Below are positions 1 through 64,000 of a stretch of DNA of 64,000 nucleotides, piece by piece. Every line of letters begins with the position of its first letter. Position 1 is the stretch's first letter. A program made the position numbers and the translations under genes. Source of the stretch: Buxus sempervirens (taxonomy: Eukaryota > Streptophyta > Magnoliopsida > Buxales > Buxaceae); assembly GCA_947561395.2 (NCBI GenBank), contig OX387190.1, forward strand, positions 32,110,858 through 32,174,857, given 5' to 3'. The notes under the pieces are model-generated. The model was not told the origin of the DNA. It searched no databases and worked only from the letters and a program-made list of their open reading frames with translations.

Positions 1-275
1 TGACATCAAGGTGCGTTGGCAGTGTTGCCCTAACATTTTAAACCTGGTGATGACTCAGAATTGTTGAATTATACACATAGTTAGGATTTTAACCAGGGAT
101 AACAAATTGACAACTGGTTATGGGAATTTGATTATGGCCATTTCATGGTGTTGTTGACATCAAGATGAGTTGGCAGTGTTGCCCTAACATTTTAAACCTG
201 GTGATGATGCAGAATTGATGAATTATACTCATCGTTTGGATTTTATAACCAGGGATAACAAATTGAGAACTGGTA
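1..275. repeat. Imperfect direct repeat, two copies of about 120 bp
   Basis: Positions 1-119 and 154-275 are near-identical copies, each opening with TGACATCAAG and sharing the stretch around TTGCCCTAACATTTTAAACC, with a 34-bp spacer. The copies differ by scattered substitutions, so the duplication is not very recent. They lie in an intron of the TSR3-like gene. The array may continue left of the window. Confidence 0.8.
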
Positions 276-538
276 GTTGGTTTCAGTGCCTAATTTCTAT
301 TGAGTGACTGACCAAATCTGATATATTATAACTTAATGACAACCAGCGGATAAAATACCACTGGATCAACTTGTCTATGTTTGATTGGATCTTGAAAGGC
401 AGGATGGCTTGTTTGCTGCACAGCTCCATTTCTTCCCTCTATCTGTGAACTTTATTTAACATCTTGCTATGTCTTTCTTATATTTACAAATTCATTCCTT
501 TGTCACTAGATAGATGACTGCACAATTTGATTTTGCAG

Positions 539-3500
539 GAGTTGCGAGTGAGTGGTGGTTTTGGCGGCATTGTTTTGAGGTACATCCAAGAGACTTTTTT
601 TGGATATTTATTTTTATGGCAATCTAATTCTACCATTTTTTGATCACGTTCTGCATAATATTCTGCCATGTGCACTAGAGAGAAAATATACATCGTTGTT
701 AGCTCAATCAAAGCGTTTCAGTGTTATCATTACTGACAGATCCAAATTAATGAGTGATTTTGGATCGATGTTGCTACGCCTTTTTTCAGTTGCATAGTTG
801 AGGACTTGTCTTCGCTAATGATGGTAGCAGTTACTAATCCGTGTTTATTCATATTGGCTTTACATACAACATTTATGCAGTGAGAAGATCAGGTATCTAA
901 CCATTGGTTCCATTGGAAAATCTCCGTGGCTAAACCAGCCTCTAGAGGGGTCCTAACTATCCAATTGATGTGATTTTCTTTTTGACTTCTCGGATGTTTT
1001 ATGCGTAGATTGACTTTTGGGAACGGAGATATCCCAATCGGGGTATAACCACTGTGGCAAATTAAATTGATGAACATGTGCTTGATGAGTATGGAGGAAC
1101 CATCACATTGTTTGAATTGTGACATTGCGATTTATTTCATCTTACCATAGAACAGTGTATTCTATTAGACACAAAGGATTAAAACTTGGTGCTGGCCTTA
1201 GTATCGCTCGGGGCTGATACCGAGTTCACTCAATCGATACTAATGGTATCGGAAAGTTTAGTCGGTAGAGCTCAAAAAGTGCTCAACAAGTAATGGCCGA
1301 TGCTTTTGAGTTGTATTGGCCAATACCGACCAACACCAGTAGTACTGTGGTGTCTCGGGTCCGTCACAGCCAACATCGAGTCAAATTTGCCGATGAAAAT
1401 CAGCATCAGCTGAATTTTTAAACCGTGGTTAAACAGCCCTTGTTTGCTGAATCTGTTTTGGATGTAAGGGAAGTGGCAATTTTCTATTGTAATTTAACTT
1501 TATTTATATACATGTTTCCAGTCCTGTGGGGAAGCAATGTGTCTCAAAGGAAGATCATCCCTTAATAAAGAAGAAGGGTTTGGCTGTAGTGGATTGTTCA
1601 TGGGCGCGCTTGAGTGATGTACCTTTTGTGAAGCTTCGGTGCACTGCTCCTCGTCTTTGTATGGAACTCAAACCATATATCTCGGGAATTACATAATTCT
1701 TATGTTTTTTAATGCTTTTTTTGTCATATACATGAATTTATTGTGTTTGTTTTCATTTCTTTCACTGCAGGTAGGATGATCTGGCTCTGTTTTTTCCAGT
1801 TTTGTGTTTTCATCTATATCGCAGTTTGAAATATTGGAAGAATTAAGTTACATAACTTGCCGACTTACAAAATGATTGAACCAGCAGTTTTACACCATGA
1901 ACATGTTTCTTATATGGAAAGATTAAGGGAGCCTCAGAAACAAGTGTGGATGATGTATTTATTCATGATCCCTCTGTATAGATATCTTTAGACATTGCAC
2001 AATGCACTTACATGGTTGTAAGTGAGAAGGAAAATATGTTTTACCAGTGCCATCTGTTGAAGTTCAACATCAAAGGGACCCCAAACTCTGTTGTTCTGTT
2101 ATTCCTGTTTACTGAAATCTCGGAATCATTTATCATTCAAACCATAGTTACACCTTCCTTAGTTTTAATTAAATAAGTAGGTAAGCGAATAAGATCATTA
2201 ATTCCAGAATTCCCATATCGGAGGTTACTTATCTGTGTGTAATTTGGCAGCTGGACAATATTAATCAAAGCAGTTGTACGCTATATTGACAAAGGATTAT
2301 TGAATGATTGCGTGTGATTGTATAACTGTCATATTCAAATTTCATACATTCCATGAGTTGTAGTTCTGATGGAAGCTTTAAGGCTGATGAACGCATTTAT
2401 AGAAATTAAGTAGAGGTAAACAAAATTAAGCGTGTTAGGAAACATCCAGCAATGTTCTGTCTTGTATTTATTATGGATAAAAAGTTGTATGATGGTGAAC
2501 GTAAGATACGTAAGGCCCTAGATCCACTTCCAAGTGCCTGACATCTATGTGCCATGGTGGTATTGAGTCCATGTATCATGTGAAGAGATTGATAGTCCAA
2601 CATAAGTTATTCAGTTCATGTAATCAATCAAATATCATGAATTGTTTAATCATCTTACCTAGGAGTGTTCCTGGGAATACTGCTCCTAATTCACTATCAG
2701 TGTGCCATGTTTCTTGACTATTCTATGTGTGTATGGCAACAACTATGTTTGCTGCCTATGCATTTCCTATAGCTATGCATTTCCTATAGCCATATTAATG
2801 TAATATAAGGACTTCTCATGGACATACATAACTTAGGATGCTGAAACTCAAACCTAAATTACCACGTCCGGATCAATTTCTGTTTTTCTTATTTTATGAA
2901 AAGTATGCTCTCTCATCCCCACCGTAAAAAATGAAAAGAAAGAGTGAGAGAGGAAAATTTTAGCATCTGTTATGTTGCTTCCTTTTGATTGTTTCTTTTA
3001 ATCTTGAAAGTTTGTTAAGTAATACAGTTGATTACCTGACAAAACTAAATTGCATTTTATGATTTATAGTTACTGATGCTTGCCTCTGCCAGATTATATA
3101 TTTGGCCATGTATTCATCTGCTTTATTACTGACATACAGTATATGCATATTTCTTCAATTATATTCTCTTTAACCTTTCTCAAGTGTAAGCCATGGACGT
3201 CTGATGAATTGTTTTGTTATGTTGCAGTACCATGGTTAGTGGCAGCAAATCCTGTAAATTATGGTCGACCATGTGAGCTGTCTTGTGTCGAAGCTTTATC
3301 AGCAGCTTTAATAGTATGGTAATAAAATTATTTATGCTTCCTATCCTCCTTTTTGGGATTGCTCTTTGTATATGTGTATGTTTATGCCACTCCCATGTCT
3401 ATACTTGAAAAAGAGTTTAGGAAATTCTTAAGATAGTGTGGTAGTACTGATGAAGTTTAAATCTGGGAGAGAACACTTGCTTCAATGCACGTTGGTTTTA

Positions 3501-6253
3501 TGGACTTTGCAGTCCATTGGTACGTTTCATAACTGTGCTTCCATCCAGTGATATAATTGTTTTTTTCTGATCTCTTTAAGGATTTATATTTTCTATATAA
3601 TTGTTTATTTTTTGTCTCTTTAAGGATTTATATTTTCTTGGTACATTACCCTTTGCTTAATTTTAATTTTTTGGTGATAAATTGTTGAGTCCTACTCAGA
3701 TATATCCTAAACTAGACATTTATTTGTCAGGATGGTTAGATCCTTCCAAACTGCTCTCCATTTGGGCAGTTGGGCATTCTAAATGCTAAGGTGGGGGAGC
3801 GGTAAGATTGATGACCAAAAAGGCTATTGAAGGCAATAAATCAGATGGGGACATGTAGAGGATTCTCTTTCTGTTTTCCTATATAATTTGTAGTTAGGGG
3901 TGCTGATGATGTAGCATTCTGTAGTAAAAAGTAATTTATTGAGAGTTTTCATATGTGAGAAATTCTCTTCCTTAAGTTTTATGCTTATATTATTAGCATA
4001 GGTTTTGCAGTTTTCCAAGAGAGGAAAAAGAAGAAAAAATAATCAAAATGGTTTTTTTTGTCATAATTTCTTGTATTCTTTGAAATAACGTGAAAATCTT
4101 GATTGTCATATCGATTGGTCAATTTCAGCAATGAATTTTTTTGGGGATAACTAATGAAGATACTTGTGTTAAGATTAAGGAAATAAATATACTTATAAAA
4201 CATTGAGCCACCAATGAGAAATGGGTGGAAATGACATACAAGACACCTGTAAACTTAATCTACTTAAGCATCAACTTTGTCATCTTCAACTTCACCAGTT
4301 ATTTTCCTCCATATGACTCTATACAATAGTGTCTTATAATGTATGCTGCATGAACACTTCTAGATGAATTAGAGCAACCTTTTTGGATACATGTCTCTGT
4401 CTAGTGTGGCACTACAGAAGTGTCAACAACAACTTTGCATGAACTTTTTTCTTTATATTGCCTGGTTAATGTTGAATAACATTTAATCAACAACATCAAC
4501 TCTATTTTCCTTGTTACGTAAAAGTTCTAAAGCAAATATAACATCTCTAGGCACCTTTCCTGATCTTTATAGATATATATTTTACAATTCATACATCTAG
4601 CAGATATTTTATGAAGTTGATTATTTTCTACCATTTCAGTTAAAATATTCTGTCAAAACCACATGTCCTATACTTGATAATTCTCTTAATTTGGCACTCT
4701 GTAAGCAATGTTATTTTCTGAAACTACTAACTGTTCCAGTGCAACATCCAGTGCAACATAATTTCTGCCTTACAGATTGTGCATTTTCTGCTTGATTTTG
4801 CAATTGGTAGTTCTTTAAGGTTGCTTGTCTTGTTTTCAGATTCCCTTGAGTTTTCAAGTCCATCTTGTACATGGTTTTCCACTCCCTGCACCCATTTACC
4901 TATTATTGCCAGTGTTTCTGATTTGAAATTCTTTTGAGTGGACTTATTTTTTGCATTTTATTTACAGTGAATTAATCTGTTGAGCCTGTTGTTTCGATCA
5001 TGTTGTACATCCTAGATAGGATATATTACTTTTCCAGCAATTTGTGACAATTTTATCATATGTTTTGACAGCGGGGAAGAGGAAACTGCAAATTTGTTGC
5101 TAGGAAAATTTAAGTGGGGTCATGCATTCTTGTCCGTCAACAGGTATGTTGCATATATTATATCAAAGAGTAATGCCAGCATAAAACTGTGGGCTGACCT
5201 TTTTGATATGGTAACGGCTTTCTTTAAATTCACCAGTACGTTATGATGCACATGCATGAAACTTGGACATGCCATGTCGGGTCTCCACCTGAAAAATCTT
5301 TTTGGTTAAAAATTGTTCAGCTTGGATGGTTGTAACCGTCTCTCAATTGATTTGTTACCTATAATTTTTGGTGATTGAGAAGAATACAATCAAAAGCTGA
5401 ATATCCTTGCCTGATTGAGGCTTCATCATGATCCATTGTAAAGTATCTCTTATCATCACCCACAGGGATGATGTATTGTTTTTTTCCAGATCATTCTGTT
5501 CATATAAGGTGGTCTCTCTCCTCTAAGATTAAGAAGTAATTAAAACACACAGAGACACTCACACACACATACATACATGGACACACACCAAATCCACCAC
5601 CACCCTTCACCCCATCCCGACCCCCCACCACGAACAATAATAAATGGTTCAATGTTGATTTGGTAGTGTTCACTTCATAATTTTCTAATTTGGACATATG
5701 ATCCATGCAGGGAGCTTCTGAAGGCTTATTCTGAATGTGGAAACAGTGCTGACATCATTTCGGTCCAAAATGCTTGGCTCTCTCAAGGCCTGAGAGTTCC
5801 AAAGCCTGTTTTGGATTCAAAAGGTACTTCACTTTTGTAAACAGAAAGTTTGAAGAAATCTTCTGATACATGCAATATATATTTTTTTCACAATGATGTT
5901 TCCAATAATTCTCTTCTGGGATCTACTATTTTAGATTCTGTAAGCTTTGTTACTATTTTGATTGGTCCTAGGTCAATATTGTTCTTTATTATGGACAAAT
6001 GAAAAACTAACTATAAGCACATGCCCTTGGTTAAACCTAGATTTTAATTGAAGTCCATTACATATGGCAATGTATAGGCATTTTAAGCTCCTTCCACATT
6101 AACCACAGGTCATTTACATTTTATGATGCTGCAGAAACAGAAATGCCCAGTGAAGATTTTGATTCTGATTACGATCCTGAAGATGGACTTCCTCCACTTG
6201 AAAAGAATTTGAATCATTTGTTATTGGAGCAGAGTGATGATGAGAGTGAGTGA
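539..6253 (+). CDS. TSR3: 18S rRNA aminocarboxypropyltransferase (TSR3-like), 3' part
   Basis: Six in-phase exons are readable: 539-579, 1522-1658, 3228-3318, 5072-5143, 5711-5823 and 6135-6253, all with AG/GT borders, giving 190 residues to a TGA at 6251. The product starts [18 protein letters not shown] and contains [28 protein letters not shown] and [18 protein letters not shown]. These match my recollection of the conserved core of TSR3, the enzyme that transfers the aminocarboxypropyl group of S-adenosylmethionine to a hypermodified pseudouridine of 18S rRNA in late small-subunit maturation. The C-terminus is acidic (EQSDDESE). The N-terminal part, with the RLI-type segment and the start codon, is missing and should lie left of the window; I found no upstream exon in 1-538. 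Introns are long (up to 1.9 kb) and repeat-bearing. Function is by family recognition; exon phases all agree. Confidence 0.9.
1185..1435. repeat. Dispersed-repeat-like segment in TSR3 intron
   Basis: This intron stretch is richer in GC than its surroundings and is built of repeated GATAC/GGTATCGG/CCGATG words (for example GGCTGATACCGAG and CCGATGAAAATCAGC). It starts after ATTAAAACTTGGTG and ends near AAACCGTGGTTAAAC, a weak inverted relation. It resembles a non-autonomous plant transposon. I found no clear target-site duplication, so the class is not assigned. Confidence 0.35.
5545..5590. repeat. CA-rich microsatellite in TSR3 intron
   Basis: An impure (CA)n tract with ACAT and AGAC interruptions sits about 120 bp before the 5711 acceptor. 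It is simple-sequence DNA with no coding signal. Confidence 0.8.
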
Positions 6254-7239
6254 ATACTGTTCGATAGCTTCTAACTTCTAAAGTGCGATACACAAAAACG
6301 ATTGCCAAATTTTATGTTCGTTCATGTTGGAGTAGAATATTCCAAAATGCATTTAAGGATGCAGGAGCTTGAAATGTAGAATTTTTCAATATGTGGTTGC
6401 TACCGATCGGCTAAGATCCAAAAAATGCTTGTTTCGTATTTTTTCGGATTTAGGCTCTGATTAACTGTTGTTTTGATTAAAAAACCTCCTGGAACCCCCT
6501 CCTTAAATATTGCAGTTTCTTCATGTTTCATGCATTGGTTGGTAACAGGTTGTAAGTGGGTTCTGCTTGAAGCTCGCGTAAATGCCACAGATGGGCGCCT
6601 ATCATCTACGCTGCAATCATGCATTTGGCATGCATTCACCTAAAAAAATCCATTTAACAAGTGAATGTCGATTCTTTCAAGGACAATGCATTAATCATAG
6701 CATCGGACCAATTGAAGGACTCGGATTAAGGTGAGGGCATTGATCTTGATTCAAGTAATTACTGTGATTAAAGTGATTAATCTTGATTCACTTTAATCTC
6801 GATTCCATTTACACCGGTCCAATTGAAGGGTTTGGATCTGCAGGTTTGTGGCGGCGTTTGTATCCATTCTCTGGTGTTTAGACCATGGATTCTAATGGTT
6901 GTTTGCCGTTAAATCAACTTCTTTTGAACCAATCTCAGAACATACGAAGTTTACCAATCCATCGAGAGGGGGTTACCGAGTCTCTTCTTTCATTTTCTCT
7001 TCTAAAGTTAAAAAAAAAAAAAAATAGTAGCGTATTATGATGCCAACTTTCTCGTGCATTCGTTTTAGCATTTGATCTCATGCGGTTGGGTGTTCACGGT
7101 GAAAACAATCGTCAACAGTTTTTAGTTTTTTTTCTTTAAATGACAAATTTGTCCCTGTTCAAGGTTCGTGATTACTGAACTACGAATGTTACAAAACAAA
7201 GCGCTCTCTTACCTCGAATTTGAAGAAAAGAGAAAATTG
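6254..7239. other. TSR3 3' flank and intergenic DNA
   Basis: This stretch follows the TSR3 stop. The first few hundred bases probably hold its 3' UTR. An imperfect local duplication of TTAATCTTGATTCA-type words occurs around 6740-6800. A 14-16 nt A run lies near 7010. No open frame here looks like a gene. Confidence 0.5.
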
Positions 7240-7564
7240 GGAAAATTATGAAAATGATCATTTTTAGCTTGTATTTATAAAACGGTCCGTCAAAAACCTC
7301 ATTTTCTTGAATAGAGACACTTTTCAAACTTAATTAACTTGTAAGATCACTTTTCAAAAATAAAAAATAAGAAATAGTTTTACTTTCCTGTGGGATGTGT
7401 TCGTGTTCCACGAAAATGCACTCGTATCCCATGTGATTTTTAATTATTTTAATTATTTTTTAAAAGTAATACTGTAATTTAATTATTCCTAAAAGTGATT
7501 TTTTAAGTTTTTAAATGGACTGTTTCATAAATACCGGTTAAAAATGACTTTTTCATAATTTTCG
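7240..7564. mobile_element. Foldback (palindromic) MITE
   Basis: The left arm from GGAAAATTATGAAAATGATC through TATTTATAAAACGGTCCGTC pairs with the right arm read in reverse (GAAAATTATGAAAAAGTCAT, TATTTATGAAACAGTCCAT). The centre also folds back, with GTGGGATGTG against CGTATCCCATG. The whole element is therefore one long imperfect hairpin of about 325 bp with no coding potential. Its superfamily is unclear because I could not fix a target-site duplication. It separates the TSR3-like gene from the ACINUS-like promoter. Confidence 0.65.
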
Positions 7565-8222
7565 GTAAAAATTTGTGGGCGCCGTTACAGTACCTTTCCA
7601 ATTTCCATAATCGATCTGACGGTCGTGATTGGATGTCCCAGTCGCTAAGGTAGGTGCCGATCTTTCCCCCCCTGAAAGGAACAGGGGTAGTTTCGGTAAC
7701 CTATACGTATTTAGGGTAAAAATCTAACAGTACACCACAATCCCCAACTCCAAAGCTCGCGCTTTAACGCTTGTCAGTTTTTCACTTGTGCTCTATCTAT
7801 ACCCCTCCTCGGCTCCTCTCCTCTCGCTATGTTAGGTTGAAGAGGGTCGAAAATGCGCACAGATTAAGGAAACAAAAACCTAGAAAAGCTGTCTTTAGTC
7901 CCGAAAAGAAGAAGAGAGCAGGGGCTATTTCGTTTCTTCTTCGTTTTTTTTTTTAAATTTTATTCAAAACCCCCTTTTTTACTAGGCTTGCTTAATTTTG
8001 GTCTTTGTTTCAGTTCCATATTTTGTTGTTTTCAGGAAAGCAAACGAGAAAGAGCCGATTTCATCATGTTTTCGGAGCTGTAATCGTTATCTTTATGTGG
8101 ATTTTGATTGCTTTTCTCTAATGGTTGGTTTTCTGTTCTGAAATTAGGGTTTTATCTCCCCACTTCTCTCTCTTAAGGAAGTGCCATTTTCGAACGCTTG
8201 AAGTCTGCCAAACGAATATCCG

Positions 8223-9022
8223 GTGAGTTATCTCTCTATCATTGCATGTTCTCTGTGTGGGTCTCTCTCTCTCTCTCACTATATCTCTCTCCGCGTGTGT
8301 CCGCGTGCTCTTATGTGTCTCGCTTCCTCTTTACCCCACTTTTGCTCTATCTTTTATGCTGGATTCGATAGCTCCTCTCCATTTTCGGGATCTTAGAGAA
8401 TCGTGGTGTGAAAATGGTTTCTGCTGCTGTTTTATGCTTAGTTACTCCCGTGGTATAAATTTTTACCATGTCCATCAAATGATTCTTAGTTTTCTTTTAT
8501 TTATTATGATTGTTTAGCTCTTCTGGTCCTGCTCGTTGCTTCATTACGATGTACAAGAATCGGAGTTATCTTGCTCGTTCCTTGATGATTTTTTCTTGAG
8601 GTTTCAATTTTACATCGATTGACAGGAACCGCATTTCTACCTCTGTTTTTTCCAAAAGCATGTTTGGTAGCTTTTACTTGGCTTTTTGTTTTGTTTTTTG
8701 ACTGTTGAATTTTTGGCTGTAAATTGATTTACTGGAGCCTCACGTCAAACCCTGTTTTTCCCTGAAAAAATTGTTTGTAAATTTATCTGTTCACGGGGAT
8801 TGTGTTGGTATAAGATTCTCTACTTGTTAAATGTAAGTGCAATCGCAGAAAATTTCCCCTGCATTCTGTAATTTTTTCGAGCACAAATTTGTTCATGTTG
8901 CTTGAAATTTCTATGAACATTGTTATTTTATTTGATTCTAGGTTTCTTTTGCAAATTTCATGATCGAGTGGAATATATTTTCAGTGACCAAATGTGATTT
9001 AATATATTATAATAATGAACAG
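8223..9022 (+). promoter_or_regulatory. Probable 5' UTR (leader) intron of ACINUS-like gene
   Basis: A strong donor (CCG|GTGAGT) at 8223 and an acceptor (GAACAG|GATTG) ending at 9022 frame an 800-bp leader intron just before the start codon at 9044. The presumed leader exon at about 7790-8222 is CT-rich and contains TTAGGGTTTT, a telo-box-like word. No transcript evidence is available here, so the exact first exon is inferred. Confidence 0.5.
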
Positions 9023-9043
9023 GATTGTGAACACTAGTCCTGG

Positions 9044-12000
9044 ATGAAGATGTCATCACAATACCCTATACTTGATAATCGACCAATTGATCAGTGGAAA
9101 GTAACAGAACTAAAGGAAGAGCTCAGGCGGCGGAAATTGACAACAAAGGGGTTGAAAGATGATTTGATAAGAAGACTGGATGAATCAATTCGCAGTGAAA
9201 GGGAAGCTGCAGAAAAAGAAGCTTGCAATGAAGTTAAGGGTGAAAATGAAGAGGAAGATCTGATCAATACGGAAATGATTAAAGACACTCAGTCTCATGT
9301 TGAAAATGAAACTGTTAAATTGGATGGTGAAGTAGATGTGGTTGGCATTAATGACAGTCCAAATGAATTGGGTCAAGGGAATGCTCGCGATGAGGAAGCT
9401 ATTGATAACACTGATTCTGTTGTGGTTGATTGGGTATCGGCAGATAATTCGGTCACTGTAGAAACCGGATCAGCAGATAATACAGTCACTATAGAAACCA
9501 GTGTCACAACCATCGAGAATGTGGTAACAGAAATAACATCCTTCAAGCAAGAGGTGCGGAACAATGAAAACCAGATGGACAATGAGGACTCGAAGCCTCT
9601 ACATGAAGATGCTGTGCTTGACGTGCCTAATCCAGACAATCAGGTATCTGAGGTCAGCCCTGTTTTAGGGTTTCAAGTAAAATCTGAGTCTATTTCTACT
9701 GATTCTGTGTCAATTAATGAAAAGAATGAACTAAAGGATAATTTAAATGCTGATAATGTCCATTTAGAACTAGAAGTTGTTAGGTCGGAGATGGTGCAAC
9801 CATCATCCAGCGGTGTTCCGACTAATGATGGTGATTTACATCCACTGAATGATCAAGGTCCACGTGAGGACCAAGGCTCTCTTGAAGAGGTGGATGACAA
9901 CAATGCTACAGATGTGAACCTTAGCAAGAAAAATGATAGTGCAGATGGGGGATCCTCGGAAAAGTTAAATTTGGATCGAAGTCCCGGTGATGATTCTATG
10001 GAGGAGGATGTATTGGAGAGTAAACAAATTGATTCAAATCATAATTCTGACGAAGTTAGAGATAGGGTTGAGTTAAATGATGTGTGTGTTGTGAAAGAGG
10101 AAGTTCCTGTTGATGCTGCTGTGGATGATCTATCTTCTGAAAAGAAAGAAATCCCAGCTGAGGATAAGAATAATCTTGCTGTTCCTGGAGAGAAAAGAAA
10201 GCTTCTAGGTATGGTTTGTTATTATCATTTTGTCATACCAAATATATACAAATGTCTTCTTTGTGCCATGCTTGTGTGCATTATTTTGATCTTATTATCC
10301 ACCCCTTTGTTTATGCTTTATCTCTCTTTTCTTCATCTTATTTCTCTCGACTTATGGTTGTTTTTGTGAGGTTACAGTAGATGTAATGTTATATGCACAA
10401 AGCTTACTGATCTTTGGAATATATGTTCACCAGAAGACTTTCTTCTTGTTGTTTTCAATTGACAAGTGACAATTTGCTGTGCTGCACCTTCATAAATGTA
10501 CATAAAATTTACATCATATAGGTATGAGTGAGATGAAAATATGTAACAATGAATTTTATTTGGGAAAGTAGTCGTTTTGAATTCAATTATTTGCTACTCA
10601 AGTTGATTTTCCAGATTGTGTTTGCCTGTTAGTTATATTAACATGTAATGTTTCTCTAACTGCACAATGAATTTGACTACGCTCTATGAATTTTCCAAGT
10701 GGGTTGAATCTAATTGATAGCTTTTACCTTGATTTTCAGCTTCTACTTTTGTTTTTGTGTATGATATTTTGTGGAAAAGTGGTTTTATATATATATCCTT
10801 CATATGTGGAATTGTGTAATATAAAAATTAGAAAATGGTGGTAAATATGTATTGATTTGCTAACATCATTGAGGATCTGTGCCTAGTTTTAACGTAATAT
10901 TTTACCATGCACTTATTCCAAACTTCCAGCGTCATTTGGCCGTGGAGCCTCTAAATATTCTAGTATGGGATGCAAAATTTGAAAAAATTATGAGATGCTT
11001 AAAATGCTTTCATTATTTGTTTTAACTTAGTATTTAATGTCTTTGGGGTGGTACTTTATCATTGGAGTAGTCTCAGTTCCAGAAATGGGCTTCTTTAGGA
11101 AATGAAGGAAATCTGTATGTACAATATTCCTGAAATTGTTACTTGGGGCCTGAATTTGGAACTGTTATTGTGGGTTTAGGATTCAACTGATCCACAAGCT
11201 TGTTGTGAAGTTTCCTGGTCATTTAATCTGTTTATGCTACAGATTTAATGTTTTTTGTTAAATTTTTTGGACGTTTTTCTTGGTAATAACAATATCAGTT
11301 GAAAGTGCATGTAAAATTCTTGAGATTTATCGACATGTTGATGGCCATGTGTTCTTTTGCAATTTTGATTCTTCTAAGGTGCTGTTTCTGCATATATCTG
11401 TTCTTTTGGTTTTCGTTTTTGGTTCTTCATAAATTGGATGTCTTGTGCTGAATAACGCAGACTTTGTTACTCTGCTAGCTTTTTGATCAAATTCCATAAC
11501 AAGCGCTGTGGCACCCCTTTAGATATGACGGTGATATTATAGTATTTGTATAAGAAGTAATCCTTTCATCTCCATTTTGCATTATGCTAATATATATAGT
11601 ATTTGTATTAGATGTAATCCCTTCAGGCTATTAGTTGTTGCCCCAAGCCATAGCATCATGATGAAGGAAAAGACCTTTAAGATATGAATTTAGACTTTAT
11701 TATAGATTTGCAGTTATAGATCTTAGATCATTTGGTTCTACCTTATTACTTTTTCTATTGGCAGGATTTGTGAATTTATTTGCTTGCAATTTGTTGTCTG
11801 GTTTTGTTCCAGGTCTTGATCTATTGTGTAGGAAAGCATCAGATAAGATGGGAGATTGAGCTTAAATCTTTCGTATCTCATTTCTAGGCAAGTTTAATAA
11901 GTATAATATCCTAAAATATATATAAAATAATTGGGCATCCAACATGGATGGGTTTGTATTGTAGTTCATCTCTTTGGGATGAAAATAATATCCATGACTT

Positions 12001-15000
12001 GATCTTGTCTAATGTTGTCAAATTATAACATTTAAATGACTTAAATGCACCTAATCATGTAATTTTAATGAGTCAAAGAATGCCTTTTGATCTAAGATAT
12101 CCTCTATGAGATTAGACTTACGTGTACAAGGTGTGATTTTACATTGTTGGATGGATGTGTGGGTGGATTTTACATTGAAGGAATTAAAGGTGTGATAGAT
12201 TAGAAAGCACCTAGATGTAGGTGGTCAAAATAAATCTAAGTATTCCGAGACTTGGATCAACCTAATAGTTGGACCATTGGCTTGTCACATGTTGACATTT
12301 CTATATTTGGTTGAGCATTAGGTTTACAGGAGCTTCAGCTTGTTTATAATGGCTTGACCTAGGTGACCTTGATGTAAGGGTGGCAATTGTAACCTGCCAA
12401 ACCGCCCGGTCTAAGGCGGGTTCAGGTTGACTGTTTCAACCCGGGGGTTGGGTTTGGGATTGGAATGCTCAATCCGAAAATAATCAGGTTGGGTTTGGGT
12501 TTGACCCCTCAACCCAAAATGACCTGATATAACCCTAAAATAACTTTTGTGTACTAGAAAATTACACTAACAATAGTTGTGGCTATTTAATCTTTGCTCT
12601 TTTAATATAGATAATGACAAAAGATGAATTTAAGGAATACTTTCTTTTAGCTTCTACTGATATAAATTGAGGCCTTGATAGCAAGTAAAGTCTTTTAAGA
12701 CTTTCTTGTTATGTTTTAATTCTTTTTTTCATGTTCATTTATCTTAATGATTGTTATCTTATTATGCTTGTTAGGTATGCTTTGACATTAGAATGAATTA
12801 AAAAATAGAGTTTGCATGGACTTGGGAGTTTGAGACACTAGGGGGTTGTCGCTTTAGGCCTTTTGGCTTGTAGCAATTTTCAAATTTTTAGTAGTAATTT
12901 AAATTATTTTAACGGGTTTAACCGGGTTGGCGGGGTTCGAGTTGAGCCTTGACTAGTTAACCCCTACTACAACCCGACCCGAAGCCGGCCCATTGCCACC
13001 TCTATCTTGATGACCCAATGACGACAGTGGGTCTTTCAAAGTTGTAGCATGCTAATAAAATAAAAAAAACCTAATGGGTGGATCATTTGCTTGTCACCTG
13101 TTGACCTTTCCATGTTTGGTTGAGCAGTAGGTTTACAGTAGCTTCAACTAGGGGTGTCAATTGGTTTCGTGTAAACCGAAATCCGATTGAATCAAACCGA
13201 TTTTTTCCGATTTGATTTGGTTTTGCTCCTAGTTTGGTTCAGTTTACGGTTTAGGTGGCGGAGAAACCAAACTATATTATTATGCATACAAAAATTTCAA
13301 AACCTCTTACTTTAATTTGTTGTTAAAACCTACTATTTTTCTTTGTTAATGTAAGATTATAGAAATACCATTTCTATTTTATAATAAGCAATAATGTTCA
13401 CATTTATATTCTAGTAAACAATATGGTTTAAACTTTAAAATATTGTAATTTCGGTTTTTTGGTTCGGTTTACAGTTTAATCACTTTATTTTGGTTTGGTT
13501 TATAAATTTTAATTGTAAGCATGAGGTTTATCTCTAGTAATTATGAAACTATTTTCAGTTTTAGGCTTTCGTTTATCTTATTATTTATATTGATTCGATT
13601 AATGGCTTTGTTATTGGCCTGTGGTGACCTGCTGGTTGGACTGGATTAACTTGGCAAATGCCTTGGCCCAGGTCCTTGGTTGGGAAAACGTTCAGCCTTA
13701 AAGCATTGATTTAATATAATTATTTAATTGAATATAAATCTTGATGGACAGAGATATTCTGATTTATTTTTCTGTTCCCTACTAGTTGCAATATGGCATT
13801 TTGTTGTTGTTATTACTATCTTTAAAATATTTTTTGGGCTATTATTGGTAATCCTTGTAATTTAGTGGTCAAGATGTAGATAATTGATTGCCTGAGTCTA
13901 ATTAGGTGAAGAGACAGCTATTTTTTGAGCTTCTCATAAACTCCCTTGTTTGGTTGTTGCTATATATATTACTTGCTATGATGGAGGCCAACAAAAAACC
14001 CATGCAAGTCAGCAGATGAGTGAGAAAAAACTCTCATGTCTGGTTCTGTAGTCCAGATGAAATTCAGAAACAACCATCAGCCATGACATTCTTGAAACAA
14101 ATTCTGTAAACAACATGGGAATGAAGGGGTAATGCACAATTCACTAGATTAATAAATTAAATGTTTAGATTTTAACTGTTTCTGAAACTTATTCTGACAA
14201 GTGTAGATATCTTAAAATGATTTTAGTTAAATTGAACTTTCTTGTTGATAGTGTTGTGACTTCTTTATGGAATTCTGTTTGAGGGTTCTGGCTGCCTTCG
14301 TGATAAAAGTCTCAGAATGCCATTGCAGAGACCTGAATTTTGATTGTTTTCTCACCCTACTTTGAGATGCCCTTGAGGCTGGATCCTCTATATATGGAGG
14401 TGGTTCATTTAGCAAGTGCCCAACATACTGAAGAAAGAATTAAAACCAAATATATTCATAGGTTTAGTTGTTCATGATAGAATCTTGATGCAGTAATGAT
14501 GAATCATGTGATTCTGAATGTTGAATATGATTGCTTCTATTTGATGAACTGTCTGCACAGATCTAGAAGCCACTGGGGACAATGAAACTCCAAAAAGACA
14601 ACGGCGGTGGAATTCTGAAGGTGTCAAAGTTCCTGAACCACGAATCTCCAGCGTTACACCATCTTCAACGCCTAGGGATATGCTTCAGACTACTGTTCCA
14701 AAGCGCAGCTTCACTAGATCTGATTCCACACTTAGTGGAGATGCGCCAAAGGAACGTGTTGGTGAGTTGATGATGGATTTGGAATTCCTATGTGTTGATG
14801 CCAGTATGGTGTGCCTTTCTAATTCCTTTCTTTCTCTTTTTATGATAGTTCCGCCATCACCGAAGCCTCCAACTAATTCCCTGAGAATTGATCGCTTTCT
14901 ACGTCCATTTACTCTGAAAGCTGTTCAAGAACTTCTATCAAAAAGTGGGAAAGTCTGTAGTTTCTGGATGGACCACATCAAGACCCATTGTTATGTAACT

Positions 15001-17005
15001 GTAAGTGTTGCCCTCTCCCTCTCTCCCTCTCTCCCCCTCCACCCTCCCTCCCGTCTCCGTCTCATACAAACGTGACAAACGTGTAAGTATTTGCACACGC
15101 TCACCACACTCCTTTTGTCTTGATTCAATGTGCAACCCAGTGTATGGATTTATGTTGTGGCACGGTTATAGTTGCATACAATCCTAGTAAAGCTTTCAAG
15201 CTCTCTCAGGCTAGTTAACATTGTGGGGCTTGCTCAGACCCATTAGGATTTGGAGAACTGAGTCTTTTCTAATTGAAATATTTCTTCTACCTCATTTTTT
15301 TTATTATCTGATTTAGGAGTGGCGAGTTAAAAAGTACATGAATTCTGAGATATCACTTAAATTATTCAAAATTAAATTATACGCTGTTTTGATTTTTAGA
15401 CAACATTGAAACGTAAATATGGCAAATATATTGGGGTCAGTTCAAGCTCGTTGAGGAGATGAGCCTTACCTCGTATACTTATTTGATTTAAGAATTAGGG
15501 TTTCCAAGCTAGCAAATACAGGGAGTTGTGCCTGTCATCAATCTGTCTGATGTGAGATCTCATTTTAGAGCCTATGTTTTCCTAATTAAAGTTCTGTGTT
15601 TTTTTTGGTGGGTCTTGATATGGGTGGGTGGGGGGTGTTGTTGGAGAAGTCTCCATGTACATGTGATGGCCAGAACAGAATATAATGGTGTTGGGGTCCT
15701 ATGTAGGTGCACCTTGAATCTGTTTTTAACAATTTAGTGCCAGTTTTCATCAATGGCCAACCGCTAGCTGGCATTGGATTACAGATGCGTAATCTGTGTC
15801 TTTTGATATGTGGGCTACCTCTTACTGTCCCTTTTGCCTGATATTTTGACTCTCTGGACTGCATTATCAGATCTCCTCCCACCTGGTAGGAGCACGAGGT
15901 TTGGGTACCACCAATTTTGGGGTTGGTGAAGTTGAACTTTGATGGGAGTAGTGTGGGTAATCATGGGCCTTCTTGTAATGGGGGAGTTTTGGAGACACTC
16001 TAGGGACAGTGATCCATTCATTCTTGGGTCCCATTGGGATTTTTCTTACTCCAATAGAGCTGAATTAAAGTTTGCTAATCTTTAGCCTTAATGAGTCTAA
16101 GATGAAGGGTTTCAGGGATTTGGTGGTGGAAGATGATCCTTGTACGGTGATATATTGGATTAAAAATGATGGAGGATGTTCTTGTTCCGTTCTTCATTTG
16201 ATTTGTTTGACTAGGACCTTTGCAAGTTGTTTGTATACCTCATTCCATCGCTTGCAAAGGTTGGCCAATGATTCGGCCAGTTGGCGAGGTAAGGAGGTGT
16301 AGAATCTCCTTTTTTTCTGGTATTCATGATGGGTTTGTAATGGTGTATTTGCTGTTCCAGCTTCTTGTTTGGATTGGTCTTCTTTTTAGTATTTTTTTTT
16401 TCTCCATTTCTTAATACAAAAGTAATATCCATAAAAAAAAAATATGGTGCTTCTATTGTGAATATATTTGTTTATTTTTGTTCTCTTTTAGAGCAACTGA
16501 ATTATTTCTGATAATTATTTTAATTATGCAGTACTCATCAGTTGAAGAAGCCATAGAGACTCGAAATGCTGTGTATAATTTACAATGGCCTTCCAATGGA
16601 GGACGGCTCCTGGTGGCTGAGTTTGTTGATCAACAGGAAGTGAAAATGCGGGTTGAGGCTCCTCCCCAGACTCCAATTTCACCTGTTAGTGTGAGCCCAA
16701 CTGTATCCAAAGCCCCACCTCCTTCCCTGTCCCAAGCCAACTCCCGCCAGCAGTCCCATAAGCAGCAGCTCCCACCCCCACCTCCACTCCCACCACCACC
16801 ACCACCGATATCTGATCCACCCACAGCAAGGGAAAGGGTTTCTCTTCCACCGCCGCCACCTCTCCCTGAGAAAGTGGAGCCACCTATAGTGACTCTGGAC
16901 GATCTCTTTAGGAAGACAAAAGCAATCCCTCGGATCTATTACTTACCATTGTCTGAAGAGCAGGTTGCAGGAAAACTGGCGGCACGGCAAAATGCTAACC
17001 AGTAG
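9044..17005 (+). CDS. ACINUS-like SAP and RRM domain protein
   Basis: Four coding exons (9044-10208, 14561-14761, 14849-15000, 16532-17005) join in phase to 663 residues. The SAP domain is at residues 15-49 (PIDQWKVTELKEELRRRKL), a DNA/chromatin-binding helix pair. A long acidic low-complexity region follows (50-380). An RRM-like fold lies at about 463-545 (LRIDRFLRPFTLKAVQELL to RLLVAEFVDQQ). Then comes a proline-rich linker, and the C-terminal RSB motif at about 627-650 (LDDLFRKTKAIPRIYYLPLS). This order is that of ACINUS, which in plants joins SAP18 and SR45 in the ASAP complex linked to the exon junction complex and splicing control. A second ATG two codons in (9050) is an alternative start. 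Intron 2 is 4352 bp and carries a hAT insertion; intron 4 carries an L1 remnant. Identity rests on domain order; I am confident. Confidence 0.93.
12261..13146. repeat. 77-bp direct repeats around a hAT insertion in ACINUS intron 2
   Basis: Positions 12261-12337 and 13070-13146 are copies of one sequence (CCTAAT..., CTTGTCAC.TGTTGAC, TTTGGTTGAGCA.TAGG, AGCTTCA). The hAT element 12375-13004 lies between them. A second hAT-like terminus begins three bases after the right copy. The pair looks like an old local duplication of intron sequence later invaded twice. Confidence 0.75.
12375..13004. mobile_element. Non-autonomous hAT element, 630 bp
   Basis: The left end TAAGGGTGGCAAT and the right end ATTGCCACCTCTA are inverted copies. 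The flanks CCTTGATG (12367-12374) and TCTTGATG (13005-13012) are an 8-bp target-site duplication with one mismatch, the hAT signature. Subterminal DNA is rich in AACCCG/CGGGTT words, common in plant hAT MITEs. No transposase is present. It lies in intron 2 of the ACINUS-like gene. Confidence 0.85.
13149..13520. mobile_element. Degenerate hAT-like element with one visible end
   Basis: It begins TAGGGGTGTCAATTGG and runs through AACCGAA/GGTTTGGTT-rich subterminal DNA, a common plant hAT pattern. The right side has matching TTTGGTTCGGTTTACAG words near 13460 but lacks a clean inverted end. No target-site duplication was found, so the right end is probably deleted and my end coordinate is approximate. 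Confidence 0.5.
15008..15062. repeat. CTCCCT-rich pyrimidine tract
   Basis: Simple repeats of CTCTCCCT type start right after the 15001 donor of the ACINUS-like gene. This is low-complexity intron DNA. Confidence 0.8.
15840..16442 (+). mobile_element. L1-type LINE 3' remnant with RNase H region
   Basis: Interrupted reading frames encode pieces typical of the RNase H-like region of plant L1 ORF2: KLNFDGS.VGN.GP near 15930, NRAELKFANL near 16060, LNESKMKGFRDLVVEDD near 16080-16137 and HRLQRLANDSASWRG near 16250-16290. An A-rich tail ends at 16442, in the same direction as the host gene. Stops and shifts show it is dead. The 5' boundary is uncertain. It lies in the last intron of the ACINUS-like gene. 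Confidence 0.75.
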
Positions 17006-18240
17006 GGAAATGCTACCTGCGGCAGGATGTTGGAATGTAAAATGGTATGGAACTTTTAATATTATGGATATTTGAAGGCATGCAGGATAGGCAAGAAATG
17101 ATCCGAGACTGGTATTCTGCAGAAGTGTCGGAATTTCTGAATGATTTGGGTTTTCCGTATGGCTGTGCAGATTGCGGCTGAGATGTACGTGGATCTCAAC
17201 TATTCGCTATGTTTTTGGCCCCATGAACTTGGTGGTGAGTGGAAGTAGTGTGTCCGTTGTTTGTTAGCCTCAAAACTGGACTTGCAATTAGTGAACTTAA
17301 ATTTTTAAGAACTCCTTGTTACTTTGTGTAATGCTGATCTATGAGGATAAAAATTATATTTTTAATTCAAATGTTGGAATCGAAATGTCTTTTAACATTT
17401 GTTAAAGTTGGGCGGTCCCTTAAAGGGAGAAGAGAGAGAATACAGGGGAAATCCTCACTTAGAAAGACCTGGCTGGTATTTTTTTTTTGGGCTTTGGGAA
17501 GAGGATTGAGTTTTGTTAGGCCGATATCTTCCAGCGGTACTTGTAAAGGTTCCCTCAAGAAGATCGAAAATATAGTATCAATAACGTTCTCCTCATGGCA
17601 CGTTTATGCACGAAACAATTTTTATCTCATTATCTTTGTCTTTTTGGGTTCCTTTTAAACAGAGGTTACATCCTCCTCCACATCTCCTGTGTTGTGAGAC
17701 ATTATGGGACCAATGACCTAGCTATGTGTGACCCCTTTCTTGGGCAATCTATTTCTAGTTGTAACATGTTTTCCACCACCGATATCTGAATTATTTTGAA
17801 AAAGTATCACCAAAAACCAATTCTCCCTTATAATAATTGGATTTTATAGAATTATTTCTTGGGCAATCTATTTCCACTTGTAATATGTTTTCCAAGAATC
17901 TCCCATTAATTATAATTAGTATAGAGAAATGACAAAGTTTAACAAAATTTATTTTAAGTAATGAATTTTAAATATTGGCTGCTAAAACCTAATTAAATTG
18001 TGACAATTTAAGGTAATTGTCCATAAATAATGATCGTTTTTTTTTAGAAAATAAAAAATAAAAGACTAAATTGTTCTCAGCCGTTATATTTGGGTTTTAC
18101 CATATTAATTAATATAATATTGTGAGAATGTGAGTTTTATTTGTTTCAAGGACTCCCCACACATTATAGAGTATAGAAATATTTTTTATTCAAAGCTTAT
18201 CTCACGTTTAATGCACGTGCAATAGGTTGTCCTTCTATCG
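17006..18240. other. ACINUS 3' flank to RPL30 promoter
   Basis: The stretch contains the probable ACINUS 3' UTR (to about 17300). At 17736-17775 and 17855-17894 there are two 40-bp direct repeats (TTTCTTGGGCAATCTATTTC...). Between them sits a segment related to the foldback MITE arm at 60946. A palindromic CACGTG G-box core at 18214-18219 may belong to the RPL30 promoter. No other coding signal is seen. Confidence 0.55.
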
Positions 18241-18252
18241 TACATAGAAACA

Positions 18253-18261
18253 AAACCCTAG
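18253..18261 (+). promoter_or_regulatory. Telo-box (AAACCCTAG) of ribosomal protein gene
   Basis: AAACCCTAG lies about 270 bp before the eL30 start codon, with an inverted copy (TTAGGGTTT) about 50 bp downstream. Telo-boxes are a known feature near the transcription start of plant ribosomal protein and translation genes. The word match is exact; its role here is inferred. Confidence 0.55.
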
Positions 18262-18526
18262 TTTCGTCCCTCTTCGCTTTGCAGATCCTTGGGCAGTCGT
18301 TGCAGCTTGTTAGGGTTTCCAAGCCGACTATCGGAAAATCTACTAACAGTAAGACAGCTCATAATCTCGATTTCTTTTTTATTTTTTTATTGGCAAATGT
18401 AAACTTCGATTTGTTTGCCCCATTGGAAAAGGCTAATGATCAAACTTTGATGCTCTTGTAAACCTTTTGATTGTTTTTGAAAAGTATTTGGCTGGTGGGC
18501 TTTTGGATTCTCTGTACCTGGCAACG

Positions 18527-21507
<2,981 letters not shown>

Positions 21508-23193
21508 GTGGGAGGTTCTGCCCCTATCGATTTGTTTTCAGAAATTAGGAGCGTGATAGTTTCTACTGAAGCGTGGTCATTTTTAGTTTTAACTTTATAT
21601 GAAGTTTGGTTTCAGTTTAATGAGCTAACCGGTAGCTCAAAACATCAAAATTTTGATAATTGTTTAGGTAAAATTTAATTTATGACGGATCAGTTTTTTC
21701 TTGAAGGTTGAACAATTGCTATATGCTCGTCTATAACACTGTCCAAGTGATTTTACCGAAGTTTTAATTGATTTGGGATGGGAGGTGGGATTGTGTGGAG
21801 TAATTGGCTATTGTGTTTCATAACCGTCTTGTGAAAGCTTATTTGGATAGGCCGTCTAGGTGACATCACAAGTATTGCACCCAAAAGGATTTCTTATATT
21901 TGCATAAAGAGCTTATCCAGAACTGAAGTTTTTCTTGTACGAAGTTATCAGGCTTTGTCATTAAAATATGAGGGAGAGGGGCTGATAAAAAAAATATTAT
22001 TGGGACCTGTTAATTCAAAGGATCTTTTATTGAATGGATGGTTTGAATTGGCTGGGTTATTATCCACTAAGCAAGAATGATCCTATTGTAACAGTAAATG
22101 GAAGCTATTGTGATAGCAGAGAACTTTTCTCAAGGTTTTTCTTGTCAATTTTGATGTCTTTTTTTTTTTTTTTCTTTTTTCGTATCAATTTTGATTTATC
22201 AAACTTTCATTGTTACGTTGTTCCATTTTGTTGAAAAATTGTTTAGCAATAAGAAAACTAATAGATACAAAATTTTAAAAGATTATATATATATATATCT
22301 ACCTTTTGATTCAGCTTCGGATTTTTTTTTTTTGGTGAAAAAAAAAAAGCCAAAACTAGCAAAATTTTACTGGCACCACGAATGTTACCATTTTGTACGC
22401 ATAATCATTGCAGAAAGATTTGCAATCCAACTATCGCCATTCTTAGGTAATACCATTGTTGGAAAAAACTCCAAATCTTAAAGGAAATTTCGTTTTTTTT
22501 TCAAATAACGACACATTTCGATAAGAAAAAATCGCTCAATTGCATCGCTGGCGACTTTTTGCAGCGTGTTGAGCAAAATGGGTTGAAACGGGTAAAACAA
22601 GTGATAAAGAGAAAAAAAATTGATTTTTTTAATTTTCATTACCGATTTTTAGCGACGTACCGGTAAAATTTTGACAAAATCAAAAAAATCAATTTTTTTT
22701 CCAGTTTTTTGCCTTTTTTATTTTTCCAGCGTACCGATTTTTTGATTTTTTCAGGGATCGACACCGAAACTCAAAACCTTGCTAGCAATAACGTAGTGGT
22801 TTTACTAACGTTCAATGTGGGGACCACATTCCCATTTTATTGGAAGTTCATACTGCCAATACCGTTTTAACAAAAAGAAAATGGTTTCATAAATAACACA
22901 ACCGAAGCGTTTTACAGTCTACGAAGGATGTAAGTGCACCACATAATCTAATCTGAGATAATTACAACAAAAGGGCTCCTTAGGGTTCAAATGTTAAAAT
23001 TGCCGTCCAGTTTTCATGAAAAAAAAAATATTGTTGGCAAAGATAGTTCTGATATCTGGATTTAAATTGGCCTGGTGAGATTATAAAAGGAATTTCATAA
23101 CTAAAAAAAACGAGGAAAATGATATTTAAAAAACTTTTTTTGAAGAGGGACAGGGGAGAGAAGAGGCACATGGCAGCAGTTGCAGTACCTCAT
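21508..23193. other. Intergenic DNA between convergent RPL30 and TXNDC9-like genes
   Basis: Both genes end into this stretch, so its edges hold their 3' UTRs. The middle is AT-rich with a (TA)n run near 22285 and T homopolymers. A hairpin-forming repeat (22612-22700) lies in a transposon-like zone at 22500-22790 containing GACGTACCGGTAAAATT. No gene is supported. Confidence 0.5.
22612..22700. repeat. Inverted repeat hairpin
   Basis: The left arm (A8TTGATTTTTTTAATTTT...ACCG) is matched in reverse by CGGTAAAATT...AAAAAATCAATTTTTTTT, with a loop around TTTTTAGCGACGTAC. It probably belongs to a small degenerate transposon, but its ends are not defined. Confidence 0.6.
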
Positions 23194-26100
23194 TCAGTCA
23201 GAATCAGAGTCCAAATTCACAGAGGACCTCACTGTCCTGTGTCCACCATTACCATCGTTGTCTTCATCTTCGTTTTTCTTTTCACTAATTATTCCTGAAG
23301 ATAAATGTTTTGAGATATCAATAGAAGCATTAAAAGTACATATACATTGACATTGATGAAAAAAATTTACCCTTCTTTATGAGTAGGTTCTCAAGTGTTG
23401 TTGTCGCAAAATCATCTTTGCCTCCCAAATCTTGAAAACCAATCAGCCTTTCAACTGCAACTCCTTTCCTGAAACATTATATTTGGGATCTTTAAATTTA
23501 TAAAATGGCTGGGAAATACACTATGATCATCTTTAATGCATCAGATGAAGATTATGTATTTGCATCACAGCATTTAATGGCATATCACACACTCTTTGAA
23601 CTTCGATGCATTTATCAGATCCATCCACCGTAGGTTTGACAAGCTCTGTCTAATTGACAGCAGGTTAAGGAAAAGTACCCAGACTGTTCTTAAACATTAT
23701 GGCATGTATTCACAATTTGCAAGCAAAAAACTAAAATATACTCAGATGGCTGAGGATTTTGGAATTCTCCTTCGTTCTTCTAACAGTAAAAAGCCTCTAG
23801 TAGCAAGTGCCGAGTTAAAAGCTCATTCAAAAGACCAAGAACCATCGCATTAAAGACAAGCTTCACTAGTCAATCGCAAAACACTCTGATTGGTTCTTAT
23901 GTACATGTATTGCGTACAAGAGACTTATTTTTTGTCTTGAAAAGTCAGGCACAAGATGATCCATAGATTTGTTGACCTTCTTCAGATCATAACCTATCTC
24001 TCCTGCTCATTGAATCCAAAGTTTAGAAAATAGAGAAAGATTAACTTGTGACAATTAACTCCTAGGTCAAATACGTTTTATTTTTATTTTTTTGTGTGAA
24101 GTAGCTCCTCGGAACCCAGCATATGAATACACATAATTTGCTTATTAACATTTTCAACATTGTCCTACGCCAATCTTAGTTTCCTTCATGATCCAATTTA
24201 TTGAAATGCCTAGAGGCGAAGTTTAAGTAACTGAGATGGCTTACCTGAACAATATGACACAAGGCAAAGTTTTGATTCCAAGTTTGGCAATGAAGAAGGG
24301 TGCATTCTGCATTTTTCAATGAGTTAGCTCTATTACTTCTAACTTGATTTTCCTTTCTTGTACCCAAAGATAAAAGGAAACAAATTTTAAAGGTTTCAAA
24401 AGCAGCAAAGAAATTTGCTCAACCAGATTGAGAACTTGTCTTCAGGGTAATAACAGAAGAAATGAAGTCAACTAACCTCAGCATCCAACTTGACAAACTT
24501 GGTATCAATATGCCTTGGAGCAAGGGACTTCAAATGCTTATCCATTATCCTACAAATAGCCATTAATGTGACACCATAATATTGCAGTTGGATTTTGTGT
24601 TTATGAGAGTGCATTTGATTACATGCTGTAATTGAGGTGCATTACTTACTTGCATCGGTAGAACTCGTGGTGGTAGAAGTGGCAAATCACTTTCTCCGTC
24701 CCAGTAACTTCACCCAAGAAATCCCCTTCAGTTATTTCCCGGTATTCTCCATGACCATGCTTCTTCAGGGTTTCTCGCTTCTCAACTTCTTTCTGTTCAA
24801 ATAAATTTTTGAATAAATAGTCTAGACCATTTTAGATGCCTTGATAATTACAAATATAAAACTCCGAGGGGAACATACAGAAGAATTGACTTCCTGACCT
24901 TGAGGGCAGCAATCCTGTCTGCATGCAATTTTTCTAGCTCTGGATCCTGAATTTGAAAAACACAGACTATATACATGAATTACAAAGAGATAAATTTACA
25001 GACCGCAAAATGGATCATCCAACTTACATCCATCAACTCGTCAAGATCAACTTCTTCATTGGTTAAAGCAGATGCTTCAGCCTTTTCTTGGGCTAGCAGC
25101 TCCTGTAACATCCACAAACAGTCACAAGATATCCTCTAACCATGTGAAACAACATTATTTCATTCTTTTTTTGCAGAATTATTTATTAGTGTTACAGAAA
25201 AAGAACAGAATTATTTATTAATGTTACAGAAACAAAATTTATCAATACAAAAAGGAAAACAATGATACAGGAAAATAATTCACATAGAAAATACAACTAG
25301 AATCAGTAGAATCCAAAAGACAAAAGTTTAAAATTAAGATGAAAGGTGTCCCAAACATCACAACATTGTTTATAACTGCTCTTCTAGCTACAGAATTCAC
25401 CTGAAAAGAATAAGATATTTACCTAGGGAGATAAATCATGAACTTCCATTCAAGGATATCTAGTTCACTCTCTGGATCTCTTCAATCCAAAAACAAGGAT
25501 AATTATGTTGAAGAACTATAAATAAACAAAAATGATAGTGCATGTCAATCTAAAAGAAAATGACCAGATACGAGAGACAAATCAATGAGGCAGAATAAAT
25601 AGTTAGCCAATTTAGCCGCCTCAAAACACAACGTTAAAAAAATGGGAAGAAATGACTTTAATTTATTTCTCTGTTGATCTATTATTCTAATGTGGTTTTG
25701 AACATAATTTATCTAGAAAGTATTTGCATGAGAAGGAGCTAGTGTGTTCCAGAGATCACTGGACCAGATCTAGAATCTTGTAACAAAACATAGACGCCTT
25801 TAAATTCTTGGACAACAAGTCACTCCATCTTAAGGAACCCCACAGAGAAAATAAATTTTTTATTCACCATACTTGTTATAGTTAGGTTCATATAAGCACT
25901 TAAGATTTGGAAGGCGTTTCCAGTCTTTAAAGAGTAACAGAAATATGTTTCTCAGGTACTAAAAGAAAAGAGATTTTTTCAGGAAACTCTTGGCAACTTC
26001 CAGAAACAGCAACATCTTCCAAATCTCTTCAGAAGGTTGTGTAACTGCTGATTTCTCACTCAAGCAAAGGAGAAATGTGGGACTGTATGCTGTACTTTGG

Positions 26101-28314
26101 AGAAAAAAAAATGACAGCGTTAAAGATTGCATAAAAAGTAACTCCAATGTACCTTTGACTATAAAAACAGAAATGAAAAATGGAGCTTTCTACTGGGTTG
26201 AGACTAGTTGTTCCTGCAAGTCTTCAGAATCACAGGAACCTGTAAGACTGCATGCTCAGATTTGAAAAACTTAAAAGATCCCTTTTAGGATTACATAAAA
26301 GGAAAGTTTCAAAAAAAAAAAAAAAAGGAAAGTTTCAATGAATCTTAATTATAAAACAAAAATAAAGGACTAAAGTTGAACTTTATATTATGGTAGTAAT
26401 AGTTAATTAAAGGCATAATTTCCGAATTAAAGAAAGAAAAGGGGAAAAAAAAGACAAAAAAGAGGCAAAACAGAAACTGCATAATAGGGTAACAATAGTT
26501 ATTAAGGGTGTGATTTCAGAAGTGATGAAAGAAAGAAGGAAAAAGTTGTAATTCCTCATCCGTGGCTCTCCTCAGCTCACAAACATTTAATAAGACTTTT
26601 ATTTGTCATTTCGCTGGCCAAATAGGCTAATAGCCCATCAACGCTTCCCTAAATTCCCTTGTTTTTCCATCACAATTAAGAGTTACAACAAGGTTTCCAT
26701 CCTCATTGATTTTTGAAACTTATAGGCATACCAAATGCTTTATCCACTAACACTCAAACCATAAAATCTTCCTGATCTAACTTGCTATAGCAGTTATGTG
26801 CAAAGAATTAATTGGAAAAAAAAATTTGGACCTGAATTTATGATAGAACCATGATAATTTAGGATTAGAAATCCTCTAGATAAGATTTGCTTCGGCCAAT
26901 GAAAAGATCAAATTTGGCTAAAAGTTCATAATTGGTCTAATCATGTCAAACATCCAAGTTAACACTTTTGTTCCCAAGTAGCAGACACTGATCTCAATTG
27001 CAAAAGGCATTAACAAGCTCCCTGATTGGCATTCTTAATATATCATTCATAATGCCTACACCGTAATAGTGTAACTAATCAAATTGAATTGGACCGTCAA
27101 TTCCTTTTTGAATTTATCTTTTTTGTGCGTGTGTGAATCAACTTCCTTCCATGCATGTACTTTTGGTCTTTTTGAACTTCCAATATGTACCTTCTCACAC
27201 CTTCTAAAAATCACAACCCTAGTGCTGAACTTAATATGACAATGCCATCTTAACCTACTTGCCTAACTAATCTATCATTTGGACAACTACAAGCTCTTAA
27301 ATATGGTCAGTCATTGCCTTATCTTTCCTAGACATAGCATACATCCATCTCAACAACTTTTCAGCAGTAATAATCACTGTATGAACATGTTATTTTTTCC
27401 CCAACATCCTGCCCCGCGCATCATAGCCAGGCAAATGATTGCCTTATAAATTTATCTGTCAACTTGAGTGGAAGATGTTGGTCTCAAAACACTTTATAAA
27501 CACCCCAATTTAACTCTAATTCTTTGTGCAACATCCTTGTTGATATCAACATTTTTTTCTTTTACTGATCCAAGATAGTAAAAATGTCAAAATTTTTGAA
27601 ATCATCTGGTCCTCAAAATTTTCCATTGCATTATCCCTTATATTGTTTTAATGATGTTACACTCCACATACTCAATCTTAGCTCAATTTATTTCCTGACT
27701 CTATAATATAGAAAACTATTTCTAAGTCCCACAAGTTTATTTTGTTTATTTCTGTTTTACACTTTCCATTTATTTTCTTCTGGATTCTGCTTATTTTTCA
27801 TTTACTTTCTTCAAAATTCTACTTACGATTAGTATCACTTAACGAACCTGAAGGAATGACAGAAGTCCAAAAGAGACTAGAAGATTGCAATTAACAGACA
27901 AGATTGTTACCCAAAAATATTTCAGTCCCTACTTAGAAAATTTCGGATACCGATGACGCAACGAGCAATACGACAGTCATAAGCAGCAAAGGATGTATAG
28001 AATTACGAAAAGAAGAAGAAGAATAGGAAGCAGAAAAACCTAGAGCAAGTGAATGGGAAACGCACGGATCTAATGGGTAAACAACAAATGGGGTCTCATC
28101 ACGGATTCATTGAACAAAAACAAAAAACAAAAAAGAACGGAAAGGAAAGTAAAGGGAAGAGAAAAATAAATAATATACAAAAGTTTGTATCGAAAGAAAG
28201 CGAAGAAAACCCGGGGTATAATGAGATTACCTTCTGATAGTCACGAGCTGCTGCTGCAATTACATTTCCGAACGCTAAATCTGAAAGTTTCGATCGAACT
28301 GCATCGGGATCCAT
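23194..28314 (-). CDS. Thioredoxin domain-containing protein 9 homologue
   Basis: Eight exons on the minus strand, 28314-28231, 25102-25028, 24946-24899, 24792-24650, 24549-24477, 24306-24245, 23468-23371 and 23294-23194, join in phase to 227 residues, close to the 226 of human TXNDC9 as I recall it. The N-terminus reads MDPDAVRSKLSDLAFGNVIA; a charged helix (about 40-85) follows; then the thioredoxin-like fold (about 85-190) with EVTGTEKVICHFYHHEFYRC, HIDTKFVKLDAENAPFF, GIKTLPCVILF and VERLIGFQDLGGKDDF. There is no CXXC active site, as expected for this phosducin-like family, whose members act as co-factors of the CCT chaperonin in tubulin and actin folding. The tail is Asp/Ser-rich. Intron 1 is 3.1 kb. 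A hAT element lies about 160 bp upstream of the start. Confidence 0.94.
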
Positions 28315-28475
28315 CTCTCTCTTCTCTCGCCTCCGTGCCTTTCTCCCGCTTTTTATTTTTTCCTTTTCTGGTGCGAGATCAGAGTTTGTATGTGTGTGAC
28401 AGTGTGAGAAATGAAAGCCGGATGCGTAGAATAGATCGCTGGGCAGCAGAAAGGCAAAAAGGAACGTGCCGTACA

Positions 28476-29021
28476 CTGTAGGGGTGTAAACGGGTCGGAT
28501 TCGGGCACGATCCACAGAGAGCCGAATCCGATTAAGTTATTGAATATCCAAATCCTATTAAATATCCGACTAATTCTTTATACTTGGTACTAAATCCCAA
28601 TCCGAATATAGTTATAAAATCTGTATCCGAATCCAATTATCTGATTAAATTTTTGAATTTGAAAATCCAATTAAATAGGCTTTGTTTACATAAATATATT
28701 GAATAATACTTCAAATAATCTTAAAATCTGTATGATAGGTTCATCTTTAAGATAATATATATATATATATATATTAATTTCAAAGAAAAATATTAAAATT
28801 ACTTAAGCATCCTTAAAAATCTAAAAAAATTACAAATATATATATATATAATTTAATCAGACTCGAATCGAGTGGATATGACCCTGATTATAAACGGATC
28901 CGAATTTTAGATTTGAATCCAACCCAACAGATATTTAAACAGTAAAAATCCGATTAAATCAGATTATTTAATCGGAAACGGACGGTAAACGGGTCATGAT
29001 CCGACCCATTTACAGCCCTAG
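28476..29021. mobile_element. Non-autonomous hAT element, about 546 bp
   Basis: TAGGGGTGTAAACGGGTCGG at the left is mirrored by CCGACCCATTTACAGCCCTA at the right. Flanks GCCGTACA (28468-28475) and GCTGTACA (29022-29029) are an 8-bp duplication with one mismatch. Subterminal AATCCGA/TCGGAT words are numerous and two (TA)n runs lie inside. No transposase frame exists. It sits in the proximal promoter of the TXNDC9-like gene. Confidence 0.85.
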
Positions 29022-29333
29022 GCTGTACAAAATGGCTGCAATTTTCCTAACGGTGGATTATTGGGAAAGTTTAAGCCCCGTTTGCGTACATTTAGAGCTT
29101 GTAATGTAATGAGTTCTGAGGGCTTAGAAGGGATTAAGGGAAAAAGAATGATTTGGTTAGGGTCCGTTCCGTTGTTATTTTGGTAATTCAGTATCAAGTT
29201 AATAACATGTTCACAAAAAAGCATAAATTTTAAGAAGTTTGCAAGGCTTCGAAAACAACCTTGAATGACTACTAGATTAAACAAACTCAATCTTAAGAGG
29301 TGAGAATTGAAAATTCAAAATTGACATTTTTGG

Positions 29334-29531
29334 AACTCAGGGTATCCATGCAAACTTGCGTGTACCGACTAATCCACGAGGCTTGTGTAGTCCCACACAA
29401 ACAAGGTAATTACTAGACCAAAGGATCCGGGTCGTCCCATGGAGTTGAAACTATGAGAGTTTGAACTTGAAACCTTGGAAGGAGCATACCTCCAAGCCCC
29501 AAGCATTGACCACCAAGCTAACCATTTGGGA
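29334..29531 (-). mobile_element. tRNA-derived SINE (Au-like)
   Basis: Read on the minus strand, this begins with a box-A-like TGGTTAGCTTGGTGGTC, has a box-B-like GTTTCAAGTTCAAACTC, and ends with CTCGTGGATTAGTCGG and CACGCAAGTTTGCATGG, which resembles the 3' region of the plant Au SINE family as I recall it. The pol III boxes are diverged. I could not confirm a target-site duplication. Confidence 0.6.
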
Positions 29532-31447
29532 TTAAGCATTGTATATTATTATTGTGTACAAGTGTTTTCTATAATTGAAAGATGATTTTTGCGCAACATT
29601 CTCTCTCAACAAACCTCACCATTAGAAAGCCATAAATGTAGAGCAAATGGCCAAAACATGAAAATGCAAAAAATGTTAAATCATACTACACATTGCTCCA
29701 AATTTGATTTTTGCAAAATTTTTATACTAACACCATTCCAAAAATTTAACTTCAGATTCTTCAATAAATTACAATTTTTCTTCTTTTCGAAATTTTTAAT
29801 TCCAATTAAGAAACCATAACTTGGTTTCAATCCCTAACAAAAAGTTGAACTTTATACTACACCCCCACTATAAAGCTATTGGGATTTCAGCATTGCATCT
29901 ATATCACAATCTATTGGGGCTCGTTGTAGCATCTTTAGTCATTCTCATTGGCAATATTCATGATGAAGTCAGTTCTCTGCGTCACATGAAACCTGTTTAA
30001 TTTTTTCATAATTCCTTTTAGCCTTAAAAATTATAAGTCGCCGGAATATCTGCCGGAGGTCTGGAACTCAAGCAGATCTCCACCTAAGCATTCTTGCCAT
30101 GAAAGTGATTACAGGTTTTACTTGTCCAGGGTTAAATGCCAGTTCTGTTCCCTTGCTTCAAGATACGTTCTGGGATTTCTGCTGTTTTTAGGGGAGGCGA
30201 ACGCAAATTTTGCATTAGACCAGTTTTCTTGTGTTTGGCTGGGTCTTACCCCGCTGTGATTTTGAGAGTGATGCCTCGGGGCATACCCATGTAAAACTTG
30301 TATCAGACTAATTTTTATGATATAAAATTCTCATCTTCATACCAAAATTGTTATGCTATAAAATTCTCATCTTCATACCAAAAAAAAAAAAAAGTTTTTG
30401 GGACGGAATAAACGGGTTTCTTCTTCTGTCTGGACATTACTCATTAATTTTTTAAATTTAATACAATATTTTTAAGTTTTGCATTTTACCTTTTTTTTTA
30501 TTTTTAAATTTAATAATTTAACTAATATCTGTACGGCAATTGTGACGGGGAGATTAACCATGTAATGGGCTTTATGGTCATTTTATCGAAGATGGTATTC
30601 ATAGGAGGACTTTTAAGCAATTTTGTCTCGTAGTTAACTAAGCTTTTGCAAGTGATTAGCATTATTTTTACCAAAATGAAAAAGTGATTAGCATTATATT
30701 TCAAAAACATATATGCATTTGCTCTAGTGCTAAAAGCTGGTAATACGGTGGTACCATTAATTGGAATTTTGTTTGGGGTGTGGGTCCCTCCATTGAAATG
30801 CAATAGTGCATTTCATGAATGATACCATGCATGGAACGCACTGGATGAGTCTGGATAAGTAGTGGATGGAAGAAAACCTATTGAATCTTGATGTCTAGGA
30901 AAAAGTGATTTATTGCGATCATCTTTCAATAAGAACTCAAATATTTATAGTAAAGGAAGGGCAAATTCGTCAAGGAACATTCAAAGTTTAACATCCTATG
31001 TACATAATTGAGGTAAGTGTACTTTTGACAACATATGTACATTGAAAGTTTAACAACATATGTATATTGCAGTTTTCAGAAAATATCAGGGAGGTAACGG
31101 TAATTTTCTCTTAAGTTAATTAATCATGCTTATACTTTGTTAACGTGACATGCATGTTTTGATTTATTAATTATTAATATTAATATTAATATTTTCGCTT
31201 TCAGGTTATTATAGTATCGTAAAATAAATTGATTCTGAATATCTGAAGCCACTCACCACCCTCCCTCGACGTCATGGTTTCTTAGCTGTCTCTGAAAATT
31301 CCATTTCCTTCGTTATCCACTTTTATTGGATCCATTTCTGAGATCCTCCAGATTCCAGAACCTCCTCATCCTTCTCTCTCTCTGTTATTATATACAGGTA
31401 ATATGTATCCACGACCCATCTGATTTTCTGAATCCATAATAGGAATC
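29532..31447. other. Intergenic DNA with LINE-like tail, upstream of FAF-like gene
   Basis: No gene is supported. Around 30180-30393 a stretch ends with a tandem copy of ATAAAATTCTCATCTTCATACC followed by an A run, like a LINE 3' end. Just before the FAF-like gene there is a CT tract (31372-31383) and TATTATATAC at about 31386. That TATA-like word is only about 60 bp before the start codon, so the true promoter is uncertain. Confidence 0.4.
30180..30393 (+). mobile_element. Possible LINE 3' end with polyA
   Basis: GTGTTTGGCTGGGTCTTACC and GCATACCCATGTAAAACTTG lead to two tandem copies of a 41-bp unit with ATAAAATTCTCATCTTC, then about 14 A. This is the usual look of a 5'-truncated LINE. No diagnostic reverse-transcriptase or RNase H residues are readable, so the call is tentative. 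Confidence 0.4.
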
Positions 31448-32002
31448 ATGGCTTGGTGGTCAAGCTCATCGTCAAACCCCAAGCAACCCAGAATCCACCA
31501 TGTGGAACGGGGTCTGAAGAACCTTACAACTACCTCCGCCGGAGACCCACCTCCGCGCCTGAGCCACCGCCCGTGCATCATCAACCCCGACTCATTAGTC
31601 TCACCATTGCCTCCTCCAGCTTCATCTTCTTCAATCGGTGATGCCCAAAGTAATTCAAGCTATGGGGTTGATGAGAAGGAAGAAGAAGAAGAAGAAGAGG
31701 ATGGCCATAATCGTGAAAGGGAATTTCCTCCACCGCTACCCCTGCTGGCGAGGACAGAGAATCTGCCTTCACGGATGCCATGGATACTGAAGAGGACGCA
31801 TGCGACTGATGGCCGGTTAATCATCCAAGAGGTGAAAGTGGAGCGTCACGAGTTCCTCCGGGCCCACAGGGCCGACGGTTGTCTGACCTTGCAGCTCATG
31901 GAGATGAACAGTCGCTCATCTCCACTGCTTGCTGAGTTGAAGGCGGAGAGTGCGGAGACAGGAGAAAAGGAGGAGAATGATGGCACCAACAGCTCACCGT
32001 AG
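31448..32002 (+). CDS. FANTASTIC FOUR (FAF)-like protein
   Basis: A single-exon frame of 184 residues. Residues 1-75 are Ser/Pro-rich and low complexity; 76-84 are a run of acidic residues. The FAF domain spans about 93-151, recognised by FPPPLPLLARTENLPSRMPW followed by ILKR, DGRLIIQE, and HEFLRAHRADGCLTLQLM. FAF proteins are plant-specific regulators of shoot meristem size linked to the WUSCHEL/CLAVATA circuit. Arabidopsis FAF1-4 are longer (about 240 residues or more, from memory), so this is a short member with a reduced N-terminus, closer to a FAF-like protein. The start ATG is the first in frame and gives MAWWSSSSS. Domain call is strong; the exact role is inferred. Confidence 0.88.
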   Translation: MAWWSSSSSNPKQPRIHHVERGLKNLTTTSAGDPPPRLSHRPCIINPDSLVSPLPPPASSSSIGDAQSNSSYGVDEKEEEEEEEDGHNREREFPPPLPLLARTENLPSRMPWILKRTHATDGRLIIQEVKVERHEFLRAHRADGCLTLQLMEMNSRSSPLLAELKAESAETGEKEENDGTNSSP

Positions 32003-32402
32003 CTTTATTTGAAATTGAAGAAAGACTTCCTGCTGTTCCTGATTTTGTTTTGTATTACAGATTCTCGAAGCTTTTTTTCTCTTTTGAATGCCCTGCCCAA
32101 AAGAAGAAACACAGCGCAAAGCGTAGAAGATTGGGTCCGACTTGCATACCCACACTAGTAAGTAGGGATGCTGACCGGCCCAGCCCGGCACAGCACGAGC
32201 ATCATGGCGGGCCGTGCCATGCCTAGCCCGTCACCTAAAACCTAGGCATGACCCAGTCCGTGGCACGGCTAGGGCTGGGCCGTGCCATGTCTATCAAGCC
32301 GGTGGGCCGCCCACGGGCCTGAGGTAGTTTTCTGCACCCAAAAAAAAAAAATAGAGAAAATAGTAAAAAAAAGTTTCTTGCCTCTTGAATCGTGCCGGGA
32401 CG

Positions 32403-32486
32403 AAGAGTTGCAAAGGTGTTACTTGCGTCTATTACTGCTTGACTGTTCAAGCAATAATCGACACAAATAACACTTTTGCAACTCTT
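32403..32486. repeat. 84-bp near-perfect hairpin inside hAT element
   Basis: Two 40-nt arms, starting AAGAGTTGCAAAGGTGTTAC and ending GTAACACTTTTGCAACTCTT-like in reverse complement, flank a 4-nt CTGT loop with only about five mismatches. The shape is that of a small-RNA precursor. The other two inverted repeats of this element are at 32547-32616 and 32686-32762; those two resemble each other. Confidence 0.8.
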
Positions 32487-32829
32487 ATGTAGACGTGAAG
32501 AGGTAGAAATTAAGAAAAAAAAATTGATAACTTTGTAAGAGCCTTATTCAATAATTTGCTAACGGTCGAGCTCAATGAGCACTGTGACTCTGTCAACCAT
32601 TAGCAAAATCATTGAACATGACTTTAAGAAGAAAATGAAGAAAGCAAAAAAAAAAAAATTTATAATTTTCTTCGAGTCCTATTAAGAGATTTGCCAATGG
32701 TCGGCCTAGGGACGCATCATGTGAGCACTCTGCCGAGTTTGTCGACCATTGGCCAAATCTCTACATATGACCCTAAGAGAAGAGAAGAGATGAAAAGAGG
32801 TGTAGTTTGGAGTAGGAAGGGTTAGCCCT

Positions 32830-32832
<3 letters not shown>

Positions 32833-32884
<52 letters not shown>
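32833..32884 (+). repeat. 52-nt G homopolymer
   Basis: An uninterrupted run of G within the hAT element 32163-33051. Such a run could form quadruplexes, would be length-unstable, and is easily mis-sized in sequencing. The apparent polyproline frame on the minus strand across it is an artefact of the run. Confidence 0.95.
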
Positions 32885-32885
<1 letters not shown>

Positions 32886-33359
32886 GCAGCGGCTGGCAGG
32901 CATGCTGGGCGTGGCTAGCGGCCGTACCTTGACGAGCCATGGGCCCAGGCACCAGGGAAAAAAAGGCCCACTAGGCGCCACGGTTCGGGCACACTTAAAG
33001 CGTTCCGGGGCATGCCGTGCTTGTGCTGGCTGGGCCCAATAAGCAACCCTACTAGTAAGTAGTAACCTCACTTTCAAAAATTCGGTTTTCTACAAGTAGG
33101 AGGCTGTTTGGTCACCTTTTTAAAAACATTTTTCTATTTTTGAAAAAAAAAACCCCAAAATATCGTTTGGTAATCACAATTTTCAAATTGTTTTAGAAAA
33201 ATTAATCCAAAAATAAGCCGTGTTTTTTAGAAGCTGATCAAAATTTCAGCTTTTAAAAACAAAGAATCATTATCTATATTTTTTATGGTATTCTTGTAAA
33301 TTTTAATTGGATTAATCAAATCACTTATGTCTTCACTTACTAGCTACTACTATAACCAT

Positions 33360-33858
33360 TAGGGATGACAACGGCAAATCGAACCGAACCAAACCTATTA
33401 GGGTCGGTCTTCGGTCTCCAATAATTATTTTTGGTTCTTAATTGAAAAAACCGATATGGTTTCGGTTTGGTTAGGGTTTTAAGGTGAAACCAAACCGAAA
33501 CCGAACCGATTAGATATAATATGCATAAGATTTGAGTTGCATAACTGCACAACCCTTTAGCCGATTAGCCCATTAGGAATTTATTAAAGATGTTGGTGAT
33601 GGAATAGAATGAGGTATTGGAGAAAAGGAGGCTAACAAGCTTTGATACAACTTTTCATTAATTAGCACATCCTTGTGTAGACATGGCAAAATAATAAAAG
33701 TTTAATCTATCTAAACTTCCAAAAAAGGTGATACAGTTCTGTTACGATTTCAAGAATATGAAAGTTAAACGATTTAGTTTTAAAATTAGTAAAGTTTTTA
33801 TTATAAACTTGTTGGTTCGGTTTTGGTTCTTTGCAAAACTAAACCATTGCCATCCTTA
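33360..33858. mobile_element. Non-autonomous hAT element, 499 bp
   Basis: The left end TAGGGATGACAACGG and the right end CCATTGCCATCCTTA are inverted. Flanks ATAACCAT (33352-33359) and ATAACCAC (33859-33866) are an 8-bp duplication with one mismatch. Subterminal AACCGAACC/GGTTCGGTT words are abundant. It is inserted at the edge of the ACC/ATC-rich tract that follows. Confidence 0.85.
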
Positions 33859-33866
33859 ATAACCAC

Positions 33867-34128
33867 TGGTACCACTGCCACCATCATGACTACCACCTCC
33901 ACCTTTACCGCCACCAATACCTCCTCTATCACCACCACCATCATCGTTGTCACCGCGGCCCCTCTATCTACCACTACCACCTTCTTCATTACCACATCCG
34001 CTTCTACTACAACCATCATCATCACCACCATCACCACCTTCACCACAACTACAACCACCACTGCCACTACGATTACCACTAACATCATTACTTCTACAAT
34101 GATCACACCACTATACTCATTATAAATA
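33867..34128. repeat. ACC/ATC/ACT trinucleotide-rich low-complexity tract
   Basis: About 260 bp of imperfect trinucleotide repeats (ACC, ATC, ACT, CTT mixtures). Both strands are open for 100 or more codons, giving Thr/Ile-rich or Val/Met-rich frames. These are products of composition, not genes. Confidence 0.85.
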
Positions 34129-34549
34129 TTATAAATATTGTCACTACCACTATTATTAATATCAATTACTACAATGATCATATATTGCTAAAACCACTAT
34201 TATATATAATTATAAATTATTTTTAAATCATGGTTGTTAAACTCTACTAAACACGTTTTATTGAATTTTAAAATTATGATTGATTTTAACTAAATGTTGT
34301 CAAATGGGTTTTTTCTTTCACTTGTTTCTAAAAAAACAAAAATAATTTGCAAAGGGTTTTAGTTTTCAAATTGTTTTTATAAAAAAGCATCCTAGATTTC
34401 TTCACCTCCTTGTTTTTATTTCTTAAACCAAATTGGGCACCGAGTGGTACCGATTTCTTAAACCAGGTCTCTTCCACGTTCATTCACTCCAAAACGAGTC
34501 TTAAGCTCCTTAGCCGAAACCAGACAAAAGGGAAAAACAAAGAAGAATA

Positions 34550-34714
34550 AAAAAAAATCTAATAATAATTCTTAATTCTTAAAATATTATTAAAAGTCGC
34601 AGTTCGCTGTCTCAAAGACCACCAGCATCGTAAAAAAAATCTAATAATAATTCTTAATTCTTAAAATATTATTAAAAATCGCAGTTCGTCGTCTCAAAGA
34701 CCACCTGTATCGCA
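34550..34714. repeat. 82-bp tandem duplication
   Basis: Two head-to-tail copies with period 82: A-run, ATCTAATAATAATTCTTAAT, then TCGCAGTTCG and CTCAAAGACCACC. A handful of substitutions separate them. They lie about 300 bp before the presumed first exon of the F-box gene. A CACGTG core follows at 34820-34825. Confidence 0.9.
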
Positions 34715-35060
34715 TACACGAGCTTAGCTGTTATCTAAGAGGCAAAAGCTTAGAGATGAGCCTCTCGGTTTAATCAGAGCCATGAATGCGACGTCGGATC
34801 TACGATCCATCTATGTTACCACGTGTACATACATTACAATTTTAAATTTAATTATAAATAAATAGGCATGCGCGTAGGAAATTCGAGAAATGGGGAAGCT
34901 GGTTTGGGTCACGACACAACTGGAGATAACTTTCTGACGTTTACGCTACGGAGCAAAAGGAGACGATTCGTCCGAGAACCCTAGTTAGGCTTCCGGCTGT
35001 TCCTGTTGACAATCTTACGCTATAGTTTCAGCCGATCATCTCGTCAGATCAAAGTTCGAG

Positions 35061-35762
35061 GTAATGTTGAAGCATCAACCTCAATTTTCGGTTTTGTTTC
35101 TGCGCAAATTGTTGGGCTCCCGAGCAGATTCACGTCGCCTGGAGTGATATTCGTGAATTGGGCTTTCGTCTTCCTTGTTTTATTATTTTTCGCCTAAAAT
35201 TATGTTTGGTAGCGCCAGAAGTATATGATTTTGAAATCTGTCTTGATTCGCTGTTAAATTTGATCGCACTGAGTAGGGTTCCTTTTTCCTTTTTCTAAAA
35301 AATGATTTGGCACGATATTCAGTGTTTTAATACCTGAGAAATGCTTGATTTATTAGGGTTTAGTGTGGTTGTGTTGTCAGCTTCTTTTTTTTTCTCCTTA
35401 GATCTCCATTGATTATATTTTAGTGATCATTACCGATTTGGTCGAAGTATGTTGGGTTCATTTTCTCTTTCTGCCTTTCTTAGAGTGCATTGACCTTTTT
35501 TGTACCGTATTCTTATCTTTGAGTGGAAAATTGCTAGGGTTATTTGTGCTTGAAAGCTTGCATTGAACCTTTTTGTACTGTATTTCTGATTCTGTGCAAA
35601 AAATTGATATCGTCAAATATCTGTAGAGTTACGTTGTATGTATTGCGTCTAATCCTGGAGTTTATGCTAATGCGAATTTTTTGATAATTATATTTCCTTT
35701 TCTCTTTCTGACTTTAGTTTTTGCGTTGTTAAATTGAAGTATAATGGCGTTTATTTTACAAG
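35061..35762 (+). promoter_or_regulatory. Probable 5' UTR intron of F-box/kelch gene
   Basis: TTCGAG|GTAATG at 35061 is a good donor after a likely leader exon starting near 34950. An acceptor near 35762 (TTTACAAG) or 35766 (CCAG) would splice to the leader before ATG 35841. The tract is T-rich, as plant introns are. Inferred only. Confidence 0.4.
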
Positions 35763-35840
35763 CCAGGAACTAGATGGTGGGCTCTTGTTGAAAGGCTTGG
35801 CAATTAAACTGGGTCTGTAGTGATCGACATTTATATTTTG

Positions 35841-37268
35841 ATGGGTTCTCTTTTGAGCTTGGCTGGTGACAAGAGAACTAGGGAGTACAATGAAGTTGTA
35901 CAGACGGAAATCTGCAAGAGACGAAGGATGTCAGGGAGCTTTGGTGAAGATTGTCCTAGACTGATTCCCAGTCTCCCGGACGAGATATCAATTCAGATAC
36001 TCGCTAGACTTCCGAGAATCTGCTACTTGAATGTTAAATCGGTCTCTAGAAGCTGGAACGCTGCTGTCACAAGTCCTGAACTTTTCAAGTTGAGATCAGC
36101 ACTTGGAACAACGGAAGAATGGTTGTACATATTGACTAAGCTTGAAGATGATAAACTGTTATGGCATACTCTGGATCCTCGATCTGGAAGGTGGCAAAGA
36201 TTGCCACCAATGCCCAATATTGCTTATGAAGAGGAATGTAGAAAGGGCTTATCTGGGTTTCGAATGTGGAATGTAGTGGGTTCAAGTATCAAGATTGCGG
36301 ATGTCATAAGGGGATGGCTTGGGCGGAGGGATGCATTGGATCAAATGCCATTCTGTGGCTGTGCTATTGGGGCTGTTGATGGCTGCCTATATGTGCTTGG
36401 TGGGTTTTCCAGAGCTTCAGCCATGAGATGTGTCTGGAGATATGATCCAGTTCTGAATGCTTGGAGTGAAGTGACATCCATGTCCATAGGGAGGGCTTAT
36501 TGTAAGACTGGCATCTTAGACAACAAACTTTATGTTGTTGGAGGTGTTACTAGGGGTCGAGGTGGATTGACTCCTCTTCAGTCTGCTGAAGTATATGATC
36601 CCTGTACGGACATATGGACGCAAGTACCAAGCATGCCGTTCTCAAGAGCTCAAGTGTTACCTACTGCATTTTTGGCTGACATGCTAAAGCCTATTGCCAC
36701 TGGAATGACTTCGTATAGGGGAAGATTATGTGTGCCTCAGAGTTTATATTCTTGGCCCTTTTTTGTTGATGTTGGAGGAGAGATTTACGATCCCAAAACA
36801 AATTCATGGGTTGAAATGCCAACTGGCATGGGAGAAGGTTGGCCTGCAAGGCAGGCAGGAACTAAATTAAGTGTTGTCGTAGATGGGGAATTATATGCAC
36901 TGGATCCTTCTAGTTCTCTTGATAGTGGTAAGATCAAGATATATGATCACCAAGAGGATACATGGAAAGTTGTTACTGGGAAGGTTCCCATTCGTGATTT
37001 CACTGATTCAGAGTCTCCATACCTGCTTGCTGGTTTTCTTGGGAAGCTACATGTCATCACAAAAGATGCCAATCATGATATCATGGTTTTGCAGGCTGTC
37101 CCGCATAATCATTTAGGTCCTTTTCCATCAACTTCTCCTCCCCCAATTGACTCATTGCATGAAAATACTGACTCATTGGAAGAATCAGAAGCAGATATTT
37201 GGAAGGTCATTGCCTCTAGGAATTTTGGGTCTGCAGAATTGGTTAGCTGTCAGGTCCTTGATATCTAA
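35841..37268 (+). CDS. F-box/kelch-repeat protein (At1g22040-like)
   Basis: A single uninterrupted coding exon of 475 residues from ATG 35841; the frame extends upstream only through a GTG. The F-box is at about 41-85 (LIPSLPDEISIQILARLPRI and VSRSWNAAV). Kelch motifs follow from about 120: DPRSGRWQRLPPMP, then GCLYVLGG, WRYDPVLNAWSEV, KLYVVGG, AEVYDPCTDIWTQVPSMP and IYDPKTNSWVEMPTG. Length and start (MGSLLSL) agree with the Arabidopsis At1g22040 family from memory. F-box/kelch proteins act as substrate receptors of SCF ubiquitin ligases; the F-box binds the SKP1-like subunit and the kelch propeller binds targets, here unknown. Basic RRR residues near 28 could be a nuclear signal. Confidence 0.92.
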   Translation: MGSLLSLAGDKRTREYNEVVQTEICKRRRMSGSFGEDCPRLIPSLPDEISIQILARLPRICYLNVKSVSRSWNAAVTSPELFKLRSALGTTEEWLYILTKLEDDKLLWHTLDPRSGRWQRLPPMPNIAYEEECRKGLSGFRMWNVVGSSIKIADVIRGWLGRRDALDQMPFCGCAIGAVDGCLYVLGGFSRASAMRCVWRYDPVLNAWSEVTSMSIGRAYCKTGILDNKLYVVGGVTRGRGGLTPLQSAEVYDPCTDIWTQVPSMPFSRAQVLPTAFLADMLKPIATGMTSYRGRLCVPQSLYSWPFFVDVGGEIYDPKTNSWVEMPTGMGEGWPARQAGTKLSVVVDGELYALDPSSSLDSGKIKIYDHQEDTWKVVTGKVPIRDFTDSESPYLLAGFLGKLHVITKDANHDIMVLQAVPHNHLGPFPSTSPPPIDSLHENTDSLEESEADIWKVIASRNFGSAELVSCQVLDI

Positions 37269-38999
37269 TACTACAGCAGTAATTGGGTGCATATTGCTGA
37301 AGTATATGCTTCACGAATTGGTTGTAATGATAGGTCATTATAGGTTTCTGTAATCTTTTACTGACCAGAGATTCTGATTTGCCTGGGTGTTATAGTATTT
37401 GGGACAGTTTGAGAATACCTATTCCTTTTGGCACCGGGGAGATCATTTGTAAATCATGATAACTTTTGTTGTGTCAAAGGCTAGGCTAGGCTTGTCTCAA
37501 ATTAATGATGTTCTGTATGAAGCGGTATAGGCAAGTTCCACATTGATACATACATTGAGAGCTGCAATGTAGATTGTAGTGTTCTTTCAATATGTATCAT
37601 GATGTTGTCATTAGATCTGCAATTGTGTAAGTTGAATCAGAAAGTGTTTAGGTGAAGGGTTTCATATTTGTAATCATTGACGTACAGTGAGTCAATGTAA
37701 AGATACCATCTTCAAATTATGTGTTTGAATCAATTCTTATTGAAAGTTTCACCCACCAAAAAAAAAGAAAAAAATAGAGAGAAAGAACTAACATGAAGTG
37801 GGAGAACCATCTCAATGCAGCAGCTGCACTAGTTGGCTCCGGTGTTCTGTTGTTTTCAAGTCAAATATTTTAGGTGAAATACTCTATATCTGACATTGTT
37901 ATGGCTCCACTACCAATGTTGGTTTAGTCTGTTGATGTTGTATACATGGGATTGGGTTGTGCAAGCTAGAAATGAGGTATCCTAGTTGCACGGGAACATA
38001 TGGTTGGTTTTATCTGTGAACATAGTTGTGACTGTACTCTGGTTATGGTAGGTTTCTATTCATCCTCTTTTGCATATTTATTACTTAATTTTTATTGCTT
38101 TTTGCTGTTAGACTATGACTGAGTATCAGTCTATCAGATCCGTTGCTTTCAATTAGCTTTATTCTTTTCTTTCAGGTATAATTTTATTAGGAATTAGCTG
38201 CATCTGCTCTTTTGGTGCTATCTGCGACAAGCTATACGCATGGCAGTATTGACTTCTGGTATTTAACAGATTTGACGGTGGGTAAAATCTTGATTCCTTA
38301 TTTTCAATTAAATTCTAGATGGTGAGAGGAATGAAAATGCTCTTATGCGAGGAAGAAGCCCTTATTTTCAGTTAAAGTTACTCTACTCCTTTTGTCATAT
38401 GTAAATTAGGGTGCATTAAGTCATAGATTTTTTTGTCATATTTAAATGCATGTCATTAAATCACGTCATGTAAAAAGGGTGCTTGGTAAGGTACATGATC
38501 AAGCCTTTGCTGGATTTCTCTTTGATGCAGACTGCAGCAACTGGTCACACATCCTCAGGTACTTGCCAAAATCATGTGCCTATCAAGTCCTGTAACATTT
38601 AACTCATCATTCAGTAGCTTGGTTGAATCTTTGGATGTGCCCCTGGCTGTCCATGGTAAGAGCACTAATTTGTTATGTTTATTTAGCATTTTGTCATTTA
38701 GAAGTCAAAGTTGTTGGTTCTTTCTTTCCATGGATCAGTATCTCTGTTGTTGGATGACCTTTTTGGATGCTCCCTTTATGAGTCAACTGTAGGAATAGTT
38801 AGTATTTTGTTTTACCCCTTTTTTCTGTTTAGAAGTCTGTGAATTGAATTCTTCAGAAATCTTTAGGGATGTTCCCGACAGGAATCTTTTTTCTGATTCC
38901 ATCTAATTTCAGATAAGGCGGCTAGAGTTATGGATATGATTTTATATTAGAGGGAATCTTCTCCCATTTACTAGATCTCCTTCAGAGTTTGTAATGGAA

Positions 39000-39226
39000 A
39001 AGCGATGGCTTGTCAATAGAAAGACATGCCAAGCTCATCTTTTTCGATTCCAAAGATGTCTGTGTGTTTTGTTTATATTATGTTCCTCCCTTTTGTTATG
39101 CATCCGGCTTTTGTTTTACTTTTCTTCTTGTTTCCTTGAGTCCATCTCCTCATGGACTCTGTATTTTCTTTGCCCTGTTCCTTTTCTGATCTAATGATAT
39201 CTTCTATTATTCATCCAAAAAAAAAA
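39000..39226 (+). mobile_element. LINE 3' end relic
   Basis: The stretch ends GATATCTTCTATTATTCATC followed by 10 A, a typical 3' end of plant L1 elements, after a T-rich 3' UTR-like region. The 5' side is truncated and I could not set it or find a target-site duplication. Confidence 0.55.
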
Positions 39227-39789
39227 CTATGTGGAAGGATTTATGATTGCTTAATTTTAGGAATATCACAACATTTACAACATGCTTATGGGGAGAGTTT
39301 AAGAAATTCGGACGCTAGGTTTTGGCCTTATTTGAAGATATTTTTGCTTTTGCGTGTATTATTCCATAAAATTTTGTGTTTTGTTCTGATATTATAATGA
39401 CAAAGAAAAATGTAATTTTCATCTATGTCAAGGTACCTTTACTTGGGGAAGTTTAAAGCTCCTAAATTTTATAAAAATTTAGTTTCTTATTAACGGTGTA
39501 TTTTTTGCTTTGCAAGATAATGGGTATGGATGAGTCTATAGTTCCAGTAGGCCTAGAGGAGGACGGAAATTTTGGGAAGAGTTGAAGTGAATTCATGATG
39601 ATCAGAGGTGACCTGGAGCTTCTGAGGAATTATTGTAGTCTTATGGATATTCCATCGTTGCATCTGAATGTACAATGTCTTATAATCAAGAAAACCATGT
39701 TCTAGAAGCTTGATAGATTTTTGTTCTCTCTTACAATTGGTGGTTTAAGTGGAGAGGCATTTAGGCTGTTATGTAATCAACCTACTTAA

Positions 39790-40720
39790 ACTGAAAGAAA
39801 ATTTTATGGGAGAATCATTAAAGAACAACATATGCACAGGACGAATGTTGTCAGGATGAAGATGCTGAGATGGATGGCTGAAAAGGCCAGGAAAGATGAG
39901 GCAAGGAACAAAAATATCTGAGAGGTATTGCCCTTGGTAGGAAAAGGAGAGGAAAGTAGGTCAAGATAATTTGGGAATGTCAAGTAAAGACCTAGATATT
40001 TGATAAGCCTCCGGTGAGACTCACATACTCCAGAAGGAAGCGTGGCAAGAGTGCTGATGTGGACAGGAGGACAAGTGAAGACTTATGCTGAGGTGGACAG
40101 GAGTACAACTGAAGATCCTGAAATGAATTAGTTTAGTTTGGGGGAAGTACAATGTATTGTCTATAAATAGAGGGAGGAATTGAGGAATGGGACAGACAAG
40201 AATAGAGACGTGAGTCATAGGAGAGGGGTGATCTCTCGAAAATCACCATCCAACTGTATTTTCTTTCTTTTATCTTCAGAGACAATTGAAGAAGCTCTTT
40301 TCTTTCCAATTCCTGTAAAATCTTTCAATTCAATGAATAAAATTCTTCTTCAACTCTGATTTCCATTGCAACTTACTGATCAGTACTGTAGATCAGTTCT
40401 GATAATCGAATACAATTCAAGAATCCTATCAATATTCCCAAATTATTGAAAAAAAAAGTAAAGACCTAGATACTTATAAAAAAAAAAGTAAAGACCTAGA
40501 TAGGTAGTTGGAAAAGGTAAGAGGACACTTATTGAAGAATATACAGGAGGGTGAGAGTAAGGTTGAAAGGAACTTGGATGGATGGAGTTAATCAGAGAGG
40601 ATTTAGATGGTTATAATTTAAACTAAAGATGTGGTTTTGGATAGAGTGAGATAAAGGAATAGGATCTGTGTTGCCGACCCTAGTCTGAATGAGGTATTTA
40701 TTTATTCATTTAATTTTTTC
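39790..40720 (+). mobile_element. RTE-type LINE 3' relic, split by a later insertion
   Basis: At about 39844-39980 the reading MKMLRWMAEKARKDEARNKN, with stops after it and then FGNVK, matches the conserved MRMLRWM...RKDKIRN...RWFGHV block at the end of RTE-clade reverse transcriptases. The same element resumes after 40503 and ends with DRVR, RNRIC and VADP near 40640-40680, the family's C-terminal WRKRIHVADP block. In-frame stops show decay. The interruption at 39999-40455 is described separately. Confidence 0.75.
39999..40455 (+). mobile_element. PolyA-tailed retroinsertion with 17-bp target-site duplication
   Basis: The insert is flanked by exact copies of AAGTAAAGACCTAGATA (39982-39998 and 40456-40472) and ends in an A run, the pattern of LINE-type target-primed insertion. 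A third copy of the site at 40486-40502 follows a further CTTAT plus A run. Inside are CTATAAATAG (40161) and AATAAA (40336), resembling an LTR or promoter-containing segment. No coding frame is present. Confidence 0.75.
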
Positions 40721-41331
40721 ACTGTACATATAATGGTATAAATAAGGGTTTAAATATTACAAACTCTGGACCATACATAAAAAACATACAGAAACTACGA
40801 TTCCAGATCTATTCATGATATCGTCAACCTAGCTCACTCATTCACTGTATGCTTACAAACAATGAATGCCTCCAAGCTCAATTCCTGGAAAGTATGTCTG
40901 CTAGACTGTCTTAAGGTGGCACATGGTTGAATGATAGATTGGGTTATGGCTAAACGCACCAGTGGATTAATCCCCAAGAGCTATTCTGAACTTCCTTCAT
41001 CCAATAGATGACTATTTAAGAATCTCTTTCCACCTGAAGGGAATTAAAACCTTTACCACACCCCCCTCAGCCATGTAATCAACTCTCAAAGCTCTGCTCA
41101 ACTAGAATTCACTTCTCCAACAGGCCTTGAAAATCTGTGTAATTCCTTTTTTTTGGGCGATCATTTGAAAATCTTTGTAATAGCTTACTTCGGTGGGCTC
41201 CGAAAACACCATCAATACTTGAAGGGGGCCTGGATTCCATAAGCTATTACTACCGTCAAAGTTGACTATACCAGTCTTAAGAAAAACTCTTGGTTGCCAT
41301 GTAGATGTGTTAACCACCGACTTCCAATGTT

Positions 41332-41789
41332 TTCCTTTTTATCAGTAAGCAAAGGATATTATATATATTGATAGGACTCGATACAGGTACAAAAACTGTG
41401 TACCATGACCGATAAGAACTGCTAACTTATCTCAAAAGAAACATCTAGAACAGAGCAAGACTCCTACAAATACCCTTCACAGCCTTCCTCCCTGATCATA
41501 AAATCTATTACATAACAAGAAGTCGTCAATGGGAATGTTAGATCCTGCCGGTTGGCCTACCAGCCAACTATGCATTAACCTAAAAACAACACGCTCCAAA
41601 GATGTCTCTTTGCTCTCCGAATTCTTAAAGATCCTCCTGTTCCTTTCATCCCATATTACCCAGGTGATAGCTACAGAGGCTAAGTTCCAACTGATGTCAC
41701 TATACGATTTTCCCTTCCTTCATCCCCATGCTTCTAATTCTTGTCTAAAGTCTTTTGGATGAACCTATGCTACTTCTAATCTTTGGATG
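41332..41789 (-). mobile_element. 5'-truncated L1 LINE with 20-bp target-site duplication
   Basis: The minus strand reads WVIWDERNRRIFKNSESKET, then LMHSWLVGQPAGSN, the zf-RVT-type C-terminus of plant L1 ORF2. The 3' end reads TTACTGATAAAAAGGAAA. Flanks AACCACCGACTTCCAATGTT (41312-41331) and AACCACCGACTTCAAATGTT (41790-41809) are a duplication with one mismatch, so the insertion is fully bounded. Confidence 0.8.
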
Positions 41790-44700
41790 AACCACCGACT
41801 TCAAATGTTAAATGGCATCATAAGTAGATATCTCTAAAAAATCTGGAAATATCGACCTGCAGGCTGCATAGCTCAGCTCATCAAAATGAGTTACATCACT
41901 TCCTCCCACTTACAGCTCTTTCCTTCAAATTATAAATGATGCACGACCATGACCTGTTTTTGATTCCCCAATTTTGTTTGTATTGCTTAAGAGGGTCCTT
42001 ATCAAGTTTAGATTTGAAAATATGTCGGCCTTTTACGAGAGTTCTGAATATGAATGTCAAGGCATGGGATGAGAGTTGCAGTAGTCGGTGGAAGGTGATG
42101 GAATAATGAAGCCGCTAGGTATTGTGGAAGATAAAAAGGCACAGAACATAGTAAGAAATTGATAATAGTGATCAATTGAGAAACTCAGAGAGTTGATATA
42201 ATGGGGAAAAAGAGGGATTATGTGAGGAGTTGGAAGAGAATGAAAGGAATGGAGGATTTGTCTAAATGAATAATCAGAGATGGTTTCAAGAAAGGATCAA
42301 AATTAGTTGGAGATGAAATCTCCAAGGTAGAAGTGTTATGGAGTGCTGCTTTTACTGTACCATTATTCCTGTCTTAATTGCTCGAGTTAATAGCGCCTTA
42401 GCTTTATCAATTGGTGCTCTACTGTCATGCTTCTCTTATGATTAACGATTCACATTTTAGTCTTAGAATTTAATTGAGAATATCTTGCTCTTTTGGGAAA
42501 TTGAATGATGACTTGTCACCCTGATTCACATACAATAGACCAGTTATATTGAGCTGTGATATTAAGCTGATTCCCTAACAGCATCGCAGCACAGACAACA
42601 TTACACAAACCCAATGAGTCTGGATCATCTTTATATACAATTATTGTTTGTATGTGTTAAGTACTGTATGTCAATAGTATATAGGCACTCTATAGGTTTA
42701 CAAAAAGGAAAATTGATAATGGAATGATCTTACTAGTCAAACGGCAGCATCTCATGGAAGTTCTAAAATTTGTTTGCTAATTATGATAATAAACTGTTTC
42801 TTGATGCATTTGTAATGCTGGTTTTCTGTCCCCACATTTGAAATAATAATCTGGCTGCTGTTGGACCACACAAAGACACTTTGTTGTATTGTTGCTTTGA
42901 TTCAACAGAATCAAACAAGGAGAATCTTGCCCTTTTTTTTAAATGACTATTGTTGATTGTTGGATGTTGACCTCTCATTTATAAAAACAAAATGCTTTAA
43001 TAAGTCATAAGTTGAAATTAAGTGCTTAATTAAGCAAAATTCCAAATGCAGCCTAAATATACCCAGTGAAAGCATGCTTACATCATTATGAAGGGACATG
43101 ATTTCTGCATTTCAAGATTTAATGTTCCTCTCTGGGGCAGCTTTTGTGGCAAATTAGGTTGTATTTTTTTTATGTTCGGATAGAACACTGTATTTTAGGA
43201 GTGATTTAGTATTTGATCCCTAAATAGATTTCAATTATTGATTAAATTATAGCTTATTGAACAAGGATATTATTGGAGAGAACTTGATGTGTCATTAGAA
43301 AAAAATAAAATAAATCATTAGCTCTTGAAAGCTTTCAGGTCGATGTAAATTACACTAAACGGTGAAGTTTAGGAGGCTTTTCATTTCTATTTGAGTTAAT
43401 TTATAAGATCAAAAGCTATCTTCTGATCCTTCATTAGTGCTTTCGTTGAAGGATTTCCATATAATTGGTTAGTCTTCTTTGTTTAGAGAGATCGTGGAGA
43501 CAAAACCTCGTTCGGAACAGAACGAGTTCAACCATTGTGGCAAAGTTAACTTTTTCTGTGTCAGCTCGTCATGTTGGGCCACTAATGCTAGCAATCTTAG
43601 TAGCCTTGAAGAGAGATAGAAGGCACGACTCACCACCAGCATCCAGTGAAATCTGTCAGGTGGTCTTAGCACCTCCTGCTTCATTAATTTAGGTCTTTTT
43701 AAGGAATATGGTTTGCTTGTCTTTTCAGTTGATGGGAGATTATGAATGTATAGAGTTGGATGGGGCCAGTGGCCACTCCCACAAAAACAAATAAGTTGAT
43801 TTTAATATTACGAATCTAGTCAACCACCAACATAAATATATGCCAGAATATTTCAAATCATATAATAATAATAATAATAATAGCGAAGCTTCCCCCAAAT
43901 TACTTCGGTTTCTTTGACTTCTTATTCTTCTGATAAAAAGAGAAAATAATGGGATATTGTTTCCTTTTTGCATGGCAACTTTCTTGGTGAAGGTGGGCAC
44001 AGAATCTATCGTGGAGAATCGAATCTAGTATGAGCTCCACAAGAAACACCAAATGCGCTTTCTTTATTGCTTATCCCAGTAACGAAATTGCTTTTTGAAG
44101 CTACAACCATTCCTATTTCTGATTTCCGTCAGACTCCTACCAAGTTCAGGGTCAGCAATTTTCAATTTTTGTTGTAACTAATTGATTAGAGTGTAAATCG
44201 GTAATTCCATATTTTGGAAAATAAATGCATGTATAATTTCATTTAAAGTTCATGACAAATAAATTCTTGGTTTTTGCTAATAGTATGCAAAATGGTTATC
44301 GATATTTAACATAGCCAAGTTGCCTAAGCAAAATCTTTCAACACATGCACTCAAATTAATCGTGTTGGCCTTGGTCATACAGAGTGTAAGTTTAACTTAT
44401 CACTTCCTTTAACCCTTTGTCAATGTCAAACTTGAGATGAAATTGTCTATTGCCATTTATTTCTACGATCCATGTATTATAAGTGAGATGTTATCACATG
44501 AAGCATTTCATTTTTTTTTTTTTTTGGTAGTAACATGGAGCATTTCATGGTTAGGTATTTTTAAACAATTTTATTTTTGTTTTTGTTTTTATTTTTATGC
44601 ATTTTTAAAAGTAAAAACTCTATCACCATTGGATGCTCCATGTTTCAGCATCTGAATCAAACTGCATTGACAACGTACATGATTTCAAATTGTCAAGACT

Positions 44701-45873
44701 CACTCAAAACTCTCCATGTTGTCAACATGTGTAAATTACATGTTTTGTAAGCTCCTAATTAGCTACCTTTTTTTTTCTTTTTCTTTTGACTCCATTTAAT
44801 TGGAAAACCTTATACTGCTACAACCCATGTCTTATATGTTTTAATAAAGAACAGCAAGCTTCTTTATTAGCCTCTTCCAAACCCTTTATGCAATCAATTT
44901 ACTAAAATGCCCTTGAATATATATACCTATGTGTAAAATTTTGCAGGAAAATAGAAATTCTTTAAAAAAAAAAAAAGAAAGGAAAAAAACCTCAATAGAA
45001 AACCAATTCAAATCATTTATTTTTACCATTTCTTTTCTAGATACGTGGACTACAGACGTCATATATTAAACAAAATTTCGTGCCAAAGAATCCATGTGGA
45101 CGCTGGAGTGTGGATCCACTACTGGCCCATGTCTGCCAGTCACCATCGGATGGCTGAAATCATCAACTTGATAATAATTTTAAACAAATATGATGGTATT
45201 TTTGTCATTAAGATGAACATGGGTAACTCTGCAGTGATGTCCTTTTCTTTTCTTCAGTTCAGGTTTCTGTTAACGTTCGGTGAGAGCATCTTATTGGAAG
45301 GTGGGCATTTTAGGTTTATTTCTCTTCAGCAATTACTAAGCATGGACATTTTAGGCTAAAGAGCGTCGGTCCGTTATCAATTTTTTTTATATTGCCAATT
45401 TCTTGACGAGATTGTTAAAACCTGACATGGGTACTCTTGTTCTTGAGTGACCGGCTTGTTTTGGGGTCGTTGAATGGGTTTCTGTGAATATGCAGCTAGA
45501 ATAAGTAGAGATTTGATCTGGGTTTTATTGGGTGTGCTCTGTAACGATCAGAAGACTGGATATTGAACGAGATTATGTTACGGAAAGAGGCTTTGTGGAG
45601 ACTTCTGTAAGGATCTTCAAATGAAATGCGTTACGATGTTCACTTTAATTGGTATTTGTGGTTATTGTTAATCACTTGAGTGATTACAGGTAGTAACGTC
45701 ATGGCACTTGATCTGGGTTTTGGACAGGGTGCCGGTGACTATGAATTTTTTGGTTGAGAGGGGTTTTCTTTTGAAGATCCTTTTATATAGAAGGCATTAT
45801 AGGTGGAATTTTCCTTTTTTTGTTGGATTTAGTTCTTTCTTATTTGATTAAGTTTTGTGTGGAAGGTTGCATA

Positions 45874-48800
45874 ATGGCTGGAGAAGCATTGATCGAGATC
45901 AAATTCAGACTGTTCGACGGCACTGACATTGGGCCCAATAAGTATCGTCCTGCCACCACTGTTAGATCTCTAAAAGAAATAATAATTTCTCAATGGCCTA
46001 AAGGTGAGACATATTTTTAACCTATTAATTCTTTACTAAAATGATTTTGATATATTGAGATTTTTCAGATTCTTGCCTTATACTTGTTCATTTGCTTGGG
46101 TGATTTTGTTATTTTCAATTCACTGTTTTGATTTTCAATTGTCTCTGCTAAGGCTTCTTCTGTTCTCATATTAGATTGCATGTTCTAGACCTGTGGAGAA
46201 ATTTTCTTTTCTTTGTAATCTTTGTTATGTGGCTTATATATTTTGACAATTGATTGATGCTGTTTGATTCCTTATGGCACAAAACAAAGATGTTTTGTTT
46301 GTTCCCTTGGTAGTTAATATGTCAGGGAGCAGTATGATGAATCTGTCAAGTGTTAATTGTCTTTTCCTTTTTCTGTAAGTTGATTGTGGAATTTGATGGA
46401 CAACGCGAAAAACTGATCCAAGTGGTTACTTATTCTTCCTTGACTTATTATAAGTTATTAATCAGTGTCAGAGGATTGTGATTATTTGGTTTGAGTGATA
46501 TACCTTCTCTCTCTCACATATATCTTTACTCATTCTTGGGGTTTCCTAATGAACCCTTAACTTCAATGTTAAGTGTTAGGTATCCTCAAAGAGGTTCCTA
46601 TAGTTTTTTGATGTGGTACTCACCATTTGGTTTCAGCTCTTGGGCCATCTTGTTTTATTCCGTCATAGACTCATAATAACTTGGTAAATAATTGAGCCTT
46701 AATCAAAATGTTGAAATTTTTGTTCTTTCGAGGAATGGAAATGGGTCAGGTTAAACAAGTAGCCTGCCCTGCGTAATGGATAAGGTCTGGTAATGTATTA
46801 CCTGCGCTTGGATTTATTCCAAATCGATACTAATTTGCCTCATTGCTATTTAAGTATATGTCGTATACATTTTATAGAAAAATACAGATTATATAAGTTA
46901 ATATGTTTAAAATGATATTTCCTGTCAAAAACAGATTCCCGAAGTTAATATGTTAAAAGTTTATATATTTCCTTTTATAACTGTATTTTACTTATAAAAG
47001 AAAATTATGTTGAAACTGTATATAATACAGCATACCCGAACGCAATCCACTCAGGTTAGGCTCAGGTTTGGTATACGGTGAACTCCTACCGGCGCAGGTT
47101 AAGACTTGCCAAAGCCGATTCTGTTTCCAACCAAATTCTGCCTCTTTCCTCCATATAGTGCTTGCAGTTTTCAACTGCCTTTCTAATCCTGAAAATTAAT
47201 CTAGTGAATTGGATATTTATAGATCATACAGATCATTTGGATTGCAGTGTACTTTTCTTCTTCAAAGTATTTTTTCTTTTGGATTTGGGCTGACAGAGCT
47301 AAAAAACATGTAGACATATATGTGCAATGTAATCTTCAGTTTCATTGAATACGTTTTCCATATGTTGTGGGAATAGCCAATCCTATTTTATGGTGAATAT
47401 CTTGATATGCCACCTTTATAAAGTTCATTGTTTGTATCCTCATTGGAAAATATTGTGATTTGGCAGGCAAAGAAAGTTGTCCAAAGACAATAAATGATTT
47501 GAAGCTCATCAATGCGGGGAAGATACTGGAAAACAACAGGACCCTTGCTGAGTCCAGAATACCTGCCAGTGAACTTCCAGGAGGAGTCATCACTATGCAT
47601 GCTGTCGTGAGGCTTCCCTTAGCAGACAAGAACAATGGTACTTCAGGAAGCATATTTGTTTCATGTTTCATATATGCATGTTCTCGTAAGTCATTATTAG
47701 GGTGGCAATTCAAGTAAATTACAGGTCATACACCATGGGCCAAATAATCCTTCCTACCATGAAGGCTCCAATTTCATGACAGCTCAGCGTGAACTGTATT
47801 TTAACGGCCAGAGTCCAGTCTAGCCTGGTTTTTTGTGAACAGGATAATTTTTTTGAAACAAGGGCATTAAGTAGAGAGTTAATGTTCGACCAATAGAGCT
47901 ACTATTCAACTTATGAATTGTGAACCAAACTGAAGGACACCAAACCTAACCCTAGGGAAGTCACAGCTTTATACCGCATAGGCTGGGCATCAAATTGCCT
48001 CCTGTAAATTATACAACACATGCAAATTCCTGGTGTGATAGTGAAAACCTCGATCGGTCAGAATGCAAATGTGGGCTCAAATCTGAGCACAGATATTTTG
48101 CACTAGAATGATAATAAGGGTTATAGGTTAGTTGCCACTTTACCTTTCTGGGCCCTGATTTCGTGGGAACTACAGCTAGTTATGATCCTTTTATCTTTAT
48201 ATGTTTCTATACATCAGCCGGGCACTCCTCTTGGCAGTGTGTTCCGAAGGTTGGGGGACATGGGAAATAAGGTCCATATGTAACTGCAGTCTGTGAACAG
48301 CCTTGATGACTAAAAAAGGAAAAATGAGCACAGGACTAACCGATTTTGTTGGTTGCAGTCTCTGATACAAGGTTTAAGGTGAAAAACCCAGGGGATATTT
48401 CTGGAATGTGACTCGGTTCATTTCCTTTTCCAAATTTTTGTTTAGTATGGAAACTTATGTTCTATTCTTGTCTAGTTTGATCAGGACTGGATTTCTGTAG
48501 GTCAAATTTCATTGGTTGTCCTAGTAAAAAGATAGGTGCAAAGTATTTTTGGGCTTTCTATGACACAATTGCTGTGGAACTGGCTGGAATTTTGAAAACC
48601 TACACTAATAGAAATAAGAGAGCAGCAAATACTGTGGGAGTAGGAACCATTATGTCAGCTCTTCAATGGAAAACCAAACATCTTCAATTTCACTAAAAGG
48701 TGCTGAAATGAATACCAGAATGCATGTTTTTAGACAGAGGAAGGGATGTTTCCTTCTGCTAGAATTACATAATATAGAACTGAAGTCAACTATTTAATTC

Positions 48801-49276
48801 TCCAAACTCCAAATTACTAAACAAGCATCTAAAACAACAAATAGTTAAGGCCTGATCAGATCTCAGTTGGGGCTGATGTAGCATGGTCAACTCAGGGTGA
48901 TGACCTCTTATGCATCATTCTTATGTCTTTGTTATTTGTTTTAATCCCCGCTCCTACCCTTTTTCTCATTATTTTCTTTGCTAGCTTGCTAGCTCTCTGT
49001 AAGAAACTGTTAGTTTTCCATGAGAACTATAGACATTATAGTTCTTGGGGAATGCATATATCGGGGTTTACAACATTGATTAACAAATGACATACGGATC
49101 AATGGAGATTCCATAGGACAAAATTATGATTAGTAGATGATTTTATCTTCTTGCTAATGTAGATCAACTTTGGACCATCACCCAGCAGATTTATGGTTTA
49201 GATGTTTCTTTTTGTTACAGAGGAGCTGCTAGATGATTCTCCAAAGCAGCAGCGTTGCGCATGCTCAATCCTATGA
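45874..49276 (+). CDS. Membrane-anchored ubiquitin-fold protein (MUB)
   Basis: Three exons (45874-46003, 47467-47637, 49221-49276) join to 118 residues, the normal MUB length. The ubiquitin-like fold spans about 5-85: LIEIKFRLFDGTDIGPNKY, VRSLKEIIISQWPK, NDLKLINAGKILENN and GVITMHAVVRLPL. The C-terminus RCACSIL carries a CaaX box (CSIL), expected to be geranylgeranylated, with another Cys two residues upstream that could be acylated. MUBs anchor at the plasma membrane and bind group VI E2 ubiquitin-conjugating enzymes. There is no C-terminal Gly-Gly, as expected. Phases 1/1 and 1/1 agree at both junctions. The introns are 1.5 and 1.6 kb. Confidence 0.95.
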
Positions 49277-50854
49277 CTCCAGAGTACCAAGACATTCAAA
49301 TCGAAGCTTCTATAGGTGGTCTGAGGTACAAATTGTAAGGTTAAACTGCTGGGATGCACAATGTATGTGAAGCTTGGCAGATCTCATTTGTTTGAAATTC
49401 TATGCTTTCTCGGAGTTTGGATTTCCATGGTGTGGTCCTTGCTTCAATGTTTCATATGAAGTGGCAAATGCACAGCATTTGAAGTCTGCATTGTTCAAGA
49501 AAGCTTTCTCATCAGAAAGGAACAGTTAACCGCAAATGGTTGCAGGTTCAAATGTCTATGATGATTAACTTTTTTACAAAATTCAGTCAGTCCTGAATAA
49601 TCAAGATCTTAAAATCAAATTTTTCGTGTATATTTGATTCATCTATTTTTCCAATACCCCCAGCTCGTTTATCCTCTTCAGGGATTCAGAACACATACTG
49701 CTTCAGGCAATATGAATGCTTGTAAATCCTCCACAATATACGTATGTGCAGAGAAAACCTTTTAAAGGTTGCAATTGCCGTGATCCTTTAAACCCGGTTA
49801 GTTTTTCCCTTCAGACATTCAAGGATCAAGGGATTCATTTATTACAAGCAACCTAGTCTTGTCTTCTAATGAAAGGTGGTTCTCAGTTTCTGTTCCATTG
49901 CTGAATGAGTTCTCTCCTTCTGTGTGAGCAAATTAACTGAATAATCAGGAACAAAACCTTCAGAAAGTTATAATATCTAAAATGAAGTATATAATTTTTT
50001 AGTATTTACTTAAAATATGTAAAAATTTTATTTTCTTAGTTTAATTCAAAAGGATTGTTTACTTATTTTAAGTTATATTATTTACAAAATTCAGACGAAT
50101 TTTAGTTTAAGAATTTTTATTTTTTAAGTCATTTTGGGTGTATCTCACTGTTTGTAGGTGTTCCGGCTTTTACTTGTACGCATTATTGGATCGGGTACAT
50201 TAAATTTTCTGTAACTAAGGTCTTTATTGTTGTTGGTAAAAGCGAGTTCTATGCCATTTCATTGAAACCAAGCAAAATTATGACAATAGAGACCCTAGCC
50301 AGAAACAAGCAAGAACAGACATTAACAAGCTAGAAAAACAGTAGATCATGATCGTTACCGGTCACCACTCCAAGTGCATCTGCATACATGATAAGAGAAA
50401 ATTTTAGGTAGTTGGCCGAAGCCATTAAGACCAACGGAAAGCTGTCGGAAACTCCGCATAGGCATGGATTGAAAAACCCTCAAAGGGGGAAACCATCTTC
50501 GTAACCGAAGAGGAGATTGGAACTAGGGTGTTTATTGGCAACCTGATATTGGCCCTAACATAGAGCAAATGTAGATAGAGGGTGACGAAGACATCACGGC
50601 TATTGACAACAAACACCACCGATCGGCGGGGTGTGACTAAGGTCAAGAAACAACTTATGTATAAAGGCTTTCTAGGTGTGAAAGAGAAAGAGGATGGTGA
50701 AGTTTCGCTACTTCTTAAAAACAATGTGTGTTTTAGGGCATCTGATGTGATGTAACATTAATTTAGAAGGGTAAAATGCTTAATGGATACAAAGGAGGTG
50801 ATAAGTTTTCAATACACTAATAGGTGGCACATGCAGCATAGATAGTTGAAAATT
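49277..50854. other. MUB 3' flank and intergenic DNA
   Basis: The MUB 3' UTR probably ends before 49900. At 50425-50724 the minus strand is open for 99 codons, with a short GC-richer segment (50430-50720). I do not recognise the translation and see no start context or partner exons, so I do not call a gene. Nothing else stands out. Confidence 0.4.
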
Positions 50855-50857
50855 TTA

Positions 50858-50978
50858 GAGGCTATTTAGTATAACTTTTCAAAGTAACTTGTCCATTTTT
50901 CAAAGTAGAAACAAAGTAGAAAAATTAAAAAAATTCTAATTTGAAAAATAACTTCTAAAAGTTTTACCAAACAGCCTC
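50858..50978. mobile_element. Tourist-like (PIF/Harbinger) MITE, 121 bp
   Basis: Inverted ends GAGGCTATTTAGTATAACTT and, in reverse complement, GAGGCTGTTTGGTAAAACTT bound a hairpin-forming element. It is flanked by the trinucleotide TTA on both sides (50855-50857, 50979-50981), the target preference of PIF/Harbinger MITEs. It has no coding potential and lies just left of the P450 block. Confidence 0.85.
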
Positions 50979-51117
50979 TTAATTCAATTAATGTTTATGA
51001 TATTAAAGGGCCTGAAAAACTCCATTGTAGACCCTTGTTCTAGATGAGTGATTTGTTTGGAATCTCTCTTCTATTATGTTCTTTCGTGCCATAATCCAAT
51101 TGTATGCATTGGAGCTT

Positions 51118-51317
51118 NNNNNNNNNNNNNNNNNNNNNNNNNNNNNNNNNNNNNNNNNNNNNNNNNNNNNNNNNNNNNNNNNNNNNNNNNNNNNNNNNNN
51201 NNNNNNNNNNNNNNNNNNNNNNNNNNNNNNNNNNNNNNNNNNNNNNNNNNNNNNNNNNNNNNNNNNNNNNNNNNNNNNNNNNNNNNNNNNNNNNNNNNNN
51301 NNNNNNNNNNNNNNNNN
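51118..51317. other. Assembly gap, 200 N
   Basis: Exactly 200 unknown bases, the usual placeholder for a gap of unknown size. It falls immediately before the P450 tail at 51318, so the missing part of that gene may be hidden here. Confidence 0.99.
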
Positions 51318-51461
51318 GTGGTGGCACAATTGGTGCACTACTTTGATTGGGAGCTTCCAAATGGGATGTTACCTACCAAGTTGAACATGACTGAGGAGTT
51401 TGGCCTCACACTGCCTAGGGCTAACCATCTACTGGCAATTCCTACTTATCGATCGCCTTGA
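51318..51461 (+). CDS. C-terminal fragment of a second CYP736A-like P450
   Basis: The 47 codons after the gap ([20 protein letters not shown] to a TGA at 51459) match the last 50 residues of the complete P450 at 53147-54738 with few changes, and lack its final Phe-Arg-Leu-Pro-Asn form (ending TYRSP). The 3' flanks of the two copies are also alike (AATCAGCATACCCTTCTTC). This is the tail of a tandem duplicate. The heme-binding and upstream parts are not visible left of the gap, so it is either a gene broken by a mis-sized gap or a pseudogene; I cannot tell which. Confidence 0.7.
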
Positions 51462-52030
51462 CAAATGATATTTAAATCAAATCAGCATACCCTTCTTCCT
51501 CGTCTGCTCTTTCCTTCTTTTCTTCCTTTTTTTTTTCTTTGTACTGCTAGGTATCTCTTGATGTCATAAATTATTTTCACATATAAAGCCATAAACCCAT
51601 CAAAGATACTTTTTTTACTTCCTATATATCTCTTGATGTCATGAATTATCATCATTTTACTAAATTATTGCAACTATTTATACTGTATTTCATTTCACTT
51701 AAAGCCATACCATGGAACTAGACCATTATTGACACCAAAAATTTTAATGGTGAATATTTGTCCTAATTTTTATTTCTCCCCTTTGTTTTTCTTCTTTTTG
51801 TTTATGTGATATTTTATCCTATCATTAATCAAAGTGATTCAATTAAGTGTAATTTACTAATTTACAAATAACCACATGATGGATGTTTTCCCCACTGTAG
51901 ATGATTGGATCTCCACAAATTTATAACTTCATGTATCAGAGAACTAGTCTTTTTAGTAGTCACATAAGACGTATCTTTATACTTGGTGGTTTGATGGCAA
52001 GAATAATCCTGTTTTTCTTGATAACTGAAA

Positions 52031-52766
52031 GAGTAGATCCATGTCAAGAGTTTTTCAATGATTACCAAATACAGCCAAAGAAGCATCGATGAAACCAATA
52101 ATGTAATGACATTAGTATATAGTTTTATTGAAGAATTCCACAATGTAAGGATGCAAGTATTTGTCTTTTTTGTTTTTTTACCTAAATACTATAATTAAAT
52201 TTGGTTCTCATGGGCAAATCAGTCTTTACGTAGACTGCCAATGATTTAAAAAATAAAAAACAGACAATAAAATAAAACACTCGAATGATGGAACTCTTGA
52301 ATTTTCTTTTCCCAACTGAGTTGAAGCATGGGATTCCAATCAGTATTCATTGACTCCATGGTTGGGTTGTGACCCAGTGGCATCAAGGGAATGTTCAGCA
52401 GAGACAAAACAATCAGATCCATATCAGAAGTATATATTTTAATGTTAACCATATATAGCCAAAGAAGTATCGATGAACCCCACATTAATGCAATGACATA
52501 AATATATAGTTTTACTGACGAATCCCCCGATGTAATGAAAGAAGTATATGCTATGGTTTTATCGATGAATTCCACAATGTAATGATAGAATACAGAAGTA
52601 CTTGTTTTTTACAGCTAAATATTACAGTTAACTTGGGTTTTCATGGACAAACTGGTCTTCACTCGGGCTGCCAACATTTGAAAATTTCAGAAGAGTGAAT
52701 TCTTAGATTTTCTTTTCCCTGCTGAGTTGAATCATGGGATTTTGAATCAGTATTCATTGCCTCCAT
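52031..52766. repeat. Diverged tandem repeat, two units with about 380-bp period
   Basis: Unit A (52031-52360) and unit B (52411-52766) share ordered blocks: AGATCCAT.TCA, CAGCCAAAGAAGCATCGATG, ATATAGTTTTA, GAATTCCACAATGTAA, TTTTCTTTTCCC, GAGTTGAA.CATGGGATT and CAGTATTCATTG. Unit B also has an internal extra copy of the GAATTCCACAATGTAATG block. Divergence is moderate. Confidence 0.8.
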
Positions 52767-52987
52767 TTTATTTCCACAAAGCAAGTACAGGCCTTGAGTC
52801 TATCTCAAGTGATCGGGTCAACTAGACCAAGCATTGAGTTGACTCTGTGAGTTTGTGAATCCATGCTTGGATTGTCATCAACTGATATGAGGGGGGATCT
52901 CACTACCTTCCAATTTGCTTTGTTTCACCCATTAGTTTCCGGACACAAGCAAAGATAACTTTCCTTGCACCAGTCCTCCTCACTCTC

Positions 52988-52994
52988 TATATAT
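52988..52994 (+). promoter_or_regulatory. Probable TATA box of CYP736A-like gene
   Basis: TATATAT lies 153 bp before the start codon in CTCTCTATATATGTAG, a good plant TATA context, predicting transcription start near 53020 and a leader of about 125 nt. Confidence 0.5.
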
Positions 52995-53146
52995 GTAGAT
53001 TAGACTCTTGTGTCTGGCTCCAACGCTAAACTATGCCTGTATAGGAGATACTGTCCTTCATTTCTCTGTTGTTACACCAAGGAAGCCAAAAGTGGCATTT
53101 GATCACAAACGGCTCAATACTCCTTGAGTTTTCCGTAACGTCAAAC

Positions 53147-54738
53147 ATGTATTGGACATGGATTTCACTTGTTTTTGTGGTACTTACTTATGTCTTACAT
53201 AGTTTAGGGAGGCAGATGAAGAACAAGCATCACAATCTACCTCCTGGTCCAAAAGGGATCCCAATTCTGGGCAACCTTCATATGTTAGGAGAGTTCCCGC
53301 ACCGCAAGCTCCATAAACTAGCCATGGAACATGGAGATATCATGCATTTGCGCCTTGGCCTTGTCCCCACCATTGTTGTTTCATCACCTAGGGCTGCAGA
53401 GCTCTTCCTCAAGACACATGATCTCATATTTGCCAGTAGGCCATTTGTCCAATCTGCCAAGTATGTTGGCTATGACCGCACTGGCATGTCCTTCGCTAAA
53501 TACGGTACCCACTGGCGCAACATCCGCAAATTGTGCACCTTAGAACTGCTTAGCAGTGCAAAGATCAATTCTTTCACATCCATGAGAAGAGAAGAATTAT
53601 ACCTTCTCATTCAATCACTAAAAGATGCTGCCAAGCACGATGTCACTGTGGACGTTACTGCCAAGCTGTTCTCTCTCAACATGGACATGTCTTGCCTAAT
53701 GGTGTTTGGGAAGAAATACTTGGAAGATGATCTCAACAAAAGAGGGTTCAAAGCTGTGATTCAAGAGGGTATGCATCTAGCATCAGCACCAAACATGGCT
53801 GATTTCATCCCTATTATTGGGGTGCTTGACCTTCAGGGACTGGCTCGACGCATGAGGGCCATTAGCAAAGTCTACGATGAATTATTTGAGAAGATCATTG
53901 ATGAGCATGTCCAAACAAGAGATAAAGGACATAGCAGGGACTTTGTTGACTCTTTGTTGTCCATAATTGAATCCAACGATACTGAGTTTTCGATCACTAA
54001 ATCCAGCATGAAAGCTATAATGATGGTAAAGAAACACAGGATTACTGTACTTTAATCTCTTACTCGATCTGAAACACATATTTAATTTAACTATGTAGTA
54101 ATGGGATTTCTTTTCATTTTCAGGACATGCTTGTGGGATCAGTGGACACCTCTGCAACTGCGATTGAGTGGGCTCTCACAGAACTTCTTAGGCATCCACA
54201 AGTTATGAAGGAAGTTCAGGAGGAGTTAGAGAGAGTGGTGGGCATGGAGAGAATGGTGGAGGAATCTGACTTGGAAAACTTGGAATACTTAGACATGGTT
54301 GTGAAGGAAACCTTAAGGCTCCATCCCGTGGCCCCGTTGTTGATTCCTCATGAGTCCATGCAAGACTGCGTAGTTGATGGCTTCCACATACCTGGAAAAT
54401 CCCGAGTTATTATAAATAGTTGGGCAATTGGACGAGACTCTGAAGCATGGTTTGATGCTGAGAATTTTGTTCCTGAGAGGTTCAGGGGTGCCAATATAGA
54501 TGTTCGTGGATGCGATTTTCGGTTTCTACCGTTTGGATCTGGCAGAAGGGGTTGCCCGGGATTACAGTTGGGACTGACTGTTGTTCGGTTGGTGGTGGCA
54601 CAATTGGTGCATTGCTTTGATTGGAAGCTTCCTAATGGCATGTTGCCTACTGAGTTAGACATGACTGAGGAGTTTGGCCTCACACTTCCCAGGGCTAATC
54701 ATCTACTGGCTATTCCAACTTTTCGCCTTCCCAATTGA
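53147..54738 (+). CDS. Cytochrome P450, CYP71 clan, CYP736A-like
   Basis: Two exons, 53147-54025 and 54124-54738, join in phase 0 to 497 residues, a full-length microsomal P450. An N-terminal membrane anchor (about 3-20) leads to the proline hinge PPGP (32-35). The I-helix reads [16 protein letters not shown] (294-309), with Asp-Thr in the oxygen-activation position. The ExxR motif is E355-T-L-R358; PERF is 410-413; the heme loop [10 protein letters not shown] spans 430-439 with Cys437 as iron ligand. All catalytic signatures are intact. Similarity to CYP736A members is from memory (for example AAxxFLKTHDLxFASRP and FKAVIQEGM). CYP736A enzymes act in phenylpropanoid, biphenyl or xenobiotic hydroxylation; the substrate here is unknown. 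The frame runs upstream only through a TTG, so ATG 53147 is the start. Confidence 0.94.
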
Positions 54739-55796
54739 TGTTTATAAAATCAGCATACCCTTCTTCAATTGCTTTTTCTCTTATTTCTTTTCTCGGCAAC
54801 TACCAAGCATCTCTTGCTGTATTGAATTGCTTTCACCTATAAAATGATTAACCTTAAAAAGATCCTTATTTGGGTTGATTATTTTCTGCAAACTTCACCA
54901 TCAGGTTGAGTAGGATGATTTATAGCACTATTTTGCAAAAATTAGTCCTGTAGGAGACTTCCATTTTGTTTTGTGATTTAGGAGTAAATGAATTCTTCTT
55001 CAAAAGGAACAATTGCTTCTGGGGTTTTTTGCTTTCATCCATGGCCTTAATGGGGAAAACAAGGAAGATTGCCATGAATAATTCAAATCCAGCTCAACGT
55101 CTCTTGGAGTCAAGGTTGGGTTTCAACATCACGTTTATGGCCTATTGGAGCCCTACAGTGTTCATTTCTCTTATTTTCTGTCTTAAACAATTTAACATAA
55201 AATTCCATTGGATGGGATCTCTCTCTCTTTCACTATTCTGTCTTCACTTATTTCCTGAAGATTTTCCAAGTTGATTTTGAAGTAACTTTACAATTACCTT
55301 TCTATAACAAAAACTCCAACAGTTAAAGCTTAGGCTCAAATTCAAAACTTCAATAATAGAACTTTTTTCCTTTCCACTAATAGGTTAAAGATGTAATACA
55401 ACATTTAAGTGCTGCTCTCCCTGTTCCTTGGTGCAGAGGACATATTTACCGAGGAGTTACTCCTTGAAGTCAAGAATTCAAAGTAAAGTAAACACTGTTT
55501 TACGATAGAAAGGGAGAATCCAACAAAAGGAACAAGAATATCACTTAAAACTAACCAAATTTACAAAACCTTTTATCTCCCTAGACATCCAAAAATAGAA
55601 AACAGGTACCGTCGTCACTCCAACCATTTCTTCCCTTGTTAGCATTTTTTTGCACATTAATTGAGTACTAAAGCGAGTAGGGAGAGGTGAGCAGCAAAAA
55701 CCTAAAACTTTTCCTTTTACATGGACCATACTATTCTTCTATTTTCACCAAAAATCTGAAAATTCAGTCAGTCACATACAAATCCTTCTGGATATG
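54739..55796. other. Intergenic DNA between convergent P450 and EPFL8-like genes
   Basis: The first part is P450 3' UTR, similar to the flank at 51470. No further coding signal, repeat or RNA gene is recognised. Confidence 0.5.
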
Positions 55797-56570
55797 TCAA
55801 TTGGAGGGTACATGATAATACTTCCCTTTACACATGCACTTGTAAATGATGGGACATGACTCTGAACCAGGGCACTTGAAGCTCACCTTCACCCTTTTGC
55901 ATGGCATGCATGGTCCACATGCATGGGAACAGTCAGGCAAGCTCGAACCCATTGGATACAGTTCCATTGTAAGCTCCATCTTCACCCCTTTCTAAACATT
56001 CATGGTTAACAAAATCAATATTTTTGAACTCCATATTGCAGCAAACAATGAAATGTAAATATACACATATATACTTTAACCACTCTACGATTGGAACTCC
56101 ACAAATCTAGCTATAACTTACATCAAATAACTGCTCATTATAACCATCAGATATGTCATAACAAACATAAAAATGGGAAACAAACCTCAAGAAAGGCAGA
56201 ACTTCGCTCCCCTTTTGGGTCAATTTCACCACTGAAGCTTGTTGGGTTGTCTAGTAAAACAAACATAGAAGCATATAAGAAAACTATTGTGGAATAACGA
56301 ATAAGATGACAAAATAACAAAGAACAGAGCAGAAGAAAACAGAACACAATGATTCACAAGGTTCAGCCTTTAATGCCTCGTCCACAGGGGAATATAATGA
56401 AAAATGGAAAAAAAAGAAGACGAAGAAGAAGAAAGAAAGAAAAGGATAATATTTATAACGGACTAACAGTTACTAGGCATCAACCGGAAACTTGTCACAA
56501 CAATGACAACTGATAGGAGGATATAGGCCAAGACAGCCGTGTGGTTTCCAAAGCAGAGGAAGTTCTTCAT
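55797..56570 (-). CDS. EPIDERMAL PATTERNING FACTOR-LIKE 8-like secreted peptide precursor
   Basis: Three minus-strand exons, 56570-56474, 56250-56186 and 55991-55797, join with phases 1 and 0 to 118 residues. Residues 1-27 form a signal peptide (MKNFLCFGNH then a hydrophobic core AVLAYILLSVVIVV). A short variable propeptide follows. The mature domain begins near ELYPMGSSLPDCSHACGPC and has eight cysteines spaced C-x3-C-x2-C-x2-C-x8-C-x5-C-x5-C-x-C, ending YYHVPSN. This is the EPF/EPFL cysteine-rich hormone family, which acts in the apoplast on ERECTA-family and TMM receptors in stomatal and organ patterning. The GSSLPDCSHACGPC and ESCPIIYKC words point to the EPFL8 branch. Only the last exon is a visible open frame; the first two exons rest on splice signals. 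A transposon nest starts about 395 bp upstream of the start codon. Confidence 0.85.
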
Positions 56571-58396
56571 TGCTGCTCTTCTAGTTCTATTGAACTGAAC
56601 TACTTGGAGATGGAATGAAGGTATAATATTAAATAGAATACACAAAAACTTATGGAAGAGAGACCCCAAGTAAGTGAAGATGGCTGAAGACGAGGTGGTA
56701 TAAGGTGGAAGAGTGATTTGGTTTAAATGTAGAAGGACGTACACCAGATAGGCCTCACATGATCCATGGCCACTGTTTGAAAGCTTCACATGTTTGGTGA
56801 GCACCCAAAACGAAAAATACAGAAAGAAAGATCAGATGTTTCATTAATTGAAGAAGAACTGCCTCATGCGTGAGGGGGGAAAGCTTTTGGCTTAAATGAA
56901 CTTCGCAAGTTTCTTATGGTGATGTTCTGTTCCTGTATTTTCCATTTTAGGCCCCTTACACTAGGTGCCGTTTGGTTATTGCATATAAAACTTAAACCGG
57001 GAAAATTAGTTTTAAGTGATACTTTTTTAAAATAATCTAGATTCAGTCGACCAATTCTTGAAAATTAGGAATTAGTGATTTTTTTCAAATAATTGGGATT
57101 TAGTGTTATTTTACTTTTCATGAAAAAAAATTTCCAAAAATACCCTCAAAAAGACTTGCAAACCTCACTTGTAGTGAAATGGTTTTCAAAGTCTTTTTAG
57201 GGTATTCTTAAAAGAAATTCTTGATGAATAGTAAAATTTAGAGCTGTAAATCTAGCTCGAACCGCCCAACCCAACTCGAATAAGAGCTCGAAGTAAGCAT
57301 TGAGTTTGGGTTTGGATTGGGTTTCATTTCGAGCCTGAAGTTGAGTTTGGGTTGGGCTTAGGTTCAAGCTATACAACCCGAAAAGCCCAAAGTTAATGTT
57401 GACTTTATGTACACGCTCTTATATAGATATATGTATAAAACTCCACCAAAAATATATATATATATATAAGTGAATATTTATTTGTATGTCACTACTAAAA
57501 AAAGGTGATTTAGTGGCGGATGATAAGTGAGTTTTTGCGGCGGGTTTTCGTGGACCGCTGCTAAAACTGTAAAAGCATATAGTAATCGTTCGCAACTCTA
57601 TCCCTCTAACTGAGTCTTTCACAGCTTCAGTAACTCTACCTCTCTATCTCTCTCTCTCTAACTCTACAAGAAATCTCTTGCAGCATCGCTCTCCTCTGAA
57701 ATTTTCTCTCAAGTTGCAAAGTTCGAGATCTGATCGAGAGGGTTCTCGCTCTATTTCTCTCTCTCTCCACGAGATATTTCTTGCGGTATCACTCTCTATT
57801 TCCTGTGAAACATTATTTCTCAAGTTGCAATGTCTCAGATCTGGCAGAGAAGCTTCATCGATCAGCTATTTGAGTTGAGAAATTGATACATTTGATACTG
57901 ATACTTCAAAGTACACTTTTCAACTTCGATATCAAATATGTTTCTTACTCTGGAATTTGAGGTTTAGTTGTTGTATTTCCGTTTTCAGTCTGTTCTTTTG
58001 ATTTCGGAACACTTACTGTTTGTATTTTTCCCGTTTTGGATTTAGGAATGGTAGATTTAGAGTTCCGGAAGAATACACTTACCTGGTGAGTTTCAGATCT
58101 GGCGCTTGCGCTTGGATGTTTTAATGTTTTCCTAAATTTCCTCATTGATCGCAGCTTGCTTTTGGTATATCAATTGCGGTTTTCCTTTGGAGCAGATCTT
58201 GCAAGTTTTTGGGGTTTCATTGTGGTTATTTTTTAGATTGAGTACTTTTCTTATGTTTTCTTCTTCTTTTTCTTCATTTAACATGATTCTGATTTTGTAT
58301 TTTTGTAGATTGTGTGCTTTACTTTGCCTATACTCCTCTTATTGATTTTTCTTCATGTTTTTCCTTTTTGGACATCAGAACCTGTTTTCGAGTGCA

Positions 58397-58761
58397 AAAT
58401 GTGGCCATTGGGAGTGTATTGACGAAAACTACGAACCAATTTATCCCACTGCATCCGTCTTGGATACTAAGAATTTGCCCAGAAATTTTGATTGGAGAGA
58501 CAGAGGAGCTGTCACCGAGGTCAAGATGCAGGTTGGTGTTTCTATGATTGTCTTTACATGTAACCAGTAGTCTCTCTCTCTCTCCTCGTTTAATCGATGG
58601 CAAGTATTTGGAATATCAATGCAGGGAGCGTGTGGGTCTTGTTGGGCATTTAGCACTACAGGAGCTGTGGAAGGAGCCAACTTTATTGCAACAGGGAAGC
58701 TTCTCAATCTTAGTGAGCAACAGCTTTTGGATTGTGATCATGCGGTCTGCTCCATATTAAG
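58397..58761 (+). pseudogene. Captured RD19-like papain-type cysteine protease fragment
   Basis: Exon-like blocks 58397-58531 and 58625-58761 flank a retained intron with GT/AG ends. The first reads toward LDTKNLPRNFDWRDRGAVTE, the start of the mature protease. The second reads [17 protein letters not shown], with the catalytic Cys of the GSCW motif, then [19 protein letters not shown]. It breaks off after that. The prodomain and the catalytic His and Asn regions are missing, so it cannot encode an active enzyme. The DFDWR/NFDWRDxGAVT and ATGKLxxLSEQQLxDCDH words point to the RD19 (cathepsin F-like) group. It lies wholly inside the CACTA element, in the + direction. Confidence 0.88.
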
Positions 58762-59958
58762 GTGCGTCAAGTCTCAATAATTTAGGCCTTATGTTCACGG
58801 ATTAGTACACCATGAAGTTATATTATCAAAAGAAGCCTCCATATCTATGACCTTAATTTCAATGCCATAGAATCAGAATAAACCTGCAACTGTAAATCAT
58901 TCTAACCAGATCCTCCTTACAGATAATGCTTTACTCTGCAGTGAAGTTTTTCCGTCAGGGAAAGAAAGAAACTAGCATAGACGAGGTGCATTATATTAAC
59001 CATGTTGGAAATATGAAATTTTTAATTATATGCAGGGTGCTAAATGACCAGGTACTATAAGTAAACATGTTATTTTATTGTAATTTTTAACTGGTGACTT
59101 CAATATATATCTATAAGAAAGAGAGAATAACTATGTATTAGTTAACAGTGCCCAGGCTTTTTAAACTTGGTGTATCTTGAGAAGATAAACTAAAGAGATT
59201 AATACTGAAAGTTACTGAAGCAAACATCACTTTTTCATTACAGGTATAGCCATGAGAACTTGAGTTCCATATTGTATTAAACTTTCTTGATGCTTTGTAC
59301 TTCCTAGGTTTTTTTCTCAATGACTATACTTGCTAGAACAGGGGATTCACTTCCATCAGATTGTCTTGTAGAATTTTGATTGAGGTTTATATGTTTTTAT
59401 AGGTGGAACCCCGTCACGTCCGTGTGGCTGTCAGATTGCTAAAAACATATGTAATAAGGTAAGGGCATTTTTTCACCATCTTCAGTATCTTTTGCTTCCA
59501 CTTCGCTGTGTCTTCAAGTTTATAATGATGTTTCCTTCCACCATGTAGCGTTGAGTCGAGTGAGATTGATCTGTCTGACTTTCAAGAAGAGGGAAATCGT
59601 GATGATGGGGATGGTGGTGATGGTGGAAACAGAAGTTCAGATCAAGGAGATGCTCAGCCACGTACTGCTGCAGTGAGAGTCACTACACCTGGATCTTGGG
59701 TGCTGAAGTGAGAGTCTAATTGATGATATATTAGCTTGAAATTTACACCACAGAATGGTAGCACATGCCCTAAAGCCTTCAAAAAACCTTCTGAGGCCTA
59801 AAAAATTGAGCCTAAAAATGCAACCTCTTTTACTGAAATTTGATTGAATTGAAGCAATTACCAGGAACTGACTTGTAGCGGGGTTTCAAAACATTTTCAG
59901 GGAGTTGATTGGCCGGGATGAGGCAGTGGGATTTGATCCAGTGGTACGTGGGCAGCGT

Positions 59959-60045
59959 GCAGAGGGCAGGGGCAGTGGGGGCAAGGGGCAAGGGGCAGCG
60001 GGGGCAAGGGGCAAGGGGCAGCGGGCAGGGAGCATGAGGGCAAGG
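59959..60045. repeat. G-rich minisatellite inside the CACTA element
   Basis: Repeats of GGGGCAAGGGGCA and GGGGCAGCG form a G-rich stretch near the right end. Long minus-strand frames here (Pro/Leu/Ala/Cys-rich) are composition artefacts. Confidence 0.8.
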
Positions 60046-61361
60046 TAGCATAGGGCAGCTTAGAGGAGGGACGTTGTAAAAAAATTTTTTTCAAACAAAA
60101 CAGCTTTTTGCGGCAGTCAAAAAACCGCTGCTAAAAACAAAGGTGCCCGCCGCAAAATGATTCAGCGACGGGACTTTTAGGGACGGGCTTCCGTCGGGCC
60201 CATTAGTTTTTAGCGGCGGTTTTTGATGATTTAGCGGCAGTCAATGACCGCCGCTAAATGTCATCTTTTTTGTAGTGTGTATATGTATCATTGTTTTCTT
60301 TTCCTTTTATATTGTCATTGTTTTTCTGCAATCAACTATTAAACATAAATTATTAACATGTGATAATAAGTTTATAAATTTTTATCAAATAAATAATTTT
60401 ATACTCACATACATATACATATATATTACAATGAATGTGATATTTGGGAGCACATACTCTACAAGAAAGATTGTGCAAAACCACAAATATAGTGAGCTAG
60501 TATTATATTTTAAAATTTTTAAATAAATTAATTAATTAAATGTGTTTTTCCCAAATTCAAGGGACAAATTAAGAGGAATTTGTAATATTCGCATTTATAA
60601 CAAACAAACATAAAAGCTTATTGATAGACGAATTAATGAATGATATTCCAACATTTTGTAATTATAACAAAAATTGTAAAAAAATTCAAAATCTTACATT
60701 TTGTTTGGGCCAACCTAAACCCAGCCCGAACTCAAACAATAATATTTGGGTTTAATGAATTTGGGTTAGGAAGGGTCAACGATGAATTTGGGTTAATAAA
60801 TCCTAGATTGGGTTGAACCCGAACTCTCATAACCCCACCCAACTCGTCCTACTTACACCTCTAGTAAAATGACATTAAATCCCATTTATATAAAAAAAAG
60901 CATCTCTAATTTTCAATTTTCAAATATTTGTCGAATGAAGCTAGATTATTTTGAAAAATATCACTAAAAACCAATTTCCCCACTTAAACCTGAGTGGTAG
61001 AAAATGTTCATTTTCTTAACATGTCCAAACCGAGCTTGGGTGGCCTTGCCTCAGAACCGTAAAAAATATTGTAACGAAATTATCCATGAATCCAATGTTA
61101 TATTTTAGTAAACATTCTAGGTTCCCGCTTACAATGAGAAAGTCGTATTGAAATTAGTTAACTTGCCGGTTTTGACTTTAGCCACGTGGCTAACATGGGG
61201 CACGTCAGTAGTCAGGAGTCAGGTGAAGTCCGCTTACAGTACACATAGCTAAATCTGAATTGCCTGCCTTTCACCTTTACCAAATGTAGCGATTACAAAC
61301 CTAAACAGAAGCAATCAAAACGAATCAAAATCGATCACCATTTTGATTTGGATTTGGAATC

Positions 61362-62126
61362 TCAAACAGCAAGCTGAATGTCCTTGAAGTCCATCTCGCT
61401 CGCGATGTCTTCTAGCTGTTTCTTCACGCTCATATCTATGAGCTTTGATCCCGAGCTCCCGTACCTGATCGTGAACCCTGCGATCAGCGACGGATCGATC
61501 ACTGTCTTGATCCTCACGTTCTTTGCTCCCGTAAGCTTCTGCACCTGCTTGGCGATCTGCGCCAGGTGCTGCGATTCCAGCTTCACCACCGAACTCACGG
61601 TCGCTAGCTCCGTATCCGTTATTTTGTTGTACACCACCTCGAATTCATGCACGATCTCCTTGATCAACTCTATCCGCTTCATGTCGATCAAGATGTTCAA
61701 GAAATTCGCCGTGTAAGGCTGGAGACTCGACGAGGTCGCGATCTCGTCGATCATCTTCCGCTTCTTCTCCACGGGGATGGTCGGATTAATGAAGAAACTG
61801 CAAACCTGAGGCTCCGTGAAGAACTTCTCGACCTTCTCCATGTCCGCACTCGTTGATTCCAAGGTTCCGTTCGCTTTCGCCACGTCGGCTAGCGCGGATG
61901 CGTAGCTCGCTGCAGCCGAGACCACCATCTTCGCACCGGCCGCGCCGCCGCCGCGGCGGGATCTGGTTTTGCCGGCGAATTTTACGGTGAGTTTTGGGAG
62001 TTTGAGCGACGAAAAGTTGCCGGAGAATGATAGAAGGGGCTTTTGTGTTAGGTTTTTGCGCGATACACGTACCGACGGTGGGAATTTGGTTTGCAATGCG
62101 ACCGGAGATTGTTGTAGAGCCGCCAT
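61362..62126 (-). CDS. ATPD: ATP synthase delta chain, chloroplastic
   Basis: A single-exon gene of 254 residues from ATG 62126 (MAALQQSPVALQTKFPPSV), with another in-frame ATG at 62231 that would add 35 residues. The transit peptide (1 to about 67) is rich in Ser, Lys and Arg and nearly free of acids. The mature part begins near MVVSAAASYASALADVAKAN and shows the OSCP/delta fold: FFINPTIPVEKKRKMIDEI, NFLNILIDMKRIELIKEIV and, at the end, VIDPSLIAGFTIRYGSSGSK followed by DMSVKKQLEDIA. Delta caps the CF1 head and ties it to the peripheral stalk on the stromal side of the thylakoid. I chose the second ATG because transit peptides in this family begin MAAL- or MASL-like. Product is certain, start fairly so. 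Confidence 0.96.
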   Translation of the reverse strand: MAALQQSPVALQTKFPPSVRVSRKNLTQKPLLSFSGNFSSLKLPKLTVKFAGKTRSRRGGGAAGAKMVVSAAASYASALADVAKANGTLESTSADMEKVEKFFTEPQVCSFFINPTIPVEKKRKMIDEIATSSSLQPYTANFLNILIDMKRIELIKEIVHEFEVVYNKITDTELATVSSVVKLESQHLAQIAKQVQKLTGAKNVRIKTVIDPSLIAGFTIRYGSSGSKLIDMSVKKQLEDIASEMDFKDIQLAV

Positions 62127-62239
62127 ATTCGCCGCCGAGAAGAAGACCGGAGTTTGGATTTTGAATGCTTTTTGGCTTATTTTTGGTGAAGGATGGAAAG
62201 AGAGAGGTTTTGATGGTAACGGATGGCTCACAACTTGAT

Positions 62240-63603
62240 AAGTTTGGCTATCTACGGTGGAGAATAATCGGATTATCTTGTAATCTGGCGAATGTTATCC
62301 TTTAAACTTGGACGTACAGTATCTTGACAGGTGGAGAGATGAATGAGGTGGAGCTCAATATTTCAAATGACACAGGCTAAAAGTGCGGAAAAGAATAATA
62401 AAAAGAAAAAGAAAAAGGGCGAAACTGTAATAACTTAATTGGTTTAACCAGAAAAAGAATATATATATATGTAAAAAACTAAAGAGAAGAAGGAGAATAT
62501 TCCTTCCAGGTTTTAGTCCTCTTTTTTTTTTTTTTGGACATTATCCTCTTCAAATAAAACAATCCTCCGTAATTACTTTGGGTTGTTTATCAAAGTGGAG
62601 CTAAATTTTCTACACGTATAGCGCGTGCAGCCCCCTAGTCTATATTTAACGCAAGGACCCTTGGCAAGTTGAGCCTAAAGAAATTCACAACTTTTCCAAA
62701 ATGCCTATAATTTGGGTTTCAATAATACAGGGCTCTAACCCATGCCATAAAAGTCTAGGTTAACTAAATTCATTTCTAGTCTTATCAGGTTGGTGGTAGG
62801 GTGGATCGAGCTTAATTTTTATAAATTAATAATAATAATATGAATGTTTTTAAATTAGATATATAAACTAATAATATATTATTCATAAAATATATTCTTT
62901 TATATGTTATACATATAAAAGATAATATTTTTATAGCTTAAGGTAGGACAGGTTGGAAGTCATTGAAAGGAAGTACAATGGCTTTGTCAATTATTATTGG
63001 CCTTTTGGAATTCAAAAACCAAAAACTTATCAAAAGTCAATATACGGGGCAGAAGAGCCACAATTGAAAAGCGTTATTTTTTTTGATCGCAAATCCGGGT
63101 GTGGCGGGTGCCCAGTTAGCCCGACCCGTTACCGTCGACGACGAGATATAGACCCAGTTGTAAAGCGGGTTTTCCTCTCAAGTGTTATTGGCGTATTACG
63201 CATACCTCATCCACGAACGGCGCATCTTAGACGTTCTTTTGGGATCCTTCGCTAGGAAGTAAATTCGGGTGACGCGTCTCGACCGCGAGCGAAGAGCAGG
63301 TGCAATTTCTCGTCATCTTTTCTACCCTTTTTTTTTTATTTAAATGTAATATTTACTACTCGATTCGTAGTACGACGCGTTCTGTTATAAATTCTCTTTT
63401 AGGAATCGAAATGATCATCTTCCTTGACGATTCCTACCAAAAAAAAAAATCTTCCTTGACGATTGATCCAAACATTTCGTTTCTGTTTTTTTTTTCCCTT
63501 TGAGGTACTCAGATCATCAAGAAGAGACTAGGGAAAGTTATTGGGGAGTTCTTGACAGTTGAATTAGGGTATCGGTTTGATCGTTGGATTAGACACGGTG
63601 ATA
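62240..63603. other. Divergent intergenic region between ATPD and IST1-like genes
   Basis: Both genes are transcribed outward from here, so it holds two promoters. The ATPD side has GATAAG (from 62238) and GATAATC-type I-box-like words. The middle is AT-rich. Around 63070-63300 the DNA turns GC-richer with several CG dinucleotides, probably the IST1-like 5' flank and leader. The 100-codon frame at 62953 has no recognisable product. Confidence 0.5.
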
Positions 63604-63952
63604 ATGGATTCGTTCTTCAAACAGAGATTCAATGGGGCCAAATGGTGGATTTCATCGATCTCAATCGCTTTTCAATTTACAATACTGAATTGTGCTTTTG
63701 AAATCTCGTTTGATCAATTAAATTTGCCACAAAATTCAGCTAGTTTGATTAATTTACGTGTCTTGTTGCTAATGGTTTTAGGGCTTCAGCATTTAACATT
63801 GTTTTTTTTTTCTAAACAGTAAAACCCTACTGAAGCTGACTATTCCGCGGATTAAATTGCTGCGGAACAGGAGAGAGATTCAGATAAAGCAGATGCGCAG
63901 AGACATTGCTAAGTTGCTTGAGACGGGCCAGGAAGCCACTGCTCGCATAAGG
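63604..63952 (+). CDS. IST1-like protein (ESCRT-III associated), 5' part
   Basis: Exon 1 (63604-63644) and exon 2 (63820-63952) join in phase and end at a GT donor at 63953; the rest lies beyond the window. The 58 residues begin MDSFFKQRFNGAKCKTLLKL, then TIPRIKLLRNRREIQIKQMR and IAKLLETGQEATARIR, the opening helices of the IST1 (DUF292) domain. IST1 proteins bind ESCRT-III and the VPS4 ATPase in multivesicular body sorting. Plants have a large family (ISTL), and this piece cannot tell which member it is. Confidence 0.9.
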
Positions 63953-64000
63953 GTACGGTAGCTTTTATCTTTCAATCTTTGTTTACTGTCTTTTTTCCCC

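Follow-up and report, generated by a model that had tools for sequence, protein, structure and literature searches.

Fragments of host genes are known to travel on CACTA transposons. As described in the packFinder study (PMC8903248), Pack-CACTA elements of Arabidopsis and maize have CACTA ends, generate a 3-bp target duplication, lack a transposase and carry host coding DNA, and their cargo is sometimes drawn from several loci. That study and PMC13317346 present multi-locus Pack-CACTAs together with a model in which neighbouring CACTA elements fuse; the related elements described below fit this model. We analysed a 64,000-nucleotide stretch of the Buxus sempervirens genome (the window; C12:32110858-32174857 of a 676.5-Mb assembly), in which a sequence-only reading had recognised a Pack-CACTA element with exons of an RD19-like cysteine protease. 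The element type and the capture stand, while the cargo had been described incompletely: it stems from four source genes rather than one. That 57490-60277 is a non-autonomous Pack-CACTA carrying four host-gene pieces has, in our estimation, a probability of about 0.88. Labels of the form L0xx denote stretches of this same genome taken for comparison, and CACTA elements were compared among 20 such stretches.

Structure of the element

The element is complete, non-autonomous and 2,788 bp long (57490-60277; Table 1), with matched inverted ends (5' end CACTACTAAAAAAAGGTGATTTAGTGGCGG; 3' end, reverse-complemented, CACTACAAAAAAGATGACATTTAGCGGCGG) and TGT at either side. The window contains 553 CACTA...TAGTG pairs 0.3-20 kb apart, 14 of which have matching 3-bp flanks; among these 14, the 57490/60277 pair possesses the best end alignment (score 18, against 10.5 for the runner-up), and of 20,000 position pairs drawn at random (pairs touching N skipped) not one reached this score, their maximum being 15.5. 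The end alignment and the flanks thus bear out the clean inverted ends and TGT duplication previously proposed. Subterminal GCGGC arrays had been claimed as well, a description that suits the 3' arm (5 copies, both strands counted) better than the 5' arm (1 copy). No transposase domain was detected inside the element by a six-frame Pfam scan (E up to 0.05), which returned Peptidase_C1 (2.9e-18) and a sub-threshold DED match (E 0.016) that is taken as chance. An exact scan of prokaryote genomes with the 5' end of the element gave no match.

Table 1. Features of the chimeric element and of the repeats around it (window positions)
Feature	Position	Strand	Basis or detail
Older foldback MITE-like repeat, insertion site of the hAT-like element	56992..60988	.	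arms ~56992-57115 and 60863-60988
hAT-like element, insertion site of the CACTA element	57239..60863	.	flanks GTAAAATT/GTAAAATG, 7/8 matching (by eye)
Left target-site duplication, TGT	57487..57489	.	
Whole element, chimeric Pack-CACTA	57490..60277	+	ends, duplication, four independent insertions
5' terminal inverted repeat	57490..57519	+	alignment of both ends
5' arm (blocks 5A and W), common to other CACTA elements of the genome	57490..57930	+	
Leader (exon and intron sequence upstream of coding start)	57931..58435	+	87% to L035, match C6:48105317-48105850
RD19-like cysteine protease fragment, Gly-Ser-Cys-Trp motif	58436..58751	+	Peptidase_C1 1e-24, splice sites
Parts of the RD19 fragment	exon 58436-58531; intron 58532-58624; exon 58625-58744		then start of next intron
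CDC6 C-terminal exons and introns (winged-helix region), decayed	58752..59391	+	CDC6 gene tail on C1 (L036)
MCM6 fragment	59380..59956	+	95-96% to MCM6 gene on C8 (L029)
3' arm: GCGGC-containing inverted repeats and short G-rich repeats	59957..60277	+	
3' terminal inverted repeat	60248..60277	-	alignment of both ends
Right target-site duplication, TGT	60278..60280	.	

Copies and target duplications

A genome search with the element DNA gave at least 52 matches from the best 40 of 311 candidates scored, so that counts are lower bounds. Among the matches listed, the chimera recurs at C1:28700208 (97%) and, in copies split by ~16 kb and ~2.8 kb, at C3:43563391-43582220 and C3:24274304-24279838, respectively. 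Absence of target duplications at other copies had been named as evidence against the element; the four independent insertions are all flanked by exact ones (TGT in the window, ATA on C1, CAA at C3:43.58 Mb and AGA at C3:24.27 Mb, the last holding if the mutated end GTAGGG is the terminus). Since the same chimera is found at four places with different flanks, it moved after capture. The four insertions differ from one another by 0.002-0.055 in their cargo blocks and by up to 0.09 in the terminal arms. Both ends could be located in seven other elements, five of which have exact duplications (AAT in L026, AAG in L027, ATT in L031, AGA in L032 and GCC in L033); two of three bases match in L034, and L028, whose ends are degenerate, has no duplication. 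Of the 11 elements in which both ends could be located, the chimeras included, 9 have exact duplications, a count that omits L030, L037, L038, L039, L040, L011 and L014, where an end is missing or was not located. CACTA inverted ends, 3-bp duplications, absence of a transposase of its own, host gene fragments and movement after capture together make the element a Pack-CACTA.

Captured gene fragments

Comparison by blast with stretches of the same genome identifies four pieces in the interior, all in sense orientation: a leader from a putative IQD gene, the RD19-like protease, the C-terminus of CDC6, and MCM6. The leader matches C6 DNA upstream of a coding exon reading MGKSPGKWIRTLLFGKKASKSNLSRK; we assume this to be an IQD (IQ67-domain) gene, and a Pfam scan of it gave no match.

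The CDC6 piece proper (58828-59391) is 79-82% identical to the L036 gene tail, and the 76 bp before it (58752-58827) are common to other elements and absent from the CDC6 gene. When spliced, the L036 tail matches Cdc6_C (2.2e-24) and, in the PDB, the Cell division control protein 6 homolog (1.2e-8). In a scan of 10 kb of L036, Cdc6_C scored E 0.039 and an ATPase domain was not detected; L036 thus supports the CDC6 tail only. The possibility that L036 is itself a decayed copy was set aside after its CDC6 C-terminal exons had been read by eye. A whole-genome search with PF09079 found no match (2 candidates), probably an effect of searching exons singly and thus of little bearing on CDC6, and the element's own CDC6 peptide, used as a PDB query, gave one unrelated weak match only. 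Reading by eye, the captured piece has a stop in a later exon (in the donor frame) and another exon partly deleted; its exons have diverged by 0.125 and 0.175, versus 0.194-0.212 for its introns.

The MCM6 piece is identified by its DNA identity to L029, where the P-loop, OB and lid MCM domains exceed the cut-off, and MCM_N and MCM6_C fall slightly short of it. Profile scans of the short MCM6 fragments themselves were weak (E 0.098, 0.15), empty, or returned an unrelated family at 0.019. Relative to the donor, ~280 bp are missing between 59673 and 59678.

Related elements and proposed stepwise assembly

The window element reads 5A-W-leader-RD19-CDC6-MCM6-3E, and several related CACTA elements have modules in common with it and different ends. 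L027 is organised as 5D-CDC6-3D, L028 as 5D-CDC6-MCM6-3E, and L026 as 5B-SYP-internal 5D block-CDC6-MCM6-3E, its 5D block being without the outer 72 bp. A second CACTA family of ~3.5-4 kb (L030-L034; L030 without the 3' end) has the order 5B-SYP-MCM6-WD40-3B, and partial relatives contain CDC6 pieces (L037-L039) or 5A-W followed by ~136 bp of the leader (L040, L011, L014). The SYP module is presumably a SYP7-type syntaxin fragment, and the WD40 module gives weak matches to a WD40 protein. With both of these in related elements, a selective theme of replication genes (CDC6 with MCM6) found no support. Family B elements possess another portion of MCM6 (donor 3777-3987 plus 4929-5723), which means that MCM6 was either captured twice or captured as a larger piece and then trimmed differently.

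L027, L028 and L026 look like assembly intermediates, with CDC6 only, CDC6 plus MCM6, and a hybrid organisation, respectively. Under a fusion model, CACTA elements would have inserted close together, lost their facing ends and been mobilised as a single unit, and an internal 5D remnant without its outer 72 bp, such as that of L026, is what would be expected of neighbours fused in this way. The final step would have been the fusion of a 5A-leader element with a CDC6-MCM6-3E element around a stretch of an RD19 gene, and transposase from other CACTA elements would afterwards have moved the chimera; Transposase_21 has at least 150 matches in the genome (150 of 520 candidates scored). We infer fusion, which we consider probable, from the mosaics, because no donor locus has two flanking CACTA remnants: paired remnants were found in none of L029, L035 and L036 (10 kb each), where CACTA-block matches did not exceed 37 bp. 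An alternative, somewhat unlikely in our view, is that gap repair or template switching, following excision, copied the pieces into the element. This process predicts that the source genes survive, and donor-like genes for three of the four pieces (leader on C6, CDC6 on C1, MCM6 on C8) are indeed present in the same genome; likewise, the CDC6/MCM6 junction falls within a 12-bp stretch (59380-59391) covered by both source alignments. However, ends of mixed families and the truncated internal 5' remnant of L026 are predictions of fusion.

The divergence of each piece from its host gene offers a relative chronology. The K2P distance is 0.21 for CDC6 in the window copy (0.20-0.21 over the four insertions), 0.09 for the leader (0.08-0.10) and 0.04 for MCM6 (0.02-0.05). 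CDC6, having the highest value, would therefore be the oldest capture, with the reservation that the loci compared, those on C1 and C6 among them, may be paralogous to the true donors; the timing of the MCM6 capture and that of the chimera's spread do not separate clearly.

The protease fragment and its missing donor

The spliced RD19 fragment covers profile positions 1-60 of 220 of Peptidase_C1, and its intron is bounded by GT...AG, the acceptor falling at the codon where the C4 RD19 gene of the host also has it (by eye). It thereby resembles the papain-like cysteine protease RD19 (C1A) in its active-site Cys region and intron position, and the earlier description of a protease fragment with its intron in place, keeping the catalytic Cys motif and having lost His and Asn, proved accurate. 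Compared with an RD19 gene, the element holds parts of two exons only, without the prodomain, His and Asn regions, and hence without the complete catalytic set; it is not a gene. The extent first given, 58397-58761, had to be corrected to ~58436-58751, since 58397-58435 still matches the C6 leader gene and the block common to CDC6-carrying elements begins at 58752.

The RD19 block is found only at insertions of this chimera (6 genome matches, the sixth being the C6 leader gene). A protein search of the genome with the fragment gave 72 matches, the best beyond the element lying at C4:3865744 (80%) and C12:39800696 (73%). A second query, the C-terminal half of an RD19 protein, gave 71 matches and reached RD19 level only on C4 (85 and 89%) and C12 (73 and 86%). 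Both protein halves are present at each of these two loci, and the searches with both halves revealed neither a third RD19 gene or orphan half in the assembly nor additional protease exons next to the element on C12. A complete protease running on past the CACTA ends, which the sequence-only reading had put forward as contrary evidence, was thus not found. Aligning the fragment to the genome's RD19 genes had been expected to lead to the donor; the two RD19-type genes found in this assembly, on C4 and C12, are neither of them a close match, and no close donor was found in it.

Exon 2 differs from that of the C4 gene at 6, 2 and 22 first, second and third codon positions, and of its 40 codons 17 differ synonymously and 8 non-synonymously, as if the sequence had belonged to a constrained, working gene until recently. 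The absent donor may be explained by loss of a third RD19 gene, by a gap in the assembly or by arrival from a relative. One version of the first, which we consider improbable, would have the capture remove its own source: the fusion element would have excised with the RD19 exons, the third RD19 gene would have been lost, and the transposon copies would be its sole remains in the genome. It draws on the fact that RD19 alone of the four pieces is without a donor-like gene, on the confinement of the RD19 block to the chimera, and on the codon pattern. Descent of the piece from an old, decayed capture of the surviving C4 or C12 gene would accord with these two being the only RD19-type genes found; we judge it quite unlikely, given that differences from C4 are concentrated at third positions and mostly synonymous, as expected of a gene under constraint (for C12 the comparison is by protein only, 73%), and that copies of the RD19 block are only 0.013-0.026 apart.

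Transcripts, small RNAs and the mode of capture

At GT/AG borders, splicing would bring the RD19 exons and the first CDC6 exon together in frame. Most likely the element carries its exons passively, and splicing could bring them into chimeric transcripts; chimeric messages from it are possible. A stronger proposal, that the chimera has become a new, expressed gene in which RD19 exons and the first CDC6 exon are spliced in frame, appears very improbable. Across the RD19 exon-1 part, RD19 exon 2 and CDC6 exon A, the joined reading frame has no stop and includes ATG codons, and for the soybean element Tgm-Express1 (PMC1947982) fragments spliced into chimeric transcripts have been described. Nevertheless, no start codon was identified at the beginning of the joined frame, the ATG just upstream (MWPLGVY, frame 2) is out of frame, the later CDC6 exon has the donor-frame stop noted above, and ~16 bases of the RD19 block are lost in one of the four insertions.

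Small RNAs directed against RD19 genes, another suggestion of the sequence-only reading, are unlikely, because the RD19 fragment and exon 2 of the C4 RD19 gene have no 18-mer in common, the comparison covering this exon of this gene only. Shared 21-mers with the host gene amount to 192/557 for MCM6 (11/33, 71/105 and 2/36 in its exons), 87/485 for the leader, 0/608 for CDC6 and 0/100 for RD19 exon 2 (versus C4). A small-RNA effect on MCM6 or the leader gene would be the only such idea that the sequences support.

Capture at the DNA level, as originally proposed, is upheld by the introns retained in all four pieces (leader, RD19, CDC6 and MCM6), which refute capture through mRNA (retroposition) for the window element and leave it next to no chance, the L032-L034 elements, whose MCM6 without intron sequence looked spliced at first, having lost a stretch that includes an exon and ignores splice sites.

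Surrounding DNA

The CACTA element lies within a hAT-like element, itself inserted in one arm of an older foldback repeat. An identical copy of the window element, with shared flanks, occurs 202,189 bases away on C12. It was rejected as a new transposition: 5,788 bases, including 1.5 kb on each side and part of the upstream P450 gene, are 100% identical at the same offset, which represents either an assembly duplicate or a very recent segmental duplication. A scaffold gap (200-base N run) is located at 51118-51317, and on its right-hand side the stretches 53100-54000 and 55990-61777 show 100% identity with the C12 DNA at that distance. The gene at 53045-54735, which we take to be P450-like, has three similar places (79-93%) beside the duplicate, at C12:32348938-32356555. 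A minus-strand frame at 61365-62294 presumably encodes the chloroplast ATP synthase delta subunit, and a run of 52 G occupies 32833-32884.

Comparison with known systems

A literature search for CACTA elements with CDC6 and MCM6 returned a single paper, an unrelated one on yeast. For gene collection by Pack elements, the fusion model so far rests on some examples; one genome with elements readable as successive stages, donor-like genes and measurable divergences renders the order of capture testable. For annotators, protease, CDC6 and MCM6 fragments on mobile DNA could pass for genes. Tgm-Express1 (PMC1947982) lies within an intron of a flower-colour gene, and splicing of its exons has been shown, whereas the element described here is found inside other repeats. 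Relative to Pack-CACTAs as described in PMC8903248, it is accompanied in one genome by likely intermediates with different ends, and its cargo modules can be ordered; otherwise it is of the same kind. The phenomenon is already known, and the element is an unusually readable example of it, ordinary in kind.
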